Positions 1-64,000 of a stretch of 64,000 bases of DNA are shown piece by piece. Below the pieces are notes generated by a model, which was not told where the DNA came from, did no database searches, and worked only from the letters and a program-made list of their open reading frames with translations. The DNA comes from Streptococcus pneumoniae (GTDB taxonomy: Bacteria; Bacillota; Bacilli; Lactobacillales; Streptococcaceae), in contig NZ_CRPU01000001.1 in NCBI RefSeq assembly GCF_001096185.1, forward strand, positions 248,001-312,000. The letters are read 5' to 3'. Both the position numbers and the translations under genes were made by a program. The first letter of the stretch is position 1. Every line of letters begins with the position of its first letter.

Positions 1-9
1 ATTTACCAT
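1..9 (-). CDS. Start of a gene leaving the window (probably the glycyl radical enzyme of this operon)
   Basis: Only the first three codons (Met-Val-Asn) are in the window, read on the minus strand from the ATG at 7-9. An AAAGGTG ribosome site lies 6-7 nt upstream, and a sigma-A promoter plus two operator types precede it. In pneumococcal relatives the gene at this place, after a PTS IIC gene, encodes a pyruvate-formate-lyase-like glycyl radical enzyme (pflF). That identity is remembered synteny, not read from sequence. Confidence 0.4.
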
Positions 10-19
10 CGTAAGCACC

Positions 20-56
20 TTTCTTTCGAAAATATTTTTGTTTCTTTCGAAAATAT
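20..56. promoter_or_regulatory. Two 16-bp direct repeats, 21 bp apart: candidate DeoR-type operator
   Basis: TTTCTTTCGAAAATAT occurs exactly at 20-35 and again at 41-56. The CTTTCG core recurs 21 bp apart, which is two helical turns. CTTTCG/TTTCGTTT cores in direct repeat are typical of DeoR-family sugar operators. The pair lies at and just after the predicted transcription start of the gene at the left edge, where a bound repressor would block initiation. The same 21-bp CTTTCG spacing occurs before the activase gene near 4139. Confidence 0.6.
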
Positions 57-83
57 AATACATAATTTTTTAGAGAATTTCAA
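55..83 (-). promoter_or_regulatory. Sigma-A promoter for the left-edge gene
   Basis: Read on the minus strand: TTGAAA (78-83), a 17-bp spacer, then TATTAT (55-60). The element sits about 45 bp upstream of the ATG at 9. The DeoR-like direct repeats overlap its start region and the CACAAATGT motifs lie upstream of its -35. Confidence 0.65.
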
Positions 84-120
84 GCTTTTAACTAGAAAAA
101 CTTTAACTCTCTAATTTTTG

Positions 121-157
121 GCACAAATGTGTGTTTAATGATAATACACAAATGTTT
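121..157. promoter_or_regulatory. Two CACAAATGT motifs 25 bp apart: candidate activator (SorC-type) sites
   Basis: CACAAATGT is at 122-130 (within GCACAAATGTGT) and again at 147-155. The first copy starts 66 bp from the -10 box at 55, exactly as the GCACAAATGTGC motif does at the IIA promoter (2286 versus -10 at 2220). The conserved distance upstream of the -35 suggests an activator site. The adjacent SorC-family protein is the likely ligand; that assignment is inference. Confidence 0.5.
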
Positions 158-167
158 TTTACATTTA

Positions 168-1457
168 TCAAACTTCATTCTGATAAGCTAAACGATCCTG
201 CACTTTAAAGAATGGGAAATAAACCAATGTAGACATCGCTAATATCACCAGCTGAGTAATAACTCCTTGCCATCCACCAACCATAAATCCTGATATAATA
301 GCTGGGGTACTCCAAGGTAATGTAACTCCTGAAAATGGTTGCATGAAACCTGTTGCAATAGCTCCATATACTATAACAGCTGCAAGTACAGGAACAAGAA
401 TGAAAGGTACAAACATAACTGGATTCATAACAATTGGAAATCCAAATACAACTGGCTCATTTACGTTAAATATTGCTGGAAAAGCTGCTACTTTCCCTAA
501 GGCTTGGTACTGTTTCGATTTTGCTGCAAAAAGCATCGCAACTACAAGACCAAACGTAATCCCTGAACCAGATAGAATTAAAAATGAATCTAAAAACTGT
601 TGAGTAACAATATGTGCTCCATTTTCTAATGATAGATTACCAGAGGCTAACATAGCTTTATTAGCATCAAGATTAGATAAAAGCAGAGCTGTCACTACTC
701 CATTTACTACCGATTGCCCATGAACACCAAACCACCACAAAAATGATATAAAGAATGCAATTCCAATAGCACCATACAAAGATCCAGTTAAACCTTGCAA
801 CGGAACTTGAATAGCAGAATAAATCATTTCTATGAATGTTCCGCCATTAGTCAGTGACTTCGCTAAAATATATACAATCATAGAAAATAAGAAAATTACA
901 AATGCTGGAATCATTGCTTCAAACTGTTTCGCAATAGCTTGTGGAACTTGTTCTGGCATCTTAATAACAATTTTTCTCTTTATAAAGAAGGTATAAATAC
1001 TTCCTACTACCAAACCTATAATGATAGCACCGATAATCCCTTGACCTCCAAACCAAACTTTACTAATAGCATCCCCAATTGCCTCACCTTGTTTAGGGAT
1101 ATAAGATGATCTTAGCAAAATAAAGAATGCAGATACAGAAAGAACCCCAGCTGGCAATGCCTCTACTCCGCTATTCTTAGCATAAGAATAGGCAATTGAA
1201 AAACAAGAAATTAGACCCATAATAGCAAAAGTTCCTGAATAGACTTGCATAAAAGGCTCTGTCCAGTCTGCCCCAAATACACTAGCAATACTTTGATTCA
1301 ATCCTTCAAAGGGTAATTGCCCCATAATCAAGAATAAACTACCAACTACTGTCAATGGCAAAATCGCTAACATACCATCTTTTAGAGCTATAATACCACG
1401 CATATTCACAAACTTCATCATAGGTGCAATGATTTTTTGAACATCCATCTTTGCCAT
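168..1457 (-). CDS. PTS lactose/cellobiose-family EIIC permease
   Basis: This is the membrane translocation component of a phosphotransferase system, moving a sugar or polyol across the membrane while IIB phosphorylates it. The 429-aa protein has the length and multi-helix hydrophobic pattern of cellobiose-type IIC proteins, including the conserved NEPVVFG stretch near residue 330. The start at 1457 (MAKMDVQ) is preferred over the longer frame to 1481 because it has a GGAG site 8 nt upstream. It follows IIB after a 16-nt gap and precedes the left-edge gene. The substrate cannot be told from sequence; the neighbouring radical-enzyme genes suggest an unusual sugar rather than cellobiose. Confidence 0.9.
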   Translation of the reverse strand: MAKMDVQKIIAPMMKFVNMRGIIALKDGMLAILPLTVVGSLFLIMGQLPFEGLNQSIASVFGADWTEPFMQVYSGTFAIMGLISCFSIAYSYAKNSGVEALPAGVLSVSAFFILLRSSYIPKQGEAIGDAISKVWFGGQGIIGAIIIGLVVGSIYTFFIKRKIVIKMPEQVPQAIAKQFEAMIPAFVIFLFSMIVYILAKSLTNGGTFIEMIYSAIQVPLQGLTGSLYGAIGIAFFISFLWWFGVHGQSVVNGVVTALLLSNLDANKAMLASGNLSLENGAHIVTQQFLDSFLILSGSGITFGLVVAMLFAAKSKQYQALGKVAAFPAIFNVNEPVVFGFPIVMNPVMFVPFILVPVLAAVIVYGAIATGFMQPFSGVTLPWSTPAIISGFMVGGWQGVITQLVILAMSTLVYFPFFKVQDRLAYQNEV

Positions 1458-1473
1458 AATAAATCTCCTTTTC

Positions 1474-1782
1474 TTACCCACTAATCAAAGATAGGGCCAA
1501 ATCTAATACTTTTTTCCCATCTAACATACCATAGTCCATCATCGGAATAACAGCTATCGGAACATCACACTTATCACAAATTTCTTTTGACTTGTCTAAT
1601 GTATAAGCAACTTGCGGCCCCAATAATGCGACATCTATATTTGGAGCATAATCCGCTAATTTAGACTGAGAAAACGCCTCTATTTCTGCTTCAACTCCAC
1701 TAGCTTGCGCTGCAATTTTCATATTATTTACAAGCATACCAGTGGAAAATCCTGCTGCACAAAACAAACCAATCTTCACCAT
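1474..1782 (-). CDS. PTS lactose/cellobiose-family EIIB
   Basis: A cytoplasmic 102-aa phosphocarrier that passes phosphate from IIA to the sugar carried by IIC. The phosphocysteine loop is visible at the N terminus as LFCAAGFSTGML with Cys8, followed by the small residues typical of the P-loop of IIB(cel). Length matches the family (about 100 aa). A GAGGAGG ribosome site precedes the ATG. It lies between IIA and IIC in the same orientation, so the three subunits are separately encoded here. Confidence 0.92.
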   Translation of the reverse strand: MVKIGLFCAAGFSTGMLVNNMKIAAQASGVEAEIEAFSQSKLADYAPNIDVALLGPQVAYTLDKSKEICDKCDVPIAVIPMMDYGMLDGKKVLDLALSLISG

Positions 1783-1827
1783 TCTATTTTCCTCCTCTAT
1801 GTTAATAACAATGATAATACTCTAGTA

Positions 1828-2148
1828 TTATTTTTTATGAAGTTCTTTTCTCAAACTAATAATTTCTTTGATTAAATTAATCTCCGTCATACTAGTCATG
1901 AGATGATCTTGTGAATGAACAAAGAGAGCTGTTATTTCTGTCTTTGTACCAGACGCTTCCTGTGCCAAGAATTTTGTTTGTAGATTATGGGCTTCTAATA
2001 AGGCTGCATCAGCTAACTGGATTTCTTCTTCACATCGTTCACATGTACCGTTTTTTATATAATCTAACGCTTTATAAATATGTTGTTTCGCATCGCCAGC
2101 ATATAAAATTAAACCCATGATAATTTGATCTGGAACAATCATTTCCAT
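1828..2148 (-). CDS. PTS lactose/cellobiose-family EIIA
   Basis: A helical-bundle phosphocarrier (106 aa) that receives phosphate from HPr. The active-site histidine is in FVHSQDH (His78), the conserved signature of lactose/cellobiose IIA proteins. Start chosen at MEMIVP with GAGGAGG upstream. It is first in the IIA-IIB-IIC run and has its own sigma-A promoter (2220-2248), so transport genes can be expressed independently of the upstream regulators. Confidence 0.92.
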   Translation of the reverse strand: MEMIVPDQIIMGLILYAGDAKQHIYKALDYIKNGTCERCEEEIQLADAALLEAHNLQTKFLAQEASGTKTEITALFVHSQDHLMTSMTEINLIKEIISLRKELHKK

Positions 2149-2181
2149 AAATTCCTCCTCATTTCACTATGTAAAAAGCTT

Positions 2182-2212
2182 TTTTCATTTGAAATTTTAA
2201 AATTTTCTTTTG
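2182..2212. promoter_or_regulatory. Degenerate 21-bp repeat: weak candidate DeoR operator in the IIA leader
   Basis: TTTTCATTTG (2182-2191) and TTTTCTTTTG (2203-2212) are spaced by 21 bp, like the CTTTCG repeats at 20-56 and 4139-4170, but the CG step is lost. The pair is just downstream of the -10 box, the same general place as at the left-edge promoter. AT-rich sequence makes chance similarity possible. Confidence 0.3.
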
Positions 2213-2219
2213 TAACTAT

Positions 2220-2248
2220 AGAATACAACTACATCATAAACTTGTCAA
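2220..2248 (-). promoter_or_regulatory. Sigma-A promoter for the PTS genes
   Basis: On the minus strand: consensus TTGACA (2243-2248), 17-bp spacer, TATTCT (2220-2225). The predicted start gives a leader of roughly 65 nt before the IIA ATG at 2148. Confidence 0.75.
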
Positions 2249-2285
2249 TCTAAAAACAGCAAATAAACTATTTTTATTTATATAA

Positions 2286-2297
2286 GCACAAATGTGC
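2286..2297. promoter_or_regulatory. GCACAAATGTGC imperfect palindrome: candidate SorC-type site
   Basis: GCACA-AA-TGTGC is an inverted repeat lying about 38 bp upstream of the -35 box of the PTS promoter. The same motif stands at the identical distance (66 bp between motif start and -10 start) at the left-edge promoter. This is seen in sequence; binding by the neighbouring SorC protein is inferred. Confidence 0.5.
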
Positions 2298-2344
2298 AAT
2301 TGATTAAAAAGAAAAAACGATAAACTGATATCAGTCTATCATTT

Positions 2345-3325
2345 TCACTCGCATAAAATATTTCGAAAAGAAAAATCACCATCTTCTTCTAAAACTTTTA
2401 AAATTGTATTTTTATCTGTAATCAGATGATTTACTAGATTAGCACGCAAGACAGAAAGAATCGCAGATACTTTCGTATCACCGTAAGCTACAGCTAAACT
2501 TTGAGGAATATTTTTTAAATCTTCCAAAGAGATTGCTATCGTTCTTTCCTGTAAGTTCTCATAAACTTCTTTACCTTTTGAATCAAAAAATCGACAACAA
2601 ATTTCTCCTACAGTTTTAACTTTGGTCAATTCTTTAAAGTCATCCTCTGTAAGCATGTCTAACCATTGATGTTTTCCTTTATTGCTAAAATCACCAATTC
2701 CGACTACAGCTATATCTAAATCTTTCCAACTATTTTTCAAATCTTCAAAATATCTTGATTGCAAAATACCATCTGCTAACAATTTATTTTCTTGCACAAT
2801 TGTTGCATTCATAAATGTACACTCTCCATGAAATTTTCTAGACATTTCATAAATTAGTGTATTCACATGATATTTAGCGTGTATGTGACTAGGACCACCT
2901 GCTAGAGGATAGAAGTGAACATTTCGGACACTTTTGCTGTGGATTAAATCTACTAAATTACTTAAACTTTTCCCCCAAGAAAAGCCAATTTTCATATTAT
3001 CATCAATTAAATTCCTAAGGACACCTGCTGCAACTTGAGAAATTCTTTCAGATAAAATTGTTGGATTATCATCAAATTCATTTGGAATAATTTCTAAACT
3101 TTCCAGACCATATTTTTCTTTTACATAATTTTCCAACTTAAACATATTGGTATCAAAATTCTCTATTTCAATTTTAACAATTCCTGCATTCCTTGCTTCT
3201 GTTAACATTCTACTGATAGAGGTTCTATAAATTCCTAATTTTGCTGCTATTTGTGACTGATTTAAGTTTTCAATATAATACAGATAAGCAATTTTAGAGA
3301 GCAGTTTATTCCTATCTTGATTCAT
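2345..3325 (-). CDS. SorC/DeoR-superfamily sugar-binding transcriptional regulator
   Basis: A 326-aa regulator with an N-terminal helix-turn-helix (about residues 15-45; NLNQSQIAAKLGIYRTSISR) followed by a long C-terminal sugar-phosphate-binding domain of the SorC type. Proteins of this family bind a phosphorylated sugar or polyol and activate or repress a linked catabolic operon. It begins 12 bp after the DeoR gene, so the two are probably co-transcribed, and it stands just upstream of the PTS genes. The CACAAATGTG motifs are its most likely target. A local operon with two different regulators suggests two signals are integrated. Confidence 0.88.
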   Translation of the reverse strand: MNQDRNKLLSKIAYLYYIENLNQSQIAAKLGIYRTSISRMLTEARNAGIVKIEIENFDTNMFKLENYVKEKYGLESLEIIPNEFDDNPTILSERISQVAAGVLRNLIDDNMKIGFSWGKSLSNLVDLIHSKSVRNVHFYPLAGGPSHIHAKYHVNTLIYEMSRKFHGECTFMNATIVQENKLLADGILQSRYFEDLKNSWKDLDIAVVGIGDFSNKGKHQWLDMLTEDDFKELTKVKTVGEICCRFFDSKGKEVYENLQERTIAISLEDLKNIPQSLAVAYGDTKVSAILSVLRANLVNHLITDKNTILKVLEEDGDFSFRNILCE

Positions 3326-3337
3326 ACACTTAACCTC

Positions 3338-4084
3338 TTACGAAACTACCTTAACCATTATCCCAGCATTTTCTAATGTAGCTATATTTTGTTTAGAAAG
3401 TTTTTCGTCTGTTATTACTTCATAGACTTGACTTAAAGCAAATCTTCTTACCGTACCCCTTTTATCAAATTTACTTGAGTCAGTTAGCACAATGACTTTA
3501 TCCGACGCTGCTGAAATATATTGAACTACCTCACTGCGCATTAAATCTTTTCCTGTAAAGCCCATCTCTTTATCGTAGCCATCTGTCCCAACAAAAGCTT
3601 GACGCACATGAAAAGTCTGTATCATTTCTTTTAATAAAGGTCCTACGGTAACCTGTGAATCTTTCTGAAACTCACCACCAAGAACAATAACACGACATGA
3701 ATCATAACCTCTTACAAAATTTGCTATAAAAAATGAATTTGTTACAATAGTGACATTTCTTTTTTGCTTGCAAATTTCCTCAGCAAGTAAAGCACAGGTT
3801 GAACCAGATTCTATCATTATTGTTTCATTATCTGACACCAATTTTACTGCTTCCTGAACAATTTTTCTCTTAATTTCATAATTAATTGACAAGCGTACAT
3901 TTAAGTCATCTCCACTATTTAACACAGCATATCCATGCTCTCTGTGTAATAAGCCTTTTGACTCTAATTTATCTAAATCTTTTCTAATCGTTACTTTCGA
4001 TACATTTAATTTTTCCGATAATGTATTAACATCAATCTTTTCATATTCTGATACTAATTTAATAATTTGTTCCAATCTTTTCAT
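3338..4084 (-). CDS. DeoR-family transcriptional repressor
   Basis: The N-terminal winged helix-turn-helix (VNTLSEKLNVSKVTIRKDLD) and the C-terminal DeoRC effector domain are both present. Such proteins usually repress sugar-phosphate operons until a phosphorylated intermediate binds. I start it at 4084 (MKRLEQ), which has GGAGG 6 nt upstream, giving 248 aa; an open extension to 4132 lacks a ribosome site. It is divergent from the activase gene. The intergenic region carries a CTTTCG direct repeat that probably serves autoregulation and control of the activase. Confidence 0.88.
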   Translation of the reverse strand: MKRLEQIIKLVSEYEKIDVNTLSEKLNVSKVTIRKDLDKLESKGLLHREHGYAVLNSGDDLNVRLSINYEIKRKIVQEAVKLVSDNETIMIESGSTCALLAEEICKQKRNVTIVTNSFFIANFVRGYDSCRVIVLGGEFQKDSQVTVGPLLKEMIQTFHVRQAFVGTDGYDKEMGFTGKDLMRSEVVQYISAASDKVIVLTDSSKFDKRGTVRRFALSQVYEVITDEKLSKQNIATLENAGIMVKVVS

Positions 4085-4138
4085 TTTACACCTCCGTTTT
4101 ATTCTACCAAAATAAAAAGCAAAAAACAACAAATTAAA

Positions 4139-4170
4139 CTTTCGTTCGTAATTGTTTTTCTTTCGTTTTT
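4139..4170. promoter_or_regulatory. CTTTCG direct repeat between deoR and activase: candidate DeoR operator
   Basis: CTTTCGTTCG at 4139-4148 and CTTTCGTTTT at 4160-4169 are 21 bp apart, the same spacing as the repeats at 20-56. The site lies in the divergent promoter region, upstream of a possible -10 (TAGAAT, 4180-4185) for the activase. A convincing -35 was not found, which fits a weak or regulated promoter. Confidence 0.6.
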
Positions 4171-4205
4171 GTGATAGGATAGAATTATAAAGAGGAGGAA
4201 CTCTT

Positions 4206-4982
4206 ATGGAAATATCTAAAGGAATTATTTTTAATATTCAACACTTTTCAATTCATGACGGTCCGGGTATTCGTACAACTGTTTTTTTAAAAGGATGTCC
4301 TCTGCGCTGTCCATGGTGTTCTAATCCTGAATCTCAAAGAATGAAACCTGAAAAAATGAAAAATGCTCAACGAGAGAAATTCACTTTAGTAGGTGAAGAA
4401 AAAACTGTAGAAGAAATTATTACAGAAGTATTGAAAGACAAGGAATTTTACGAAGAATCCGGTGGGGGGTTAACTTTATCTGGAGGTGAAATATTTGCTC
4501 AGTTTGAATTTGCTAAAGCCATCTTAAAGTCAGCTAAAGAACATCACATACACACTGCCATTGAAACTACTGCCTTTGTTGATCATGAAAAATTTGTTGA
4601 TTTAATCCAATATGTGGATTTTATCTACACAGATCTAAAACATTATAATTCTATAAAACATAAAAAAGTGACTGGGGTCTTTAATCAAATGATTATTAAA
4701 AACATTCATTATGCTTTTTCTCAACATAAAACTATCGTTTTAAGAATCCCAGTTATCCCTGATTTTAACAATAGTTTAGAGGATGCAGAAGAATTCGCTA
4801 CTTTATTTAACTCATTAAATATCGACCAAGTTCAACTACTCCCTTTTCATCAATTTGGTGAAAACAAATATCGTTTATTAAATCGGAAATATGAAATGGA
4901 TGGAGTCAACGCACTTCATCCTGAAGATCTTATTGATTATCAAAAGGTATTTCTGAACCATCATATTAATTGTTATTTCTAG
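4206..4982 (+). CDS. pflE: Glycyl-radical enzyme activating enzyme (radical SAM)
   Basis: Generates the glycyl radical on a partner enzyme using S-adenosylmethionine and a [4Fe-4S] cluster in the cytoplasm under anaerobic conditions. The radical SAM cysteines are in KGCPLRCPWC (C-x3-C-x2-C, near residues 30-37), preceded by the family signature HDGPGIRTTVF. LTLSGGE near residue 97 is the glycine-rich SAM-binding motif. At 258 aa it lacks the ferredoxin-like two-cluster insert found in many dehydratase-type activases, so it resembles PflA-size proteins. AGAGGAGG precedes the ATG. The likely partner is the enzyme starting at the left edge, which would be controlled by the same CTTTCG operators. 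Confidence 0.88.
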   Translation: MEISKGIIFNIQHFSIHDGPGIRTTVFLKGCPLRCPWCSNPESQRMKPEKMKNAQREKFTLVGEEKTVEEIITEVLKDKEFYEESGGGLTLSGGEIFAQFEFAKAILKSAKEHHIHTAIETTAFVDHEKFVDLIQYVDFIYTDLKHYNSIKHKKVTGVFNQMIIKNIHYAFSQHKTIVLRIPVIPDFNNSLEDAEEFATLFNSLNIDQVQLLPFHQFGENKYRLLNRKYEMDGVNALHPEDLIDYQKVFLNHHINCYF

Positions 4983-5049
4983 TTTATCTCCCTGAAATGC
5001 TCTAGCTATTTGCAGATAACAAACATCTATAATACATATTTAACTTTTC

Positions 5050-5085
5050 AAAAGGTTTAGCTAAAAAATTTTAGCCAAACCTTTT
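5050..5085. terminator. Bidirectional-looking terminator after the activase
   Basis: AAAAGGTTTaGCTAAAA pairs with TTTTAGCcAAACCTTTT across a short AT-rich loop, followed by CTATTTTA. It ends the activase transcript before the promoter of the two-component system. Confidence 0.75.
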
Positions 5086-5095
5086 CTATTTTACC

Positions 5096-5124
5096 TTGCT
5101 CTAAAATTTTTAAACTGCTATACT
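5096..5124 (+). promoter_or_regulatory. Sigma-A promoter of the two-component system
   Basis: TTGCTC (5096-5101), 17-bp spacer, TATACT (5119-5124), about 30 bp before the ATG at 5157, which has a strong AAGGAGG site. Confidence 0.6.
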
Positions 5125-5156
5125 TATAACAGAAAACCCTTCCAAGGAGGTAGCGG

Positions 5157-6806
5157 ATGTCTCATTCCTTTAAAAAATCTCTCCAAAAAGAAATTCTCCA
5201 TAGAAGCTCTATCGCAGCCTTTATGACCTCTCTTTTACTACTCATTTTACTTTTTGGTTTTTCCTATTTTTTACAAAAGCAACAACTCTCCAAAGACACG
5301 AGACAGATTGTCAAACAAGTTCAAGAGATGAAAGAAGCAAATAATGAGCTCCTGACTACTATGAACCATAAAATGATTCCTGAATTTTTGGACGGCAAAC
5401 ACACAGAGAGAGAAGTCTTCAGCTTATTTTATGAGACAAAAGCTAAATTAAAACTTAGTTCTGACCTCATTATCCTAAGTGATACAGGTGAATTACTATT
5501 CAGTACCAATCGCAATCATCAAGAAAGTATTTTATCTCCCTACTATCTAAAACTGCTCATTCAAAATCCTTCTCAAGAAAAAGTGACAGAAAAAATTGCA
5601 CTCTCTTCAGATAAGCAACATTACACACTCTTTATCAAACCACTACTTCAAAACCAACGAGTTATAGCCTATACGATTGCTTTCGTAAATGAGAATGATT
5701 TCATCTCAAGTTTCCCAATGATCAATTCCAAATACATCATTACCGATAGCTTTGGAAATATGTTTTCCAACAATACAAATCAGTTTACTCGTTCCACTCT
5801 TGAAAAATTGGATGAAAAACTCCTACACTCTCGCACCCACTGGTATGCGAATGAACCGCTTATTGTTCAAAAAGAAAAAGTCGGTGCTATTTTTTCAATC
5901 TATACTTTTCAATCCTTTTTTCCCATTCCTAGCTTACTCGGCCTAGCCTCTGTCCTCACCTTATGTATATTCTTCCTCTACTTCTGGCAAGCGAGACGAA
6001 TTGCTCATAAGATTGCCACACACAATGCTATTCCTATTGAAAGTCTGGTTTACCAACTTCAAGAAATTCCTAAACAAGCAGAAAAAAGACTTTCTCTACA
6101 AACAGGTGATGAGTTTGAATTTATGGCAGAAAAAATCAACAATATGTTGTACGAATTAGATCAACTTCATCAAAAAATGTTGACCATCGAAAAAGAAAAG
6201 TGGATTTTTGAAAGAAAAATGCTGGAAGCTCAGTTCAATCCTCATTTTCTCTACAATACACTTGAGACGATTAAAATCACTTCTTTAATGGATGCAGCTC
6301 TCACACAAGACCTAATTCAAAATCTCACGCGCATTCTTCGCTACAGCATCACGGATTTAGAAAAGGAAACAACCATTTGTCAGGATTTAAAGATTATAGA
6401 GGATTACCTGATGATTCATAAGATTCGTTTTGAGCACTTTTCTTATGATATTGTCTGTCCAGAAACTGTCGATAATCAGCCTATTCCTAAGCTTTTCTTG
6501 CTTCCTCTAGTAGAAAATGCTATAAAATATGGGATGCAATACCGTATTGATCTTCATATTGATATCCAAATTACCTTGGAAGCAGATTCTCTAACTTTTT
6601 TAGTCAAGGATAATGCTGGAGGACTCACCAAACAAGAGCGACTCGCTATTTTAGACTCTTTAGAAAGCCCTCATACCCAGCATGGCATCGTGAACAGCTA
6701 CAAACGATTGAGCAATTTCTTTTCTGATGTCCAGCTAGATCTAGGAGTCAATCGCCAAGGAGAAACTTGGGTCAAATTTGTAACGAAAGGACTAACTCAT
6801 GTTTAA
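5157..6806 (+). CDS. YesM-type membrane sensor histidine kinase
   Basis: A 549-aa sensor kinase. One membrane helix at about residues 20-40 and a second near 255-277 enclose an extracellular sensing domain, followed by a HAMP-like linker and coiled coil. The phosphoacceptor box EAQFNPHFLYNTLE (His363) is the His_kinase family type seen in YesM/LytS kinases. ATP-lid motifs LVENAIKYG and DNAGGL follow. It overlaps the response regulator gene by 8 nt, so they are translationally coupled. YesM-type kinases in Firmicutes usually sense extracellular carbohydrates, often through the binding protein of a linked ABC transporter. The lipoprotein at 7684 is the obvious candidate here. Confidence 0.9.
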   Translation: MSHSFKKSLQKEILHRSSIAAFMTSLLLLILLFGFSYFLQKQQLSKDTRQIVKQVQEMKEANNELLTTMNHKMIPEFLDGKHTEREVFSLFYETKAKLKLSSDLIILSDTGELLFSTNRNHQESILSPYYLKLLIQNPSQEKVTEKIALSSDKQHYTLFIKPLLQNQRVIAYTIAFVNENDFISSFPMINSKYIITDSFGNMFSNNTNQFTRSTLEKLDEKLLHSRTHWYANEPLIVQKEKVGAIFSIYTFQSFFPIPSLLGLASVLTLCIFFLYFWQARRIAHKIATHNAIPIESLVYQLQEIPKQAEKRLSLQTGDEFEFMAEKINNMLYELDQLHQKMLTIEKEKWIFERKMLEAQFNPHFLYNTLETIKITSLMDAALTQDLIQNLTRILRYSITDLEKETTICQDLKIIEDYLMIHKIRFEHFSYDIVCPETVDNQPIPKLFLLPLVENAIKYGMQYRIDLHIDIQITLEADSLTFLVKDNAGGLTKQERLAILDSLESPHTQHGIVNSYKRLSNFFSDVQLDLGVNRQGETWVKFVTKGLTHV

Positions 6807-7572
6807 GCTCATTATCGTAGAGGATGAACACCTCATCCGAAAATGGCTAGAGATTGCCGTAGACTACTCTGCCTTAGGCATCCAAGTCGTAGGAACTGCC
6901 AGTCACGGTCAAGAGGGAATGAAACTCATCCAAGAAAAAGAACCTCATATTGTCTTAACAGACATCACCATGCCAATTATGGATGCTTTTATGATGTTTG
7001 AAGCCACTCGTACCCTTCCCTATGAAAAAGTTATCTTATCAGGTTATAACGATTTTCAAAATGCTAAAAAAGCCATGCAATATGGAGCAGTTGATTTCTT
7101 ATCCAAGCCAATTGATACCAAGGAATTGACAGAATGTCTTCAAAACATTGTTTTGCGATTACAAGGTAGCATCTATCAAGAAACTCCTTTTTTAGAAGAA
7201 TATCAAACTTTACTCACCTCTATCCAACAGGTTGATACACAAAACCAAATCATTCAACAAATTATTTCCTTTGTCCACAAGCATTATGCAGAGCATTTTA
7301 CGATTGCGACTATTGCTGAAGCTTTAAACTATAGCGAAAGCTATCTATATAAGGTTATCAAAGAAGACTTCCCCATGACTCTAAATGAATATATCTTACA
7401 ATATCGCCTGAAACAAGCTATAGATAAGATGGCTGAATCTCCCAACTCCCCTCTAAGCGACATCTCTGATCAAGTTGGATTTTCAGACTATAAATATTTT
7501 GCCAAAGTATTTAAAAAGTATCTCCATATTTCCCCAAAGGAATTGAAATCACTCGGAAGAATAGTAAAATAA
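6799..7572 (+). CDS. YesN-type response regulator with AraC DNA-binding domain
   Basis: A receiver domain (residues 1-120; acidic pocket near E8/D9, phosphoacceptor Asp55 in LTDITMP, Lys in SKP) is joined directly to a C-terminal AraC two-helix-turn-helix domain (about 155-255; IATIAEALNYSESYLYKVIK and DISDQVGFSDYKYFAKVFKK). At 257 aa it is shorter than most YesN proteins because the central linker is reduced. It is expected to activate the downstream ABC operon, whose promoter region contains a 20-bp-spaced GTTTTAAAA repeat, a typical AraC-type geometry. This assignment is inference. Confidence 0.9.
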   Translation: MFKLIIVEDEHLIRKWLEIAVDYSALGIQVVGTASHGQEGMKLIQEKEPHIVLTDITMPIMDAFMMFEATRTLPYEKVILSGYNDFQNAKKAMQYGAVDFLSKPIDTKELTECLQNIVLRLQGSIYQETPFLEEYQTLLTSIQQVDTQNQIIQQIISFVHKHYAEHFTIATIAEALNYSESYLYKVIKEDFPMTLNEYILQYRLKQAIDKMAESPNSPLSDISDQVGFSDYKYFAKVFKKYLHISPKELKSLGRIVK

Positions 7573-7622
7573 GCTATTCTTCTTTTTGTAGAGAATTTTA
7601 CTCTAATAGAATAGAATTGTCG

Positions 7623-7651
7623 GTTTTAAAAACGCTTACACTGTTTTAAAA
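7623..7651. promoter_or_regulatory. GTTTTAAAA direct repeat, 20 bp apart: candidate response-regulator site
   Basis: GTTTTAAAA is at 7623-7631 and 7643-7651, about 50 bp before the lipoprotein ATG. AraC-family activators commonly bind direct repeats spaced by about two helical turns. The repeat brackets the cre-like sequence. No convincing -35/-10 pair was assigned; TAAAAT at 7647-7652 is a possible -10. Confidence 0.4.
7627..7640 (+). promoter_or_regulatory. cre-like CcpA site before the ABC operon
   Basis: TAAAAACGCTTACA matches the cre consensus TGWAARCGYTWNCW at 13 of 14 positions. Its place in the promoter region suggests carbon catabolite control. That would be unexpected for a dedicated iron transporter and expected for a sugar or sugar-phosphate transporter. 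Confidence 0.55.
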
Positions 7652-7683
7652 TAAACTTAAATAACACAACGGAGGTATCCATC

Positions 7684-8730
7684 ATGAAAAAGAAATGGAT
7701 GTATTATGCTGCTTGCGGACTAGCTCTTTTTGGTCTTGCTGCTTGTTCTTCTAATGAATCTGCCGATGGCGGTTCATCTGATAAAGGAGACGGCGGTTCG
7801 CTAGTCGTTTATTCACCAAACTCAGAGGGCTTAATCGGAGCAACTATTCCTGCCTTTGAAGAAAAATATGGTATCAAAGTAGAACTGATTCAAGCTGGTA
7901 CTGGAGAACTTTTCAAAAAACTAGAGTCAGAAAAAGAAGCTCCTGTAGCTGATGTCATCTTTGGTGGTTCTTATACACAATATGCTACCCACGGAGAACT
8001 CTTTGAAAACTACACTTCAAAAGAAAATGATAATGTTATCAAAGAATATCAAAACACAACTGGCTACTCTACTCCTTATACACTAGATGGTAGTGTTTTA
8101 ATCGTCAATCCTGATTTAACGAAAGGCATGAACATCGAAGGATATAGCGATCTTCTCAAACCTGAACTAAAAGGAAAAATTGCAACTGCTGACCCAGCAA
8201 ACTCTTCTAGTGCCTTTGCTCAATTAACAAATATGCTCCAAGCTCAAGGTGGCTACAAAGATGATAAAGCTTGGTCTTATGTAAAAGATCTCTTCACACT
8301 TATTGATGGGAAAATCGGTTCAAGTTCATCTGGTGTCTATAAAGCAGTCGCTGACGGAGAAATGGCTGTTGGTCTCTCTTATGAAGATCCAGCAGTTAAA
8401 CTCTTAAATGACGGAGCTAACATCAAGGTAGTCTATCCAAAAGAAGGAACCGTCTTCCTACCTGCTAGTGCTGCTATCGTTAAAAAAGCGAAAAACATGG
8501 AAAATGCCAAGAAATTTATCGATTTTATTATCTCTCAAGAAGTACAAGATACACTTGGCACAACCACTACTAACCGTCCTGTTCGTAAAAATGCTAAAAC
8601 AAGCGAAAATATGAAACCAATTGACAAAATCAAAACACTCACTGAAGATTATGATTATGTCATCAAGAATAAATCAGATATTGTTAAGAAATACAACGAA
8701 GTCTTTACAGATATCCAATCTAAACAGTAA
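7684..8730 (+). CDS. ABC transporter substrate-binding lipoprotein (Fe3+/AfuA-like family)
   Basis: The 348-aa lipoprotein has a basic, hydrophobic signal ending in the lipobox LAAC with lipidated Cys21, then a low-complexity Gly/Ser/Asp linker and a periplasmic-binding-protein type II fold (LVVYSPNSEGLI start, typical of the ferric-ion-binding/AfuA family). It would sit on the outer face of the membrane and deliver ligand to the fused permease. The pneumococcal homolog is annotated as iron-compound binding. Related AfuA proteins bind hexose phosphates, and the cre-like site and the YesMN-type system upstream favour a carbohydrate-type ligand. The ligand is unresolved. Confidence 0.85.
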   Translation: MKKKWMYYAACGLALFGLAACSSNESADGGSSDKGDGGSLVVYSPNSEGLIGATIPAFEEKYGIKVELIQAGTGELFKKLESEKEAPVADVIFGGSYTQYATHGELFENYTSKENDNVIKEYQNTTGYSTPYTLDGSVLIVNPDLTKGMNIEGYSDLLKPELKGKIATADPANSSSAFAQLTNMLQAQGGYKDDKAWSYVKDLFTLIDGKIGSSSSGVYKAVADGEMAVGLSYEDPAVKLLNDGANIKVVYPKEGTVFLPASAAIVKKAKNMENAKKFIDFIISQEVQDTLGTTTTNRPVRKNAKTSENMKPIDKIKTLTEDYDYVIKNKSDIVKKYNEVFTDIQSKQ

Positions 8731-8742
8731 AAGAGGTTCACT

Positions 8743-9834
8743 ATGAGTGAGATCAAAATTATTAACGCCAAAAAAATCTACCACGACGTCCCTGTTATTG
8801 AGAATTTGAACATTACAATTCCAAAAGGAAGTCTCTTTACCCTTCTTGGACCTTCAGGATGTGGTAAAACGACTCTTCTTCGTATGATTGCAGGTTTCAA
8901 CAGTATCGAAGGCGGAGAATTTTACTTCGATGATACAAAAATCAATAATATGGAACCCAGCAAACGCAATATTGGGATGGTTTTCCAAAACTACGCTATT
9001 TTCCCACATTTGACTGTTCGAGACAATGTTGCTTTTGGTCTCAAGCAAAAGAAGGTTCCAAAAGAAGAATTGATTCAACAGACCAACAAGTATCTTGAAC
9101 TCATGCAAATTGCTCAATATGCGGATCGGAAGCCCGATAAACTTAGTGGTGGACAACAACAACGTGTCGCCTTGGCACGCGCCTTAGCGGTTAATCCAAG
9201 TGTTCTCCTCATGGACGAGCCACTTAGTAATCTGGATGCCAAACTTCGCTTGGATATGCGTCAAGCCATCCGAGAAATCCAACACGAAGTGGGAATTACA
9301 ACTGTTTATGTGACCCACGACCAAGAAGAAGCCATGGCGATTTCAGACCAAATTGCTGTTATGAAAGACGGAGTCATCCAACAAATCGGCCGACCAAAAG
9401 AACTCTATCATAAACCAGCTAATGAGTTTGTAGCAACCTTTATCGGACGCACAAATATTATCCCTGCCACTCTTGAAAAACGGAGCGACGGCGCTTATAT
9501 CGTCTTTTCAGATGGCTATGCCCTTAGAATGCCAGCTCTTGATCAGGCTGAGGAACAAGCTATTCATGTAAGTATTCGTCCTGAAGAGTTTATCAAAGAT
9601 GAATCTGGAGATATTGAAGGAATTATTAGCGATAGCGTCTATCTTGGACTGAATACTGAATACTTCATCGAGACAGGTTTTGCCTCAAAAATTCAAGTTA
9701 GCGAAGAATCAACTTTTGAAGAAGATCTACAAAAAGGCGATCGTATTCGTCTACGAATCAATACTCAAAAATTAAACGTCTTTTCTGCAGATGGTTCCCA
9801 AAACTTGATAAAAGGAGTCAACCATGGAACGTAA
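8743..9834 (+). CDS. ABC transporter ATP-binding protein (FbpC/AfuC-like, with TOBE domain)
   Basis: A 363-aa ATPase. Walker [10 protein letters not shown] is near residues 37-45, the Q-loop in FQNYAIFPH, the signature LSGGQQQR, Walker [12 protein letters not shown], and the H-loop in VTHDQEEA. The C-terminal 130 residues form a TOBE-like regulatory domain, as in MalK/PotA/FbpC proteins. It starts 12 nt after the lipoprotein stop and overlaps the permease by 11 nt, so all three are one operon. Confidence 0.93.
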
Positions 9835-11482
9835 AAAACTAAATATTTGGACAGCCTCCTCTTTCTTCATCTTTCTTACCTATCTTGTCTTTCTCGTTTA
9901 TCCTATCGTTACCGTGCTCAAGCAAGCACTCATACATGAGGGACAATTTTCACTAGCTAATTTTGTCACTTTCTTTAGCAAAGCCTACTACTCTGAGACA
10001 CTTGTCAACAGTTTCAAGGTTTCCATTACCGCTACTGTCACTTCCTTAGTTGTAGGAACCCTATTAGCTTATCTCTTTTCCATGTATGATTTCAAGGGAA
10101 AGAAATTTCTACAAATATTGATTATCATTGCTTCCATGTCAGCTCCGTTTGTGGGAGCCTACTCCTGGATTCTCTTGCTGGGACGAAACGGGGTCATTAC
10201 TAAATTCCTGACAAATTCCCTTCATCTTCCAGCTATCGATATTTATGGATTCAAAGGAATTGTACTTGTCTTTACTCTGCAACTATTCCCACTGGTATTT
10301 CTATACGTTGCTGGGACAATGAAAAGTATTGACAATTCTCTACTTGAAGCAGCTGAAAGTATGGGGTCCTTCGGATTTAAGCGTATCGTAACGGTTGTTT
10401 TACCTCTCCTAGTTCCAACCTTACTAGCAGCTGCCTTGCTTGTATTTATGAGAGCATTCTCAGACTTTGGAACGCCTATGTTGATTGGTGAAGGATATCG
10501 GACTTTCCCCGTCTTGATTTATACTCAATTTATTAGCGAGGTTGGAGGAAATTCTGCTTTTGCATCTGCTTTAGCAATTATGGCGATTATCATTGCCTTG
10601 GCAATTTTCCTTATCCAAAAACACATTGCAAACCGCTACAGTTTCAGTATGAATTCGCTTCATCCAATTGAGCCTAAAAAAACCACAAAAGGAAAAATGG
10701 CTGTCATTTATGCAACAGTCTACGGAATTATCTTTATCTCTGTTTTACCTCAAATCTATTTGATTTATACTTCTTTCCTAAAAACATCTGGTATGGTATT
10801 TGTCAAAGGTTATTCTCTAAACAGTTACAAGGTAGCTTTCAATCGTATGGGCTCTGCTATTTTCAATACCATTCGTATCCCTTTGATTGCCTTAGTCCTA
10901 GTTGTCCTATTCGCAACATTTATCTCCTACCTAGCCGTTAGAAAACGGAATTTGTTTACAAACTTAATTGACAGCCTCAGTATGGTCCCTTATATTGTAC
11001 CAGGAACCGTTCTAGGGATTGCCTTCATTTCTTCATTCAATACTGGTCTATTTGGAAGTGGATTTCTTATGATTACAGGAACTGCTTTCATCTTGATTAT
11101 GTCCCTATCTGTCAGAAGATTGCCCTATACTATTCGCTCATCTGTTGCTAGCTTGCAACAAATAGCCCCAAGTATTGAAGAAGCCGCTGAGAGCTTAGGA
11201 AGTAGTCGTCTCAATACCTTTGCCAAGATTACAACTCCAATGATGCTATCTGGTATTATTTCTGGAGCTATCCTATCTTGGGTTACAATGATTTCAGAAC
11301 TTTCTACTTCTATCCTCCTCTACAATGTCAAAACAAGAACAATGACTGTAGCTATTTATACAGAGGTTCTCAGAGGAAATTACGGTGTAGCCGCAGCCTT
11401 GTCAACTATCCTGACTATTCTAACAGTAGGTTCCTTGCTCTTGTTTATGAAAATCTCTAAAAGTAACAGCATTACACTTTAG
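9824..11482 (+). CDS. ABC transporter permease with two fused membrane domains
   Basis: The 552-aa protein contains two binding-protein-dependent permease domains in tandem. Each carries an EAA loop that docks on the ATPase: EAAESMGSFGFKRI (about residue 175) and EAAESLGSSRLNTF (about residue 450). Roughly twelve membrane helices are apparent. Fused permeases of this layout are characteristic of the FbpB/AfuB group. It is the last gene of the operon and is followed by a strong terminator. Confidence 0.92.
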   Translation: MERKKLNIWTASSFFIFLTYLVFLVYPIVTVLKQALIHEGQFSLANFVTFFSKAYYSETLVNSFKVSITATVTSLVVGTLLAYLFSMYDFKGKKFLQILIIIASMSAPFVGAYSWILLLGRNGVITKFLTNSLHLPAIDIYGFKGIVLVFTLQLFPLVFLYVAGTMKSIDNSLLEAAESMGSFGFKRIVTVVLPLLVPTLLAAALLVFMRAFSDFGTPMLIGEGYRTFPVLIYTQFISEVGGNSAFASALAIMAIIIALAIFLIQKHIANRYSFSMNSLHPIEPKKTTKGKMAVIYATVYGIIFISVLPQIYLIYTSFLKTSGMVFVKGYSLNSYKVAFNRMGSAIFNTIRIPLIALVLVVLFATFISYLAVRKRNLFTNLIDSLSMVPYIVPGTVLGIAFISSFNTGLFGSGFLMITGTAFILIMSLSVRRLPYTIRSSVASLQQIAPSIEEAAESLGSSRLNTFAKITTPMMLSGIISGAILSWVTMISELSTSILLYNVKTRTMTVAIYTEVLRGNYGVAAALSTILTILTVGSLLLFMKISKSNSITL

Positions 11483-11493
11483 TTTTCCCCATC

Positions 11494-11528
11494 AAAAACA
11501 GCCGAAAGGATTACCCTCGGCTGTTTTT
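11494..11528 (+). terminator. Rho-independent terminator of the ABC operon
   Basis: AAAAACAGCCGA pairs with TCGGCTGTTTTTT around a 10-nt loop, with the U run formed by the 3' arm and following T residues. It lies 12 nt after the permease stop. Confidence 0.9.
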
Positions 11529-11585
11529 TCTTATCTTGATATTCTTATCAAATCCCTAGTTCAGAGCAAGCAAGTCTAAACTGAT

Positions 11586-11780
11586 TATACTCAATAAAAA
11601 TCAAAGAGCAAACTAGGAAACGAGCCGCAGGTTGCTCAAAGCACTGCTTTGAGGTTGTAGATAAACTGACGAAGTCAGCTCAAAACACTGTTTTGAGGTT
11701 GTGGATAGAACTGACGAAGTCAGTAACCATATCTACGGCAAGACGAAGCTGACGTGGTTTGAAGAGATTTTCGAAGAATA
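11586..11780 (-). repeat. BOX element, boxA-boxB-boxC
   Basis: Reading the plus strand, the boxC end (TATACTCAATAAAAATCAAAG) comes first, then boxB (AACTGACGAAGTCAG, repeated), then boxA with CTACGGCAAGACGAAGCTGACG-like sequence and the TTTTCGAAGAATA end. That is a complete element in minus orientation with one boxB unit. BOX repeats are typical of pneumococcus and mitis-group relatives. It ends exactly against the stop codon of the mutase-like gene. Confidence 0.85.
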
Positions 11781-12473
11781 TTAAATAGAGACTTCCTCCA
11801 TCTTCTCACGTCCTAGTTCTCGGTAACTACGGTCACCGACAACTTCAACGCTAAACTGCCCGTCCTCATATTCAAGGATCGTCACGCTACCATTATCGAG
11901 ACCATGCGGATGCATACCATTGATCAGATAAACAATGGTTCCAATAGTCATTCCGTGGCTGACAACGAGGGCATTGCCCCCGCCTTGTTCTTCCATTTCT
12001 TTGGCAATCGCTTCAAAACCTTCCTTGATTCGGCCACTGAGTTTTTCCCATCCCTCAGCCCAACCAGCTGTATCAACCTCTACCAAGCCCTCAGCCAGTT
12101 CAGCATAAGACAATTGGTGAACGTGGTCCACATTAAAGATACGAGGAATAATGCCCATGAAAAGATCGCCATCGTAAGCTCCGTCAAAGCTACCAAAACA
12201 CCATTCTCTGATACGCTTGTCCATGCGGTAAGGGATTTTCCCCTGCAAACCAAGTTCATCAAGGATAATTCCCATGGTCTGAATGGTGCGGCCAGAATCA
12301 CTGGAATAAGCGCGCTCAAACTGCAAACCAGATTCTCGCAAACCGATTCCTAATTCTTGAATTCCTCGCTCACCTGCCGCTGTTAAGGGAGTATCGCTCC
12401 AACCTTGTGCGCGACCAATCGTGTTAAACATAGTCTTGCCATGACGTACCAAATACAATCGTACTTTTACCAT
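11781..12473 (-). CDS. Histidine phosphatase family protein (phosphoglycerate-mutase-like)
   Basis: The 230-aa cytoplasmic protein starts with the catalytic LYLVRHGKT motif (phospho-histidine near residue 9) and has the second catalytic His in VVSHGMT. I start it at 12473 (MVKVRLYL) because GGAGG lies just upstream; an open extension to 12530 has no ribosome site and overlaps a terminator. Many such proteins are phosphatases of small phosphoesters rather than glycolytic mutases, so the substrate is open. It has its own extended -10 promoter and ends at a BOX element. Confidence 0.85.
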   Translation of the reverse strand: MVKVRLYLVRHGKTMFNTIGRAQGWSDTPLTAAGERGIQELGIGLRESGLQFERAYSSDSGRTIQTMGIILDELGLQGKIPYRMDKRIREWCFGSFDGAYDGDLFMGIIPRIFNVDHVHQLSYAELAEGLVEVDTAGWAEGWEKLSGRIKEGFEAIAKEMEEQGGGNALVVSHGMTIGTIVYLINGMHPHGLDNGSVTILEYEDGQFSVEVVGDRSYRELGREKMEEVSI

Positions 12474-12495
12474 TTTCCGTCCTCCGTTTGCTTCT

Positions 12496-12504
12496 ATTAT
12501 ATCA
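12496..12504 (-). promoter_or_regulatory. Extended -10 promoter for the mutase-like gene
   Basis: On the minus strand TGATATAAT forms an extended -10 (TG-N-TATAAT) about 23 bp before the ATG at 12473. No good -35 is seen, as is common for extended -10 promoters. Confidence 0.6.
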
Positions 12505-12517
12505 TGGATGATAAAAC

Positions 12518-12543
12518 AAAAGCCACCCATACAGGCGACTTTT
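12518..12543 (-). terminator. Terminator after the choline-binding protein operon
   Basis: In minus-strand RNA AAAAGUCGCC pairs fully with GGUGGCUUUU (two G-U pairs) around a 6-nt loop and runs into GUUUUAUC. The wobble pairs hold only in the minus strand, so it ends the upstream (choline-binding protein) transcript. Confidence 0.7.
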
Positions 12544-12571
12544 GCAGGAGATTATTATGAAAAAGTTTAGG

Positions 12572-12698
12572 AGTTCTATTAAATAAAGATATTAGATGAA
12601 AATCAAATTCAAACTAAATCAGTGTTATCTGTTTCAAATAATATTAGGAGGTCTTTATTTAATGATTATAGTATACACATCCAACCTTAAATAGAACT
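12572..12698. repeat. Nested inverted repeats, unidentified (possible remnant of a small mobile element)
   Basis: AGTTCTATT (12572-12580) is inverted at 12690-12698 and ATTAAATAAAGA (12578-12589) is inverted perfectly at 12652-12663. The roughly 130-bp stretch has no ORF of note. Outer and inner arms together look like terminal inverted repeats of a miniature element, but I do not recognise a family. Confidence 0.4.
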
Positions 12699-12705
12699 TA
12701 AAAAA

Positions 12706-14220
12706 TTATACCCATTCACCTTTTTCATTTACTTTATAACCGTTAATGGTCATATTTTTTGCTAATTTTCCATCAGCTAACAAGTAATACCACTTATCTC
12801 CATCCTTAATCCATTGGTTACGAGCGTACTTGCCGTCTTGGTTCAGATAATACCAACTATCATACTGGGAATCAAATACCCACTCGCTCTTAGCCATGTA
12901 ACCGCCACGTTTTAGGTAGTATTCGCCCTGCCAAGCTTTCTCCACATAACTACCAGTTGAATCTACATAAAACCAGCTCTTATAATCTTCATCATAAATC
13001 CATTCACTTGCAGCCATTGAAGCATCTGCTTTTAGATAATAACGGCCTACCCAGCGGTTTCTGACAAGATTGCCCGAAAGGTCATTGTAGTACCATTTGC
13101 CAGACTCTTTAAACCACTTACTTGCTTGATAATCCTTCTTAGTCTCTCCATTAGCAGTAACGGTAGCTTGAGATGAAGATGAAACTGTGGCTGAGGTTGA
13201 AGTTCCAGTAGAAACTGCTTGAATAGCCTCTTCTTTTGTTACCTTAGGCTTAGCTTTTCCTTGGTAAACATCTTCGATACGCTTAGTAAAGACAGATAAC
13301 TCTTCAGGGGATAGCATTCTACTATTTTTGTAATTAACATCCTCACTTATATCAGCTTCTGTTTTTATCTTTCTAACAGCTTCTTCTACTATGTCATCAA
13401 TCTTACTAAACATAGAAACTTTATCTGCTTTCGAAAGTGAATCGTCATTACTAATGGTTGTTTTCTCCATGAAGGCAACAGCATTAACTTCTCTGATATT
13501 CTTCTCAATAGGTGCTAGAGAAAATGCTTGAAAATCATCAGACAACAGAGAGGCTATTTTTTTCAAATATTCATTCAGATCACCCATTTTGTCGTAATAT
13601 GTAGATATCCACCCAGGTGCACCTGGTCCCCCGTAACTTACATACACTGATGAAGCTTGTTTTAACATTTTTTCTCTTTCAATATTTGTATAATATGGAT
13701 TTTTCTTTATGTATGAAATGATATGATCTTTCTTTTTTAAAGTTGCAATGCGTAAAATCTCTTCTGAAATTTCCCTTTTTATACTTTCAATTTCATAAAG
13801 TTCGTCTCTGCTACTTGGATTAATACTATATAATCTCTCTTTCCAATATTCCAAATAAAACGAAGAATTTAATATTTCCTCTTCTTGTCTCTTCAAAGAT
13901 TCGAAAAACCATTGAGTACGATTTGATAAGATTTCAGGGATTTTGTTCTTGATTTCATTTACGTCATCCTGAGAAAAAGGAATTGTCTTCCAATCAACCT
14001 TCTCTATCTCATTTAATATCTTCTGCTTATTCTTATCCTGTAATTCTTTATAAGATTCTTTAATTTTATTTACTTCTTTCCTAACTTCTTCTGGATTCAC
14101 ACTTGTGGTAGTTTCATGGCTTTCTTCCTGCGCATAAACTACTTGATTGGCAAAAGTTGGAACTAGTAAAGTCGATAGTCCTAAAGCTACTAAAGCATGT
14201 TTCATTTCTTTTTTCATCAT
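12706..14220 (-). CDS. Choline-binding surface protein with unknown N-terminal domain
   Basis: The 504-aa secreted protein has a Sec signal peptide (cleavage expected after VVYA, about residue 30), a long charged helical domain (about 31-340) I do not recognise, a Ser/Thr-rich linker (about 340-365), and a C-terminal array of roughly seven aromatic repeats (GKWYY, GRYYLKADASMA, KSWFYVDSTGS, GEYYLKRGGYMA, DSWYYLNQDGK, DKWYYLLADGK). The last part is the choline-binding module that would attach it to teichoic-acid phosphocholine. AGGAGAAA precedes MMKKEMK. It starts only 14 bp after the UPF0210 stop and thus appears inserted into a housekeeping operon. I know of no such gene here in S. pneumoniae. 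Confidence 0.85.
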   Translation of the reverse strand: MMKKEMKHALVALGLSTLLVPTFANQVVYAQEESHETTTSVNPEEVRKEVNKIKESYKELQDKNKQKILNEIEKVDWKTIPFSQDDVNEIKNKIPEILSNRTQWFFESLKRQEEEILNSSFYLEYWKERLYSINPSSRDELYEIESIKREISEEILRIATLKKKDHIISYIKKNPYYTNIEREKMLKQASSVYVSYGGPGAPGWISTYYDKMGDLNEYLKKIASLLSDDFQAFSLAPIEKNIREVNAVAFMEKTTISNDDSLSKADKVSMFSKIDDIVEEAVRKIKTEADISEDVNYKNSRMLSPEELSVFTKRIEDVYQGKAKPKVTKEEAIQAVSTGTSTSATVSSSSQATVTANGETKKDYQASKWFKESGKWYYNDLSGNLVRNRWVGRYYLKADASMAASEWIYDEDYKSWFYVDSTGSYVEKAWQGEYYLKRGGYMAKSEWVFDSQYDSWYYLNQDGKYARNQWIKDGDKWYYLLADGKLAKNMTINGYKVNEKGEWV

Positions 14221-14234
14221 TTTCTCCTATTTTC

Positions 14235-15572
14235 TTAATTTTTAAAACTATGAATTGGTGCTGGGATTTGTCCTCCACGAGAGATGAAATCAACAGACGA
14301 AGCCCCATTGACCTTCATAACTGGAGCTGTACCAAGAAGACCACCAAATTCAATCATATCGCCTTCTTTTCCTTTAGGAATGATACGAACAGCCGTTGTT
14401 TTCATGTTAATGACACCAATTGCAGCTTCATCTGCAATCATAGCCGCAATGGTTTCAGCAGGTGTATCCTCCGGAATGGCAATCATATCCAAACCAACAG
14501 AACAGATAGCCGTCATGGCTTCTAGTTTTTCCAAATTAAGAGAGCCATTTTGCACTGCGGCAATCATTCCTTCATCCTCAGAAACTGGGATAAAGGCGCC
14601 TGATAAACCACCGACTTGGTTGCAGGCCATCACTCCACCCTTCTTAACTTGGTCGTTCAAGAGGGCCAAGGCAGCCGTCGTTCCGTGTGTTCCAACTGTC
14701 TCTAGCCCCATTTCCTCAAGGACACGTGCTACAGAGTCTCCAACCGCAGGAGTTGGCGCCAAACTCAAGTCCACAATACCAAACTCCACACCCAGTCTCT
14801 CACTGGCCATTTGACCAACCAATTGACCGATACGAGTGATTTTAAAGGCAGTTTTCTTAACTGTTTCGGCTACTACATCAAAGCTCTGTCCACGAACTTT
14901 TTCCAAGGCACGTTTCACCACACCAGGACCAGAAACTCCGACATTGATGATAACATCTGCCTCCCCAACACCATGAAAGGCACCCGCCATAAATGGATTG
15001 TCCTCAACAGCATTAGCGAATACAACCAGCTTAGCTGCCCCCATATCAGAAAGATTTGCCGTTTCCTTGATAACTCGTCCCATATCTGCGACAGCCGTCA
15101 TATTGATACCAGACTTGGTTGAGCCGATATTGACTGACGAGCAGACCTTGTCCGTTTCAGCCAAAGCACGAGGAATAGAATTGATGAGAATCTCATCTCC
15201 CTTTTGATAACCTTTTTGTACCAAGGCTGAGAAACCACCAATAAAATCCACACCGATTTCTTTCGCAGCCTTATCAAGCGCTTTTGCCAGAACCACGTAG
15301 TCCGTCGCATCTGTCGCTGCTCCAATCAAAGAAATAGGTGTCACCGATACACGCTTATTAACGATTGGAATTCCCAACTCAGCTGCAATTTCATCGCCAA
15401 CAGCTACTAAATTAGCCGCCTTGGTCCTAATCTTTTGATAAATTTTCTCTGCAGCACGATTGATATCTGGATCGATACAGTCCAAAAGAGAAATCCCCAT
15501 GGTAATGGTTCTGATATCGAAATTTTGCTCCTCAATCATGGCGATGGTTTCAGTAACTTGTCTAATATCCAT
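14235..15572 (-). CDS. UPF0210 family protein (PFL-like fold, DUF711)
   Basis: The 445-aa protein begins [24 protein letters not shown], the conserved start of the UPF0210/DUF711 family. The family has a glycyl-radical-enzyme-like barrel in structures but no glycyl radical motif, and no firm biochemical role. It starts 9 bp after the ACT-domain gene stop. The ACT-UPF0210 pairing is conserved in Firmicutes and suggests ligand-controlled activity of the larger protein by the small one. Confidence 0.88.
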
Positions 15573-15581
15573 GATAACCTC

Positions 15582-15848
15582 CTAGATATTATACATAGCT
15601 TCGAAAATCGCTGCACTCTGAATATTGATTTTCACATTCAAAGTTTGCCCAAAAGTTTCAAACTCATTTCGTAGATGGGTAAAATCCTGCTTTTTATCAC
15701 TAGAGACGACAGCCATCATCGTGAAATATTCATCCAAGACAGTTTGAGAGATATCGTCAATATTCAAACCTAATTCTGCAATTTTGCCAGAAACACCTGC
15801 AACAATTCCAGATTTATCTTTACCAACAACAGTTATAATCGCTTTCAT
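15582..15848 (-). CDS. ACT domain protein (UPF0237)
   Basis: A single-domain 88-aa ACT protein (MKAIITVVGKDKSGIVAGVSGKIAELGLNI), which usually binds an amino acid or similar small ligand and regulates a partner. I use the ATG at 15848, with GGAG 7 nt upstream; a TTG at 15854 would be too close to that site. It heads the operon with UPF0210 and the choline-binding protein. Confidence 0.88.
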   Translation of the reverse strand: MKAIITVVGKDKSGIVAGVSGKIAELGLNIDDISQTVLDEYFTMMAVVSSDKKQDFTHLRNEFETFGQTLNVKINIQSAAIFEAMYNI

Positions 15849-15876
15849 AAGCAAACTCCAATTCTTCTTTTAATAG

Positions 15877-15901
15877 GAAACCTGAACATTAAACAGGTTT
15901 C
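15877..15901. other. Hairpin upstream of the ACT gene
   Basis: GAAACCTG pairs with CAGGTTTC around a 9-nt loop. It lies about 28 bp upstream of the ACT start. The T-rich side is on the plus strand (CTTTTCAAAT), so it is not an obvious terminator for minus-strand transcripts and could instead be a leader structure. Confidence 0.4.
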
Positions 15902-15943
15902 TTTTCAAATAGTATAGCATAATTCTAACTAAAATACTCAAAA

Positions 15944-15996
15944 ACGCCTGCTTACGAAGTTGTTCTTAAGCAAAAAACAATTTCGTAAACAAGCGT
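15944..15996 (-). terminator. Long hairpin, probable terminator of the ribosomal operon
   Basis: Two 21-nt arms (15944-15964 region and 15976-15996) pair at 20 of 21 positions when read as minus-strand RNA, using G-U pairs that would be mismatches on the other strand. The 3' arm is followed by UUUUGAGUAUUUUAG. It lies about 120 bp after the rplQ stop. Confidence 0.7.
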
Positions 15997-16022
15997 CTAC
16001 TATCCCAACTTATGATGAGTGT

Positions 16023-16050
16023 TACCGCTAGGATCGAAATCCTAGCGGTA
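16023..16050. other. Perfect 12-bp hairpin with UUCG-type loop downstream of rplQ
   Basis: TACCGCTAGGAT pairs perfectly with ATCCTAGCGGTA around CGAA on the plus strand, which reads UUCG in minus-strand RNA, an unusually stable tetraloop. There is no U run, so it is not a standard terminator. An outer inverted repeat (TGAGTGTTA 16016-16024, TAACACTCA 16089-16097) encloses it. It may stabilise or process the 3' end of the ribosomal mRNA. Confidence 0.55.
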
Positions 16051-16112
16051 GACCAGAGCTAGACTAAGAGCACAAGACTCCATCATCATAACACTCAACA
16101 AAATTGATGATT

Positions 16113-16499
16113 TTATACTAATTCGATGATCGCCATTGGCGCTGCATCACCACGACGTGGTTCAGTTTTAAGGATACGAGTGTATCCACCGTTACGTTCA
16201 GCATAACGAGGTGCGATTTCTGAGAACAATTTTTGAAGTGCTGTAGTAGAAGTGTACTTATCAGTTGCTTCATCATAGTTTTCAGATGCGATTTCATTAC
16301 GTACGAAAGCAGCTGCTTGACGACGTGCATGCAAATCACCACGTTTACCTAGAGTAATCATTTTTTCAACAGTTTTACGGATTTCTTTAGCACGAGCTTC
16401 AGTTGTCACGATTGATTCATTGATCAAAAGGTCAGTTGTCAAATCGCGAAGCATTGCTTTACGTTGTGAGCTAGTGCGTCCTAGTTTACGGTAAGCCAT
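16113..16499 (-). CDS. rplQ: 50S ribosomal protein L17
   Basis: The 128-aa protein begins [30 protein letters not shown], the L17 signature, and ends PMAIIELV. L17 binds 23S rRNA near the exit tunnel. It is the last gene of the alpha operon, 11 bp after rpoA, and is followed by two strong hairpins. A plain AGGAGG site precedes the ATG. Confidence 0.97.
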
Positions 16500-16510
16500 G
16501 TATTCCTCCT

Positions 16511-17446
16511 TTATTTATCTTTTAATCCAAGACCCAAATCAATGAGTTTGAGTTTCACTTCTTCCAAACTCTTGCGTCCAAGATTTCGTACTTTCATCAT
16601 CTCTGCTTCAGATTTTTCTGTCAAATCATGCACAGTATTGATACCGGCACGTTTCAAACAGTTGTATGAACGCACAGACAAGTCCAGTTCCTCAATCGTA
16701 CGATCCAAAATACGATCGTCAGATTCAGTATCAGCTTCTTTCATCACTTCAGTTGACTTAGCAATCTCAGTAAGATTTGTAAACAAATCAAGATGTTCTG
16801 TCAAAATACGTGCTGAAAGCCCTAAAGCATCTTCTGGAATAATTGTTCCATTTGTCAAGATTTCAAGGGTTAGTTTGTCAAATCCATCATTGCTACCTAC
16901 ACGAGCAGGTTCCACTTGATAGTTGACTTTTGTAACTGGTGTATAAATAGAATCTACAGCAAGTGTTCCAACTGGTGCATTATCCTTTTTATTTTCATCA
17001 GCAGGTACATATCCACGACCACTGTTAACAGTCATAGTCGCTTTTAGGGAAGAACCTTCACCGATTGTAAAGAGATAATGATCTGGATTTACAATTTCAA
17101 TATCGCTATCTGTCAAAATGTCACCAGCTGTTACTTCAGCAGGACCTTCAACATCTAGTTCGATGATTTTTTCGTCTTCAACGTACGATTTCACTGCAAT
17201 TCCTTTAATGTTCAGAATGATTTGCATCACGTCTTCACGAACACCTGGAACTGTGTCAAACTCATGTAACACACCATCAATGTTGATAGATGTCACAGCT
17301 GCTCCTGGTAGAGAAGCTAGAAGTACACGACGAAGAGAGTTACCAAGAGTTGTACCGTAGCCACGTTCAAGTGGTTCAATTACAAACTTGCCATAATCTT
17401 TATTTTCATCAATTTTTGTTATATTTGGTTTTTCAAACTCGATCAT
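16511..17446 (-). CDS. rpoA: RNA polymerase alpha subunit
   Basis: The 311-aa protein has the N-terminal dimerisation domain ([24 protein letters not shown] near residue 30) and the C-terminal alpha-CTD with [15 protein letters not shown] and [14 protein letters not shown], which binds UP elements and activators. Length is normal for streptococci. It lies between rpsK and rplQ. Confidence 0.98.
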
Positions 17447-17488
17447 TTAGTTACTCCCTCTTAAACGAAAAGCAGTGTAATGCGATGA

Positions 17489-17872
17489 TTATACACGGCG
17501 ACGTTTTGGAGGACGAGCACCATTGTGTGGCACTGGAGTCACATCACGAATTGCTGTTACTTCAAGACCAGCGGCAGCAAGCGCACGAATAGCTGACTCA
17601 CGACCAGAACCTGGACCTTTTACAGTAACTTCAACTGATTTAAGACCGTGTTCTTGTGCAGATTTAGCAGCAGCTTCAGAAGCCATTTGAGCAGCGAATG
17701 GTGTAGATTTACGAGAACCTTTGAAACCAAGAGCACCAGCTGATGACCAAGCAATTGCATTACCATGCACATCAGTAATCATAACAATAGTGTTATTAAA
17801 TGTAGCGTGAATATGAGCAATACCAGATTCGATATTCTTTTTCACACGACGTTTACGTGTTGGTTTAGCCAA
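17489..17872 (-). CDS. rpsK: 30S ribosomal protein S11
   Basis: The 127-aa protein has [18 protein letters not shown] and the C-terminal [18 protein letters not shown] of S11, which lines the mRNA path on the platform of the small subunit. It follows rpsM after 17 bp. Confidence 0.97.
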
Positions 17873-17889
17873 GACTTTTACCTCCTATA

Positions 17890-18255
17890 TTATTTTTTCT
17901 TACCAGCAATCGCAACAGCTTTACCTTTACGAGTGCGAGCGTTGTTTTTAGTGTTTTGTCCACGGACAGGAAGTCCACGACGGTGACGGATACCACGGTA
18001 TGAACCGATTTCCATCAAACGTTTGATGTTCAAGTTTACTTCACGACGAAGGTCACCTTCAACTTTGATTGCATCCACTTCACGACGGATAGCATCTTCT
18101 TGATCTGATGTAAGATCACGTACACGAACATCTTCTGAGATTCCAGCAGCAGCCAAAATTTTCTTAGATGTTGCAAGTCCGATACCATAAACATAAGTCA
18201 ATGAGATTACTACGCGTTTGTCATTTGGAATGTCAACTCCAGCAATACGAGCCAT
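17890..18255 (-). CDS. rpsM: 30S ribosomal protein S13
   Basis: The 121-aa protein begins [21 protein letters not shown] and has the C-terminal [19 protein letters not shown] tail that contacts P-site tRNA and subunit-bridging elements. It is placed after rpmJ as in other Firmicutes. Confidence 0.97.
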
Positions 18256-18272
18256 GTTTTCTCCTTTCTATC

Positions 18273-18389
18273 TTATCCTTGACGTTGTTTGTGTTTTGGA
18301 TTTGCTGGGCAAATTACCATAACACGACCATTACGACGAATAACTTTACAGTATTCGCAAATTGGTTTGACCGATGGTCTTACTTTCAT
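18273..18389 (-). CDS. rpmJ: 50S ribosomal protein L36 (zinc-binding type)
   Basis: A 38-aa ORF (start at 18389, stop at 18273). Its sequence [20 protein letters not shown] is the L36 signature, with the C-x2-C, a later Cys and a His that bind zinc. It sits between infA and rpsM, its standard place. AGGGAT precedes the ATG. Confidence 0.95.
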
Positions 18390-18413
18390 TTCTTATCCCT
18401 CCAAGTTTTTCGA

Positions 18414-18632
18414 TTATTTAAAGCGGTAAGTGATACGTCCACGTGTCAAGTCATATGGACTCATTTCGACAGTAACACGATCTCCCGCTAAAATACGAAT
18501 ATAGTTTTTACGAATTTTACCAGAAACTGTTGCTAAAATCTGATGTCCATTTTCAAGTTCAACCGTAAACATTGCATTCGGCATTGTATCAACTACTTTG
18601 CCTTCAACTTCAATCACATCGTCTTTTGCCAC
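18414..18632 (-). CDS. infA: Translation initiation factor IF-1
   Basis: The 72-aa OB-fold factor ([20 protein letters not shown]) binds the ribosomal A site during initiation. The start is the GTG at 18632, with GGAGG 9 nt upstream. A longer open frame to 18686 has no such site and would exceed the family length of 72. Confidence 0.96.
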
Positions 18633-18748
18633 GCAAAAGCACCTCCATAAATTTCGATTCGATGCCTCTAAACACAGAGACAACAATTATAAGTCAGACT
18701 ATCTCAGTATAACATTTGTAGCGGATTTTTGCAAGTGTGAAAAACGCT

Positions 18749-19387
18749 TTATTTCAAATTTGTCAATACTTTTTCGATATCTGAGAAGACATCATTGATA
18801 TCTTGATTACCTTCGATGTCATGAACCAAACCTTTGGCACGATAGTGAGCAATGATTGGTTCTCCTTGAGCAATATTAACGTCCAAACGACGTTTTACTG
18901 TCTCAGGTTTATCATCTTCACGTTGGTAGTAATCTTCTTCTTTATAGTCAACTGGTGGGTTAAAGACCTTGTGGAAAGTTTCTCCAGTTACGCGGTGGAT
19001 GATACGACCACTCAAACGTTCCAAGAGGCTATCTGGATTCACTTCAATGTTGATGACACCTTCTAGTTCGATGCCAAGTTCCGCCAATGTTTTGTCCAAG
19101 GCATGAGCTTGGTCGATTGTACGTGGGTAACCATCCAACAAGAATCCTGTTTCTTTAATATCATCTTGTGAAAGACGTTCTTTTACGATTCCATTTGTAA
19201 CTTCGTCAGGAACCAATTCACCCTTGTCAATGTATGACTTAGCAAGAACACCCATTTCAGTTTGATTTGCCATAGCAGCACGGAACATATCACCTGTTGA
19301 GATATGTGCAACATGAAATTGTTCTACGATTTTTGCTGCTTGAGTTCCCTTACCTGCACCAGGTAAGCCCATAATCAAAAGATTCAT
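18749..19387 (-). CDS. adk: Adenylate kinase
   Basis: The 212-aa enzyme converts AMP and ATP to two ADP. The P-loop [10 protein letters not shown] is near residues 7-16, the AMP-binding DGYPRT near residue 84, and the LID region (about 125-160) lacks the four cysteines of zinc-binding forms. It follows secY, but a structured region and a BOX element lie between them, which is an unusual interruption of this operon. Confidence 0.96.
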
Positions 19388-19460
19388 GATCTGATCTCCT
19401 TATTTTATTTTTAAATAGAAGCAAAAAGTCTTTTCACCCCTATTTAAAAACAAAATAGAA

Positions 19461-19511
19461 GAGGGGAGACCAAACTCTCACAAATGTCAGAGTTTAAACC
19501 TCCACTCCCTC
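19461..19511 (-). terminator. Nested hairpin between secY and adk (possible attenuator)
   Basis: AAACTCT pairs with AGAGTTT, and outer GA/C-rich arms (GAGGGGAG and CTCCCTC) extend the stem imperfectly. In minus-strand RNA it is followed by UUCUAUUUUGUUUUU, so it could partly terminate secY transcripts before adk. Confidence 0.45.
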
Positions 19512-19526
19512 AGCATTTACTGATTC

Positions 19527-19639
19527 ATACTCAATGAAAATCAAAGAGCAAACTAGGAAACTAGCCGCAGATTGCTCAAAGCACTGCTTTGAGGTTGCAG
19601 ATAAAGCTGACGTGGTTTGAAGAGATTTTCGAAGAGTAT
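19527..19639 (-). repeat. Shortened BOX element (boxC fused to a boxA end, no boxB)
   Basis: On the plus strand ATACTCAATGAAAATCAAAG (boxC end) runs through the GCTTTGAGGTTGCAGATAAA part straight into AGCTGACGTGGTTTGAAGAG and the TTTTCGAAGAGTAT end of boxA. The middle (boxB and half of boxA) is missing, leaving about 113 bp. It stands inside the ribosomal operon, 13 bp from the secY stop. Confidence 0.8.
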
Positions 19640-19651
19640 CAGTAAATACTT

Positions 19652-20962
19652 TTATTCTGTTCTATCCATGAAACCAACATACTTACGTTTCAATAGGTAA
19701 CCTTCCAATTGCTTGATTCCTTCGATACCTGTAGAGATAATGATCAAAAGACTTGTTCCCCCAAAGGCAACAACATCAGAAAGACCAAATACATCTTTAG
19801 CTGCAATCGGCAAAATGGAAATCACACCAAGGAAGAGGGAACCAACCGTTGCAAGACGACGAAGAAGTTTAGACATATATTCTTCTGTACCTTTACCAGG
19901 ACGAACTCCATGGATATAGGCACCGCTCTTTTGTAGGTTCTCTGCCGCTTTTTCAGGATTAATCTGTACAAACGTATAGAAGAATGTAAAGAGAATAATC
20001 AACAAAGCATACATGGCAATACCAGTTGGAGAAGTGGTTGCCAACATCTCTTGTGCTACCCTTACCCAAGCCCAATCATGACCTGTGGCGCTCAAAAACT
20101 GAAGAATAGCCGCAGGCGCTGCAGTAATCGAACTGGCAAAGATAACAGGGATAACTCCAGCAGGGTTTACCTTCAATGGGAGGTAAGAGCTAGATGGAGC
20201 ACCTTGTGCAACCTTAGTATATTGGATTGGAATTTTGTATTCTGCTTGTTGAACATAAGTTGTAAAGTAAATGATCAACAATACAGTAATAATCAAAATG
20301 ATTACGAAAATGATAGATGAGTTGATACGGCTACTTGGGACGTTCACAAAGTAGTCCACATAGATGCCCTGAATCATCTCTGGGATTGAGGCAACAATCC
20401 CGGCAAAGATAATCATGGAAACACCGTTTCCGTATCCCTTATCTGTAATTTGCTCACCCAACCAAGTGACAATCATACTACCAGCTGTTAAGATGATACC
20501 AATCGTCAGAAAAACTTGTGGAGTTAAAGCAGTTTTAATCAATTGAGCTCCAGCCAAGGTATTAAAACCAGCTGTAATCCCGATAGATTGCACAAAGGCT
20601 AGACCAAGAGCAATATAACGAGTAGCTTGATTCAATTTTCTTCGACCTACTTCCCCTTGTTTACCCCACTCTACAAACTTGGGTAAAATATCCATTTGCA
20701 AGAGTTGGACAACGATAGAAGCAGTGATATAAGGACTAACTCCTAGGGCAAAAATCGAAAAGTTTTTTAGAGCATTCCCTGAGACCAAGCTCAACATGTT
20801 TAAGAAGGATAATCCACTTAAAGCATTCAAACTATTGGCATTCACACCAGGAACTGTAATGCTAGTCCCGATACGAAAGACCAAAACGATAAAAATTGTA
20901 AATAAAATTTTTGATCGAACTTGCTTGACTTTAAGAGCTTCTCTTAATAATTTAAAAAACAT
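19652..20962 (-). CDS. secY: Preprotein translocase subunit SecY
   Basis: The 436-aa, ten-helix channel protein has the conserved FRIGTSITVPGVN at the first helix and GTSLLIIISTGIEGIKQLEGYLLKRKY at the C terminus. It forms the Sec channel with SecE/SecG. It starts 13 bp after rplO as part of the spc operon. Confidence 0.97.
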   Translation of the reverse strand: MFFKLLREALKVKQVRSKILFTIFIVLVFRIGTSITVPGVNANSLNALSGLSFLNMLSLVSGNALKNFSIFALGVSPYITASIVVQLLQMDILPKFVEWGKQGEVGRRKLNQATRYIALGLAFVQSIGITAGFNTLAGAQLIKTALTPQVFLTIGIILTAGSMIVTWLGEQITDKGYGNGVSMIIFAGIVASIPEMIQGIYVDYFVNVPSSRINSSIIFVIILIITVLLIIYFTTYVQQAEYKIPIQYTKVAQGAPSSSYLPLKVNPAGVIPVIFASSITAAPAAILQFLSATGHDWAWVRVAQEMLATTSPTGIAMYALLIILFTFFYTFVQINPEKAAENLQKSGAYIHGVRPGKGTEEYMSKLLRRLATVGSLFLGVISILPIAAKDVFGLSDVVAFGGTSLLIIISTGIEGIKQLEGYLLKRKYVGFMDRTE

Positions 20963-20974
20963 AGGTCACCTCTC

Positions 20975-21415
20975 TTAGATGACTTCTACTGAACCACCTT
21001 TAGCAGTGATAGCTTCTTCAGCTGATTTAGAGAATTTAGCTGCTTTCACAGTCAATTTCTTAGTCAACTCACCGTTACCAAGAATTTTAATACCTGATTT
21101 TTCAGCTTTAACAATTCCTGCTTCGATAAGAACAACTGGAGTTACTTCAGCACCATCTTCAAAGACGTTCAATTGGTCAAGGTTCACAATTGCGTATTCT
21201 TTAGCGTTGATGTTAGTGAATCCACGTTTTGGAAGACGACGGAACAATGGAGTTTGTCCACCTTCAAAACCAAGGCGAACTCCGCCACCGCTACGAGCTT
21301 TTTGACCTTTTTGACCACGACCAGATGTTTTACCGTTACCTGATGAAGTACCACGACCAACGCGGTTACGTACTTTACGAGAACCTTCTGCAGGTTTCAA
21401 TTCATGAAGTTTCAT
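20975..21415 (-). CDS. rplO: 50S ribosomal protein L15
   Basis: The 146-aa protein begins [35 protein letters not shown] (extended N-terminal rRNA-binding tail of L15) and ends with the [18 protein letters not shown] region. It is separated from rpmD by a 144-bp structured gap. Confidence 0.97.
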
Positions 21416-21520
21416 TTTTATTTTCTCCTCTTTTGTAAAATGCTAGCGCCGATAAGGGAGAAAAGGTTGTCCCCCCCATCAACTCGCCTATACGACGTCA
21501 TCATAGATGACTATATCTAG

Positions 21521-21554
21521 TTTTAGGGGATGGTATAGTGCACATCCCCTAAAA
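21521..21554 (-). other. Perfect 12-bp hairpin between rpmD and rplO
   Basis: TTTTAGGGGATG (21521-21532) pairs perfectly with CATCCCCTAAAA (21543-21554) around a 10-nt loop, starting 5 bp after the rpmD stop. No U run follows on the minus strand, so it is not a plain terminator. It could modulate L15/SecY expression or be a repeat insertion. Confidence 0.55.
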
Positions 21555-21559
21555 ATTCA

Positions 21560-21742
21560 TTAGTTTACTTCTTCAACTGTTACCAAGTGAGATACTGCAG
21601 TGATCATACCACGGATAGCAGCGTTGTCTTCTTTAATAACAGAGCTGTTCAATTTGCCAAGTCCAAGTGCTACAACAGTTTTACGTTGTGATGGAATGCG
21701 TCCGATTGGAGACTTAGTCAAAGTAATTTTAATTTGAGCCAT
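21560..21742 (-). CDS. rpmD: 50S ribosomal protein L30
   Basis: The 60-aa protein begins [22 protein letters not shown], the L30 signature. The start at 21742 has a GGGGA site upstream; the longer open frame to 21796 runs into rpsE and is not needed. Confidence 0.96.
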
Positions 21743-21755
21743 TTTATCCCCTTTC

Positions 21756-22250
21756 TTATGCCAAATCAGAAACTGAAATACCACGAAGGGCAGCAACTTC
21801 TTCAGCGCGTTTCAATTGTTTCAAACCTTCAACAGTTGCACGAACAATGTTGATTGGAGTGTTAGAACCAAGTGATTTAGATGTAATATCTGCCACACCT
21901 GCCAATTCCACAACGGCACGAACTGCACCACCAGCGGCAACTCCAGAACCTTCTACAGCAGGTTTCAACAATACTTTAGCTCCACCGAATTCTGAAAGAA
22001 CTTCATGTGGGATTGTTGTTCCAACCATAGGAACTTCGATCAAGTTTTTCTTAGCATCGTCTACTGCTTTACGGATTGCTTCTGGAACTTCTTGAGCTTT
22101 ACCAGTACCAAATCCTACGCGACCGTTGTGGTCACCAACAACAACAAGAGCTGCGAAACGAAGACGACGTCCACCTTTAACAACTTTTGTAACACGGTTG
22201 ACAGCAACTACGCGTTCTTCTAATTCAACTGCATTGTCTTTAAATGCCAT
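21756..22250 (-). CDS. rpsE: 30S ribosomal protein S5
   Basis: The 164-aa protein carries the S5 double-stranded-RNA-binding-like domain ([22 protein letters not shown]) and the C-terminal [16 protein letters not shown] domain. It is involved in decoding fidelity and mRNA unwinding at the entry channel. It follows rplR by 17 bp. Confidence 0.97.
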
Positions 22251-22267
22251 TTTCTAGTGTCCTCCTA

Positions 22268-22624
22268 TTAGAATTTCAATCCGTTTTCACGAGCTGCATC
22301 AGCCAAAGCTTTCACACGTCCGTGATATAGATATCCACCGCGGTCGAACACCACTTCTGAAATACCTTTAGCGTTTGCACGTTCTGCAACGAGTTTACCG
22401 ACAGCAACGGCTTGTTCAGTTTTAGTTCCTTTTGAAACTTCTTTGTCAAGAGTTGAAGCACTTGCGAGCGTTACACCCGCTACGTCATCAATCACTTGAG
22501 CGTAGATGCCTGTATTAGAACGGAATACGTTCAAACGTGGGCGATCAGCAGTTCCAGAGAGTTTTCCGCGAACGCGACGGTGGCGTTTTTGGCGGAGTTT
22601 GTTTTTATCTGGTTTTGAAATCAC
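22268..22624 (-). CDS. rplR: 50S ribosomal protein L18
   Basis: The 118-aa protein binds 5S rRNA ([23 protein letters not shown] at its N terminus). I use the GTG at 22624, with GAGGTG upstream, giving the usual length; a longer frame to 22663 adds 13 residues of no family similarity. Confidence 0.95.
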
Positions 22625-22682
22625 AGTTTTCACCTCTTTAGTTTTAAATCGTGTGCTATGCACAAAGTTGGAAAATAGGTTG

Positions 22683-22701
22683 GTGGTTGAGACTCAACCA
22701 C
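22683..22701 (-). other. Short hairpin between rplF and rplR
   Basis: GTGGTTGAG and CTCAACCAC are adjacent inverted arms, 7 bp after the rplF stop. A small stem-loop without a U run. Confidence 0.4.
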
Positions 22702-22707
22702 TCAACA

Positions 22708-23244
22708 TTATTTACCTGTTTTACCTTCTTTACGGCGAACGAATTCACCAACGTAACGGATACCTTTACCTTTATATGGTTCTGGTGAACGAAGGCTACG
22801 TACGTAAGCAGCTGTTTGACCAACTACTTCTTTTGAAATTCCGCTAACAACGATTGTTGTTGGGTTTGGCAGTTCAAAAGTAATTCCTTCTGGAGCTTCA
22901 ACTTCGTCTGGATGAGATTTACCAACAGCCAAAACAAGTTTAGATCCTTGAAGTTGTGCACGGTAACCAACCCCGCGCATTTCAAGTTCTTTCTTGAATC
23001 CTTCTGATACACCAACAACCATGTTGTTCAAAAGAGCACGAGTAGTTCCGTGGATAGTTTTCATTTCTTTTGAATCGTTTGGACGGTGAAGAGTTACTTC
23101 AGTACCTTCCACACGGATTTCAATATCTTTTGAGAACTCACGAGTAAGTTCTCCTTTAGGTCCTTTTACAGTTACAAGGTTGTCATTGTTAGTGATTTCA
23201 ACACCAGCAGGCAACACGATAACTTTATTACCAATACGTGACAT
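22708..23244 (-). CDS. rplF: 50S ribosomal protein L6
   Basis: The 178-aa two-domain protein ([17 protein letters not shown] start; [25 protein letters not shown] end) lies near the factor-binding site of the large subunit. It is preceded by a 190-bp structured gap after rpsH. Confidence 0.97.
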
Positions 23245-23327
23245 GTTTATTTTCTCCTGTTAAATTGTCAGGCCATAACGGCCAGTTTTCACGGGGTTAA
23301 ATCGATTTCTCGATTTGAAGGAACATT

Positions 23328-23433
23328 TAGGTTTCAATTTCAAAGTGAATCTAGGCATCGTCTCGCAGGCATAATTTTTTTGGGTTAGGCAAGAGATGAT
23401 AACGAAGAGTCACAAAGAAATTGGGAGCTAAAT
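23328..23433. repeat. Structured intergenic element, copy A (between rpsH and rplF)
   Basis: A ~105-bp element about 75-80% identical by eye to copy B at 23911-24012. Predicted helices: TTTCAATTTC (23332-23341) with GAAATTGGGA (23417-23426); GTGA (23345-23348) with TCAC (23410-23413); ATCGTCTC (23357-23364) with GAGATGAT (23393-23400). The corresponding helices in copy B use different bases but still pair. The G-U pairs favour folding of the plus strand, opposite to the operon. Confidence 0.6.
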
Positions 23434-23434
23434 A

Positions 23435-23833
23435 TTACCAAACGTAAGCGATAACTTCTCCACCAACATTCTTTTGGCGTGCTTCTTTATCAGTAAGCAA
23501 ACCTTCAGAAGTTGAAAGGATAGCAATTCCAAGTCCGTTAAGAACTTTTGGAAGGTCTTCACGTTTTTTGTAGACACGAAGTCCTGGTTTAGAAACACGT
23601 TTCAAGTTAGTGATAACTTTTTCACCGTTTGGCCCGTATTTAAGGAATACACGGATGATGCCTTGTTTGTCATCTTCGATGATTTCAACGTTTTTTACAA
23701 AACCTTCGCGTTTAAGGATTTCAGCAATCCCTTTTTTGATGTTTGATGCAGGTACTTCAAGTACTTCGTGTTTCGCTTGGTTAGCGTTACGAATACGAGT
23801 TAGGAAGTCTGCGATTGGGTCAGTCATAACCAT
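23435..23833 (-). CDS. rpsH: 30S ribosomal protein S8
   Basis: The 132-aa protein ([17 protein letters not shown] start; [26 protein letters not shown] end) binds 16S helix 21 and in E. coli represses the spc operon. The start may be the first ATG (MVMTDP) or the second. The gene is flanked on both sides by copies of the same structured element. Confidence 0.96.
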
Positions 23834-23910
23834 TTTGTTTTTCTCCTCTTACTAGTAGTTTGCAAGTTGCACTTGCTAGTTAATGATTGAGCTAGGCTCA
23901 GAATATGTTT

Positions 23911-24012
23911 CTAGGTTTCAATTCCTAAGTGAGTCTAGGCATCTGCTTGCAGGCATAACTTGAGTTAGGCAAAAGCAGATAACGACGAATCACGACGGGA
24001 TTGAAAGTTAGA
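23911..24012. repeat. Structured intergenic element, copy B (between rpsN and rpsH)
   Basis: Paralogous to copy A in the same orientation. Predicted helices: TTTCAATTCC with GGGATTGAAA (outer), GTGA with TCAC, ATCTGCTT (23941-23948) with AAGCAGAT (23973-23980), and a small TAAC/GTTA hairpin (23956-23967). The inner helix differs from copy A at several positions on both arms, so pairing is maintained. Confidence 0.6.
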
Positions 24013-24013
24013 A

Positions 24014-24199
24014 TTACCAAGATGCTTTGGTAACGCCTGGGATTTGTCCTTTGTAAGCTAATTCACGGAAGCAAACACGGCAAAGTTTAAACTTGCGGTA
24101 AACTGAGTGTGGACGTCCACAACGTTCACAGCGAGTGTATGCTTGAGTAGAGAACTTCGCTGGGCGTTTGTTCTTAGCAATCATAGATTTTTTAGCCAT
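24014..24199 (-). CDS. rpsN: 30S ribosomal protein S14, zinc-binding type
   Basis: The 61-aa short form has two C-x2-C pairs (CERCGRP and CRVC) that bind zinc, with [16 protein letters not shown] at the start. It lies between rplE and rpsH; a zinc-free longer paralog elsewhere is common in Firmicutes but is not in this window. Confidence 0.96.
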
Positions 24200-24216
24200 T
24201 AGTTATACCTCCTATA

Positions 24217-24759
24217 TTATTTTGCAAAAGGCATTCCAAGGCCTGTAAGCAATGCACGTGACTCTTCGTCAGTGTTAGCAGTTGTTACGATAACGATGTC
24301 AAGACCACGAGTTTTGTCAACGTCATCGAAGTTGATTTCTGGGAAGATCAATTGTTCTTTCACACCAAGTGTGTAGTTTCCGCGTCCATCAAATGACTTT
24401 GTTGGAACACCGTGGAAGTCACGCACACGTGGAAGTGAAACTGAAACCAATTTATCCAAGAATTCGTACATACGTTCACCACGAAGGGTAACTTTTGCAC
24501 CGATCGCAACACCTTCACGAAGACGGAAGCCGGCGATTGATTTTTTAGCTTTAGTGATAAGTGGTTTTTGACCTGAGATAAGTGCCAATTCTTCAGCAGC
24601 TTTTTCAAGGCTTTTAGCGTTTGATACAGCTTCACCAACACCCATGTTCAAAACGATCTTATCTACTTTAGGCACAGCCATCACTGATGAGTAGTTGAAT
24701 TGTTCTGTCAAAGCAGGAACTACTTCATTAAGATATTTTTCTTTTAAACGATTTGCCAT
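24217..24759 (-). CDS. rplE: 50S ribosomal protein L5
   Basis: The 180-aa protein ([43 protein letters not shown] end) binds 5S rRNA and contacts P-site tRNA. It follows rplX by 23 bp. Confidence 0.97.
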
Positions 24760-24782
24760 TATACTTCTCCTTTCCTTCGTGA

Positions 24783-25088
24783 TTAATCAAGTACTTCGCC
24801 TGATTTTTTGTTGTAGCGAACTTTTTTACCGTCTACAAATTTGTAACCAACACGACCAGCCACACCATTTTTGTCCAAAACTTGAACGTTTGATACGTGG
24901 ATAGCTGCTTCTTTCTCGATGATACCACCTTGAGGAAGCTCGTTAGTTGGACGTTGGTGTTTCTTAACGATGTTAACACCTTCAACGATAACTTTGTTTA
25001 CTTTTGGAAGGGCAGTAAGGACAACAGCTTCTGTTCCCTTATCTTTACCAGCGATTACGCGAACTTTGTCGCCTTTTTTTACAAACAT
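24783..25088 (-). CDS. rplX: 50S ribosomal protein L24
   Basis: The 101-aa protein has the KOW motif ([20 protein letters not shown]) and is an early assembly protein of the large subunit. It is separated from rplN by 78 bp containing two short hairpins. Confidence 0.97.
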
Positions 25089-25113
25089 TAGGTTTCTCCT
25101 TGATTTTTCTTAC

Positions 25114-25146
25114 GCCCATAAGGGCACCCTGGAGGTAAATCCAGGG
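25114..25146 (-). other. Two short hairpins between rplN and rplX
   Basis: GCCC/GGGC (25114-25125) and CCCTGGA/TCCAGGG (25127-25146) are adjacent stem-loops with no U run on the minus strand. Confidence 0.4.
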
Positions 25147-25166
25147 GACTAGTTTGTTTCTAAAAA

Positions 25167-25535
25167 TTAAAGTACTTCTGGAGCAAGTGACACGATCTTC
25201 ATGAAGCCACCTTCACGCAATTCACGTGCAACTGGGCCAAAGATACGTGTTCCGCGAGGAGTTTTATCTTCACGGATGATAACTGCTGCGTTTTCGTCAA
25301 ATTTGATGTATGAACCATCAGCACGACGAGCACCTGATTTAGTACGAACGATAACTGCTTTAACAACGTCACCTTTTTTAACCGCACCACCAGGAGTAGC
25401 TTGTTTTACAGATGCCACGATAACATCACCGATGTTTGCAAATTTACGTCCTGAACCACCAAGAACTTTGATAGTCAAGATTTCGCGAGCACCGCTGTTG
25501 TCTGCGACTTTCAAACGAGTTTCTGTTTGAATCAT
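25167..25535 (-). CDS. rplN: 50S ribosomal protein L14
   Basis: The 122-aa protein ([33 protein letters not shown]) has the L14 signature and forms an inter-subunit bridge with 16S rRNA. It lies between rpsQ and rplX. Confidence 0.97.
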
Positions 25536-25560
25536 TTCAGTTTTCTCCTTTCAGGTTTGA

Positions 25561-25821
25561 TTAGATGATGACCGCTTCTTCAACAACTTCTACAAGACGG
25601 AAACGTTTTGTAGCTGAAAGCGGGCGAGTTTCCATGATACGTACGATATCGCCTTCTTTGGCAACATTGTTTTCATCATGAGCTTTGTATTTTTTAGAGT
25701 AGTTAATACGTTTACCATAGACTGGGTGGTTACGTTTTGTTTCAACTACAACTGTGATTGTCTTGTCCATTTTGTCAGATACAACACGTCCAACAAGAAC
25801 TTTACGATTATTGCGTTCCAT
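25561..25821 (-). CDS. rpsQ: 30S ribosomal protein S17
   Basis: The 86-aa OB-fold protein ([40 protein letters not shown]) is a primary 16S rRNA binder. It follows rpmC by 24 bp. Confidence 0.97.
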
Positions 25822-25845
25822 TGAAATTTCTCCTTCCCTAGTCTA

Positions 25846-26052
25846 TTATTTCGCTTCAGATTGAACTGTTTTGATACGAGCGATTTGTTTTTTAACTTCT
25901 TTCAAGCGAGCTGTTTGTTCCAATTGACCAGTAGCAGCTTGGAAACGAAGTTCAAACAATTCTTTTTTCAATTCGTTTTCGCGCTTCGCGAGTTCTTCTT
26001 GAGAAAGACCACGAAGTTCTTTAACAAATTCTTTTACTTCATTAAGTTTCAT
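25846..26052 (-). CDS. rpmC: 50S ribosomal protein L29
   Basis: The 68-aa coiled-coil protein ([21 protein letters not shown]) lies at the tunnel exit near L23. It follows rplP by 9 bp. Confidence 0.96.
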
Positions 26053-26061
26053 GCCTTCTCC

Positions 26062-26475
26062 TTATTCTGCTTCACGTTTTACGAATTTACATTTAACTGG
26101 CAATTTGTGGCTAGCAAGACGAAGCGCTTCACGAGCGATCTCTTCAGATACACCAGCGATTTCGAACATCACTTTACCACGTTTAACTGGTGCTACCCAA
26201 CCTTCAGGTGCCCCTTTACCAGATCCCATACGCACACCGATAGCTTTAGCAGTGTATGATTTGTGTGGGAAGATTTTAATCCAAACTTTACCACCACGTT
26301 TCATGTAACGAGTCATGGCGATACGAGCAGCTTCGATTTGGCGGTTAGTGATCCAGTGGCTAGTTGTAGCTTGAAGACCGTATTCACCGAATGCTACTTC
26401 TTTTCCACCTTTTGCTTCACCGCGCATTTTTCCACGGAATTCACGACGGTGTTTAACACGTTTAGGTACTAACAT
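26062..26475 (-). CDS. rplP: 50S ribosomal protein L16
   Basis: The 137-aa protein ([36 protein letters not shown]) helps position A-site tRNA. It starts 3 bp after rpsC, probably by translational coupling. Confidence 0.97.
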
Positions 26476-26478
26476 TGG

Positions 26479-27132
26479 TTATTTACCTCCTTTAGTGTTT
26501 TTGCGAGCTGGAAGAACTTCACCACGGTAGATCCATACTTTAACACCAAGTTTACCGTATGTAGTATCTGCTTCTTCCCAAGCGTAATCGATATCTGCAC
26601 GAAGTGTGTGAAGTGGAACAGTTCCTTCAGAGTATCCTTCAGCACGGGCGATATCTGCACCGTTCAAACGACCTGATACTTGAGTTTTGATTCCTTTTGC
26701 TCCAGCACGCATTGCACGTTGGATTGCTTGTTTTTGTGCACGACGGAAAGCAACACGTTGCTCCAATTGACGAGCAATACCTTCACCTACAAGGTGAGCA
26801 TCCAAATCAGGTTGTTTGATTTCGATGATGTTGATGTGTACTTGTTTTCCAGTCAATTTGTTAAGTTTTGCACGGAGTGCATCAACGTTTGCACCACCTT
26901 TACCGATAACCATACCTGGTTTAGCAGTGTGAAGTGAAACGTTAACTTTGTTTACTGCGCGTTCGATTTCGATAGTTGAAACTGCTGCGTCAGCAAGTTC
27001 TTTTTGAACGAATTTACGGATTGCAAGATCTTCATGAAGGTAATCCGCGTATTCTTTTTCAGCATACCATTTGGCATCCCAATCACGGATGATGCCGACA
27101 CGCATACCAATTGGATGTACTTTTTGACCCAC
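26479..27132 (-). CDS. rpsC: 30S ribosomal protein S3
   Basis: The 217-aa protein has the KH domain ([20 protein letters not shown]) and the C-terminal [14 protein letters not shown] domain lining the mRNA entry channel. It follows rplV by 12 bp. Confidence 0.97.
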
Positions 27133-27144
27133 GATTTTACCTCC

Positions 27145-27489
27145 TTATTTTTCTGCAACAGCTACAGTGATGTGAGCTGTACGTTTGTTGATTGGTGAAG
27201 CTGAACCTTTCGCACGTGGACGGAAACGTTTCATAGTTGGTCCTTCGTTTGCGAATGCTTCAGATACTACCAAGTTAGCTTTATCCAAACCAAAGTTGTT
27301 TTCAGCGTTAGCTACAGCTGAGTTCAAAACTTTCAAGATGATTTCAGCAGCTTTGTTTGGAGTGAATGTCAAGATTGCGATTGCATCGGCTACGCTTTTA
27401 CCACGGATGTTATCAAGAACAAGACGTGATTTACGAGGTGAAACACGTACTGTACGAGCCATTGCTTTAGCTGAAGTAATTTCTGCCAT
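27145..27489 (-). CDS. rplV: 50S ribosomal protein L22
   Basis: The 114-aa protein ([46 protein letters not shown]) has the extended beta-hairpin that reaches into the exit tunnel, a site of macrolide-resistance changes. The loop shows no insertion by eye. Confidence 0.97.
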
Positions 27490-27500
27490 TTATGTTCTCC

Positions 27501-27782
27501 TTATTTTCTACGTGTTTTCTTGTCGTCTGCAGCGTGACCTTTGTAAGTACGAGTTGGTGCAAATTCACCAAGTTTGTGACCTACCATGTCTTCTTGGATG
27601 TAAACAGGTACGTGTTTACGTCCGTCATAAACTGCAATAGTGTAACCAATGAAACTTGGGAAGATCGTTGAACGACGTGACCAAGTTTTAATAACTTTTT
27701 TCTTTTCGTCGTTAGCTTGAGCTTCAACTTTTTTCATCAAATGCTCATCGACGAAAGGTCCTTTTTTAAGACTGCGTCCCAT
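27501..27782 (-). CDS. rpsS: 30S ribosomal protein S19
   Basis: The 93-aa protein ([36 protein letters not shown]) sits in the head of the small subunit with S13. It is followed downstream by rplV and preceded by a 103-bp structured gap after rplB. Confidence 0.97.
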
Positions 27783-27810
27783 TTTTATATTTTCTCCTTT
27801 AAATGTTGTA

Positions 27811-27879
27811 CCACAGCGGCTTGCGCTCCTATGGAGCGCTACCGAGCTGGCGGATTTACTAGTTGCTTAAGCGACTAGT
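27811..27879 (-). other. Two hairpins between rplB and rpsS
   Basis: A long imperfect stem with GCGCTCC/GGAGCGC at its tip (27811-27853) and a second stem ACTAGTTGC/GCGACTAGT (27858-27879) fill the 103-bp gap. No U run follows on the minus strand. Confidence 0.5.
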
Positions 27880-27885
27880 TTAATA

Positions 27886-28719
27886 TTATTTCTCGTTGCG
27901 ACGACGAACGATAAGTTTGTCAGATTTCGCTTTCTTGTTACGAGTTTTAAGACCAAGAGCAGGTTTACCCCATGGAGTAGATGGTGCTTTACGACCAACT
28001 GGTGCTTTACCTTCACCACCACCGTGTGGGTGATCGTTAGGGTTCATTACAGAACCACGAACTGTTGGGCGGATACCTTTCCAACGGCTACGTCCTGCTT
28101 TACCAAGGTTTACAAGTCCATGTTGTTCGTTTCCGACAACACCAACTGTAGCACGGCAAGTTCCAAGAATCATACGAACTTCACCTGATTGAAGACGAAC
28201 AAGAACGTATTTACCTTCAGAACCCAATACTTGAGCAGATGCTCCAGCAGCACGTACCAATTCACCACCACGACCTGGTTTCAACTCGATGTTGTGGATC
28301 AAAGTACCAACTGGGATGTTAGCAAGTGGAAGAGCGTTTCCGACTTTGATATCTGCTTCTGGACCTGAAACGATACGTTGACCTACTTCAAGACCTTTTG
28401 GAGCGATGATGTATGCTTTCACACCGTCAGTGTAGTGTACAAGAGCGATGTTTGCAGAACGGTTTGGATCGTACTCGATTGTTTTAACAACTGCTTCAAC
28501 GTTGTCTTTGTTACGTTTGAAGTCAACCAAACGGTAGAAACGTTTGTGTCCACCACCTTGGTGACGAACTGTGATACGACCGTTGTTGTTACGACCAGCC
28601 TTGCTCTTCAATGCAACAAGCAATGATTTTTCAGGAGTGCTTGTTGTGATTTCAGCGAAATCCAAAGAAGTCATATTACGGCGACCGTTTGTTGTTGGTT
28701 TATAAACACGAATTCCCAC
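27886..28719 (-). CDS. rplB: 50S ribosomal protein L2
   Basis: The 277-aa protein is essential for peptidyl-transferase centre assembly. It has [21 protein letters not shown] at the start and the conserved [14 protein letters not shown] loop with its histidine near residue 230. It follows rplW by 17 bp. Confidence 0.98.
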
Positions 28720-28736
28720 GATATTTCCTCCTTAGA

Positions 28737-29033
28737 TTATTCAGCTTCAGCAGCAAACAACTCGATTGCTTTAGAATCAGCTGTAAGTGTGATGATAGCT
28801 TTTTTAGTTTTGTTAGTAAAACCAGTGTAACGTCCAACACGTTTAGCTTTTGGTTTTACGTTGATTGTGTTAACGTTGGCAACTTTAACACCTTCGAAAG
28901 CAGCTTCAACAGCTTGCTTGATCAAAAGTTTGTGTGCACGAGTGTCAACTTCAAATACATATTTGCCTGCTTCAAGTTGAGCCATTGAGCTTTCAGTGAT
29001 GACAGGTTTTTTGATAACATCATACAAATTCAT
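28737..29033 (-). CDS. rplW: 50S ribosomal protein L23
   Basis: The 98-aa protein ([21 protein letters not shown]) at the tunnel exit docks trigger factor and SRP. Its start overlaps the rplD stop by one base (TAATG arrangement), indicating coupled translation. Confidence 0.97.
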
Positions 29034-29656
29034 TATGCAAGAACCTCCTCGATTTTAGAGATAGCTGCTTGTGTGACAAGAAGTTTGTCGCTATTTGCGA
29101 TGTCAAGAACACTTGCAGTTGTAGCAGTTGCAACTTTCACGTTTGGAAGGTTACGAGCTGAAAGAGCTGCGAATTCATTTCCTTCTTCAAGGATAACAAG
29201 AACTTTAGAATCGATGCTCAATGCTGCAAGAACTTTTGCAAATTCAGCAGTTTTTGGAGCTGTAAATTCAAGAGAATCAACGGCTACAAATTTGTTTTCA
29301 GCAACTTTTTCAGAGTAAACTGATTTAAGAGCTAGGCGACGAACTTTTTGTGGAAGTTTGTAGCCGTATGAACGTGGAGTTGGTCCGAAGACAACACCAC
29401 CACCACGCCATTGTGGTGAGCGGATAGAACCTTGACGAGCACGTCCAGTTCCTTTTTGACGCCATGGTTTGCGTCCACCACCTGATACTGCAGAGCGGTT
29501 TTTAACAGCGTGTGTTCCTTGACGAAGGCTTGCGCGTTGGCTGATGATCACATCAAACACAACTGATTCATTTGGTTCAATACCAAATACTGCATCGTTA
29601 AGAACAACTTGGCCAGCTTCTTTACCAGTTTGGTCAAATAATGTTACGTTTGCCAT
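29033..29656 (-). CDS. rplD: 50S ribosomal protein L4
   Basis: The 207-aa protein includes the extended loop ([19 protein letters not shown]) reaching the exit tunnel, a known site of macrolide-resistance mutations; the [12 protein letters not shown] core is intact. It follows rplC by 24 bp. Confidence 0.97.
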
Positions 29657-29680
29657 TGTGACTGATTTCCCCTTTCTTTA

Positions 29681-30307
29681 TTATTTACCAGCTTTAACTG
29701 CTGATTTGATAGTGATAAGAGATTTCTTAGCACCTGGTACGTTACCTTTGATAAGGATAACGTTCTTTTCTGGAACAACTTGTACAACTTCAAGGTTTTG
29801 AATTGTTACGCGGTCACCACCCATACGTCCTGCAAGGTTTTTACCTTTGAATACGCGGTTAGGTGCAACAGGTCCCATAGAACCTGGACGACGGTGGTAA
29901 CGAGAACCGTGAGCCATTGGTCCACGTGATTGTCCGTGGCGTTTGATAACACCTTGGAAACCTTTACCTTTAGAAGTACCAGTTACGTCAACAACGTCTC
30001 CAGCTGCGAATGTTTCAACTGTGATTTCAGCACCAACTTCCAAGCCTTCAACGTTTTTGAATTCACGAATGAAGCGCTTAGGAGCCGTGTTAGCTTTCGC
30101 TACATGTCCTTTAGCAGGTTTGTTGCTCAATACTTCGCGTTTGTCATCGAAACCAACTTGGATAGCGTTGTATCCGTCTGTTTCAACAGTTTTAACTTGA
30201 AGAACAACGTTTGGAGTTGCTTCAATAACTGTTACAGGGATCAATTCGCCAGCTTCAGTGAAGATTTGAGTCATTCCCACTTTTTTCCCTAAGATTCCTT
30301 TTGTCAT
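29681..30307 (-). CDS. rplC: 50S ribosomal protein L3
   Basis: The 208-aa protein ([57 protein letters not shown]) nucleates large-subunit assembly. It is separated from rpsJ by a 217-bp gap containing a large hairpin. Confidence 0.97.
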
Positions 30308-30389
30308 GAGAAAATAGTTCCTTTTCTATATTTTTTTATTCAAAAAGTTTTTAACGAGCGTTTTTTATGCTCAAGTCTAAGATACAAAG

Positions 30390-30475
30390 GGCGTCAAACT
30401 CAAAGTGAAAATAGAAAACTGACGCAGCGTCTAGCAGACACGAGGAAGTTTATCTTTTTCACACCGAGTTTAGCC
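30390..30475. repeat. Large intergenic hairpin between rpsJ and rplC
   Basis: GGGC, AAACTC and GTGAAAA on the left pair with TTTTCAC, GAGTTT and GCCC on the right, in matching order. Inside, AAACT/AGTTT and GACG/CGTC pair again. The GTGA/TCAC step and the CAAAGTGAA sequence recall copies A and B near rpsH. It may be a related small repeat; no family is confirmed. Confidence 0.45.
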
Positions 30476-30524
30476 CGTGTTCAATTAGATTGAAACACCA
30501 GCCTCTGCTCTTTTATATTTTAGA

Positions 30525-30833
30525 TTAAAGTTTGATTTCTACGTTTACACCACTTGGAAGATCCAATTTCATCAAAGCATCAACTGTTTTTTGAGTTGGG
30601 TTAACGATATCGATCAAACGTTTGTGTGTACGCATTTCAAATTGTTCGCGAGAGTCTTTATATTTGTGAGTCGCACGAATGATTGTGTAGAGGCTACGTT
30701 CAGTTGGAAGTGGGATTGGACCTGCAACTTGTGCACCTGTACGAGTAGCTGATTCTACGATTTTTGCAGCCGCTGTGTCAAGCGTACGGTGTTCGTAAGC
30801 TTTCAAACGGATACGGATTTTTTTGTTTGCCAT
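30525..30833 (-). CDS. rpsJ: 30S ribosomal protein S10
   Basis: The 102-aa protein ([27 protein letters not shown]), also the NusE antitermination factor, opens the S10 operon. A 130-nt leader with several stems precedes it. Confidence 0.97.
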
Positions 30834-30963
30834 CTTTTTCTCCTTTTCGTCTATTTAAGATAATAGGCTAGCTCCACAAGAAAACCGACGCGGTGTTGCG
30901 TGGCAATGCAACCGAGCGTGTCGCAACCTCTTGCATCAAAGCTAAGGCTGTAATTTACAGCAC
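30834..30963 (-). promoter_or_regulatory. S10 operon leader with stem-loops
   Basis: Between the promoter and rpsJ, minus-strand RNA contains GCTGTAAATTACAGC, a GC-rich complex around GGTTGCG/CGCAACACC, and an AGCT-flanked outer stem. Leaders of S10 operons often carry autoregulatory or antitermination elements. Which protein would bind is not known here. Confidence 0.45.
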
Positions 30964-30969
30964 CATAAT

Positions 30970-30998
30970 AGAATAACACAAAGCCCCTGCGATTGCAA
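30970..30998 (-). promoter_or_regulatory. Sigma-A promoter of the S10-spc-alpha operon
   Basis: On the minus strand TTGCAA (30993-30998), 17-bp spacer, TATTCT (30970-30975). No other equally good promoter was noticed for this 14-kb gene run. Confidence 0.7.
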
Positions 30999-31076
30999 GG
31001 AATTTGTTAGGTTTTTTTCGTTTTTTTACGATGAAACTGTTTTCCTATTTTTCTTTTTAAAATTAGGGATTTTCTT

Positions 31077-31703
31077 CTATATAAACTGACTCCTCTTGAC
31101 CTCAAATTTACCTTCTGATTGGTCCACTAGAATGTCCGCCCTTGACTCAGTTTCTTTATAGTATCGCAGATACTGCTCCCGTCTCATCTGATGGCTAGCC
31201 AATATAAAGGATGCATCGCGATTTCTCACAGTCGTATCTCTAGCAAGGCGTCGCTTTAATTCGGTCTCCTCATCCGTGTAGAAACAGATGGTTTTGTCAA
31301 AGAGTTCTTTGGGTAAAAAGCCAACAGACATCCCTTCGACAATCAGAATTGGCTTTGCTCCAGACAAGACCTCACTGGGTTTCCAAGGTTCATCAATCGT
31401 CAAGACATCCATACCTGCCTGCAATGCGTGAATATCTCTCCGCAAACTCGCCAGTTCATGCGCCACTGGCAGACAGGCTGTCACCTTTTGATTTGGCGAG
31501 TCCTTTGGTACAACCAGATGGCGTCCTGAGGTGATATAAGGATCTGTTTCTAGCAAATTTACCGTAGTAGAATCTAGGGTTTGGTACAATTCCTGTGCAA
31601 AAGTTGATTTACCCGAAGCCCCATGACCGTATATTCCCAGTGTCCTGACTTTCCCCGTCTCGATCTCTGAGACTAGTTGGTCTACTAAGTCTTTTTTCTT
31701 CAT
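31077..31703 (-). CDS. Uridine kinase-like P-loop kinase
   Basis: The 208-aa protein has Walker A GHGASGKST near residues 26-34 and DEPWKP/EGMSVG segments of the uridine/cytidine kinase (PRK/URK) family. The exact substrate is unproven. Its ATG overlaps the nrdG stop by 4 nt, so it is the last gene of the nrdD operon and may act in nucleoside salvage beside anaerobic dNTP synthesis. Confidence 0.75.
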   Translation of the reverse strand: MKKKDLVDQLVSEIETGKVRTLGIYGHGASGKSTFAQELYQTLDSTTVNLLETDPYITSGRHLVVPKDSPNQKVTACLPVAHELASLRRDIHALQAGMDVLTIDEPWKPSEVLSGAKPILIVEGMSVGFLPKELFDKTICFYTDEETELKRRLARDTTVRNRDASFILASHQMRREQYLRYYKETESRADILVDQSEGKFEVKRSQFI

Positions 31704-32290
31704 TCTCTCTTCACCTGTTCATAGCTTTCTTTTCCGTCATTAAGCTTATCCCAAATCACTACTTGCCCACTTTTGAGCGATTTTTGCACATCGATAATTC
31801 GTTGATTGGACGAACCTCGAAACTGAAGCATGAGATTTCTCTTAGTTCGATCGTATCGGCCATCAACTAGAATGTCAATCAGTGATAAGAGTTCCAGTTT
31901 ATCTTGTGTCTCCAACATCATTTCTTCCCAAGTGTAGCCGGTCCATGACCAGATGTCCTTGTCTGGCAATTCCTTTCGAATGCGTTTAACGAGAGGTAAG
32001 AGAATGCCCGTATTGAGGAAGGGCTCCCCTCCTAGCAAGGTCAATCCTTGAACATAGGGTTGGGCAAGGTCTGCCATAATCTGTTCTTCTAATTCTGCTG
32101 TGTAGGGAATTCCTGCATTGAAAGACCAAGTGGCAACATTATAACAACCCTCGCAGTGAAACATACAGCCTGATACATAGAGAGAGTTCCGCACACCCTC
32201 TCCATCTACAAAGTTGAAGGCCTTGTAGTCAATGATACGACCTTGACTGAGTTCCTCGCTTTTCCATTCTTGTGGTTTTGGATTATTCAT
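31700..32290 (-). CDS. nrdG: Anaerobic ribonucleotide reductase activating protein
   Basis: A radical SAM activase of 196 aa that installs the glycyl radical on NrdD. The cluster motif is CMFHCEGC (C-x3-C-x2-C) and LTLLGGEP is the SAM-binding glycine motif. It overlaps the acetyltransferase gene by 8 nt. Confidence 0.95.
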   Translation of the reverse strand: MNNPKPQEWKSEELSQGRIIDYKAFNFVDGEGVRNSLYVSGCMFHCEGCYNVATWSFNAGIPYTAELEEQIMADLAQPYVQGLTLLGGEPFLNTGILLPLVKRIRKELPDKDIWSWTGYTWEEMMLETQDKLELLSLIDILVDGRYDRTKRNLMLQFRGSSNQRIIDVQKSLKSGQVVIWDKLNDGKESYEQVKRE

Positions 32291-32789
32291 TCGCTACCTC
32301 TATCCAATAACGTTCGACTCCATCACGAACATCCTCAAGGAGCCCACCATTTGCTAGAATGACTGCTCTGCTAGCAGGATTATTCACGCTACAGGTTACC
32401 AGAGCTTTCTTGATGTTCTTTTCCTTAGCAACTTGCAAGCCCTGACGGAAAGTTTCCTTAGCATAACCCTTGCCTCTTTCTGATGGACGAATGGAGTAGC
32501 CAATGTGCCCAGCATAATTCAATAAACCCTCATTCAGTCTCAATCGCAGATTCAAAAATCCTAGAGCACGACCTACATCATCAAATGATACAAATTGAAT
32601 AGAAGGAACACGATTTTCAGGCAAGTTTATTCCCATTTCTTTTTGCATATTTGTTTCCAACCATTCTTCATACACAAATTTCTCTGTATCCCAAAATCCG
32701 CCATTATGGGCTGATTGGCTTTTTTCAAACTCTGCCATCATCTCTAAAACTGTTTCTTTATCTGCTAATCTTGGTCTTCGTAATTCCAT
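32283..32789 (-). CDS. GNAT family acetyltransferase
   Basis: The 168-aa protein has the acetyl-CoA-binding IRPSERGKGYAKE motif (R/Q-x2-G-x-G/A) near residue 105 and a typical GNAT end. The substrate is unknown. It lies within the nrdD-nrdG operon, a conserved streptococcal arrangement as I remember it, but a role in nucleotide metabolism is only suggested by context. Confidence 0.82.
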   Translation of the reverse strand: MELRRPRLADKETVLEMMAEFEKSQSAHNGGFWDTEKFVYEEWLETNMQKEMGINLPENRVPSIQFVSFDDVGRALGFLNLRLRLNEGLLNYAGHIGYSIRPSERGKGYAKETFRQGLQVAKEKNIKKALVTCSVNNPASRAVILANGGLLEDVRDGVERYWIEVANE

Positions 32790-32832
32790 CCTTTCCTCCC
32801 ACTAAGAGAAAAGCGAGAGTTGACTCTCACTT

Positions 32833-32973
32833 TTATTTTTTCTTATTCTTGTTTAAAAATTGTTCTCTGAGGCTGAGCAAACGTTCTTTCTTACCAGCTC
32901 CACCCTTAGAGTGTTTCTCGTGGTAACGGGTCACTTGTGCGCGACCCTTATCGTCTAATTGATATTTTCCCAT
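32833..32973 (-). CDS. Small basic protein in the nrdD operon (46 aa)
   Basis: ATG at 32973, 11 bp after the nrdD stop, reads MGKYQLDDKGRAQVTRYHEK and continues with a glycine/lysine-rich stretch and a basic C terminus (NKNKKK). No domain is recognised. The codons look normal for the neighbourhood and the reading frame fills the gap between nrdD and the acetyltransferase gene. The ribosome site is weak (AAAGAAATGAA), suggesting translational coupling to nrdD. A similar small gene is annotated there in pneumococcus, as I recall. Confidence 0.75.
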   Translation of the reverse strand: MGKYQLDDKGRAQVTRYHEKHSKGGAGKKERLLSLREQFLNKNKKK

Positions 32974-32984
32974 TTCATTTCTTT

Positions 32985-35198
32985 CTAATTTGTTACTTGA
33001 TGCCCAGCTATTTTAATCGTTGAACCATTCATGTGTTTGACACGCGCAGCGATTTCCTTGTGACGGCCGTTGACCATAGGTCTGGCTTGAGGATTGCCTA
33101 GATAGCCACAAGTTCGTTTTACAACGTCCACTGTTTTAGGATCACTATTGCCACAGTTAGGACAAGCAAATCCTCTCTCAGTTGGTTCAAAATCCCCTTC
33201 AAAGTCACACTTGTAGCAACGGTCAATTGGAGTATTGGTCCCCAGATAACCCACACGGTCATAAGCATAATCCCAGACAGCTTCCAAGGCCTTTGGATTT
33301 TGCTGGAGGACTGGATACTCACAATAATGGATGAAACCACCTGACGCACCTGCTTCTGGATAGACTTTCTCAAAGTCCAATTTTTCAAACGGTGTTGGAT
33401 TTTTACGAACATCGTAGTGGAAAGAGTTGGTGTAGTATTCCTTGTCTGTGATATCAGGAATAGAGCCAAACTTGTCTGTATCTAATCGACAGAAACGGTC
33501 TGTCAAGCTTTCGGACGGTGTTGAGTAGATAGAGAAATGATAACCATATTGGTCTGACCACTCTTCTACACGGCGTTTCATATCTCGAATGATGTCTAGC
33601 GTGAATTCCTTGGCTTCTGGATTGTGTTCCCAGCTATTTCCAAAGAAAACTGTCGCTACTTCGTACAAACCGATGTAGCCCAGCGAAACGGTTGCCCGAC
33701 GATTCTTAAAGAGCTGGTCAACGCTTTCTTCTTTACCTAGACGATGGCCAAAAGCACCGTACTGATAGAGGATAGGAGCATTTGCTGGTGTAGCTTCCTT
33801 GGTTCGTTCGACACGATAAACCAGAGCATCTTCTGCGATATTCATACGCTCGTTGAAGATTTCCCAGAACTTATTCATGTCCCCCTCAGACTCAAGAGCA
33901 ATACGAGGCAGGTTAACCGTCACAACACCCAGATTCATACGGCCTGAATTGACTTCTACACCATTTTCATCCTTCCACCCTTGAAGAAACGAACGGCAAC
34001 CCATAGGCACCTTAAAAGAACCTGTCAAGTCAACAATCTTATCGTAAGACAAGACGTCTGGGTACATCCGCTTGGTTGCACACTCAAGAGCCAACTGCTT
34101 AATGTCGTAGTTGGGAGTCCCTTCTTCCAAGTTAAGACCTCTTTTAAGCGTAAAGATGAGTTTAGGAAAGATAGCCGTACGGTGTTCTGAACCAAGACCC
34201 TTAATGCGAATGTTTAAAATAGCCTTTTGAATTTCCCGCTCAAAACGATTAGTTCCTAGACCAAAACCTAGCGAAGTAAAAGGTGTTTGTCCATTTGAAG
34301 TGAAGAGAGTATTGATTTCATACTCAAGAGATTGCATAGCATCATAGATGTCTTTTTGCGTTTTCTTCCAGGCATAATCTTCCCGTTTTTCAGGCAAGAC
34401 CCATTCTTCCGCATCTTTGAGGTGTTTTTGGTAATTCTTCTCTGCATAAGGCGCCAGAACTTCATCAATACGGTCAGCTGAACAGCCACCGTACTGGCTA
34501 GAAGCAACGTTGGCGATAATTTGGGAAATCTGAGCTGTCGCAGTCTGGATCGACTTGGGACTTTCTACCTCTGCATTTCCAATCTTAAAACCATTTTCCA
34601 ACATTCCCTTGAAATCAATCAAACAGCAGTTGGTCATAGGGGTATAGGGACTGTAGTCCAAATCGTGATAGTGGATATCCCCTTTTTGATGGGCATTGGC
34701 TACGTGCTTAGGAAGCATTTGCAGTCCGATTGATTTCCCAACAATCCCTGCTGTCAGATCACGCTGGGTGTTAAAGACATCACTGTCTTTATTGGCATTC
34801 TCATTGACCACCGCCTGGTCTTTGTTGAGTAGTTTATGGATACTAAAGTTAATATCTGTCGCTTTTGAGCGCTCAAAATCCCTCTGTGTCCGATAAGTAA
34901 TATACTCCTCAGCTAGCGCATATTCTTTGGCTTCAAGCAGTTCATGTTCTACAATATTTTGAATTTCATAAATCTTCACTCCCTTTGGAAAGCGACTATG
35001 AATTTCTGTGACAATTCGCTCGGTCAGAGCATTGAGGCGTTTTTCGACCAAGGGTGTCACATCCATAACCTTGTCTGCCGCCTTGTGGAGAGCCTTGTCA
35101 ATCTTGTCCACATCAAATACAACACGTCTCCCATCTCGTTTCTCGACGAAGAGAGTTGGCAAAATTGTAATTTTTTCTTCTAGTGCAATCATATGCAT
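32985..35198 (-). CDS. nrdD: Anaerobic ribonucleoside-triphosphate reductase
   Basis: The 737-aa glycyl radical enzyme makes dNTPs without oxygen. An ATP-cone allosteric domain occupies about residues 10-105 (VEKRDGRRVVFDVDKIDKAL). Four zinc cysteines are in CYKCDFEGDF and CPNCG near the C terminus, followed by the radical loop RTCGYLG. Start could also be the second Met. The promoter overlaps candidate NrdR boxes. Confidence 0.96.
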   Translation of the reverse strand: MHMIALEEKITILPTLFVEKRDGRRVVFDVDKIDKALHKAADKVMDVTPLVEKRLNALTERIVTEIHSRFPKGVKIYEIQNIVEHELLEAKEYALAEEYITYRTQRDFERSKATDINFSIHKLLNKDQAVVNENANKDSDVFNTQRDLTAGIVGKSIGLQMLPKHVANAHQKGDIHYHDLDYSPYTPMTNCCLIDFKGMLENGFKIGNAEVESPKSIQTATAQISQIIANVASSQYGGCSADRIDEVLAPYAEKNYQKHLKDAEEWVLPEKREDYAWKKTQKDIYDAMQSLEYEINTLFTSNGQTPFTSLGFGLGTNRFEREIQKAILNIRIKGLGSEHRTAIFPKLIFTLKRGLNLEEGTPNYDIKQLALECATKRMYPDVLSYDKIVDLTGSFKVPMGCRSFLQGWKDENGVEVNSGRMNLGVVTVNLPRIALESEGDMNKFWEIFNERMNIAEDALVYRVERTKEATPANAPILYQYGAFGHRLGKEESVDQLFKNRRATVSLGYIGLYEVATVFFGNSWEHNPEAKEFTLDIIRDMKRRVEEWSDQYGYHFSIYSTPSESLTDRFCRLDTDKFGSIPDITDKEYYTNSFHYDVRKNPTPFEKLDFEKVYPEAGASGGFIHYCEYPVLQQNPKALEAVWDYAYDRVGYLGTNTPIDRCYKCDFEGDFEPTERGFACPNCGNSDPKTVDVVKRTCGYLGNPQARPMVNGRHKEIAARVKHMNGSTIKIAGHQVTN

Positions 35199-35229
35199 GC
35201 TCTTTTCTAAAATGTTCTTTCTAAAAAGT

Positions 35230-35257
35230 ATTATACCACTCTAAAAAGAAAAATCAA
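35230..35257 (-). promoter_or_regulatory. Promoter of nrdD
   Basis: On the minus strand TTGATT (35252-35257), 16-bp spacer, TATAAT (35230-35235) with a TG extension (TGGTATAAT). The -35 lies inside the left arm of the inverted repeat described next. Confidence 0.65.
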
Positions 35258-35310
35258 TATCTTGTGTCAAAAATCCTAAAATTTTTAAAAATACACAAGA
35301 TATTGATTTT
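35250..35310. promoter_or_regulatory. Paired NrdR-box-like sequences forming an inverted repeat
   Basis: AATCAATATCTTGTGT (35252-35267) and its exact reverse complement ACACAAGATATTGATT (35293-35308) lie 41 bp apart centre to centre, about four turns. The second matches the NrdR consensus ACACWATATMTWGTGT at 13 of 16. As RNA the arms (18 bp with flanks) followed by UCUUUUUA could also terminate the upstream membrane-protein gene. Confidence 0.6.
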
Positions 35311-35311
35311 G

Positions 35312-36850
35312 TCATTTGATTTTATAGACTTTAAACTCTGAGTAATCAGTCTTTACTTGTTGGTAATTTTCTTTCAAGAGTGTTTCTACTTCAGACCAGA
35401 CTGGCACCTTGTCATTTACCACAATCACCTTAGGTTGTTTTTCTTTCAAGTCATTGAGTAGCTTATTCCGATTTTCCTCAGTTGCTGTATAGTGCACGGG
35501 AGACAAAATCGCCGATGGCGACAAGCGCTCACTCTTACGATAAAGAGTCGCAGTATCATCCCATGCATAGATAGCATCTTCCGTATTTGTCTCCTCTTTT
35601 ACCAAATCAGCAAGACGATTACGTTCTTGATAAGGTACCGGATAAAGGACAAACTTCATCAAAAAAGGCACAGACAAAAGATAGACAAGCCCTAAAACTG
35701 GCAGATATAGATTTCCTTTGAAAAAACGACTCCATAGGCTAACTGGCGTTTCTCTTCGTCTTCTTCTAACACTACGCCCCCTCTGTTGACTCTTAATATT
35801 GCTTACCAATAAAAGTAGGAAAACAGGGAAGACGACCATCAAATAAGAAGCGTGCACAGGCTCTTGTGAAAAGAAAAGCAAAATCAAACCTAAAATTGTC
35901 ACAAGACTCGCAGGCACTGAGATGACATATAGTTTAGAGGATTTAGATTGAAAGAGACCTAAAAAGATACAAACCACAAATCCCAAACCAAGGGACAACA
36001 AGCCATAAAAAGCCATATTCTCTAAAATTTTAGAAGTGAAATCAAAGCGAATACTGTCAATAGGATAACGAATACCACTAATGGCATCCCCAAAACTCCC
36101 TGTTGCAACACTATAGTAGGCAGTTGGATAAAAGACAAGTGAAAAACCTAAAGCCACTGCCAGAAACTGATAAAACCCATGCACAAAGCGTCTATGCCCA
36201 AGGTTAAAAACCAACAAGCCTAAACTCACTACAGCAATAAACAGGAGCGATGACAAGGGAGCAAAGAAAAATCCGCCCGCCAAAGCCAGCCCAATCCGTA
36301 CAAATCCCTTATCATGGCTTGGATTGCTTAGATAAGCCGCAACTAAACTAAAGGCCGCGAATAAGAAAGGAAGCGCTAAAAGGGTCGCATAACCTCCACC
36401 AAAAGCAAGACCTGTAACTAGCATGTAAAAAATAGTCACTACTTGTCCAGCTTGGTCTCCTTGCTCTGTCAAGGTGTCCGCCGATCGAAAGAGGAAAAAT
36501 CCTCCTGCTACCAAGGCTAACCACTCAAAGATGGCAAAGAAAAATCCGCCCTGAGTCACGTAAGTCAGCAAATAATAAAGCAAACCTTGACTTCCATAAT
36601 AGTCGCTGTAAATCTTCCCTGTCTGATGAAGCGCCCAACCTGTATAAAAATCCTGCACTTCTTGTGCACTCATTAAATCGAGTAATAGCGGTACTCCTAG
36701 AGTTATTCCTGTTACAAGCGTACTCCATAGTAAAATTTTCACCAAAGGAAGACGACTTGATTCACGATGATGCAATTCTTGTTTGATTTGGTATTCTAGA
36801 GGTTCACGATTCTCCTGATGAACTTCTTCTACTCTACCATACACACTCAT
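35312..36850 (-). CDS. Multi-pass membrane protein, unknown function
   Basis: About ten to twelve hydrophobic helices lie between a charged cytoplasmic N terminus (about 60 aa) and a soluble C-terminal domain of roughly 100 aa. The overall layout resembles GT-C-type integral membrane glycosyltransferases, but I cannot identify catalytic residues. I start it at 36850 (MSVYGRV; AGGAG 8 nt upstream), giving 512 aa, instead of 36868. It is preceded by its own promoter inside the competence gene and is downstream of the cin-box transcript, so it may be partly competence-induced. Confidence 0.6.
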   Translation of the reverse strand: MSVYGRVEEVHQENREPLEYQIKQELHHRESSRLPLVKILLWSTLVTGITLGVPLLLDLMSAQEVQDFYTGWALHQTGKIYSDYYGSQGLLYYLLTYVTQGGFFFAIFEWLALVAGGFFLFRSADTLTEQGDQAGQVVTIFYMLVTGLAFGGGYATLLALPFLFAAFSLVAAYLSNPSHDKGFVRIGLALAGGFFFAPLSSLLFIAVVSLGLLVFNLGHRRFVHGFYQFLAVALGFSLVFYPTAYYSVATGSFGDAISGIRYPIDSIRFDFTSKILENMAFYGLLSLGLGFVVCIFLGLFQSKSSKLYVISVPASLVTILGLILLFFSQEPVHASYLMVVFPVFLLLLVSNIKSQQRGRSVRRRRRETPVSLWSRFFKGNLYLPVLGLVYLLSVPFLMKFVLYPVPYQERNRLADLVKEETNTEDAIYAWDDTATLYRKSERLSPSAILSPVHYTATEENRNKLLNDLKEKQPKVIVVNDKVPVWSEVETLLKENYQQVKTDYSEFKVYKIK

Positions 36851-36880
36851 ATCGTTTCTCCTATTCAATTTATCTGTCTT

Positions 36881-36909
36881 AGTATATCAAAAAGTCCTAG
36901 GATTGTCAG
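36881..36909 (-). promoter_or_regulatory. Sigma-A promoter for the membrane protein
   Basis: CTGACA (36904-36909), 17-bp spacer, TATACT (36881-36886) with an upstream TG, all on the minus strand. It overlaps the 3' end of the small competence gene. Confidence 0.6.
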
Positions 36910-37030
36910 CTTGCGATGGCTGTTTGAGTGATTTTTTGCATAGTTTCACAAAGGTTTCAATTTCCCGAAAACGGTGTAAATGTGTCTGTTTGAATGACAT
37001 GATATAATCCAATTCTTTCTGAGTCAGCAT
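36887..37030 (-). CDS. ccs4: Small late-competence protein (47 aa)
   Basis: ATG at 37030 with a strong GGGAGGGA site reads MLTQKELDYIMSFKQTHLHR and continues for 47 codons to a TGA at 36887. The protein is basic and has no membrane helix or known domain. A perfect ComX cin-box lies 21 bp upstream. In pneumococcus a competence-induced gene named ccs4 lies next to cls, and this is likely the same; the name is from memory of gene order. Function unknown. Confidence 0.75.
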   Translation of the reverse strand: MLTQKELDYIMSFKQTHLHRFREIETFVKLCKKSLKQPSQADNPRTF

Positions 37031-37050
37031 CGTCCCTCCCTATATCTTTC

Positions 37051-37058
37051 TATTCGTA
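37051..37058 (-). promoter_or_regulatory. ComX (SigX) cin-box
   Basis: TACGAATA on the minus strand, preceded by a T-rich tract (CTTTTTACGAATA). This is the exact consensus -10 of late-competence promoters in streptococci. Transcription would start about 7 bp downstream and reach the small gene's ATG at 37030. Confidence 0.85.
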
Positions 37059-37073
37059 AAAAGCAAGAAAAAG

Positions 37074-37098
37074 AGGACTGGTTTGTGTCCTCAGTCCT
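37074..37098 (-). terminator. Terminator of cls
   Basis: AGGACTG pairs with CAGTCCT around a GA-rich loop, followed on the minus strand by CUUUUUCUUGCUUUUU. The U run merges with the T tract upstream of the cin-box. Confidence 0.7.
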
Positions 37099-37105
37099 AG
37101 ATTTC

Positions 37106-38638
37106 TTATAAGATAGGGGCGAATAACTGGGCAATTTCTTTTACAAGTTTTTGATACCAGCTCGTTTTGATAGAATGAGGATAGACTTCCTGAGAATCTG
37201 CAAATATATTTTGAAAATCTCGGGCAATTTCCATTATAGAAGGAGTTTTATAGAGTAAGACTGCATTTTCATAATGGTGTACCAAACTTCGGTAGTCGAG
37301 ATTGATTGTCCCCACCACCGCAAAATCTTCGTCTACCAACATCTGCTTACTATGAATAAAACCTGGACTATACTCATAAATCCGAACCCCAGCAGAAAGA
37401 AGGTCTGGATAAGCCCCTCTCGTGACTAACTGAATGAACTTCTTATCTGGTATGTAAGGGGTGATAATTCGAACATCGACCCCTCTCATAGCAGCATTTT
37501 TGATTGTCTCCGTTAAATCATAATCTATGATCAAATAAGGTGTCGTAATATAAACCGATTCCGTTGCTTGATTGATCAAACTCTGATAAACCTTTTTCCC
37601 TACCTGCGTTCGAAAAATTGGCTTGGGTCCACTTCCGTATGGAATGGTTAAACCGTCACTTGGGATAGAATGATTTTCTAAATGATATTGATCAAAATCA
37701 CTAATCTCTCCTCGATTGATGTACCAAGTGGTTAAAAACAAGCGTGTCAGGGCTTTTACTGCTAGTCCGTCTAAGCGAATTCCACTATCCTTCCAATAAC
37801 CAAATCTCTCGACGTGGTTAATGTACTCATCTGCCAGATTGACCCCACCAGTATAGGCTATCTGACCATCAACAATCAATATTTTTCTATGATCTCTGTT
37901 ATTATAGGCTACTGTCAAACGAGGAATAACTTTATTGAATTTATGGGCCTCGATGCCCAGCTGACGAAGTCGATGTGCATAATCTCCTGTTAAAGTAGCC
38001 ATACAGCCAATATCATCATAGAGCAGTTTAACCTCAACTCCTTGAGCGACCTTTTGCTCCAAGATTTCTAGGATACGATTCCACATCAAACCTTCTTCTA
38101 TAATGTAATATTCCAAGAAGATAAATTTCTCAGCCTTTTTAAGATCTTCTACCATCTTTTCCCACATAACCTCTCCGCTAGAAAAAAATGTAGAGGCAGT
38201 TTGATTATAGACATCGGCATTTGTATCCATACTCAATAAGGACTTGATGACGCCATAAGCTGCCTTGTCACTTTCTTTTAATTCCTCTTTTAGTAGCTGG
38301 CTATTTGCTTCTTGGAAATGCATGGAGCCTAGCTTCTTCAGTTGTTTGATTTCTTTTTTGGACAATCGCCTTTCACCAAACATCAGATAGAGCAAGGGGC
38401 CAAATACTGGCACAAAGGCTACTAATAACCAGGTTACCTTATTCTCAGGAGTCGTATTACGGTTGACTATCGAAATGATTGTGATGATACTCAGTAGAAT
38501 GAGGACAGTAATCCATAAAATGGGAGCCATGCGTCCTAAATAAAGAAAGAGACCAAAAACCAGACAAAGTTCAAGTAACATAATCGAAAGACTAAAGCCA
38601 TACTTGGACATCAATAATTGAAATTTTCTATATTTCAT
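37106..38638 (-). CDS. cls: Cardiolipin synthase
   Basis: The 510-aa membrane phospholipase-D-type enzyme condenses two phosphatidylglycerols to cardiolipin. Two N-terminal helices (residues 10-60) precede two HKD motifs: HRKILIVDGQIAYTGG (about residue 245) and HSKQMLVDEDFAVVG (about residue 425). Both catalytic His/Lys/Asp sets are intact. Confidence 0.93.
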   Translation of the reverse strand: MKYRKFQLLMSKYGFSLSIMLLELCLVFGLFLYLGRMAPILWITVLILLSIITIISIVNRNTTPENKVTWLLVAFVPVFGPLLYLMFGERRLSKKEIKQLKKLGSMHFQEANSQLLKEELKESDKAAYGVIKSLLSMDTNADVYNQTASTFFSSGEVMWEKMVEDLKKAEKFIFLEYYIIEEGLMWNRILEILEQKVAQGVEVKLLYDDIGCMATLTGDYAHRLRQLGIEAHKFNKVIPRLTVAYNNRDHRKILIVDGQIAYTGGVNLADEYINHVERFGYWKDSGIRLDGLAVKALTRLFLTTWYINRGEISDFDQYHLENHSIPSDGLTIPYGSGPKPIFRTQVGKKVYQSLINQATESVYITTPYLIIDYDLTETIKNAAMRGVDVRIITPYIPDKKFIQLVTRGAYPDLLSAGVRIYEYSPGFIHSKQMLVDEDFAVVGTINLDYRSLVHHYENAVLLYKTPSIMEIARDFQNIFADSQEVYPHSIKTSWYQKLVKEIAQLFAPIL

Positions 38639-38746
38639 ATCCCCTCCTTGATATTTTGAATGCTAAAAACAAGTAATTGATACTAGTATAACTCAGGTAT
38701 TCAGTAGAAGGCAAGTATTTATGATTATTTTCTAGGTAAAAGTAAA

Positions 38747-38768
38747 AAGGCTGAAAAATCCAGCCCTT
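38747..38768 (-). terminator. Terminator of the PQ-rich lipoprotein gene
   Basis: AAGGCTG pairs with CAGCCCTT; on the minus strand the stem is followed by UUUUUACUUUU. Confidence 0.75.
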
Positions 38769-38783
38769 CCTACTTGCATAGTC

Positions 38784-39254
38784 TTATTTAGTTAAAACGA
38801 TTTGGTCCGATGGGTCTCTATCCATATCGTCTACGACGATTTGATTACCGTTTACAGTGTAAATTTTGACATCATCTCCAATAATCATGCGTTGATTTGC
38901 TGCATCAAATGTGACCTGTTTGACTTTCTGATCCCCGTCAGATTCGAGCTCAGTCCATGTACCAGTAGTTCCAGTTACCACTAAAGTGATACGGTCTCCG
39001 TCATCCTGACCGGTATAAGTCCCATCAATATTAGTTGGTTGAGCAACAGGTTGGTTCTGTACTGGAGCCGCTTGATTTTGATTACTTCCTGCATTTGCAG
39101 TATTGGTATTCTGTTGAGCAGGTTGTTGAGCAGGTTGTTGGACCTGCTGCTGAGCCACAGGCTGTTGAACTGGTTGTGTTCTTTGGGAACAAGCAACTAG
39201 CAAAGATACACTCGCTAAAGAAACAATAGAAAGTGCTGCTGTTTTGAATGTCAT
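38784..39254 (-). CDS. Lipoprotein with Gln/Pro-rich linker
   Basis: A 156-aa protein starting at 39254 (MTFKTAALSIV; AAAGGAC upstream), with lipobox LLVAC near residue 22. A roughly 50-residue Gln/Pro/Asn-rich spacer (PVQQPVAQQQVQQPAQQ) follows, then an 80-residue C-terminal domain beginning IDGTYTGQDDGDRITLVVTG that looks like a small beta barrel. Cell-surface location is expected; function unknown. An open extension to 39314 lacks a ribosome site. Confidence 0.75.
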   Translation of the reverse strand: MTFKTAALSIVSLASVSLLVACSQRTQPVQQPVAQQQVQQPAQQPAQQNTNTANAGSNQNQAAPVQNQPVAQPTNIDGTYTGQDDGDRITLVVTGTTGTWTELESDGDQKVKQVTFDAANQRMIIGDDVKIYTVNGNQIVVDDMDRDPSDQIVLTK

Positions 39255-39341
39255 AATAAATGTCCTTTCTCTTGCCATGCTAGAAAAATAGATTTTCCTT
39301 AGCCAGCAATTCACCTAGTATAACAAAGACAAAAGAAGAGG

Positions 39342-40592
39342 TCAATTTATCTGCTCACGTTCCAGCAAGTAGCCTCGTACTTCTGAGATAAAATAGAGAG
39401 ACCCTGTAATGAATAACAAGTCCTGCGTATTTGCTCTTTCTTCAAAACTGCTGATAAATTCTCGGTAAGAAGAAACTATATCGTAACCTGTCACATCCCT
39501 TTCGTCCAAAGCCCCCTGATAGTCAAAACCAGTCACCTTGAGTTCCACCTGAGGTAAATTTTCAGCCAAGTAACCTAACATCCCTTGATAATCCTTCCGT
39601 TTCAAGGCTCCAAATAGGATTTGAGGACGATAACCTTCCTGCTCTTTTTCTTTGATAAACTCAACCAAGCGAGTCAAGGCAGGGAGGTTATGAGCACCGT
39701 CCAAATAAATCTGAGGACAAATACGCTCCAAACGACCAGCCCAATAGGTTTTCGCTAAAGCCTGTCTTACAGCCTGCTCATCAACAATTTCCTTTTCTTC
39801 CCTCATAAAGAGAAGAAAAGTTTGCAACGCCAAAGCTGCATTTTCCTGCTGATAAGCTCCTTCTAAACCTATTTTCAGCTGCGAAAAAGTTCCCAAAGAA
39901 CTTGAAAAATCACCATTCAGCATTGAAAAATCTTGGCCCGCCTGATAAAGGTCAACAGCTAAAGATTCTGCTTTTTTCTGACAGACAAGCCTAGCTTCTG
40001 GAGGCAACTTCGCAATCACAGCCTTTTTACCAGCCTTGAAAATACCAGCTTTCTGCTCTGCGATTGCTTCCAGACTATCACCCAAGGTCTCCTGATGGTC
40101 AAGCCCGATGGAGCTGATGACAGCAATCTCTCCAGTTACCACATTGGTCGTGTCAAGTAAGCCGCCAATTCCCACTTCTAGTAAAACCAAATCCACTTCT
40201 TGCTCCCTAAAATAGAGAAAAGCAAGCAAGGTCAGCAACTCAAAAAAAGACAACTGATCATGGGTTTGCAGAAGCGTTTTCTCCATCCCCTTGACCTGAT
40301 CAGCCAAACGGATGAAGTCTACGTCAGCTATTGGTTGCCCGTTAATGCAGATTCGGTCATTGATGGAGACGATATGAGGGGAGGTAAAGGTCGCGACTTT
40401 TTTGCCATGCCCCATAAATAACTCCCTCATAAAAGCAATGGTAGATCCTTTCCCATTAGTCCCTGTTACGTGGATAATAGGGTAAGACTTCTCGGGATTC
40501 CCTAACAAATCCACCGCTTGTTGCATTCGGTCCAAGCCTGATCGAAAATTCAAACCAATCCGACTATGGAGCCATTCTTCTACTTCAAACAT
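39342..40592 (-). CDS. folC: Folylpolyglutamate/dihydrofolate synthase
   Basis: The 416-aa Mur-ligase-family enzyme adds glutamate to folates. The ATP loop HVTGTNGKGST is near residue 42, and KQKAG-like (AEQKAGIF) and YLDGAHN motifs follow. I start at 40592 (MFEVEEWL; AAGGAG upstream); a longer frame to 40685 crosses a terminator hairpin. Confidence 0.93.
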   Translation of the reverse strand: MFEVEEWLHSRIGLNFRSGLDRMQQAVDLLGNPEKSYPIIHVTGTNGKGSTIAFMRELFMGHGKKVATFTSPHIVSINDRICINGQPIADVDFIRLADQVKGMEKTLLQTHDQLSFFELLTLLAFLYFREQEVDLVLLEVGIGGLLDTTNVVTGEIAVISSIGLDHQETLGDSLEAIAEQKAGIFKAGKKAVIAKLPPEARLVCQKKAESLAVDLYQAGQDFSMLNGDFSSSLGTFSQLKIGLEGAYQQENAALALQTFLLFMREEKEIVDEQAVRQALAKTYWAGRLERICPQIYLDGAHNLPALTRLVEFIKEKEQEGYRPQILFGALKRKDYQGMLGYLAENLPQVELKVTGFDYQGALDERDVTGYDIVSSYREFISSFEERANTQDLLFITGSLYFISEVRGYLLEREQIN

Positions 40593-40655
40593 ATACATCT
40601 CCTTAATTACAGGTTCAATCAACTGCCTCAATAAAGTCTCATAACTAACAAAAAC

Positions 40656-40681
40656 GAGGCCAGGATTTTCGTCCCGACCTC
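40656..40681 (-). terminator. Terminator between the repeat array and folC
   Basis: In minus-strand RNA GAGGUCGGGA pairs with UCCUGGCCUC (with G-U pairs) and is followed by GUUUUUGUUAG. It would stop read-through from the DUF1292 operon into folC. Confidence 0.75.
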
Positions 40682-40724
40682 TCACCTGGTTAGCTAATCA
40701 CTAGCAACTATGAATATTAACTGG

Positions 40725-41153
40725 GGCTAAAAACATCCACAGGACGTTCCAACTCTCTCTTATTTCAAGGAGCTGGGCTAAAAACATCCACTGGATGTTC
40801 CAACTCTTTCCAATTTCTAGGAGTTGGGCTGATACAGTCTCCCAGACTTACTTACGGTCTTTATTTTTAGCGTCAGGCTAAAAACGTCCCCCGGACGTTC
40901 CAACTCTTCCCAATTTCTAGGAGTTGGGGTGATACAGTCTCCCAGACTACCTGCGTTTCTAATTTCTAGCGCAAGGCTAAAAACGTCCCCCGGACTTACC
41001 AGTTCTTTTTTATTTCAAAGAGCTGGGCTAAAAACGTCCCCCGGATGTTCCAACTCTTCTAATTTCTAGGAATTGGGGTAAAAATATCCCCCTAACCTAC
41101 TGACGGTTTTTATTTTTAGCGTCAGGCTAAAAACGTCCCCCGGACGTTTTTAC
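40725..41153 (-). repeat. Nine tandem 48-51-bp units made of terminator-like hairpins
   Basis: Units start at about 40725, 40776, 40827, 40876, 40927, 40975, 41026, 41076 and 41125 with GGCTAAAAAC or GGCTGATACA. Two flavours recur: one with AACGTCC-GGG-GGACGTTTTT in minus-strand RNA (a short stem plus U run), the other with GTCT-GGG-AGAC. Most units also hold a second stem such as CAACTC/GAGTTG. The array fills the gap between the DUF1292 gene (its last unit touches that stop codon) and folC. No ORF runs through it. Confidence 0.8.
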
Positions 41154-41455
41154 TCCTCCATAAAGCTGTTGAAGACTTCTTCAATCATGTTCCATTCATC
41201 TTCTGAGTCTTCTGGGATTGGTTGCAATTCACCTTCTGTTCCATCTTCATTTTCGATGAATGAGTAAGCTTGAATTTCAACTTGTCCGTCTTCGTCTTCT
41301 TCTGCGTTAACTGGCACTAGAAGAACATAGTTTTTACCAAATTCTTCTTTTCCATCAATCGTCAAAAGAATTTCAAACAAGGTTTCATTTCCTTGCTCAT
41401 CTACTAGTGTGATTAGTTCACGTTCTTCGTGGTCGTGGTTATGATCGTGTGACAT
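41150..41455 (-). CDS. DUF1292 family protein (YrzB-like)
   Basis: A very acidic 101-aa cytoplasmic protein ([28 protein letters not shown]) with a His-rich start (HDHNHDHEE). DUF1292 proteins are conserved next to ruvX and ireB in Firmicutes; no function is established. It is the last gene of that operon and is followed by the tandem hairpin array. Confidence 0.85.
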
Positions 41456-41470
41456 AGCCTCTCCTTTATA

Positions 41471-41890
41471 TTAAAATTTTCTATCTAAATAATTTTGTAA
41501 AATCAGCTGAGCTGCTAACTTATCAATGACTTTCTTGCGCTTATTGCGACTGATATCTGCTTGTTCAATCAACATGCGCTCAGCAGCCACTGTTGTCAAG
41601 CGTTCATCCTGATAGTCTACTGGTAAACCAAAAAGCTCTCCTAGCTTTGCTCCGTAGGCTTGACTAGCTTCCACACGCGGTCCGCTTGTATTGTTCATGT
41701 TTTTAGGCAAGCCCACTACAAATCGTTCCACCTTGTAAGTATCAACCAATTCCTTAACGCGGTCAAAACCAAATTGGCCTTGTTCCTCATTGATTTGGAT
41801 GATCTCAAGTCCTTGAGCTGTAAAACCGAGCGGATCGCTAATGGCCACCCCTACCGTTTTTGAACCGACGTCCAATCCCATAATTCTCAT
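41471..41890 (-). CDS. ruvX: RuvX/YqgF Holliday-junction resolvase-like protein
   Basis: The 139-aa RNase-H-fold nuclease starts [20 protein letters not shown], with the catalytic Asp in the [12 protein letters not shown] strand and [11 protein letters not shown] mid-protein. YqgF is implicated in 16S rRNA 5' processing in E. coli. It begins 3 bp after ireB. Confidence 0.93.
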
Positions 41891-41893
41891 AGA

Positions 41894-42160
41894 TTATAGA
41901 TCGACTCCTTGTCCTTTAAGATAGTAGCGGACCAATTCCTCAACGATTTCATCACGCTCATATTTACGGATTTGATTTCGTGCATTATTATAACGAGGAA
42001 CGTAGGCAGGGTCTCCACTCAATACGTAACCTACGATTTGGTTAATTGGGTTGTAGCCCTTATCGTTCAACGAAGCATAGACATCAGTCAAAGTTTCGCT
42101 AATTTCTTTTCTATTGGAATCGTCCAATTTAAAACGTACTGTTTCTTCAGTAAATCCCAT
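41894..42160 (-). CDS. ireB: IreB family regulatory phosphoprotein (DUF965)
   Basis: The 88-aa protein begins [14 protein letters not shown]. In Enterococcus the two N-terminal threonines equivalent to Thr4 and Thr7 are phosphorylated by the PASTA kinase IreK, and IreB controls cephalosporin resistance and cell-wall synthesis. Both threonines are present here. First gene of the ireB-ruvX-DUF1292 operon. Confidence 0.92.
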
Positions 42161-42246
42161 TCTAACACCCTCTTTCTTTAGAATAGTACCATTATAGCAT
42201 AATTCCTTACGTTCTACAATTCAGGCAGTCTATTTATTTGGATTTT

Positions 42247-42816
42247 CTACTGTTCTGTCGCACCATTTGCCAATCTATCTGAAATATATTTGCTCGGTTC
42301 ATTTTTCAAAAGATTTTCCAAGCCAATATTCTTCAAATATTCCAACTGGGAAGCCTTCTTGACATCCAGAACTTGAAAATCAAAACTAGTCGTCGTTTGA
42401 AGTTCCGTTGCACTCAATAATTTGGTTTCAAGCTTAAAGCCTGCTAATTTACGAGCTGCTACGATGGACTCATCCTTCTCCTCCGCCTCAAGGAGAGCTT
42501 TTTGAGTTTCTTCCACACCATGTTGGTCGATATAAGTCTTCAACTCATCAGAGACTGGACGCTTTTGTTGAATCGTTAAGCTCAAAAAAGTCTTATCCTT
42601 GTACGTAATGGTTTGGGTTTGCTGGCTACCATCATCTGACTTAGACAAGAGCAAAGTCTTGGTCACAACTGTATTCTTCTCAGCATTTTCAATAACTGGC
42701 AATGCCGACTGAAGCGTATCCTTTTCTGTTTTTGTAGCTGGTCCAGTTTCTTTTTTCTGTCCACAACCAACCAGGACAAAAAGGAAAGCTAGACTAACAA
42801 GAACAATTTTTTTCAT
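42247..42816 (-). CDS. DUF1307 (YehR-like) lipoprotein
   Basis: The 189-aa protein has a signal with lipobox LVGC (Cys18) and a beta-rich domain of the DUF1307 family, anchored on the cell surface. Function unknown. It is a separate unit between the spx terminator and ireB. Confidence 0.78.
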   Translation of the reverse strand: MKKIVLVSLAFLFVLVGCGQKKETGPATKTEKDTLQSALPVIENAEKNTVVTKTLLLSKSDDGSQQTQTITYKDKTFLSLTIQQKRPVSDELKTYIDQHGVEETQKALLEAEEKDESIVAARKLAGFKLETKLLSATELQTTTSFDFQVLDVKKASQLEYLKNIGLENLLKNEPSKYISDRLANGATEQ

Positions 42817-42846
42817 TTCTTTCTTCTTTCTTTTTGAAATTAAAAT

Positions 42847-42871
42847 AAGACTGGGAGTTGCTCCCAGTCTT
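42847..42871 (-). terminator. Terminator of spx
   Basis: AAGACTGGGAG pairs perfectly with CTCCCAGTCTT around a 3-nt loop and is followed by AUUUUAAUUUC on the minus strand. Confidence 0.85.
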
Positions 42872-42876
42872 GATGT

Positions 42877-43275
42877 TTATAGAGCTGCACGCAAACGTGC
42901 TTCTGCATTTTCTACATTACGGACAGAGCGTGGTAGGAAGGCACGAATATCGTCTTCCTTATAGCCAACTTGTAGGCGTTTTTCATCCACAAGGATTGGG
43001 CTCTTTAAAATTCTCGGTGTTTCCATAATCAGATTGAGGACTTCATTGACGCTCAAATCTTCAATATCCACTCCAAGGGCTTTGGCATAGCGGTTTTTAG
43101 ATGAAACGATGCTGGCTATTCCGTTATCTGTTTTGGTTAGAATATCCAGTAATTCTTCTCTCGTAATTCCTTCTTTACCAAGGTTTTGTTCTTTATAACT
43201 TAACTGGTGGGCATTGAGCCAGGTTTTTGCTTTTTTACAGCTAGTACAACTTGAGACTGTATAAATTTTAATCAT
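42877..43275 (-). CDS. spx: Spx/ArsC-family transcriptional regulator
   Basis: The 132-aa protein binds RNA polymerase alpha-CTD and controls the thiol-oxidative stress response. The redox C-x2-C is present (SCTSCKK, Cys10 and Cys13). Streptococci carry two Spx paralogs; position beside ireB/ruvX suggests the SpxA2-type, but that is remembered synteny. An extended -10 promoter lies upstream. Confidence 0.92.
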   Translation of the reverse strand: MIKIYTVSSCTSCKKAKTWLNAHQLSYKEQNLGKEGITREELLDILTKTDNGIASIVSSKNRYAKALGVDIEDLSVNEVLNLIMETPRILKSPILVDEKRLQVGYKEDDIRAFLPRSVRNVENAEARLRAAL

Positions 43276-43316
43276 GTACCTACCCCTTTCGCTACATGTT
43301 ACTATCAGTTTAGTCT

Positions 43317-43325
43317 ATTATACCA
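43317..43325 (-). promoter_or_regulatory. Extended -10 promoter of spx
   Basis: TGGTATAAT on the minus strand, about 40 bp before the ATG at 43275. Confidence 0.55.
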
Positions 43326-43406
43326 TAAAAAACATCCGACTTGCGACCTATTTTTAAATTTTTTTGACTTTTTTCGTCATTTTCGTACTTTTTTCTTGAC
43401 AAATAA

Positions 43407-44468
43407 CTAAATGACTATCAACTCTTTTGGAGCAAGGGTCAACAATTCACAACCTTTCTCTGTAATCAGGATATCATCCTCGATACGAACGCCATATTTG
43501 CCTTCGATATAGATACCTGGTTCATCTGTCAAGGCCATACCTGCCTTAATCGTTTCTGTAGAAGTCTGGCTAAAGTATGGTTCCTCATGGATATCCAGTC
43601 CAATACCGTGTCCTATACCGTGGGTAAAGTAGTCGCCATAACCTGCCTCGATGATAATATCACGAGGAATTTTGTCAAAGTCACGGAAACCTAAGCCAGC
43701 CTTAGCCTGATCAATCAAGGCTTGATTGGCTTTCAAAACCGTATTGTAAATTTCTGCCTGCTCATCGCTAACATGTCCTAGATAGATAGTCCGTGTCATA
43801 TCACTGACATAGTGGTCATAAAGGCAACCGAAGTCCATGGTAATAGCTTCTCCCAGCTCCACTGGTTTGTGCATAGGATGGGCATGTGGCTTAGAAGAGT
43901 TGATACCACTAGCTAGGATAGTGTCAAAAGACAAGCCAGATGCTCCCAACTCACGCATGCGGAAGTCAAGGAAGTTGGCAATCTCAATTTCTGTCTTTCC
44001 TGGCTTAATAAAGTCAAGCGCATCGCGAAAAGCTTGGTCTGAGATAGAACAAGCCTTGCGAATAGCTGCAATCTCCACTTCATCCTTAATCATTCGAAGA
44101 CCTTCAACAAATTGAGTCTGTGGAAGCAAGTCAATTCCTTCAAAGGCTACCTGCATACGGTGATAATAAGAGACCGAAATCTCATCCTCAAAACCGATTC
44201 GAGACAAGTCCATGTCCTTAACAATGCCTGCAATGACAGCCAATTCATCACGGTCAGCCACAATCTCAAAACCACTGGTTTCTTGCTTGGCTGCAATGAT
44301 ATAGCGAGAGTCTGTCACCAAGACCTGACGGTCACGGCTGATAAAGACTGTTCCGTTTGAGCCCCAAAAACCAGTCAGGTAATAGACGTTTTTAAGGTTA
44401 TTGATGATGATACCATCTAGTTCTTTTTCTTGCATTTTAGCTAGAAATGCTTGTACACGTTTATTCAT
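43407..44468 (-). CDS. Xaa-Pro aminopeptidase family protein (M24)
   Basis: The 353-aa cytoplasmic peptidase has the pita-bread fold: metal ligands in [16 protein letters not shown] (two Asp), [10 protein letters not shown] (His) and DEPGIYIEG plus RIEDD (two Glu). It cleaves N-terminal residues preceding proline. Its start overlaps the uvrA stop by 8 nt, so it is co-transcribed with uvrA. Confidence 0.92.
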
Positions 44469-47292
44469 GATGTAACTTTCCTTTCAAATAATGTCCTGTG
44501 TAGCTGGCTTCATTGGCCGCTACTTCTTCTGGAGTTCCTGTTGCGATGATGGTTCCACCACCGACACCGCCCTCAGGTCCCAAGTCGATGATATGGTCTG
44601 CTGTCTTGATAACGTCTAAATTGTGTTCAATGACGAGGACTGTATTGCCATCGTCTACAAAGCGAGCTAAGACTTTAAGCAAACGAGCGATATCCTCGGT
44701 ATGAAGCCCTGTCGTCGGCTCGTCCAGAATGTAGAAAGATTTTCCTGTCGATCGTTTGTGAAGTTCACTAGCCAGTTTCATACGCTGGGCTTCCCCCCCA
44801 GAAAGGGTGGTAGCAGGTTGCCCTAGCGTCACATAGCCTAGCCCCACATCCTTGATGGTCTGGAGTTTGCGTTGAATTTTCGGAATGTGTTGGAAGAACT
44901 CTACCGCGTCGTTGACAGTCATGTCCAAGACCTGCGAGATATTTTGTTCCTTGTAGTGGACTTCTAGGGTTTCACTATTGTAGCGGGTTCCGTGGCAGAC
45001 TTCACAAGCTACATAAACATCTGGCAAGAAGTGCATCTCAATCTTGATAATCCCGTCACCTGAGCAGGCTTCACAGCGACCACCCTTGACGTTGAAACTG
45101 AAACGACCCTTCTTGTAGCCTCGAATCTTAGCTTCATTTGTCTGGGCAAAGAGGTCACGTATATCGTCAAAAACTCCTGTATAGGTAGCTGGGTTGGACC
45201 TCGGCGTCCGTCCAATTGGACTCTGGTCAATGTCAATCAAGCGGTCTACATGCTCAATCCCTGTGATGGTCTTGAATTTACCAGGCTTGTCTGAATTACG
45301 GTTGAGCTTCTGGGCAATAGCTTTTTTGAGAATGCTATTGATTAGGGTCGATTTCCCTGAACCTGACACACCTGTCACCGCGATGAATTTTCCTAGTGGG
45401 AAGCGAGCTGTGACATTTTGCAGGTTGTTCTCACGCGCACCTGTCACTTCGATAAAACGACCATTTCCGGGACGGCGCTCGTCTGGCACTGGAATGGCAC
45501 GTTTGCCTGACAAGTACTGGCCTGTGATAGACTTGCTGTTGCGAGCCACCTGTTTAGGCGTACCTGCCGCAACAATTTCCCCACCAAAAACACCTGCACC
45601 GGGACCAACGTCAATCAGATAATCCGCTTCGCGCATGGTATCTTCATCGTGTTCCACCACGATAAGAGTATTACCCAAATCACGCATCTTTTTGAGACTG
45701 GCAATCAGACGATCATTGTCCCTCTGATGAAGACCGATTGACGGCTCGTCTAGGATATAGAGCACACCTGATAGATTAGAACCAATCTGGGTCGCCAAGC
45801 GAATACGCTGACTCTCCCCACCTGAAAGAGTTCCTGCCGAACGTGACAGGGTTAGATAGTTAAGACCCACGTTATTAAGGAAGGTCAAACGATCCTTGAT
45901 TTCCTTGAGGATTGGGCGAGCAATGATGGTTTCATTTTCAGATAGAGTCAACTGGCTTACCAAGTCCAAGTGGTCTGCGATAGACAGGTCTGAAATTTCT
46001 CCGATATGTGGCCCTTGCTGGCCACCCACACGGACAGACAGAGCCTGGTCATTGAGACGATAGCCGTGACAAGTTCCGCAGGTCAGTTCATTCATATAGA
46101 GGCGCATCTGGGTGCGAGTGTAGTCACTATTGGTTTCATGATAACGACGCTTGATATTATTAACAACTCCCTCAAAAGGAATGTCAATATCGCGCACGCC
46201 ACCAAATTCATTCTCATAGTGGAAATGGAATTCCTTGCCATCAGACCCATAGAGAATCAAGTTCTTATCTTCTTCTGACAATTCCTCAAAAGGCTTATCC
46301 ATATCCACTCCAAAAGCTGTCATAGCCTGCTCTAGCATGTTTGGATAGTAGTTAGATGAGATAGGATTCCAAGGTGCTAGCGCACCCTCGCGCAGCGTTT
46401 TGCTGGCATCTGGTACTACCAAATCAGTATCCACCTCCAGCTTGATGCCCAAGCCGTCACACTCACTACAAGAACCAAAAGGAGCATTGAAGGAGAAGAG
46501 ACGTGGCTCTAACTCTGGGACAGTAAAACCACAAACTGGACAGGCATAATGCTCAGAAAAGAGCAACTCCGAATCGTCCATGGTATCGATAATCACATAA
46601 CCTTCTGCGATACGAAGGGCTGCCTCAATGGAATCAAAGAGACGACTACGGATACCCTCCTTAATGACAATACGGTCAACCACGACATCGATATTGTGTT
46701 GCTTACTCTTAGACAAGTCTGGCACTTCGGTCACATCATAAACTTCCCCATCCACACGGACACGAACATAACCGTCTTTCTGAACCTTCTCAATAACACT
46801 CTTATGTTGGCCTTTTTTCTTACGGATGACAGGAGCTAAAATTTGCAGGCGCTGGCGTTCTGGCAACTCCAAAACCTTATCAACGATTTGCTCCACAGAA
46901 GAAGCCTTGATAGCCCCATGCCCGTTGATACAGTAAGGCGTCCCCACACGCGCGTAGAGGAGACGCAGATAGTCATTGATTTCAGTCGTTGTTCCCACCG
47001 TCGAGCGAGGGTTTTTACTAGTCGTTTTTTGGTCGATAGAGATAGCTGGGCTGAGACCATCAATAGCATCTACATCAGGCTTCTCCATGTTCCCCAAAAA
47101 TTGACGAGCGTAGGCTGATAAACTCTCCACATAGCGCCGTTGTCCCTCAGCATAGAGGGTATCAAAGGCCAGACTGGATTTCCCTGAACCTGACAAGCCT
47201 GTCACGACAACCAGCTTGTCTCGCGGAATCTCCACATCAATATTTTTTAAATTATGGGCACGCGCCCCATGAATGACAATTTTATCTTGCAT
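44461..47292 (-). CDS. uvrA: Excinuclease ABC subunit A
   Basis: The 943-aa damage sensor of nucleotide excision repair has two ABC ATPase cassettes (GLSGSGKSS and GVSGSGKST) with LSGGESQR and LSGGEAQR signatures, and zinc fingers CPVCGF...CSECDG and CEACSGDG...CEVCHG. The start at 47292 ([15 protein letters not shown]) fits family length; the longer frame to 47325 adds non-homologous residues. Confidence 0.96.
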
Positions 47293-47423
47293 CTTTGTTC
47301 TTTCTAGTCCATTATTGCTTACCATTATACCAAAAAAAGTGAGATTCTATTACCCAAAAGGCTGATTTTGTAGTATAATAGTACGGTGTGAAAAAATCTG
47401 AAAAATGAGAAAGGATAAGGGAT

Positions 47424-48368
47424 ATGAAACAAGTTTTTCTCTCTACAACAACTGAATTTAAAGAGATCGATACGCTTGAACCGGGTACTTGGATCAATCT
47501 CGTTAATCCGACTCAAAATGAATCACTCGAAATCGCCAATGCCTTTGATATTGATATTGCTGACCTTCGGGCACCGCTCGATGCGGAAGAAATGTCTCGT
47601 ATTACAATTGAAGACGAGTATACCCTGATTATCGTTGACGTGCCGGTCACAGAAGAAAGAAATAACCGCACCTACTACGTCACCATCCCGCTTGGTATTA
47701 TCATCACCGAGGAAACCATTATCACTACGTGTTTGGAACCATTACCGGTCCTCGATGTCTTTATCAACCGTCGATTGCGTAATTTCTACACTTTCATGCG
47801 TTCGCGTTTTATCTTTCAGATTCTCTATCGCAATGCAGAGCTTTACCTAACAGCCCTTCGTTCAATCGACCGTAAGAGTGAACAAATCGAAAGTCAACTG
47901 CATCAATCAACTCGTAATGAAGAATTGATTGAGCTCATGGAATTGGAAAAAACCATCGTCTATTTCAAGGCCTCCCTCAAAACAAATGAGCGCGTGATTA
48001 AGAAATTGACCAGCTCAACCAGCAACATCAAGAAATACCTTGAGGACGAAGACCTGCTTGAAGATACCCTGATTGAAACCCAACAGGCCATCGAGATGGC
48101 AGACATTTATGGAAACGTCTTGCATTCTATGACAGAAACCTTCGCCTCTATCATTTCTAACAACCAGAACAACATCATGAAAACCTTGGCCCTTGTGACC
48201 ATCGTTATGTCCATCCCAACCATGGTCTTTTCTGCCTACGGGATGAACTTTAAGGATAATGAAATCCCCCTAAATGGCGAACCGAATGCCTTCTGGTTAA
48301 TCGTCTTTATCGCCTTTGCTATGAGTGTCTCGCTCACTCTCTATCTCATCCATAAAAAATGGTTCTAA
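47424..48368 (+). CDS. corA: CorA family magnesium/divalent cation transporter
   Basis: The 314-aa protein has a large N-terminal cytoplasmic domain with a long helix and two C-terminal membrane helices. The first ends in YGMN, the GMN selectivity motif. It is divergent from uvrA with a TATAAT at about 47374-47379. Confidence 0.92.
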   Translation: MKQVFLSTTTEFKEIDTLEPGTWINLVNPTQNESLEIANAFDIDIADLRAPLDAEEMSRITIEDEYTLIIVDVPVTEERNNRTYYVTIPLGIIITEETIITTCLEPLPVLDVFINRRLRNFYTFMRSRFIFQILYRNAELYLTALRSIDRKSEQIESQLHQSTRNEELIELMELEKTIVYFKASLKTNERVIKKLTSSTSNIKKYLEDEDLLEDTLIETQQAIEMADIYGNVLHSMTETFASIISNNQNNIMKTLALVTIVMSIPTMVFSAYGMNFKDNEIPLNGEPNAFWLIVFIAFAMSVSLTLYLIHKKWF

Positions 48369-48379
48369 GAGGAGTTACT

Positions 48380-49057
48380 ATGTCTCAGATTGATCTACAA
48401 AAATTAACAAAGAAAAACCAAGAGTTTGTCCACATCGCTACCCAACAATTCATCAAAGATGGAAAAACAGACGCTGAAATCAAGGCTATTTTTGAGGAAG
48501 TTATTCCCCAAATCCTTGAGGAGCAATCTAAAGGTACGACTGCTCGTTCCCTCTATGGCGCACCGACCCATTGGGCTCATAGTTTCACTGTCAAGGAACA
48601 ATATGAAAAAGAGCATCCAAAAGAAAATGATGATCCAAAACTGATGATTATGGACTCAGCCCTTTTCATCACTAGCCTCTTTGCCCTCGTCAGCGCCCTC
48701 ACAACTTTCTTTGCGGCAGACCAAGCTTTCGGCTATGGATTTGTCACTCTCTTATTAGTTGGACTGGTTGGGGGATTTGCCTTCTACTTGATGTACTACT
48801 TTGTTTACCAATACTATGGACCAGATATGGATCGAAGTCAACGCCCACCTTTCTGGAAATCTGTACTGGTTATCCTAGCTTCTATGTTTCTTTGGTTGCT
48901 TGTCTTCTTTGCAACAAGCTTCCTACCAGCTAGCCTTAACCCAGTACTGGCTCCATTGCCACTGGCTATTATCGGAGCAGCCCTCCTAGCTCTTCGCTTC
49001 TATCTCAAGAAACGCTTGAATATCCGCAGCGCAAGTGCAGGACCAACACGTTATTAA
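48380..49057 (+). CDS. DUF1129 family membrane protein
   Basis: The 225-aa protein has a helical cytoplasmic N-terminal half and four membrane helices in the C-terminal half. The start at 48380 (MSQIDLQKL; GAGG upstream) is chosen over 48359, which overlaps corA. It lies 11 bp after corA and is likely co-transcribed. Function unknown. Confidence 0.8.
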   Translation: MSQIDLQKLTKKNQEFVHIATQQFIKDGKTDAEIKAIFEEVIPQILEEQSKGTTARSLYGAPTHWAHSFTVKEQYEKEHPKENDDPKLMIMDSALFITSLFALVSALTTFFAADQAFGYGFVTLLLVGLVGGFAFYLMYYFVYQYYGPDMDRSQRPPFWKSVLVILASMFLWLLVFFATSFLPASLNPVLAPLPLAIIGAALLALRFYLKKRLNIRSASAGPTRY

Positions 49058-49072
49058 GAAGAACGGAAACAT

Positions 49073-49107
49073 ATCATGGTTCAACATCATAAGAACCATG
49101 ATTTTTT
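49073..49107 (+). terminator. Terminator of the corA operon
   Basis: ATCATGGTTC pairs with GAACCATGAT around a 10-nt loop, followed by TTTTT. Confidence 0.85.
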
Positions 49108-49281
49108 AATCTTTAAACAATCATGTAAAAAATATTTAACTCTATCTAAAATTCAGTACATTTATACTTTATAAAACATAAATGTAAACATTTTATTCTA
49201 TTTTTTACAGAGAATAACAACAAATGAGCATATTCCTTGCCTATATACAATCATTTTGATACTCTATAATTGGAGGGAAAT

Positions 49282-49545
49282 ATGACAAAACAAAAAATTA
49301 ATCGAATCGTAGGCTCCATTGGTGCCTTTATTGGAATTATAGTATTTATTGCCTACATACCTCAAATTATCGCTAATTTACAGGGAAATAAAGCTCAACC
49401 ATTTCAACCTTTATCAGCTGCTATATCTTGCTTAATCTGGGTTATTTATGGATGGACAAAGGAACCTAAGAAGGATTGGATACTAATCATTCCAAATTCA
49501 GCCGGTGTTATTTTAGGTGGAATCACTTTTTTGACTTCACTCTAA
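49282..49545 (+). CDS. SemiSWEET (MtN3/PQ-loop) sugar transporter
   Basis: An 87-aa three-helix protein with the PQ motif in AYIPQIIANLQG and the paired Pro/Asn pattern (IIPNSAG in the third helix) of bacterial SemiSWEETs, which dimerise to pass sugars through the membrane. Start at 49282 with GGAGGGA 7 nt upstream. It stands alone between two terminators; substrate unknown. Confidence 0.82.
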   Translation: MTKQKINRIVGSIGAFIGIIVFIAYIPQIIANLQGNKAQPFQPLSAAISCLIWVIYGWTKEPKKDWILIIPNSAGVILGGITFLTSL

Positions 49546-49564
49546 CAAATCTAATAGTATGTAT

Positions 49565-49594
49565 AAAAAGCAACTGCAGGTGCGGTTGCTTTTT
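49565..49594 (+). terminator. Terminator of the SemiSWEET gene
   Basis: AAAAAGCAAC pairs with GGTTGCTTTTT around a 10-nt loop. Confidence 0.85.
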
Positions 49595-49696
49595 CACTTA
49601 CTTTTTTGATTTTAAAGTATTCTTCTGACATCCCACATAGCTTTCTCTTATCTTTTGTGATAAAATAGGCTCAATCTATTTCTAGGAGGATGAGGT

Positions 49697-50728
49697 ATGA
49701 TTTCTACTATTGGTATTGTTAGTTTATCTAGTGGCATTATCGGAGAAGACTTTGTCAAACACGAAGTGGACTTGGGTGTCCAACGTCTCAAGGACCTGGG
49801 ACTCAATCCCATCTTTTTGCCCCATTCGTTAAAAGGATTAGACTTTATCAAGGGACATCCTGAAGCGCGTGCAGAGGATTTGATTCATGCCTTTTCTGAT
49901 GATAGCATCGACATGATCCTATGCGCCATTGGAGGAGACGATACCTATCGCTTGCTACCTTATCTTTTTGAAAATGACCAACTCAAAAAGGTTATCAAAC
50001 AAAAAATTTTTCTTGGCTTCTCGGATACAACCATGAACCATCTCATGTTGCATAAACTAGGAATCAAGACTTTTTATGGTCAATCCTTTTTAGCAGATAT
50101 TTGTGAACTAGACAAAGAAATGCTAGCCTATAGCCTTCACTACTTTAAAGAATTGATTGAGACTGGAAGAATCTCAGAAATCCGCCCTAGTGACGTTTGG
50201 TATGAGGAACGAACTGACTTCAGTCCCAAGGCTCTGGGAACACCTCGTGTCAGTCATGCAAATACCGGTTTTGACTTGTTGCAAGGAAATGCACAGTTCG
50301 AGGGGAAAATCCTCGGTGGTTGCCTCGAATCCCTCTACGATATCTTTGACAACTCTCGATACGCAGATAGCGCGGAGCTCTGTCAAAAATACAAACTTTT
50401 CCCTGACTTGTCAGACTGGGAAGGAAAAATCCTCTTGCTAGAAACAAGCGAAGAAAAGCCTGAGCCGGAAGACTTCAAAAAGATGTTACGGACTTTAAAG
50501 GACACTGGTATATTCAAGGTTATCAGTGGACTCCTGGTCGGAAAACCTATGGATGAAACTTTCTATGATGACTATAAAGAGGCACTATTGGATATTATTG
50601 ACAGCAATATCCCGATTGTCTATAATCTCAATATCGGACACGCAACTCCAAGAGCCATTGTTCCCTTCGGAGTCTACGCCTATGTAGATGCACAGGAACA
50701 AGTCATTCGCTTTGACTATAACAAATAA
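49697..50728 (+). CDS. S66 family protein (LD-carboxypeptidase / MccF-like)
   Basis: The 343-aa protein belongs to the peptidase S66 family, which includes LD-carboxypeptidases and the microcin C immunity protein MccF. The glycine-rich nucleophile region reads IGGDDTYRLLPYL, where related proteins have GG-x2-S; Thr83 stands in place of the catalytic serine. The downstream acidic (LLLETSEE) and histidine (IGHATP) segments are present. The Thr substitution leaves activity in doubt. AGGAGG precedes the ATG. Confidence 0.8.
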   Translation: MISTIGIVSLSSGIIGEDFVKHEVDLGVQRLKDLGLNPIFLPHSLKGLDFIKGHPEARAEDLIHAFSDDSIDMILCAIGGDDTYRLLPYLFENDQLKKVIKQKIFLGFSDTTMNHLMLHKLGIKTFYGQSFLADICELDKEMLAYSLHYFKELIETGRISEIRPSDVWYEERTDFSPKALGTPRVSHANTGFDLLQGNAQFEGKILGGCLESLYDIFDNSRYADSAELCQKYKLFPDLSDWEGKILLLETSEEKPEPEDFKKMLRTLKDTGIFKVISGLLVGKPMDETFYDDYKEALLDIIDSNIPIVYNLNIGHATPRAIVPFGVYAYVDAQEQVIRFDYNK

Positions 50729-50755
50729 AGCTGGGAAAAGTTTCTCAGCTTTTTT
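50727..50755 (+). terminator. Terminator of the S66 gene
   Basis: AAAGCTGGGAAA pairs with TTTCTCAGCTTT, followed by T residues, overlapping the stop codon of the gene. Confidence 0.75.
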
Positions 50756-50789
50756 CTATATTCTCAGATATGCTAGTTACCTGTACACA

Positions 50790-51353
50790 CTAATTCCTGC
50801 TTTTCCATTCACAATCATTCTCGTGGTCATCAACTAGTCCTGCAGCCTGTAGAAAAGACAAGACGGCGACTGGGCCTGTGAACTTGAAACCTCTTTTTTT
50901 GAGATCTTTGGCTAATTTCTCAGACAAAGCGGTTTTAGCTGGAGCTTGGCGGTAATCGGGAACATCATTAACGACAGTTTTCCCCTCAACAAAAGACCAA
51001 AGATAGGCATCAAAAGAGCTGTACTCTGCCTGTAGTCGTAGAAAGGCTTGGGCGTTAGCGCGTGTAGCAAAAATCTTGGCTCTGTTTCGGATGATGGCTG
51101 GATTCTCTAGCAAGTCTTCCAGTTCGGTGTCTGTCATCTCTGCGACCGCTTGAATTTGATAGCCATGAAAGGCTTCTCTGAAAGGTTGGCGTTTGTTGAG
51201 CACCGTTTCCCAAGACAGGCCTGCCTGATAGGTTTCCATACACAATAACTCAAACAATGCTTGGTCATCATGGAGGGGTTGGCCCCACTCCTCATCATGA
51301 TAGGCGATGTAGAGCGGATTGGTCATCTTGACCCACGAACAACGTTTTGTCAT
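50790..51353 (-). CDS. tag: DNA-3-methyladenine glycosylase I
   Basis: The 187-aa base-excision repair enzyme removes 3-methyladenine. Family signatures are YHDEEWGQPLHDD near residue 17 and LSWETVLNKRQPFREAF. The ruvA stop is 9 bp upstream of its start, so repair genes mutL, ruvA and tag form one cluster. Confidence 0.95.
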   Translation of the reverse strand: MTKRCSWVKMTNPLYIAYHDEEWGQPLHDDQALFELLCMETYQAGLSWETVLNKRQPFREAFHGYQIQAVAEMTDTELEDLLENPAIIRNRAKIFATRANAQAFLRLQAEYSSFDAYLWSFVEGKTVVNDVPDYRQAPAKTALSEKLAKDLKKRGFKFTGPVAVLSFLQAAGLVDDHENDCEWKSRN

Positions 51354-51362
51354 GCTCTACTC

Positions 51363-51956
51363 CTATTTGACCAACATTTTAAGGGCCGACTTGATATAGT
51401 TCTCAGCTGTATCTGTCGTTCCTTCGAAGAATTTCTTGATTTTCTTGAGCTCAGTTGCCTTGTAGCCCAGTGCCAACATGGCCTCCATTGCTTCTTCCAA
51501 TTCTTGGTTTTCAGCGCTAGCTTGCACTGCGACCTTGGCAGGAAGGTCATCTCCTGCAACTACTACCTTGCCTTCCAAGTCCAGCACCATCTGCTGGGCT
51601 GTTTTCTTGCCAATTTTAGGGAATTTGGTCAAGTAGGTGATGTTCTTGGTTTCGATGGCTTGAACCAAGCCAGCATTGTCATCGGCAGCGATAATAGCAA
51701 GAGCTGATACAGGACCAATCCCAGAGACCGAAATCAGACTGAGAAAGAGCTTCTTCTCGTCTTCTGAGCGAAATCCATAAAGCAGATGAGCGTCCTCACG
51801 CACGACTTGATGCACATAAATTTTAGCTTCTTGGTTAACCTGACCTGAATAGGCATAAGGATTGGCCACATGCAAAATATAACCGATACCGTTGGTTTCA
51901 AGGACAATGTATTTAGCAGTGATTTTGGTAATGATTCCTTTTAGATATTCGTACAT
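51363..51956 (-). CDS. ruvA: Holliday junction DNA helicase subunit RuvA
   Basis: The 197-aa junction-binding protein has the N-terminal OB domain ([20 protein letters not shown]), two helix-hairpin-helix motifs ([26 protein letters not shown]) and a C-terminal RuvB-binding domain. It begins 15 bp after mutL. Confidence 0.96.
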
Positions 51957-51971
51957 AGTTTTCCTTTTAGT

Positions 51972-53921
51972 TTAATATTTCCCCAACTCACGGAGACTGG
52001 TGTGATTTTCCTGAATGCGTCGAAACATCTTTTCCATATCCGACTTGGTAAAATGCACCAAAACAGGACGTCCGTGGGGACAGTTATAGGGATTGTCACA
52101 TTGAGAAAGCTGATAAAGGAGCTGTCTAGCCGAATGGTCATCGATACGATGGTTAGCCTTGATAGACCGCTTGCAGGACATCATAATAGCCAACTCTGCT
52201 CGGTATTTCTTGATAGAAACTTCCTTGGTCAAAAGGAGCATGTCGCACATCTCATAGATGCCTGATTCAATCTCTTCTTCTGCCATCCAAATAGGATGTT
52301 CACGTAAGATGAATTGATTTTCTCCGTACTCTGCTAGAAAGACGCCCACTTCCTCCAAAAGTGCCATTCTCTCCCTGAGACGAAGTGCATCATCTGCAGG
52401 AAATTCAAAGATGTAAGGTACTAGGAGTTGCTGCTGGCTCTGGTCAACATTGCCAATGCTTTCACGATACTCCTCGTATTTGACCCGTTCCTGAGCTGCG
52501 TGCTGGTCTATGATGTAGAGCCCATCTCTCCCTTGGGCAAAGAGATAGGTTCCATGCATCTGTCCGAAAAATTCCAACTCTGGGAAGCTAGATGATTCTT
52601 CTCGCTCCAGCTTGTCATAGGCCTTATCAAGACTAGCTAAATCTAACTCTGGGTGATCTAGCTGGTCGTAGTTAGCAGGTTTTCTCTCTGCAAAATGCAG
52701 TTTTGCTGGCTTGGTTAGCTGATCCAAGGTTTCCTTGGCAAATAAAGTCAAATCCTGTCCTTCATCAGTCAATTCTACCTGATAATCAGCCACCTCAGCT
52801 TGACTAGGTCTTGTCGGCTCAGTTTTCTCATAGTAGAGCGTATTTTCTTTGAGTGGGAGAATAGTTTGCTCCACCTTTTGACGATTACGCACAGTCGATT
52901 TGGCAAGATTTTCCAAGGCATCTGGTATCAAGGTTTGTTCCTTGAGGCTATTTGCAATAGCTTCTGAAACCAGGATCATCAGTTCTTTTTCCTTGGAAAT
53001 CCGCACCTCTTGCTTGGTTGGATGCACATTGACATCCGCTAGATAAGGGTCGATATGAATGTGAATGACAGCCAGTGGAAAACGTCCTACCATGAGCTTG
53101 CTGCCATAGCCATCAAGAATAGCACGATTGAGTAGGAAATTCTTGATATAACGACCATTGATGAAAAGACTGATATAATTGCGATTGGCCCGAGTTAACT
53201 CAGGCAAGGACACAAAACCTGAAATTTCGAAATCTAGGTCAGAATTCTCAATTTCAATCATCTTCTTGGCACTCGCCAAACCGTAAATCCCTGCGATTGC
53301 TTGGCGCAGTTGACCAGTACCTGCTGTCCGCGTCATTTCCTTGCCATCACTGATCAAACTAAAAGAAATTTCAGGATGGGCCAGGCCCAGACGGTTGACA
53401 ATATCAATGATATGAGACAGCTCTGCTTGCTGGCTCTTCATATACTTGAGACGAGCAGGCGTGTTGAAAAAAAGGTCCTCCACACAAACCTTGGTTCCCA
53501 CAGGACTAGTCGCTGGGATGACTTCCTCAACTTCACCCCCACGCGCGACTAATTTTGTCCCATGACTTGCACCATCCACCGCCGTCAACAGAGTCAGTAC
53601 ACTGACAGAGGCGATAGAAGGCAAGGCTTCACCACGAAAACCAAGCGTCCGAATTCGAAAGAGATCTGCTTGATTTTTTATCTTACTGGTCGCATGACGA
53701 CGCAAAGCCAGCTCTACCTCATCGTGGGCAATTCCGTGACCATTATCAGTGATTTGAATTTTCTTGAGACCAGCTTCCTCAATCTCAACGATAATCTGAC
53801 TAGAACCTGCGTCAATAGCATTTTCTACCAGCTCCTTAACAACGCTAGCTGGACGCTCGATAACCTCTCCAGCCGCAATCTGGTTTGCCAGCACCTCTGG
53901 CAATTCAATAATATGAGACAT
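51972..53921 (-). CDS. mutL: DNA mismatch repair protein MutL (HexB)
   Basis: The 649-aa GHKL ATPase has [16 protein letters not shown] and GFRGEAL in the N-terminal domain. The C-terminal endonuclease-type metal motif [12 protein letters not shown] and the supporting SCKRSIKAN and CPHGRP segments are all present, as in MutL proteins of species lacking MutH. It precedes ruvA with no intervening genes. Confidence 0.96.
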
Positions 53922-54127
53922 ATTTCAGCCCCTTTCTGTATCTATTTTCCTAGAAATTGATTAGTGCTATTATACCATATTTCAGATAGGACAGAAAAGC
54001 AAGCGCCACATAGGAGTCAAATCCCTCCACATAGACAAAGTCCCTTGTCAGAGGGCGTAAAATAGTGTTTAATAAAGGTGTACAAGAAGTGATCACAATT
54101 TTGTATGAAAAACAAGGAGAGAAATTT

Positions 54128-54568
54128 ATGAAAGTAGAACTACAGATTAGCGAGTCTTACGAGGAGGAAAAGCTGATCGTCCAAGCACCTCAAGAAACCG
54201 AAAAAGTCAAAAAAATCATCAAATTTGCAGAAAATCTGGATCGAACAGAAAAAATCAAAGGGAAAATTGATAATCAGGTCTATCTCGTTGAGATTGGTAA
54301 GATTCAACGCTTCTATATCGAGAATCGGAAGGTTCTAGCAGAAACGGCAAGTCAGACCTACACCATTGATTTGCGCCTCTATCAGGTTCTTGAACTCTTG
54401 CCAAGCAATTTTATCCAAATTTCCCAATCAGAAATCATCAATATCAACTCCATCTCTCATCTCAAGCTTACGCCCAACGGTCTGGTAGAAATCTTTCTAA
54501 AAAACGAAAGCTTCACCTACTCTTCTCGCCGTTACCTAAAAACCATCAAGGAGAAATTAGAACTATGA
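54128..54568 (+). CDS. LytTR-family DNA-binding regulator
   Basis: The 146-aa protein has a LytTR domain in its C-terminal two-thirds (QISQSEIININSISHLKLTPNGLVEIFLKNE, SYTYSSRRYL-like end). There is no receiver domain. Start at 54128 (MKVELQISES; AAGGAG upstream). It overlaps the next gene by 4 nt (ATGA), the usual LytTR-DUF3021 pair. In such pairs the membrane protein is thought to inhibit the regulator, which is derived from studies of streptococcal LytTR systems. Confidence 0.88.
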   Translation: MKVELQISESYEEEKLIVQAPQETEKVKKIIKFAENLDRTEKIKGKIDNQVYLVEIGKIQRFYIENRKVLAETASQTYTIDLRLYQVLELLPSNFIQISQSEIININSISHLKLTPNGLVEIFLKNESFTYSSRRYLKTIKEKLEL

Positions 54569-55023
54569 AAAAACAAGTATTTCACGATGCAGCTGCCGGT
54601 GTTCTTATCGGCCTCATCCTCTCTATCATCTTTTCACTCATTTATGCACCGAGTACTTATGCCCCACTAAATCCCTACTCTCTCATCGGCCAAGTGACGG
54701 CTCAGCATCAGGTTCACGGTGCCCTGGTCTTGCTCTACTGCACACTTATTTGGGCAGCTATCGGTATTCTCTTCAATTTTGGCAACCGCTTATTCAGCCG
54801 TGACTGGAGCTTACTCCGTGCGACTCTCACTCATTTCTTCCTTATGCTAGTAGGCTTTATCCCATTAGCAACCCTAGCAGGTTGGTTCCCCTTCCACTGG
54901 AATTTCTACCTCCAGCTCATTATCGAGTTTGCGATTGTCTACCTTATCATCTGGGTTATTCTTTATAAAAAAGAAGCTAAAAAAGTGGACCATATCAATC
55001 AACTTTTGGAGCATAGAAAATAG
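54565..55023 (+). CDS. DUF3021 membrane protein (LytTR partner)
   Basis: The 152-aa protein has four membrane helices and a basic C-terminal tail. It is always found with a LytTR regulator in related streptococci; a role as membrane inhibitor of that regulator is known for homologs. No terminator hairpin is clear; the region after it is AT-rich. Confidence 0.82.
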   Translation: MKKQVFHDAAAGVLIGLILSIIFSLIYAPSTYAPLNPYSLIGQVTAQHQVHGALVLLYCTLIWAAIGILFNFGNRLFSRDWSLLRATLTHFFLMLVGFIPLATLAGWFPFHWNFYLQLIIEFAIVYLIIWVILYKKEAKKVDHINQLLEHRK

Positions 55024-55159
55024 GAACCTCATAATAAGCAAATCCGAGAAAGAAACTTCTCGGTTTTTATTCACCCTGCTGTACCTTGCTATCATAGTAG
55101 TTATTTTCAGATCTTCTTTGTAAATTTTCTGTAATTTTCTATCTTTTTTCAAAATATTC

Positions 55160-55188
55160 TTGCATTTTCTCAAAGTTTTTTGTAGAAT
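55160..55188 (+). promoter_or_regulatory. Sigma-A promoter of the NRAMP-like gene
   Basis: TTGCAT (55160-55165), 17-bp spacer, TAGAAT (55183-55188), about 50 bp before the ATG at 55239. Confidence 0.65.
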
Positions 55189-55238
55189 ATAGATTACATA
55201 TCCAGATTATTCTGAAAATTCAAAAAGGAGCATCTATC

Positions 55239-56501
55239 ATGTCACAAGCTATTTCCTTAAATCAATCAACCTGGACAAGTAAACTAAAAGCAATGGGACC
55301 TGGAATCCTAATGGCAACTGCCGCTGTTGGAGGTTCCCATATTGTATCCTCAACTCAAGCTGGCGGTTCTTACGGTTGGTCTCTACTTCTCTTGGTCATC
55401 TTAGCCAATGTCTTTAAATATCCATTTTTCCGTTTTGGTGCTGAATACACAGCTGATACTGGAAAGACTTTGGTTGAAGGTTATGCCGAAAAAGGAAAAC
55501 TCTATCTCTGGATTTTCTTTATCCTCAATGTCTTTTCGGCTATGGTCAACACGGCTGGTGTTGCCATTCTGTGCTCAGCTATCATCGCCAGTGCCTTCCC
55601 AATGATTGGACTTAGCATTACTCAGTGGTCCCTCATTCTCGTTGCAATTATTTGGGCTATGCTACTCTTTGGAGGCTACAAACTTTTAGACGGCATGGTC
55701 AAATGGATTATGTCTGCTTTGACCATTGCAACTGTTCTTGCAGTTATCATTGCGGCAGTCAAGCATCCCGAATACAGTTCTGATTTTGTCGAGAAGACAC
55801 CTTGGCAAATGGCAGCTCTCCCCTTCATCGTTTCCCTCTTAGGATGGATGCCAGCTCCTATTGAAATTTCAGCCATCAATTCACTTTGGTCAGTTGAAAA
55901 GAGAAAGACCGTCAACTTTAACACAGAAGACGCTCTGTTTGACTTTAACACTGGTTATATCGGAACAGCTATCCTAGCTGTGTTCTTTGTAGCACTGGGA
56001 GCATTGATTCAATATCCTACAGGGCAAGCAGTTGAAGCTGCTTCAGCCAAATACATCTCTCAATTCGTGGGCATGTATGCCTCTGTTCTTGGCGAATGGT
56101 CCCGTTACTTGATTACCTTTATTGCCTTCCTCTGTATCTTTGGAACAGTTATCACTGTTATCGATGGCTATTCTCGTGTTAATCAGGAATCTCTCCGACT
56201 TCTAATCAGTCAAAAAGAAGACAATCGTAAATCTTTGAACATCTGGATGACCATCACTGCTATCATCGGTATCATCATTATCAAGTTCTTCGCTGGTCAG
56301 GTTTCAACCATGCTCCGCTTTGCCATGATTGGCTCTTTCCTGACAACACCTTTCTTTGCTCTTTTGAATTACGCCTTGGTAACACGTGAAAACAAAAATC
56401 TTCCTTCTTGGCTCAAACACCTTGCCATTGCGGGATTGATTTTCCTCTTTGGCTTCGCCATCTTCTTTATCTACGCACTCGCAATCGGAAAAGCAGGTTA
56501 A
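55239..56501 (+). CDS. NRAMP-superfamily transporter without canonical metal motifs
   Basis: The 420-aa protein has eleven or so helices. It aligns with NRAMP transporters at GPGILMATAAVGGSHI, where the metal-binding DPGN of helix 1 is replaced by GGSH, and at helix 6 WMPAPIE, where MPH becomes MPA. Manganese/iron specificity is therefore doubtful. NRAMP relatives lacking these residues transport magnesium or other substrates. AAAGGAG precedes the ATG. Confidence 0.75.
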   Translation: MSQAISLNQSTWTSKLKAMGPGILMATAAVGGSHIVSSTQAGGSYGWSLLLLVILANVFKYPFFRFGAEYTADTGKTLVEGYAEKGKLYLWIFFILNVFSAMVNTAGVAILCSAIIASAFPMIGLSITQWSLILVAIIWAMLLFGGYKLLDGMVKWIMSALTIATVLAVIIAAVKHPEYSSDFVEKTPWQMAALPFIVSLLGWMPAPIEISAINSLWSVEKRKTVNFNTEDALFDFNTGYIGTAILAVFFVALGALIQYPTGQAVEAASAKYISQFVGMYASVLGEWSRYLITFIAFLCIFGTVITVIDGYSRVNQESLRLLISQKEDNRKSLNIWMTITAIIGIIIIKFFAGQVSTMLRFAMIGSFLTTPFFALLNYALVTRENKNLPSWLKHLAIAGLIFLFGFAIFFIYALAIGKAG

Positions 56502-56524
56502 CTGACAAGCGCGAGATGAAGATA

Positions 56525-56630
56525 ATACTCTTCGCAAATCAAATTCAAACCACGTCAACGTCGCCTTGCCGTACTCAAGTACAGCCTGCGGCTAGTTTCC
56601 TAGTTTGCTCTTTGATTTTCATTGAGTATA
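56525..56630 (+). repeat. Short BOX element (boxA joined to boxC, no boxB)
   Basis: Begins ATACTCTTCGCAAATC, contains AACCACGTCAACGTCGCCTTG (boxA), then runs through CAGCCTGCGGCTAGTTTCC to the boxC end TTTTCATTGAGTATA. About 106 bp, plus orientation, just after the NRAMP-like gene. Confidence 0.8.
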
Positions 56631-56672
56631 AGGTTTCATTTTAAGAGAAAATGCAGCAAATATTTCTATGAT

Positions 56673-56719
56673 AAAAAGCATAAGAACAAGGTTTTGAATA
56701 CCTGAACTTATGCTTTTTT
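56673..56719 (+). terminator. Terminator downstream of the BOX element
   Basis: AAAAAGCATAAG pairs with CTTATGCTTTTTT, with an inner AGGT/ACCT extension. It probably ends the NRAMP-like transcript. Confidence 0.8.
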
Positions 56720-56786
56720 ACGTTCTCAAAGACTGTTTATACTCAAAAAAACAGTTGAAAAATCTCAAGTGCCTCTTATACTGACT

Positions 56787-57257
56787 TTAATTTTCCTTTT
56801 CCAACTCATACAAATCTGCGATAATAGCTGCGACACGTTTGATATCTTCCAGCATGCCTCGCATTTCAAAGTCAGCCAAGACAGGGAAACCAAAACGTTG
56901 ACTGTATTGCTTGGCTGTCAGGCAGTATTGGTTATTAAAGTTACGATTCCCTGAACCAACCACACCAAAACACTTACTAGCATTGTCACCATAGGCGATA
57001 AAATCCCCAACAGGTGTTGTCAAAATCTCGACATCTCCGTTATCCACACCATTCCCACCTTCTAGGTAGGTCGGCAAAAAAGCAACATAGGGATGGTCCA
57101 TTTCATAGAAATCGTGACCTTCCTTAACCAAATCCTTGATATGAATCTTTTGGACTTCAATCCCCTCGTACTGGGACAAGAGATGGTCTTTCAAGCGCGT
57201 CACAAAACTTTCAGTGTTGCCGCTTAGACTGATATAAACTAAAGAAATTGTCTTCAT
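56787..57257 (-). CDS. NrdI-like flavodoxin
   Basis: The 156-aa protein begins MKTISLVYISLSGNTESFV, the flavin-phosphate loop of NrdI, and has GDFIAYGDNASKCFGVVGSGNRNFNNQYC. NrdI supplies superoxide to assemble the Mn cofactor of class Ib ribonucleotide reductase. Start at 57257 with GGAGG upstream; the longer frame to 57389 crosses a terminator. It is not adjacent to nrdE/nrdF here. Confidence 0.85.
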   Translation of the reverse strand: MKTISLVYISLSGNTESFVTRLKDHLLSQYEGIEVQKIHIKDLVKEGHDFYEMDHPYVAFLPTYLEGGNGVDNGDVEILTTPVGDFIAYGDNASKCFGVVGSGNRNFNNQYCLTAKQYSQRFGFPVLADFEMRGMLEDIKRVAAIIADLYELEKEN

Positions 57258-57286
57258 ATGTACCTCCATGATTTTATTTTTTATCG

Positions 57287-57326
57287 AAAAAGAACTACCA
57301 AGATTGTATCTTGATAGTTCTTTTTT
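57287..57326. terminator. Terminator between the membrane protein and the NrdI-like gene
   Basis: AAAAAGAACTA pairs with TAGTTCTTTTTT, with an inner CAAGAT/ATCTTG stem. T runs are on both strands. Confidence 0.8.
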
Positions 57327-57334
57327 GTCAATAC

Positions 57335-57868
57335 TTAAGCAACTTCTTCTGTTTCTGCTTCTTCTGCCAAGGCTTTCTGCTGACGCCACATCTTATAGAA
57401 GACAAGGGCTAGGAAGAGAACATTGATGACGATATAGAAAATGCTGACAGCTTTTGAACCAATACTCATTGTCAAACGCATGCTCTCATCTTGAACCAAC
57501 TGCACAGCGTCCTGTAAACCAACATAGCCATAAATCGAACCGATAATAGCTAACAAAACATAGCCAACGTAAGTATAGTTTGCATATTGCAAATTCTTAC
57601 GAATAAGGAAGACAATCGCTACGACCACTAAAATAGCAGATAGCACAATCAAGGCCATATTAAAAATAGAATGATACGCTTCTGCTACTCCATAGTTGTA
57701 ATTAAACTGGTCTTCTAATTGCTGAGCACTGACCCCTGCAACTTGTTTCTGAGCGGCACGAAGAGCTTCTTTGCTAGGTAAGGGACTCAACATTCCAAAC
57801 AGAGACATAGCTGAAATAAGGGCAGACAAGATTAGCAAGACCCATAGATAAATCGGTTTCTTTTTCAT
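57335..57868 (-). CDS. Four-helix membrane protein, unknown function
   Basis: The 177-aa protein has membrane helices near residues 8-25, 70-92, 100-120 and 135-158, an extracellular segment between the first two, and an acidic C-terminal tail (EEAETEEVA). I do not recognise a family. It lies downstream of the two-component regulator in the same direction, 60 bp away. Confidence 0.65.
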   Translation of the reverse strand: MKKKPIYLWVLLILSALISAMSLFGMLSPLPSKEALRAAQKQVAGVSAQQLEDQFNYNYGVAEAYHSIFNMALIVLSAILVVVAIVFLIRKNLQYANYTYVGYVLLAIIGSIYGYVGLQDAVQLVQDESMRLTMSIGSKAVSIFYIVINVLFLALVFYKMWRQQKALAEEAETEEVA

Positions 57869-57928
57869 GATAGAACCTCCTAATAATATTATTCATATTA
57901 TAGCACATTTTGTAAAGGAATACAAATC

Positions 57929-59215
57929 TTATAGTATCGTTTCTACCTGTTTTCGGTAGGCTTTTGGCGATTTTCCGCACAATTTTCGGAAAACTTTATA
58001 GAAATATCCAAGGTTACTGTAACCAACAGCATAACAAATATCTTCGATACTGTCACTAGTCGAAAGCAAGAGCTGCTGGGCAGCCTTAATACGTTGTTTG
58101 TTTAGTAACTCTGCAAAGGTCGAATCGGTTTCTTGCTTAATCAACTGCCCTAGATAGACAGGATTGATAAAGAGGGCCTTACTGATATCCTTGAGGGAAA
58201 GCTCTTTTTGGTAATCACGACCAATGACTTCCAGCACACTGACCACATTTTCATTCATACGGTATTGACCGAAAAAGCTGGTCAGAGTTTCCTTGATATA
58301 AGAAACCAATTCATCGAAGGATTGAATAGCATGAATGGTTTTGACAATGTCCGTCATATCATCAGCTTTGAGATGTTCAAACAAGTGGAAAACATCCATG
58401 ACAAACTGGATAAAAAGCTGTTTAGTAATCGGAACACGCGGTGTATTTTCAAGAACTACCTTCTCCAAAAGATTCAACTCTTCCACGATTTGATTGAGAT
58501 TCCCCTGAATGATAACCCTATAAATCGGTTCGTAGTAGGCAAAGAGACTCTCAGACTGTTTTAGATTTACAGAACCGTAAAAGAGGGCTTTCTCAGCATT
58601 CAGCTTCCAGCGTTCAAAGTGTTTTTGATAGGGAGCTTCAAAGGGAATAACGACTAAACCATCTAGGGGTTGATCAGAAATAAAAATCTGCCAGTCTTGA
58701 CCCAAGACATAGTAGGGAATGGTGAAGGAGCCTTGTTTCTCCTTGGATAGACCTATCCACCAATTCTCCTTACCTCCTAAATAACTAACAAACCCAGCCT
58801 CGTCTAAATCTTGAGGGAGGGTCTGACTTTTCTTTCCTCTCTCGCCGAGCTGACCTGCAATCTTCTCCAGCAGATTTCCCAACTCTACCTTATCAACAGG
58901 CTTAACCAGATAGTCCACCACACTAAGATTCATAGCTCTTTTTACATAATCAAACTCCTGATAACCTGAGAGCAGGATATAGGCAGCAGCTGGTAAGATT
59001 TCTTTCATCTCCCGAATCATATCAAGCCCTGTTTTGTCGGGCATATTGACATCTGAAATGATGACATCGACGGGATTTTCCTGCACATATTCTAGGGCTT
59101 CATCGGCATGACTGGCTGTTGCGACGACCTCCATATCCCACTTATCAAAGGGAATCAAACGTTTCAGACCTTCTGTCACCATGTACTCATCATCTACTAA
59201 TAATACTTTATACAT
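57929..59215 (-). CDS. YesN-type response regulator (TCS07-like)
   Basis: The 428-aa protein has a receiver domain (Asp55 in SDVNMPD), a long central region (about 130-320), and an AraC helix-turn-helix domain at the C terminus (ISKALFINPVYLGQLIKQ; CYAVGYSNLGYFYKVFRKLCG). It corresponds by position to pneumococcal TCS07, a system linked in the literature to host N-glycan use. It begins 11 bp after the kinase. Confidence 0.9.
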   Translation of the reverse strand: MYKVLLVDDEYMVTEGLKRLIPFDKWDMEVVATASHADEALEYVQENPVDVIISDVNMPDKTGLDMIREMKEILPAAAYILLSGYQEFDYVKRAMNLSVVDYLVKPVDKVELGNLLEKIAGQLGERGKKSQTLPQDLDEAGFVSYLGGKENWWIGLSKEKQGSFTIPYYVLGQDWQIFISDQPLDGLVVIPFEAPYQKHFERWKLNAEKALFYGSVNLKQSESLFAYYEPIYRVIIQGNLNQIVEELNLLEKVVLENTPRVPITKQLFIQFVMDVFHLFEHLKADDMTDIVKTIHAIQSFDELVSYIKETLTSFFGQYRMNENVVSVLEVIGRDYQKELSLKDISKALFINPVYLGQLIKQETDSTFAELLNKQRIKAAQQLLLSTSDSIEDICYAVGYSNLGYFYKVFRKLCGKSPKAYRKQVETIL

Positions 59216-59226
59216 TTTCTCCCTTT

Positions 59227-60873
59227 CTACTCATCTTGAATTGTAATACGATACTGAACACCGGCTTGCTCTGCAGACTCTATAGTAATGGCATAACGGT
59301 CTCCAAAATAGAGCACAAAACGCTCATGTACATTGGCAATCCCGATAGACTGTCTTTGATCACTGTAGTTGGCTTGGTGTTCAAAATATCTCTGACTTAA
59401 TTTTTCTCGGATATTTGCCAACTTTTCAGCCGACATTCCTCTACCATTATCGACCACCAAAATTTCCACAAAACCATCCTGTTTAAGAGCCTTGATGCTA
59501 ATCACATTATCTGTCCGTCTATGGTCAACACCATGCGCGAAATAGTTTTCTACCAGTGGTTGCAAGGTAAACTTAGGAATCTTCATATTCTCTAACTCTG
59601 GATCTATCTTGAAACCATAGGCAATGGACTTGGGATAGCGAACCATGCAGAGATAACTATATTTACGGCAAAATTCTAATTCCTGCTTGAGAAGAGTTTC
59701 TCTTTCGTCAGAAATATTGTTACGCAAGAGACTACTGAATTCATAAATGATATCTGCTAACTCGTCTTGACTCTGCATAACTGCATACATACGCAAAAAC
59801 TCCAGCGTATTATACATAAAATGAGGATTGATTTGCGCCTGTAAGGCTCGCATATTGGCATCTTTTTGACTGAGCTCTAACTGGTAAATATCATGGATGT
59901 TCTTTTCCAATCGATCCAACATATCATTGGTCGTCTCCGCGATTAAGAGCAATTCCTGATCCTTTTCAAGTGTGTCAATGCGAAGACCTTCTTGTCCTTG
60001 GGCAATAGCCTGAATGGAATCCACCAAATCCACTACCTGCTTTTGGTAGTTAGCAAAGGTCTGCCTCAAAGTCAGATAAAGAATGACAATAAAGAGAAGG
60101 CTCAAGCTCACAATCAAAGCAGAGCTAGTCACTGTTCCTTGTAAAACAAAGTTTTTGGGAACTGCCACCTGAACCTGATAACCATGAGAAGTTAAGCCAA
60201 CAAGCCAATTTTCACTCTCCTTATCAACTGTTTCACCAATATGAAAAATCTCCGTATCAAAAGGTGAGGTCACTGTTACTGCCATCGGAGTATGACCTCT
60301 AGTATTATCAATGGCATGGTATAAAACAGCAGGATCCAAGGAGATGTAAATCACTCCTAAATCTTGATCTGACACTGGATCTGACACCGGAATGGCAAAA
60401 CTATTTCCTGCTGGTTTGAAATCCTCAGCCCTGATTTTTTCTCCGCTACGTTTGTCTTTCGTAGAAACATAGACTTCCTTGTAATCTTGAAAAGCAATGG
60501 CCACTCCTGTTACAAAATCATTTCGAACATAGAGGTCATCAACATTTTCATGCAGAGAGACTGATACATAAGGCGAAGCTTTCCGCTCTAATTGCCAGTA
60601 AAAATAGTCTGGCATGCTAAGGCTAAAGTATTTATAGATTCCCTCAATACGAGCTTGATTTTCAACTAAAGCCTGAGCTATCTGAGTTGACTCTCTATGG
60701 TAATATTCAATTTCACTCACTGTTCTAGCAGTTACACGCTGGGCTACTCTCTGGGCTTCCTTTTCCCGTGAATCCCAGTCAGCGTAAGAGAGTAAGATTG
60801 CAAAACTCGCAATAATAATAATCATAACTGAACTGTAGGTTCGCAGAAGCGTATGTAGCCAAAACTGCTTCAT
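59227..60873 (-). CDS. YesM-type sensor histidine kinase (TCS07-like)
   Basis: The kinase has two membrane helices (near residues 15-35 and 258-280) around a ~220-residue extracellular sensor, then HAMP, the His box QAQINPHFMYNTLEFL and ATP motifs LVENYFAHG and DNGRGM. The start is uncertain: MKQFWLHT at 60873 (548 aa, directly after the upstream stop) or MKNWRQS at 60897, which overlaps the upstream gene. Sensor kinase for the adjacent regulator; carbohydrate sensing is inferred from family. Confidence 0.88.
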   Translation of the reverse strand: MKQFWLHTLLRTYSSVMIIIIASFAILLSYADWDSREKEAQRVAQRVTARTVSEIEYYHRESTQIAQALVENQARIEGIYKYFSLSMPDYFYWQLERKASPYVSVSLHENVDDLYVRNDFVTGVAIAFQDYKEVYVSTKDKRSGEKIRAEDFKPAGNSFAIPVSDPVSDQDLGVIYISLDPAVLYHAIDNTRGHTPMAVTVTSPFDTEIFHIGETVDKESENWLVGLTSHGYQVQVAVPKNFVLQGTVTSSALIVSLSLLFIVILYLTLRQTFANYQKQVVDLVDSIQAIAQGQEGLRIDTLEKDQELLLIAETTNDMLDRLEKNIHDIYQLELSQKDANMRALQAQINPHFMYNTLEFLRMYAVMQSQDELADIIYEFSSLLRNNISDERETLLKQELEFCRKYSYLCMVRYPKSIAYGFKIDPELENMKIPKFTLQPLVENYFAHGVDHRRTDNVISIKALKQDGFVEILVVDNGRGMSAEKLANIREKLSQRYFEHQANYSDQRQSIGIANVHERFVLYFGDRYAITIESAEQAGVQYRITIQDE

Positions 60874-60874
60874 C

Positions 60875-61489
60875 CTACTTTGTCGCCAATTTTTCATGGA
60901 TACTTTCATAGACCGGTTCCAACATATCACTGATAAAGAAATGCCACATCCCAATTCCTACAAAGAAAAGAAGAGCAGGCATATAGTAACCAATTGCCAC
61001 AAGTAGCACAGTTCCAAGAAGAACCTTGGCTACAGCTGCTAGACTCATAAAGATGCCAATCAAGGATAGTTTGAGACTATTTCGATAAGACAAGTCAAAA
61101 TAAACTTGTAATTTCAAAGATACTGTATAAGCCAAAAACAGCAGGGCAACTACTAGAACATTTAAAAAGGTCGCAATCAAATGAACAATAGTCTGATGAG
61201 GCAATTGCACCAAGAGATACAGGCCATATACCAAAACTAGATCCACTCCTAAAAAGCTATAGAAAATCAGATTGCTTGAGACGAAATTTTGCTTATAAAG
61301 AGACCACGCCTCCTTCAAACTGTATTCCCGAAAGCTATAACCATGTTCTGCATACAGGCTCATCAAGGTAGCACTAGCCGGCGCTAGACCAAGGATAATT
61401 CCTCCTGCCAATGTTAATAGCCAAAAGAAGGCTGTCGCAATCATCCCTAAAAAGAAACGATTAAAGACAAAGTCTAAAAATCTCCCCAT
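60875..61489 (-). CDS. YesL-like membrane protein (DUF624)
   Basis: The 204-aa protein with five or six membrane helices belongs to the DUF624/YesL family (GRFLDFVFNRFFLGMIATAFFWL start). YesL genes accompany YesMN systems and sugar ABC transporters in Firmicutes. First gene of the three-gene operon; its stop adjoins the kinase start. Confidence 0.85.
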   Translation of the reverse strand: MGRFLDFVFNRFFLGMIATAFFWLLTLAGGIILGLAPASATLMSLYAEHGYSFREYSLKEAWSLYKQNFVSSNLIFYSFLGVDLVLVYGLYLLVQLPHQTIVHLIATFLNVLVVALLFLAYTVSLKLQVYFDLSYRNSLKLSLIGIFMSLAAVAKVLLGTVLLVAIGYYMPALLFFVGIGMWHFFISDMLEPVYESIHEKLATK

Positions 61490-61518
61490 GATATCCCCCT
61501 AAAAATAACTATGAAACC

Positions 61519-61544
61519 ATTATATCATATTTCAAGCGTTTTCA
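61519..61544 (-). promoter_or_regulatory. Promoter with overlapping cre-like site for the YesL-YesM-YesN operon
   Basis: TGATATAAT extended -10 on the minus strand (TATAAT at 61519-61524) lies just downstream of TGAAAACGCTTGAA (61531-61544), which matches the cre consensus at 13 of 14 positions. CcpA binding there would repress the sensory operon during growth on preferred sugars. Confidence 0.55.
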
Positions 61545-61623
61545 AAAACTTCTAGTATCCATTTACAATCCCATCAAACAGTGGTACAATGAGAATTGTG
61601 AAAAAATGATCAGGAGACAATTC

Positions 61624-62193
61624 ATGAAGAAATCTATCTTAACTACACTGCTTTTTGCAGTTCTTTACTTCCTCTGCATGGGGATTGGTGTCCTTTTGGG
61701 CAATCTCTTTGACCAAACTGGAAATATGTTTTATGCGCCTGCCTTTACTGCCCTTGTAGGTGGCAGCGTCTATATGATCCTAGTCGCAAAAGTTCCGCGA
61801 TTTGGAGCCATTACCACTATCGGCCTTGTCATGGCTCTCTTTTTCTTGGGATCTAAACACGGTGCTGGTGCCTTTCTTCCTGGAATTATTTGTGGTCTGC
61901 TAGCAGATGCAGTAGCTAACCTAGGAAAATACAAGGACCAAACAAAGAACTTCCTTTCTTTCATTATTTTTGCCTTTAGCTCAACTGGCCCAATTTTACT
62001 TATGTGGATTGCGCCCAAAGCCTATATGGCTACTCTTCTAGCAAGAGGAAAATCACAAGAGTATATCGACCGTATCATGGTTGCGCCAAATCCTGGAACC
62101 ATCCTTTTATTTATCGCAAGTGTTGTCATCGGAGCCCTAGTGGGTGCCTTGATTGGACAAGCCTTGAGTAAAAAATTGGCACAGAAAATCTGA
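61624..62193 (+). CDS. ECF transporter S component, Trep_Strep family
   Basis: The 189-aa membrane protein with five to six helices resembles the Trep_Strep (PF09605) S components of energy-coupling-factor transporters, which bind a vitamin-like substrate. Start at 61624 (MKKSILTT) with AGGAGA upstream. The partner ECF ATPases and T protein are not in the window; the substrate is unknown. Confidence 0.75.
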   Translation: MKKSILTTLLFAVLYFLCMGIGVLLGNLFDQTGNMFYAPAFTALVGGSVYMILVAKVPRFGAITTIGLVMALFFLGSKHGAGAFLPGIICGLLADAVANLGKYKDQTKNFLSFIIFAFSSTGPILLMWIAPKAYMATLLARGKSQEYIDRIMVAPNPGTILLFIASVVIGALVGALIGQALSKKLAQKI

Positions 62194-62199
62194 TTACTA

Positions 62200-62223
62200 A
62201 AAAAGAGCCACACGGCTCTTTTT
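62200..62223. terminator. Bidirectional terminator between the ECF gene and the metI remnant
   Basis: AAAAAGAGCC pairs perfectly with GGCTCTTTTT around ACAC. Confidence 0.9.
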
Positions 62224-62232
62224 ATTTATGAC

Positions 62233-62472
62233 TCAAGACTTAGTCAAGAAGTCTCCCAAGAATTGGATTGCAAAGATAATCAAAATGATAATGATGGTTG
62301 CCAAGATAGTCACATCGTGATTGTAGCGGTTAAATCCATAAGCGATGGCTACGTTACCAATACCGCCAGCTCCAACCGCTCCGGCCATGGCTGTTTCCCC
62401 AACAAGTGAAATCAAGGTCACAGTCGTCACACGGATCAAATCTGGAAGACCTTCTAGTAAGCCTGATCTTCC
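62233..62472 (-). pseudogene. metI: 3' remnant of the methionine ABC permease gene metI
   Basis: The minus-strand frame reads LLEGLPDLIRVTTVTLISLV and on through GETAMAGAVGAGGIGNVAIAYG, the C-terminal EAA-loop-proximal part of MetI-type permeases, ending at a TGA at 62233. About the first 150 residues are missing; upstream the homology stops near 62470 and the frame soon meets a stop at 62509. No start codon or ribosome site is present. The rest of the met locus (metN, metQ) is absent from the window. Confidence 0.8.
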
Positions 62473-62476
62473 TATG

Positions 62477-63721
62477 TTAAAATTTTTTACCTGAAAAACT
62501 TCTTTTTTCTAGTGATAAAATCAACCCTATCACACTCACTACCAAAAACACCCACCAACAAAGCCTGATATCTTGCAAAGCTAAGAAGGAAAATACAGAC
62601 ATCCCCAAGGGTAATGTTAGGGAAAAAATCATACTCAAAAGATTATTACTTCGAGCTAATACATCCGCACTCAAATTAGACAGTAACAGAGTATCTAATT
62701 TAGGCATTGATTTCGACATCAAATACATGACAAAGGCTAAGCAAACAACACCTACTAGAGGAGAAAAATCTAAAATATTAGCAGTAGCAAGTAATACAAA
62801 CAGAATTGCATTGAGCGATAGCAAACTTGAAAACGACAATTTTCCAAAATAATCATGGGGAGTTAGGCTACCAAGAATAGCTCCTCCCAAGCTGACACAT
62901 TCAATTAAAAATAGGGCTTGAGCATAGCTGAGATGATAGATAGTATGGTCTAATAAGTAAAAGTGATAAATACCTCCAACAGCTCCTCCCAAAGTATTCA
63001 TTACCAAAATGACAAGGATTATTTTAAACAAAGATTTACTTTCTCTTTGCCTAAAGATATCATCCATGTCCGCATAGATTGCCTTAACTTGTTGAAGTAA
63101 ACTAATCGACTCATTCTCTACCGTTACAGACAAATACGTCAATTCTCTTCTATTTTTGAACAAAATAAGAGAAGATAGTAAAAAGAAGCCAGCATTCACA
63201 ATTGCAACAAAAGAAAAATTTTGATTGCTGGTTGTGAGTAGCCACACTCCTAAGGCTTGACCTCCTAGATTTGATAAATAGGAAACAAACTGAGTAAAGG
63301 AATAAGCTTCATAGAGCTTATCTTCCGAAATATTATGCTGGATAATCGGCATACGAAGGCCTGCTGTATAATCTGATAAAATATCCGAACAGATATTAAC
63401 CATACAGATAAAAGCAAACGTTACGAAGTTCTGATCATGAATCACACTAGCAATCAAAAGAAATAGGAGACTTTGTACACAACCAACCCAGATAATTGTC
63501 CCTGCTTTATTCCGAGTATGATCCGCCTTAATCCCAACATAAAAAGTAAATAGGAAAGGTAAAATCGTAATCATATTCGCCATAAATACAGCTATATTTT
63601 TAAAGGGTAGACTCGCAGCATAAACGATAAATACCAGATTATAAATATAAGCTCCACTTGAGCTCAAAAACCTTGATAAGGTCAGTATTCTAAATAAATG
63701 ATGTTTTAAGAATAGTTTCAT
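62477..63721 (-). CDS. MFS transporter
   Basis: The 414-aa protein has about twelve hydrophobic helices and the MFS motif A equivalent GIKADHTRNKAG between helices 2 and 3. AAAGG precedes the ATG. Substrate unknown; efflux of a drug or peptide is possible but not shown. It abuts the metI remnant (its stop is only a few bases from the end of metI homology), so it sits on transferred or rearranged DNA. Confidence 0.8.
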   Translation of the reverse strand: MKLFLKHHLFRILTLSRFLSSSGAYIYNLVFIVYAASLPFKNIAVFMANMITILPFLFTFYVGIKADHTRNKAGTIIWVGCVQSLLFLLIASVIHDQNFVTFAFICMVNICSDILSDYTAGLRMPIIQHNISEDKLYEAYSFTQFVSYLSNLGGQALGVWLLTTSNQNFSFVAIVNAGFFLLSSLILFKNRRELTYLSVTVENESISLLQQVKAIYADMDDIFRQRESKSLFKIILVILVMNTLGGAVGGIYHFYLLDHTIYHLSYAQALFLIECVSLGGAILGSLTPHDYFGKLSFSSLLSLNAILFVLLATANILDFSPLVGVVCLAFVMYLMSKSMPKLDTLLLSNLSADVLARSNNLLSMIFSLTLPLGMSVFSFLALQDIRLCWWVFLVVSVIGLILSLEKRSFSGKKF

Positions 63722-63771
63722 AACAGGCCTTTCTCACATTTCAAAGAGTATTCTATTGAAATCAGTCTAAC

Positions 63772-63798
63772 AAAAAAAGCGGGAGTCCCCACTTTTTT
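63772..63798. terminator. Terminator between the right-edge gene and the MFS gene
   Basis: AAAAAAAGCGGG pairs with CCCCACTTTTTT around a short loop. It lies on the upstream side of the MFS gene and would end the right-edge gene. Confidence 0.7.
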
Positions 63799-63905
63799 GT
63801 AATATATTTTTTCTGAAAATAGGAACTCTAGCTCCTAGATACTGCTATTTATCACTCCATCTACAAATCCATTTATTTTTCATCAGTCGATGTAACGAGA
63901 ATATA

Positions 63906-64000
63906 TTACAAATCTTTATTTGAAAGCTGATTTGCAAAATAGTTTTCATAGTATCTTGCACCATCTACATACTCTAAATCTTGTAAGATTGTAATGCCTC
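63906..64000 (-). CDS. C-terminal end of an unrecognised protein
   Basis: The minus-strand frame from the right edge reads GITILQDLEYVDGARYYENY followed by FANQLSNKDL and a TAA at 63906. Only 30 residues are visible. No family recognised. It runs in the same direction as the MFS gene and may belong to the same accessory locus. Confidence 0.5.
   Translation of the reverse strand, partial: GITILQDLEYVDGARYYENYFANQLSNKDL

Follow-up and report, generated by a model that had tools for sequence, protein, structure and literature searches.

A predicted operon for anaerobic 1,5-anhydro-D-glucitol catabolism in Streptococcus pneumoniae

Results

Gene content at the left edge of the window

The window analysed here is a stretch of 64,000 nucleotides of Streptococcus pneumoniae DNA that begins inside a gene cluster. 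An earlier note on this DNA had listed a phosphotransferase system (PTS), a SorC and a DeoR regulator and a radical activase, and had proposed that only half of the cluster was in view. All of the listed genes were confirmed in the window, and the remainder of a glycyl radical enzyme (GRE) gene, an aldolase gene resembling that of fructose-6-phosphate aldolase (FSA) and gldA sit to its left (given below in L003 coordinates).

L003:7777-8865, same strand as GRE: gldA (glycerol dehydrogenase)
L003:8884-9552, same strand as GRE: FSA-like aldolase gene
1..9, minus strand: first codons of the GRE gene, likely ATG at window 9-7; predicted 1,5-anhydroglucitol-6-phosphate lyase
20..49, minus strand: candidate DeoR operator, tandem direct repeat CGAAAGAAA-N12-CGAAAGAAA, directly upstream of the GRE start
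121..132, plus strand: degenerate copy of the SorC palindrome upstream of GRE, 1 mismatch to GCACANNTGTGC
168..1457, minus strand: PTS EIIC, Lac/cellobiose family, 429 aa (TIGR00410, 383.6 bits, cut-off 236; relative of 3qnq)
1474..1782, minus strand: PTS EIIB, Lac/cellobiose family (Pfam PTS_IIB; 86.8 bits, below the NCBIfam cut-off of 110)
1828..2148, minus strand: PTS EIIA, Lac/cellobiose family (Pfam PTS_IIA; 97.7 bits, below the Lac-specific NCBIfam cut-off of 136.95)
2286..2297, plus strand: candidate SorC operator, palindrome GCACAAATGTGC, upstream of EIIA
2345..3325, minus strand: SorC-type regulator with sugar-binding domain (Pfam Sugar-bind PF04198, 284 bits)
3338..4084, minus strand: DeoR-family regulator (Pfam DeoRC and HTH_DeoR), start ATG with ribosome-binding site
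4136..4165, minus strand: weaker repeat of the DeoR type, in the gap that separates deoR from the activase gene
4206..4982, plus strand: radical-SAM GRE activase, 258 aa (NCBIfam TIGR02494, 289 bits, cut-off 174)

Three codons of the GRE gene fall within the window, and the rest occupies L003:9571-12009. Leftwards, the order is GRE, FSA, gldA and then leuS, with gaps of 18 nt between GRE and FSA and 18 nt between FSA and gldA. The earlier note had staked its reading on an FSA-like aldolase and a glycerol dehydrogenase, and both were found directly after the GRE. The activase gene is oriented divergently from the operon. EIIC has AAGGAGA just upstream of its ATG, and the mechanical open reading frame of the DeoR-family gene extends to 4132, from a TTG. 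As judged from sequence families, a GRE, an activase, an FSA-type aldolase, a GldA-type dehydrogenase and genes for phosphorylating uptake are gathered in one cluster of one genome.

The PTS and the companion enzymes

Cellobiose-specific transport was rejected, since the 383.6 bits of EIIC fall under the cellobiose equivalog cut-off of 434.45 (TIGR00359). Because Lac-family PTSs usually take disaccharides, uptake of 1,5-anhydro-D-glucitol (AG, 1-deoxyglucose) by this PTS is a guess. Import of an AG-containing disaccharide was also considered and set aside: the non-reducing sugar would be phosphorylated and AG released unphosphorylated, which would call for an AG kinase, and there is none in the operon.

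The activase lacks the Cys-rich ferredoxin-like insert of E. coli YbiY (41 aa with 0 Cys in the present protein, versus 85 aa with 6 Cys in YbiY). In the aldolase, Lys87, the predicted Schiff-base residue, and Tyr133 are invariant with FsaA and FsaB. The protein is 37% identical to E. coli FsaA and belongs to a different FSA subfamily, scoring 416 bits against NF009299 (cut-off 214) and 178 against TIGR00875, below the cut-off of 246. The GldA score is below the curated cut-off of the E. coli-type propanediol dehydrogenase.

Candidate operators and co-occurrence

The DeoR repeat at 20..49 is the sole match without mismatch in its own genome. With up to 3 mismatches, 0.02 matches are expected from shuffles of L003, and such a repeat precedes GRE in 26 of 31 Streptococcus loci, although this and the other locus and neighbourhood counts include near-duplicates (e.g., L044 and L104) and do not represent independent events. 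Genome-wide, the same tolerance gives 10 matches versus 10 in the control; the repeat at 4136..4165, with 3 mismatches, is at a level not above that control. In public regulon lists for S. pneumoniae, a regulator PflR is assigned to the region of the DeoR gene, and PflR sites are mentioned (PMC3302838).

The SorC palindrome at 2286..2297 is likewise the only match without mismatch in its genome. With 1 mismatch, the window alone holds 2 matches against 1.40 expected from shuffles, which is not above chance, and the whole genome holds 6 against 9 for a reversed-pattern control. Within 1 mismatch of the longer motif, the palindrome lies upstream of GRE in 21 of 31 Streptococcus loci, the present locus not among them. 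In five other genomes, the SorC site stands upstream of both GRE and, on another contig, an FSA gene. We give weight only to the exact matches and to conservation across loci, and treat all of these sites as candidates.

Among 147 genomes of the genus, EIIC is found in 40 of the 48 that carry GRE and in 0 of the 99 that do not. In other Lactobacillales genera the association is weak (2 of 21 genomes with GRE versus 0 of 46 without, p 0.09), an EIIC at the level of about 80% being absent from 19 of the 21. Since eight GRE-positive genomes of the genus, as well as these other Lactobacillales, lack EIIC, this PTS is not obligatory. In two streptococci, the gene that takes the place of the PTS proved to encode a 421-aa triple Rid-domain protein and no transporter. 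FSA travels with GRE across loci: in a sample in which many contigs are cut, it lies within 6 kb of GRE at 14 of 31 loci from Lactobacillales outside the genus and at 31 of 72 further loci, the corresponding counts for GldA being 1 of 31 and 0 of 72. No single transporter common to GRE loci outside the Lactobacillales was seen among representatives of about 18 of the 45 largest unassigned-neighbour clusters. Taken together, co-occurrence and common candidate operators support a predicted tie between PTS, GRE and FSA. The cluster has been reported in 100% of 13 S. pneumoniae, 20% of 20 S. mitis, 0% of 3 S. pseudopneumoniae and 0% of S. oralis (PMC6722419). In our own comparison it also turned up in S. 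sanguinis BCC31 (L140).

The glycyl radical enzyme and its probable substrate

The gene at the window edge encodes, as the earlier note had foreseen, a pyruvate formate-lyase (PFL)-like GRE. The protein is 812 aa long, is 98-99% identical to S. mitis records, in keeping with a genome of the mitis group, and carries one active-site Cys, set in a CxE motif; Cys445, Glu447 and the C-terminal glycyl-radical Gly788 align with those of its relatives. Its identity is 52% to E. coli YbiW and 37% to E. coli PflD, and bit scores also place it with YbiW. In a tree of 61 rows, built by a quick method with PFL absent and with a long-branch warning for L151/L162, L095 and L086, it groups with YbiW, apart from PflD and the diol dehydratases (SH-aLRT 100). 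The structure model fits best to YbiW with 1,5-anhydroglucitol-6-phosphate (8id7), tied with 6xs4; the next-best PDB relatives are glycerol dehydratase 1r8w and a propanediol dehydratase. The residue comparison covered clade-conserved positions: at 39 of them, PflD and glycerol dehydratase both depart from the residue kept by at least 97% of the clade that unites query and YbiW. The clade-conserved stretches are 172-174, 290-291, 341-356, 445-462 and 653-665. Gly460 occupies the site of Asp447 of glycerol dehydratase (C. butyricum numbering), an Asp that we take to be functional in glycerol and diol dehydratases and that PflD shares; Gly stands here in 124 of 125 clade rows. The comparisons support a predicted placement with the 1,5-anhydroglucitol-6-phosphate lyase YbiW, and not with PFL, PflD or glycerol dehydratase.

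The GRE could instead open a ring C-O bond in a phosphorylated anhydro- or deoxy-sugar other than AG 6-phosphate (AG6P), a reading we consider improbable. The query sub-branch (31 of 39 rows) is sister to that of YbiW (8 rows), with YbiW outside rather than nested within it, PTSs of the present family usually handle disaccharides, and the aldolase and GldA score below E. coli-type model cut-offs; against this, query and YbiW have residues in common that include the 39 clade positions, and the partner enzymes are identical in kind.

There is a slim chance that the substrate has the mannose configuration, i.e., that the GRE cleaves 1,5-anhydromannitol-6-phosphate as PflD does. The remaining pathway would be common to both substrates, and PDB entry 8id0 is a Streptococcus PflD with 1,5-anhydromannitol-6-phosphate. 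However, PflD-type GREs form a different branch of the tree, the residues typical of PflD at the His281 and Asp447 sites (Ser and Asp, respectively) were not found in the present GRE, and a PflD-Frw-FSA cluster is present as a unit of its own in at least one further member of the genus (L097). The YbiW-like identity, the fit to 8id7 and the Gly in place of Asp make AG the likelier substrate. Where the earlier note had left the choice between anhydroglucitol and anhydromannitol open, residues and tree thus side with YbiW and favour the former over the latter.

We regard as very improbable a reading in which the operon serves the dehydration of glycerol or 1,2-propanediol and the aldolase is incidental. 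GldA is present and dehydratases are the next-best structural relatives, but the Asp447 site is altered, PTS and aldolase are unsuited to glycerol, FSA accompanies GRE elsewhere, and the open reading frames listed on either side of the window edge, inspected by eye, showed neither a microcompartment gene nor one for a 1,3-propanediol dehydrogenase.

We can nearly dismiss a second PFL operon: streptococcal annotation (pfl2, pflF, PflR 'formate metabolism'), the PFL-like fold, the statement in PMC6603136 that CcpA controls pflF and the very weak PFL activity of spd0235 left open by PMC5214746 speak for it, but the adjacent Cys pair named in the earlier note as the mark of true PFL is missing (no CC occurs anywhere in the protein, whereas the genome's true PFL, encoded at another place, has SCCVS), the TIGR01255 score is 186 against a cut-off of 994, and an S. 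mutans pfl2 mutant resembled the wild type in pyruvate use, unlike pfl and pflA mutants (PMC7355876, whose authors state that their data leave Pfl2 as a PFL unclear).

Discussion

The GRE residues, phylogeny, fold comparison, co-occurrence and candidate operators support the earlier proposal of an anhydrosugar operon rather than a PFL operon. We consider it likely that the cluster is a catabolic operon for anaerobic use of AG. The direct basis for this is gene content, order, homology, residues, co-occurrence and conserved candidate operators; each catalytic and regulatory step in streptococci is one that we infer. The dedicated Lac-family PTS would import and phosphorylate AG to AG6P, and the SorC and DeoR regulators would sense sugar phosphate, leading to derepression. 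The radical-SAM activase would install the glycyl radical on Gly788, and the GRE, via Cys445, would open the ring C-O bond of AG6P to give 1-deoxyfructose-6-phosphate. This would be split by the FSA-like aldolase into glyceraldehyde-3-phosphate and hydroxyacetone, the latter being reduced with NADH to 1,2-propanediol by GldA. Glyceraldehyde-3-phosphate would enter glycolysis, so that the route would be redox-neutral and oxygen-independent. In E. coli, the later aldolase and GldA steps were reportedly described by Ma et al. in 2024. The steps before them, in which AG is phosphorylated by a PTS and YbiW then cleaves AG6P to 1-deoxyfructose-6-phosphate, are described for E. coli in a review (PMC12441222, citing Ma et al. 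2024); PDB entry 8id7 also refers to this system in its title.

The likeness to E. coli YbiW/YbiY/FsaA and GldA comprises GREs that belong to one clade and agree in their catalytic and clade-specific residues, and an activase, an FSA-family aldolase and a GldA-family dehydrogenase in both. In the streptococcal cluster all parts are together and have a Lac-family PTS of their own plus SorC and DeoR regulators, whereas E. coli ybiW-ybiY-fsaA lies away from gldA and has no PTS gene among the nine features of an 11-kb stretch. The parallel 1,5-anhydromannitol-6-phosphate branch (E. coli pflD-pflC-frwBCD and fsaB-gldA; S. dysgalactiae PflD, 8id0) has GRE, activase, PTS and FSA in common with the present cluster, but differs in its GRE (37% identical for E. 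coli PflD, with other residues at aligned sites) and in a Frw-type rather than Lac-type PTS.

By published annotation, SP_0245-SP_0253 of S. pneumoniae (the PflR region) has the same gene content, which has been read as mixed-acid fermentation or formate metabolism rather than as AG catabolism (PMC3302838; PMC6722419). The orthologous pneumococcal PTS, SP0248-9-50, is an orphan PTS for which a systematic screen gave no substrate (PMC3302838). The radical AG pathway is already known from E. coli; the streptococcal branch, as predicted from sequence, appears to be new, and no paper linking anhydroglucitol to a streptococcal operon was found among the matches listed in a search that was short on subscription journals.

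According to PMC10439028, no polyol is more abundant in blood than AG, and the body metabolizes it to a negligible degree. In blood and saliva it is a marker of glycaemia (PMC6383396). Genes of S. anginosus matching the cluster by annotation and gene order rose 30-146-fold in serum medium, in duplicates from two very different media, as did glycogen, dha, maltose and competence genes (PMC12282319). We tentatively suggest, at rather less than even confidence, that the pneumococcus group and other streptococci have a dedicated serum-inducible PTS/radical pathway consuming host AG in blood, saliva and tissue fluid.

The present reading replaces a misleading label (second PFL, 'formate metabolism') and offers a testable substrate for a conserved pneumococcal PTS. 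The cluster is among the loci that separate S. pneumoniae from S. mitis, S. pseudopneumoniae and S. oralis (PMC6722419). If AG is the substrate, this would explain what the orphan PTS SP0248-50 takes up, and why SP_0245-53 is retained in pneumococci and absent from most commensal relatives. Streptococci would then be able to consume a clinical glycaemia marker, which would call for a fresh examination of their growth niches, of assays on saliva and of what becomes of AG in the mouth.

Gene content of the cluster

The earlier note had suspected an anhydrosugar (radical glycolysis) operon instead of a pyruvate formate-lyase (PFL) operon, with half of it beyond the window. The window occupies G000:C1:248001-312000 of a 2.1-Mb genome, and its left flank was examined as locus L003 (G000:C1:236001-254000). 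There the minus-strand cluster continues exactly as predicted, with a glycyl radical enzyme (GRE), a fructose-6-phosphate-aldolase-like protein (FSA) and gldA; the intergenic gaps EIIC/GRE/FSA/gldA are 158, 18 and 18 nt. The GRE is 98-99% identical to S. mitis records, which places the genome in the mitis group of Streptococcus.

Genes of the cluster
Window 4206-4982, plus strand: glycyl-radical-enzyme activase
Window 3338-4084, minus strand: DeoR regulator
Window 2345-3325, minus strand: SorC regulator
Window 1828-2148, minus strand: EIIA
Window 1474-1782, minus strand: EIIB
Window 168-1457, minus strand: EIIC
L003:9571-12009, minus strand: GRE, 812 aa from the likely ATG; its first three codons form the window's left edge
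L003:8884-9552, minus strand: FSA-like aldolase
L003:7777-8865, minus strand: gldA
L003, after gldA: leuS, named by its sequence

To the right of the activase, ORF translations read by eye (window 5157-9834) gave a sensor kinase and response regulator. They are followed by what looks like a separate transport operon, encoding an extracellular solute-binding protein and an ABC ATPase.

Residues and phylogeny of the GRE

We aligned 148 GREs, namely the query, E. coli YbiW and PflD, glycerol dehydratase (1r8w) and 144 from compared loci. Cys445 and Glu447 (CxE), Gly788, His174, His290 and Ser291 of the query align with glycerol dehydratase Cys433, Glu435, Gly763, His164, His281 and Ser282, which we take to be functional residues. 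Query and YbiW belong to a clade of 125 rows that share 50% or more identity with the query. At the Asp447 site of glycerol dehydratase (Asp in PflD too), 124 of the 125 rows, YbiW's among them, have Gly. At 39 positions conserved in 97% or more of the clade, PflD and glycerol dehydratase both have a different residue. The adjacent cysteine pair that would have spoken against the anhydrosugar reading is absent, as no CC occurs anywhere in the query protein. The same contig carries the genome's true PFL at another place, and that protein has SCCVS.

For 61 of the 148 rows, a quick ML tree, with long-branch warnings for L151/L162, L095 and L086, placed query and YbiW in one 39-row branch (SH-aLRT 100), formed by sister sub-branches of 31 rows (the query's) and eight (YbiW's). 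Elsewhere in the tree, PflD groups with one sequence from Streptococcus (L097) and one from Lactobacillus, and glycerol dehydratase falls outside.

The catalytic Cys is missing in two clade rows, both Treponema (L156:2671 and L157:4424; 57% identical to the query and 69% to each other). These have Gly or Trp at that site and an altered GDAH motif, and retain the Glu and the glycyl-radical Gly; they could be decaying genes, MAG errors or enzymes of different activity.

Partner proteins

The FSA shares 37% identity with FsaA, retains Lys87 and Tyr133, and scores above the NF009299 and below the TIGR00875 cut-off. GldA passes the subfamily model NF006941 and falls below the E. coli-type propanediol equivalog NF047954 (417 vs 700). 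EIIC passes the Lac/cellobiose model and fails the cellobiose equivalog; Lac-family PTSs habitually take disaccharides.

We also compared the activases of L003 and L038-L177 (23 of 124 activases fell outside the pattern and were left uncounted). In place of the ferredoxin-like insert of E. coli YbiY and of many Erysipelotrichaceae/Lachnospiraceae activases (81-97 aa, mostly with 6-10 Cys), activases of the GRE clade in Lactobacillales carry a mostly Cys-free stretch of about 41 aa. All 30 activases listed for the 31 Streptococcus loci are short and have 0-1 Cys; those at nine matched loci outside Lactobacillales and the PflC-type activase of Streptococcus L097 are also short.

Neighbourhood and co-occurrence

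Genes within 6 kb were counted at 134 GRE loci, near-duplicates included. The 31 Streptococcus loci have activase (30), DeoR (31), SorC (29), EIIC (25), FSA (31) and GldA (28); the 31 other Lactobacillales loci have activase (28), DeoR (30), FSA (14), SorC (6), EIIC (4) and GldA (1); and the remaining 72, many ended by contig edges, have activase (51), DeoR (37), FSA (31) and GldA (0). These counts indicate a core of GRE, activase and DeoR, which FSA joins less regularly, with a variable phosphorylating module. A ROK-family gene (family assigned from representatives) lies within 3 kb of the GRE at 18 of the 72 non-Lactobacillales loci and at one other Lactobacillales locus.

Several loci have further neighbours. 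Genes of one cluster, whose representative is a GH4-family glycosidase, lie within 8 kb of the GRE at L041, L044, L081, L082, L088, L104 and L119 and perhaps feed sugars into the pathway. Between SorC and GRE, the PTS slot of other streptococci, L101 (8558-9826) and L077 (11397-12662) encode a protein of 421-422 aa in which three Rid (Ribonuc_L-PSP) domains are fused (domains tested in L101). Streptococcus locus L097 (G106:C2) holds SorC, PtsA-like, FrwB, FrwC, PflD (60%), PflC (44%) and FSA, probably the anhydromannitol branch.

Among 147 Streptococcus genomes, own included, 48 carry a YbiW-type GRE at ≥82% identity, in one piece in 46 (over ~716 residues in G036), split in G105 and partial in G108. 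EIIC (≥78%) occurs in 40/48 GRE-positive and 0/99 GRE-negative genomes (Fisher p 2e-28, inflated by relatedness), and FSA (≥66%) in 47/48 and 0/99. FSAs of 41-64% occur in eight of the 99; the 64% one (G013:C1:17807-18451) is perhaps a remnant or the partner of another enzyme. A sample of 295 Lactobacillales genomes gave 34 GRE matches at E 1e-150, of which 21 come from other genera; EIIC at ~80% was found in 2 of these 21 vs 0 of 46 GRE-negative genomes tried, and homologues of 41-47% in both sets. In the phylum sample, 17 of 398 genomes match at E 1e-180, with identity down to 39%.

Candidate operators

The palindrome TGCACANNTGTGCA (≤1 mismatch in 12) precedes the GRE at 21/31 Streptococcus, 11/31 other Lactobacillales and 0/72 other loci (shuffle expectation 0.00, 0.00 and 0.03), and the tandem repeat WCGAAAGAAA-N10-WWCGAAAGAAA (≤3 mismatches) at 26/31, 4/31 and 1/72. 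We infer that they are candidate SorC and DeoR operators, respectively. PflR sites are already listed for pneumococcus before SP0245, SP0246 and SP0251, and the tandem-repeat positions fit them (PMC3302838). In the window's genome the repeat is exact at window 20-49 and unique at zero mismatches; the palindrome has an exact copy before EIIA (2286-2297) and a degenerate one before the GRE (121-132).

Several other Lactobacillales GRE loci have the palindrome and no SorC gene, some also lacking FSA. A SorC search of 20 genomes that carry the GRE, some having the palindrome and some lacking it, led to 16 loci examined, 12 with a SorC homologue of at least 39%. The palindrome lies near 10 of these 12, and FSA adjoins SorC or is one gene off in seven; the four more distant SorC loci have neither palindrome nor FSA gene (0/4). 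In G365, G229, G357, G345 and E. hulanensis the palindrome occurs before the GRE and by FSA on another contig, which argues for one regulon of GRE and FSA independent of adjacency. Genomes G812 and G300 have it at FSA only, with 5 and 6 mismatches in front of the GRE; G398 and G400 have it at GRE and by SorC, with no FSA there.

Relation to published work

SMU.493 (pfl2) of S. mutans is presumably the orthologue of the cluster's GRE gene. Its deletion left pyruvate use like wild type, and the authors call Pfl2 function unclear (PMC7355876). D39 has two pflB-like genes; an earlier study assigned PFL to spd0420, and very weak activity of spd0235 was left open (PMC5214746). CcpA represses pflF on glucose (PMC6603136). 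SP_0245-53 was reported in all 13 S. pneumoniae (100%), in none of three S. pseudopneumoniae, in 20% of the 20 S. mitis and in 0% of S. oralis (PMC6722419).

The predicted GRE substrate is the 6-phosphate of 1,5-anhydroglucitol (AG), blood's most abundant polyol at ~150 uM (PMC10439028). Caries-active children have less AG in their saliva (PMC6383396), and glycaemic measures correlate negatively with AG in plasma and saliva (PMC12849494). In S. anginosus, gldA, fsaA, GRE, IIC, IIB and IIA rose 122-, 104-, 146-, 30-, 49- and 33-fold in a confounded comparison, in duplicates, of plasma-based medium with 0.5% glucose and artificial saliva with 0.25% glucose; section 17 of that paper leaves the cluster undiscussed (PMC12282319).

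The AG reading has weak points in the disaccharide habit of the PTS family, the confounded serum data, and PTS, FSA and GldA lying irregularly beside the GRE outside Streptococcus. The chemistry is ordinary, because the E. coli pathway has already been published: as reviewed from Ma et al. (2024), a PTS phosphorylates AG and anhydromannitol, and YbiW and PflD cleave the products (PMC12441222). Judged from sequence, the streptococcal cluster would be a well-supported new addition to that pathway. SP0248-9-50 is described as one of two pneumococcal PTSs without a substrate found, with two regulators and pfl-like, aldolase and gldA genes as neighbours (PMC3302838), and our findings give this orphan PTS operon a concrete predicted substrate.
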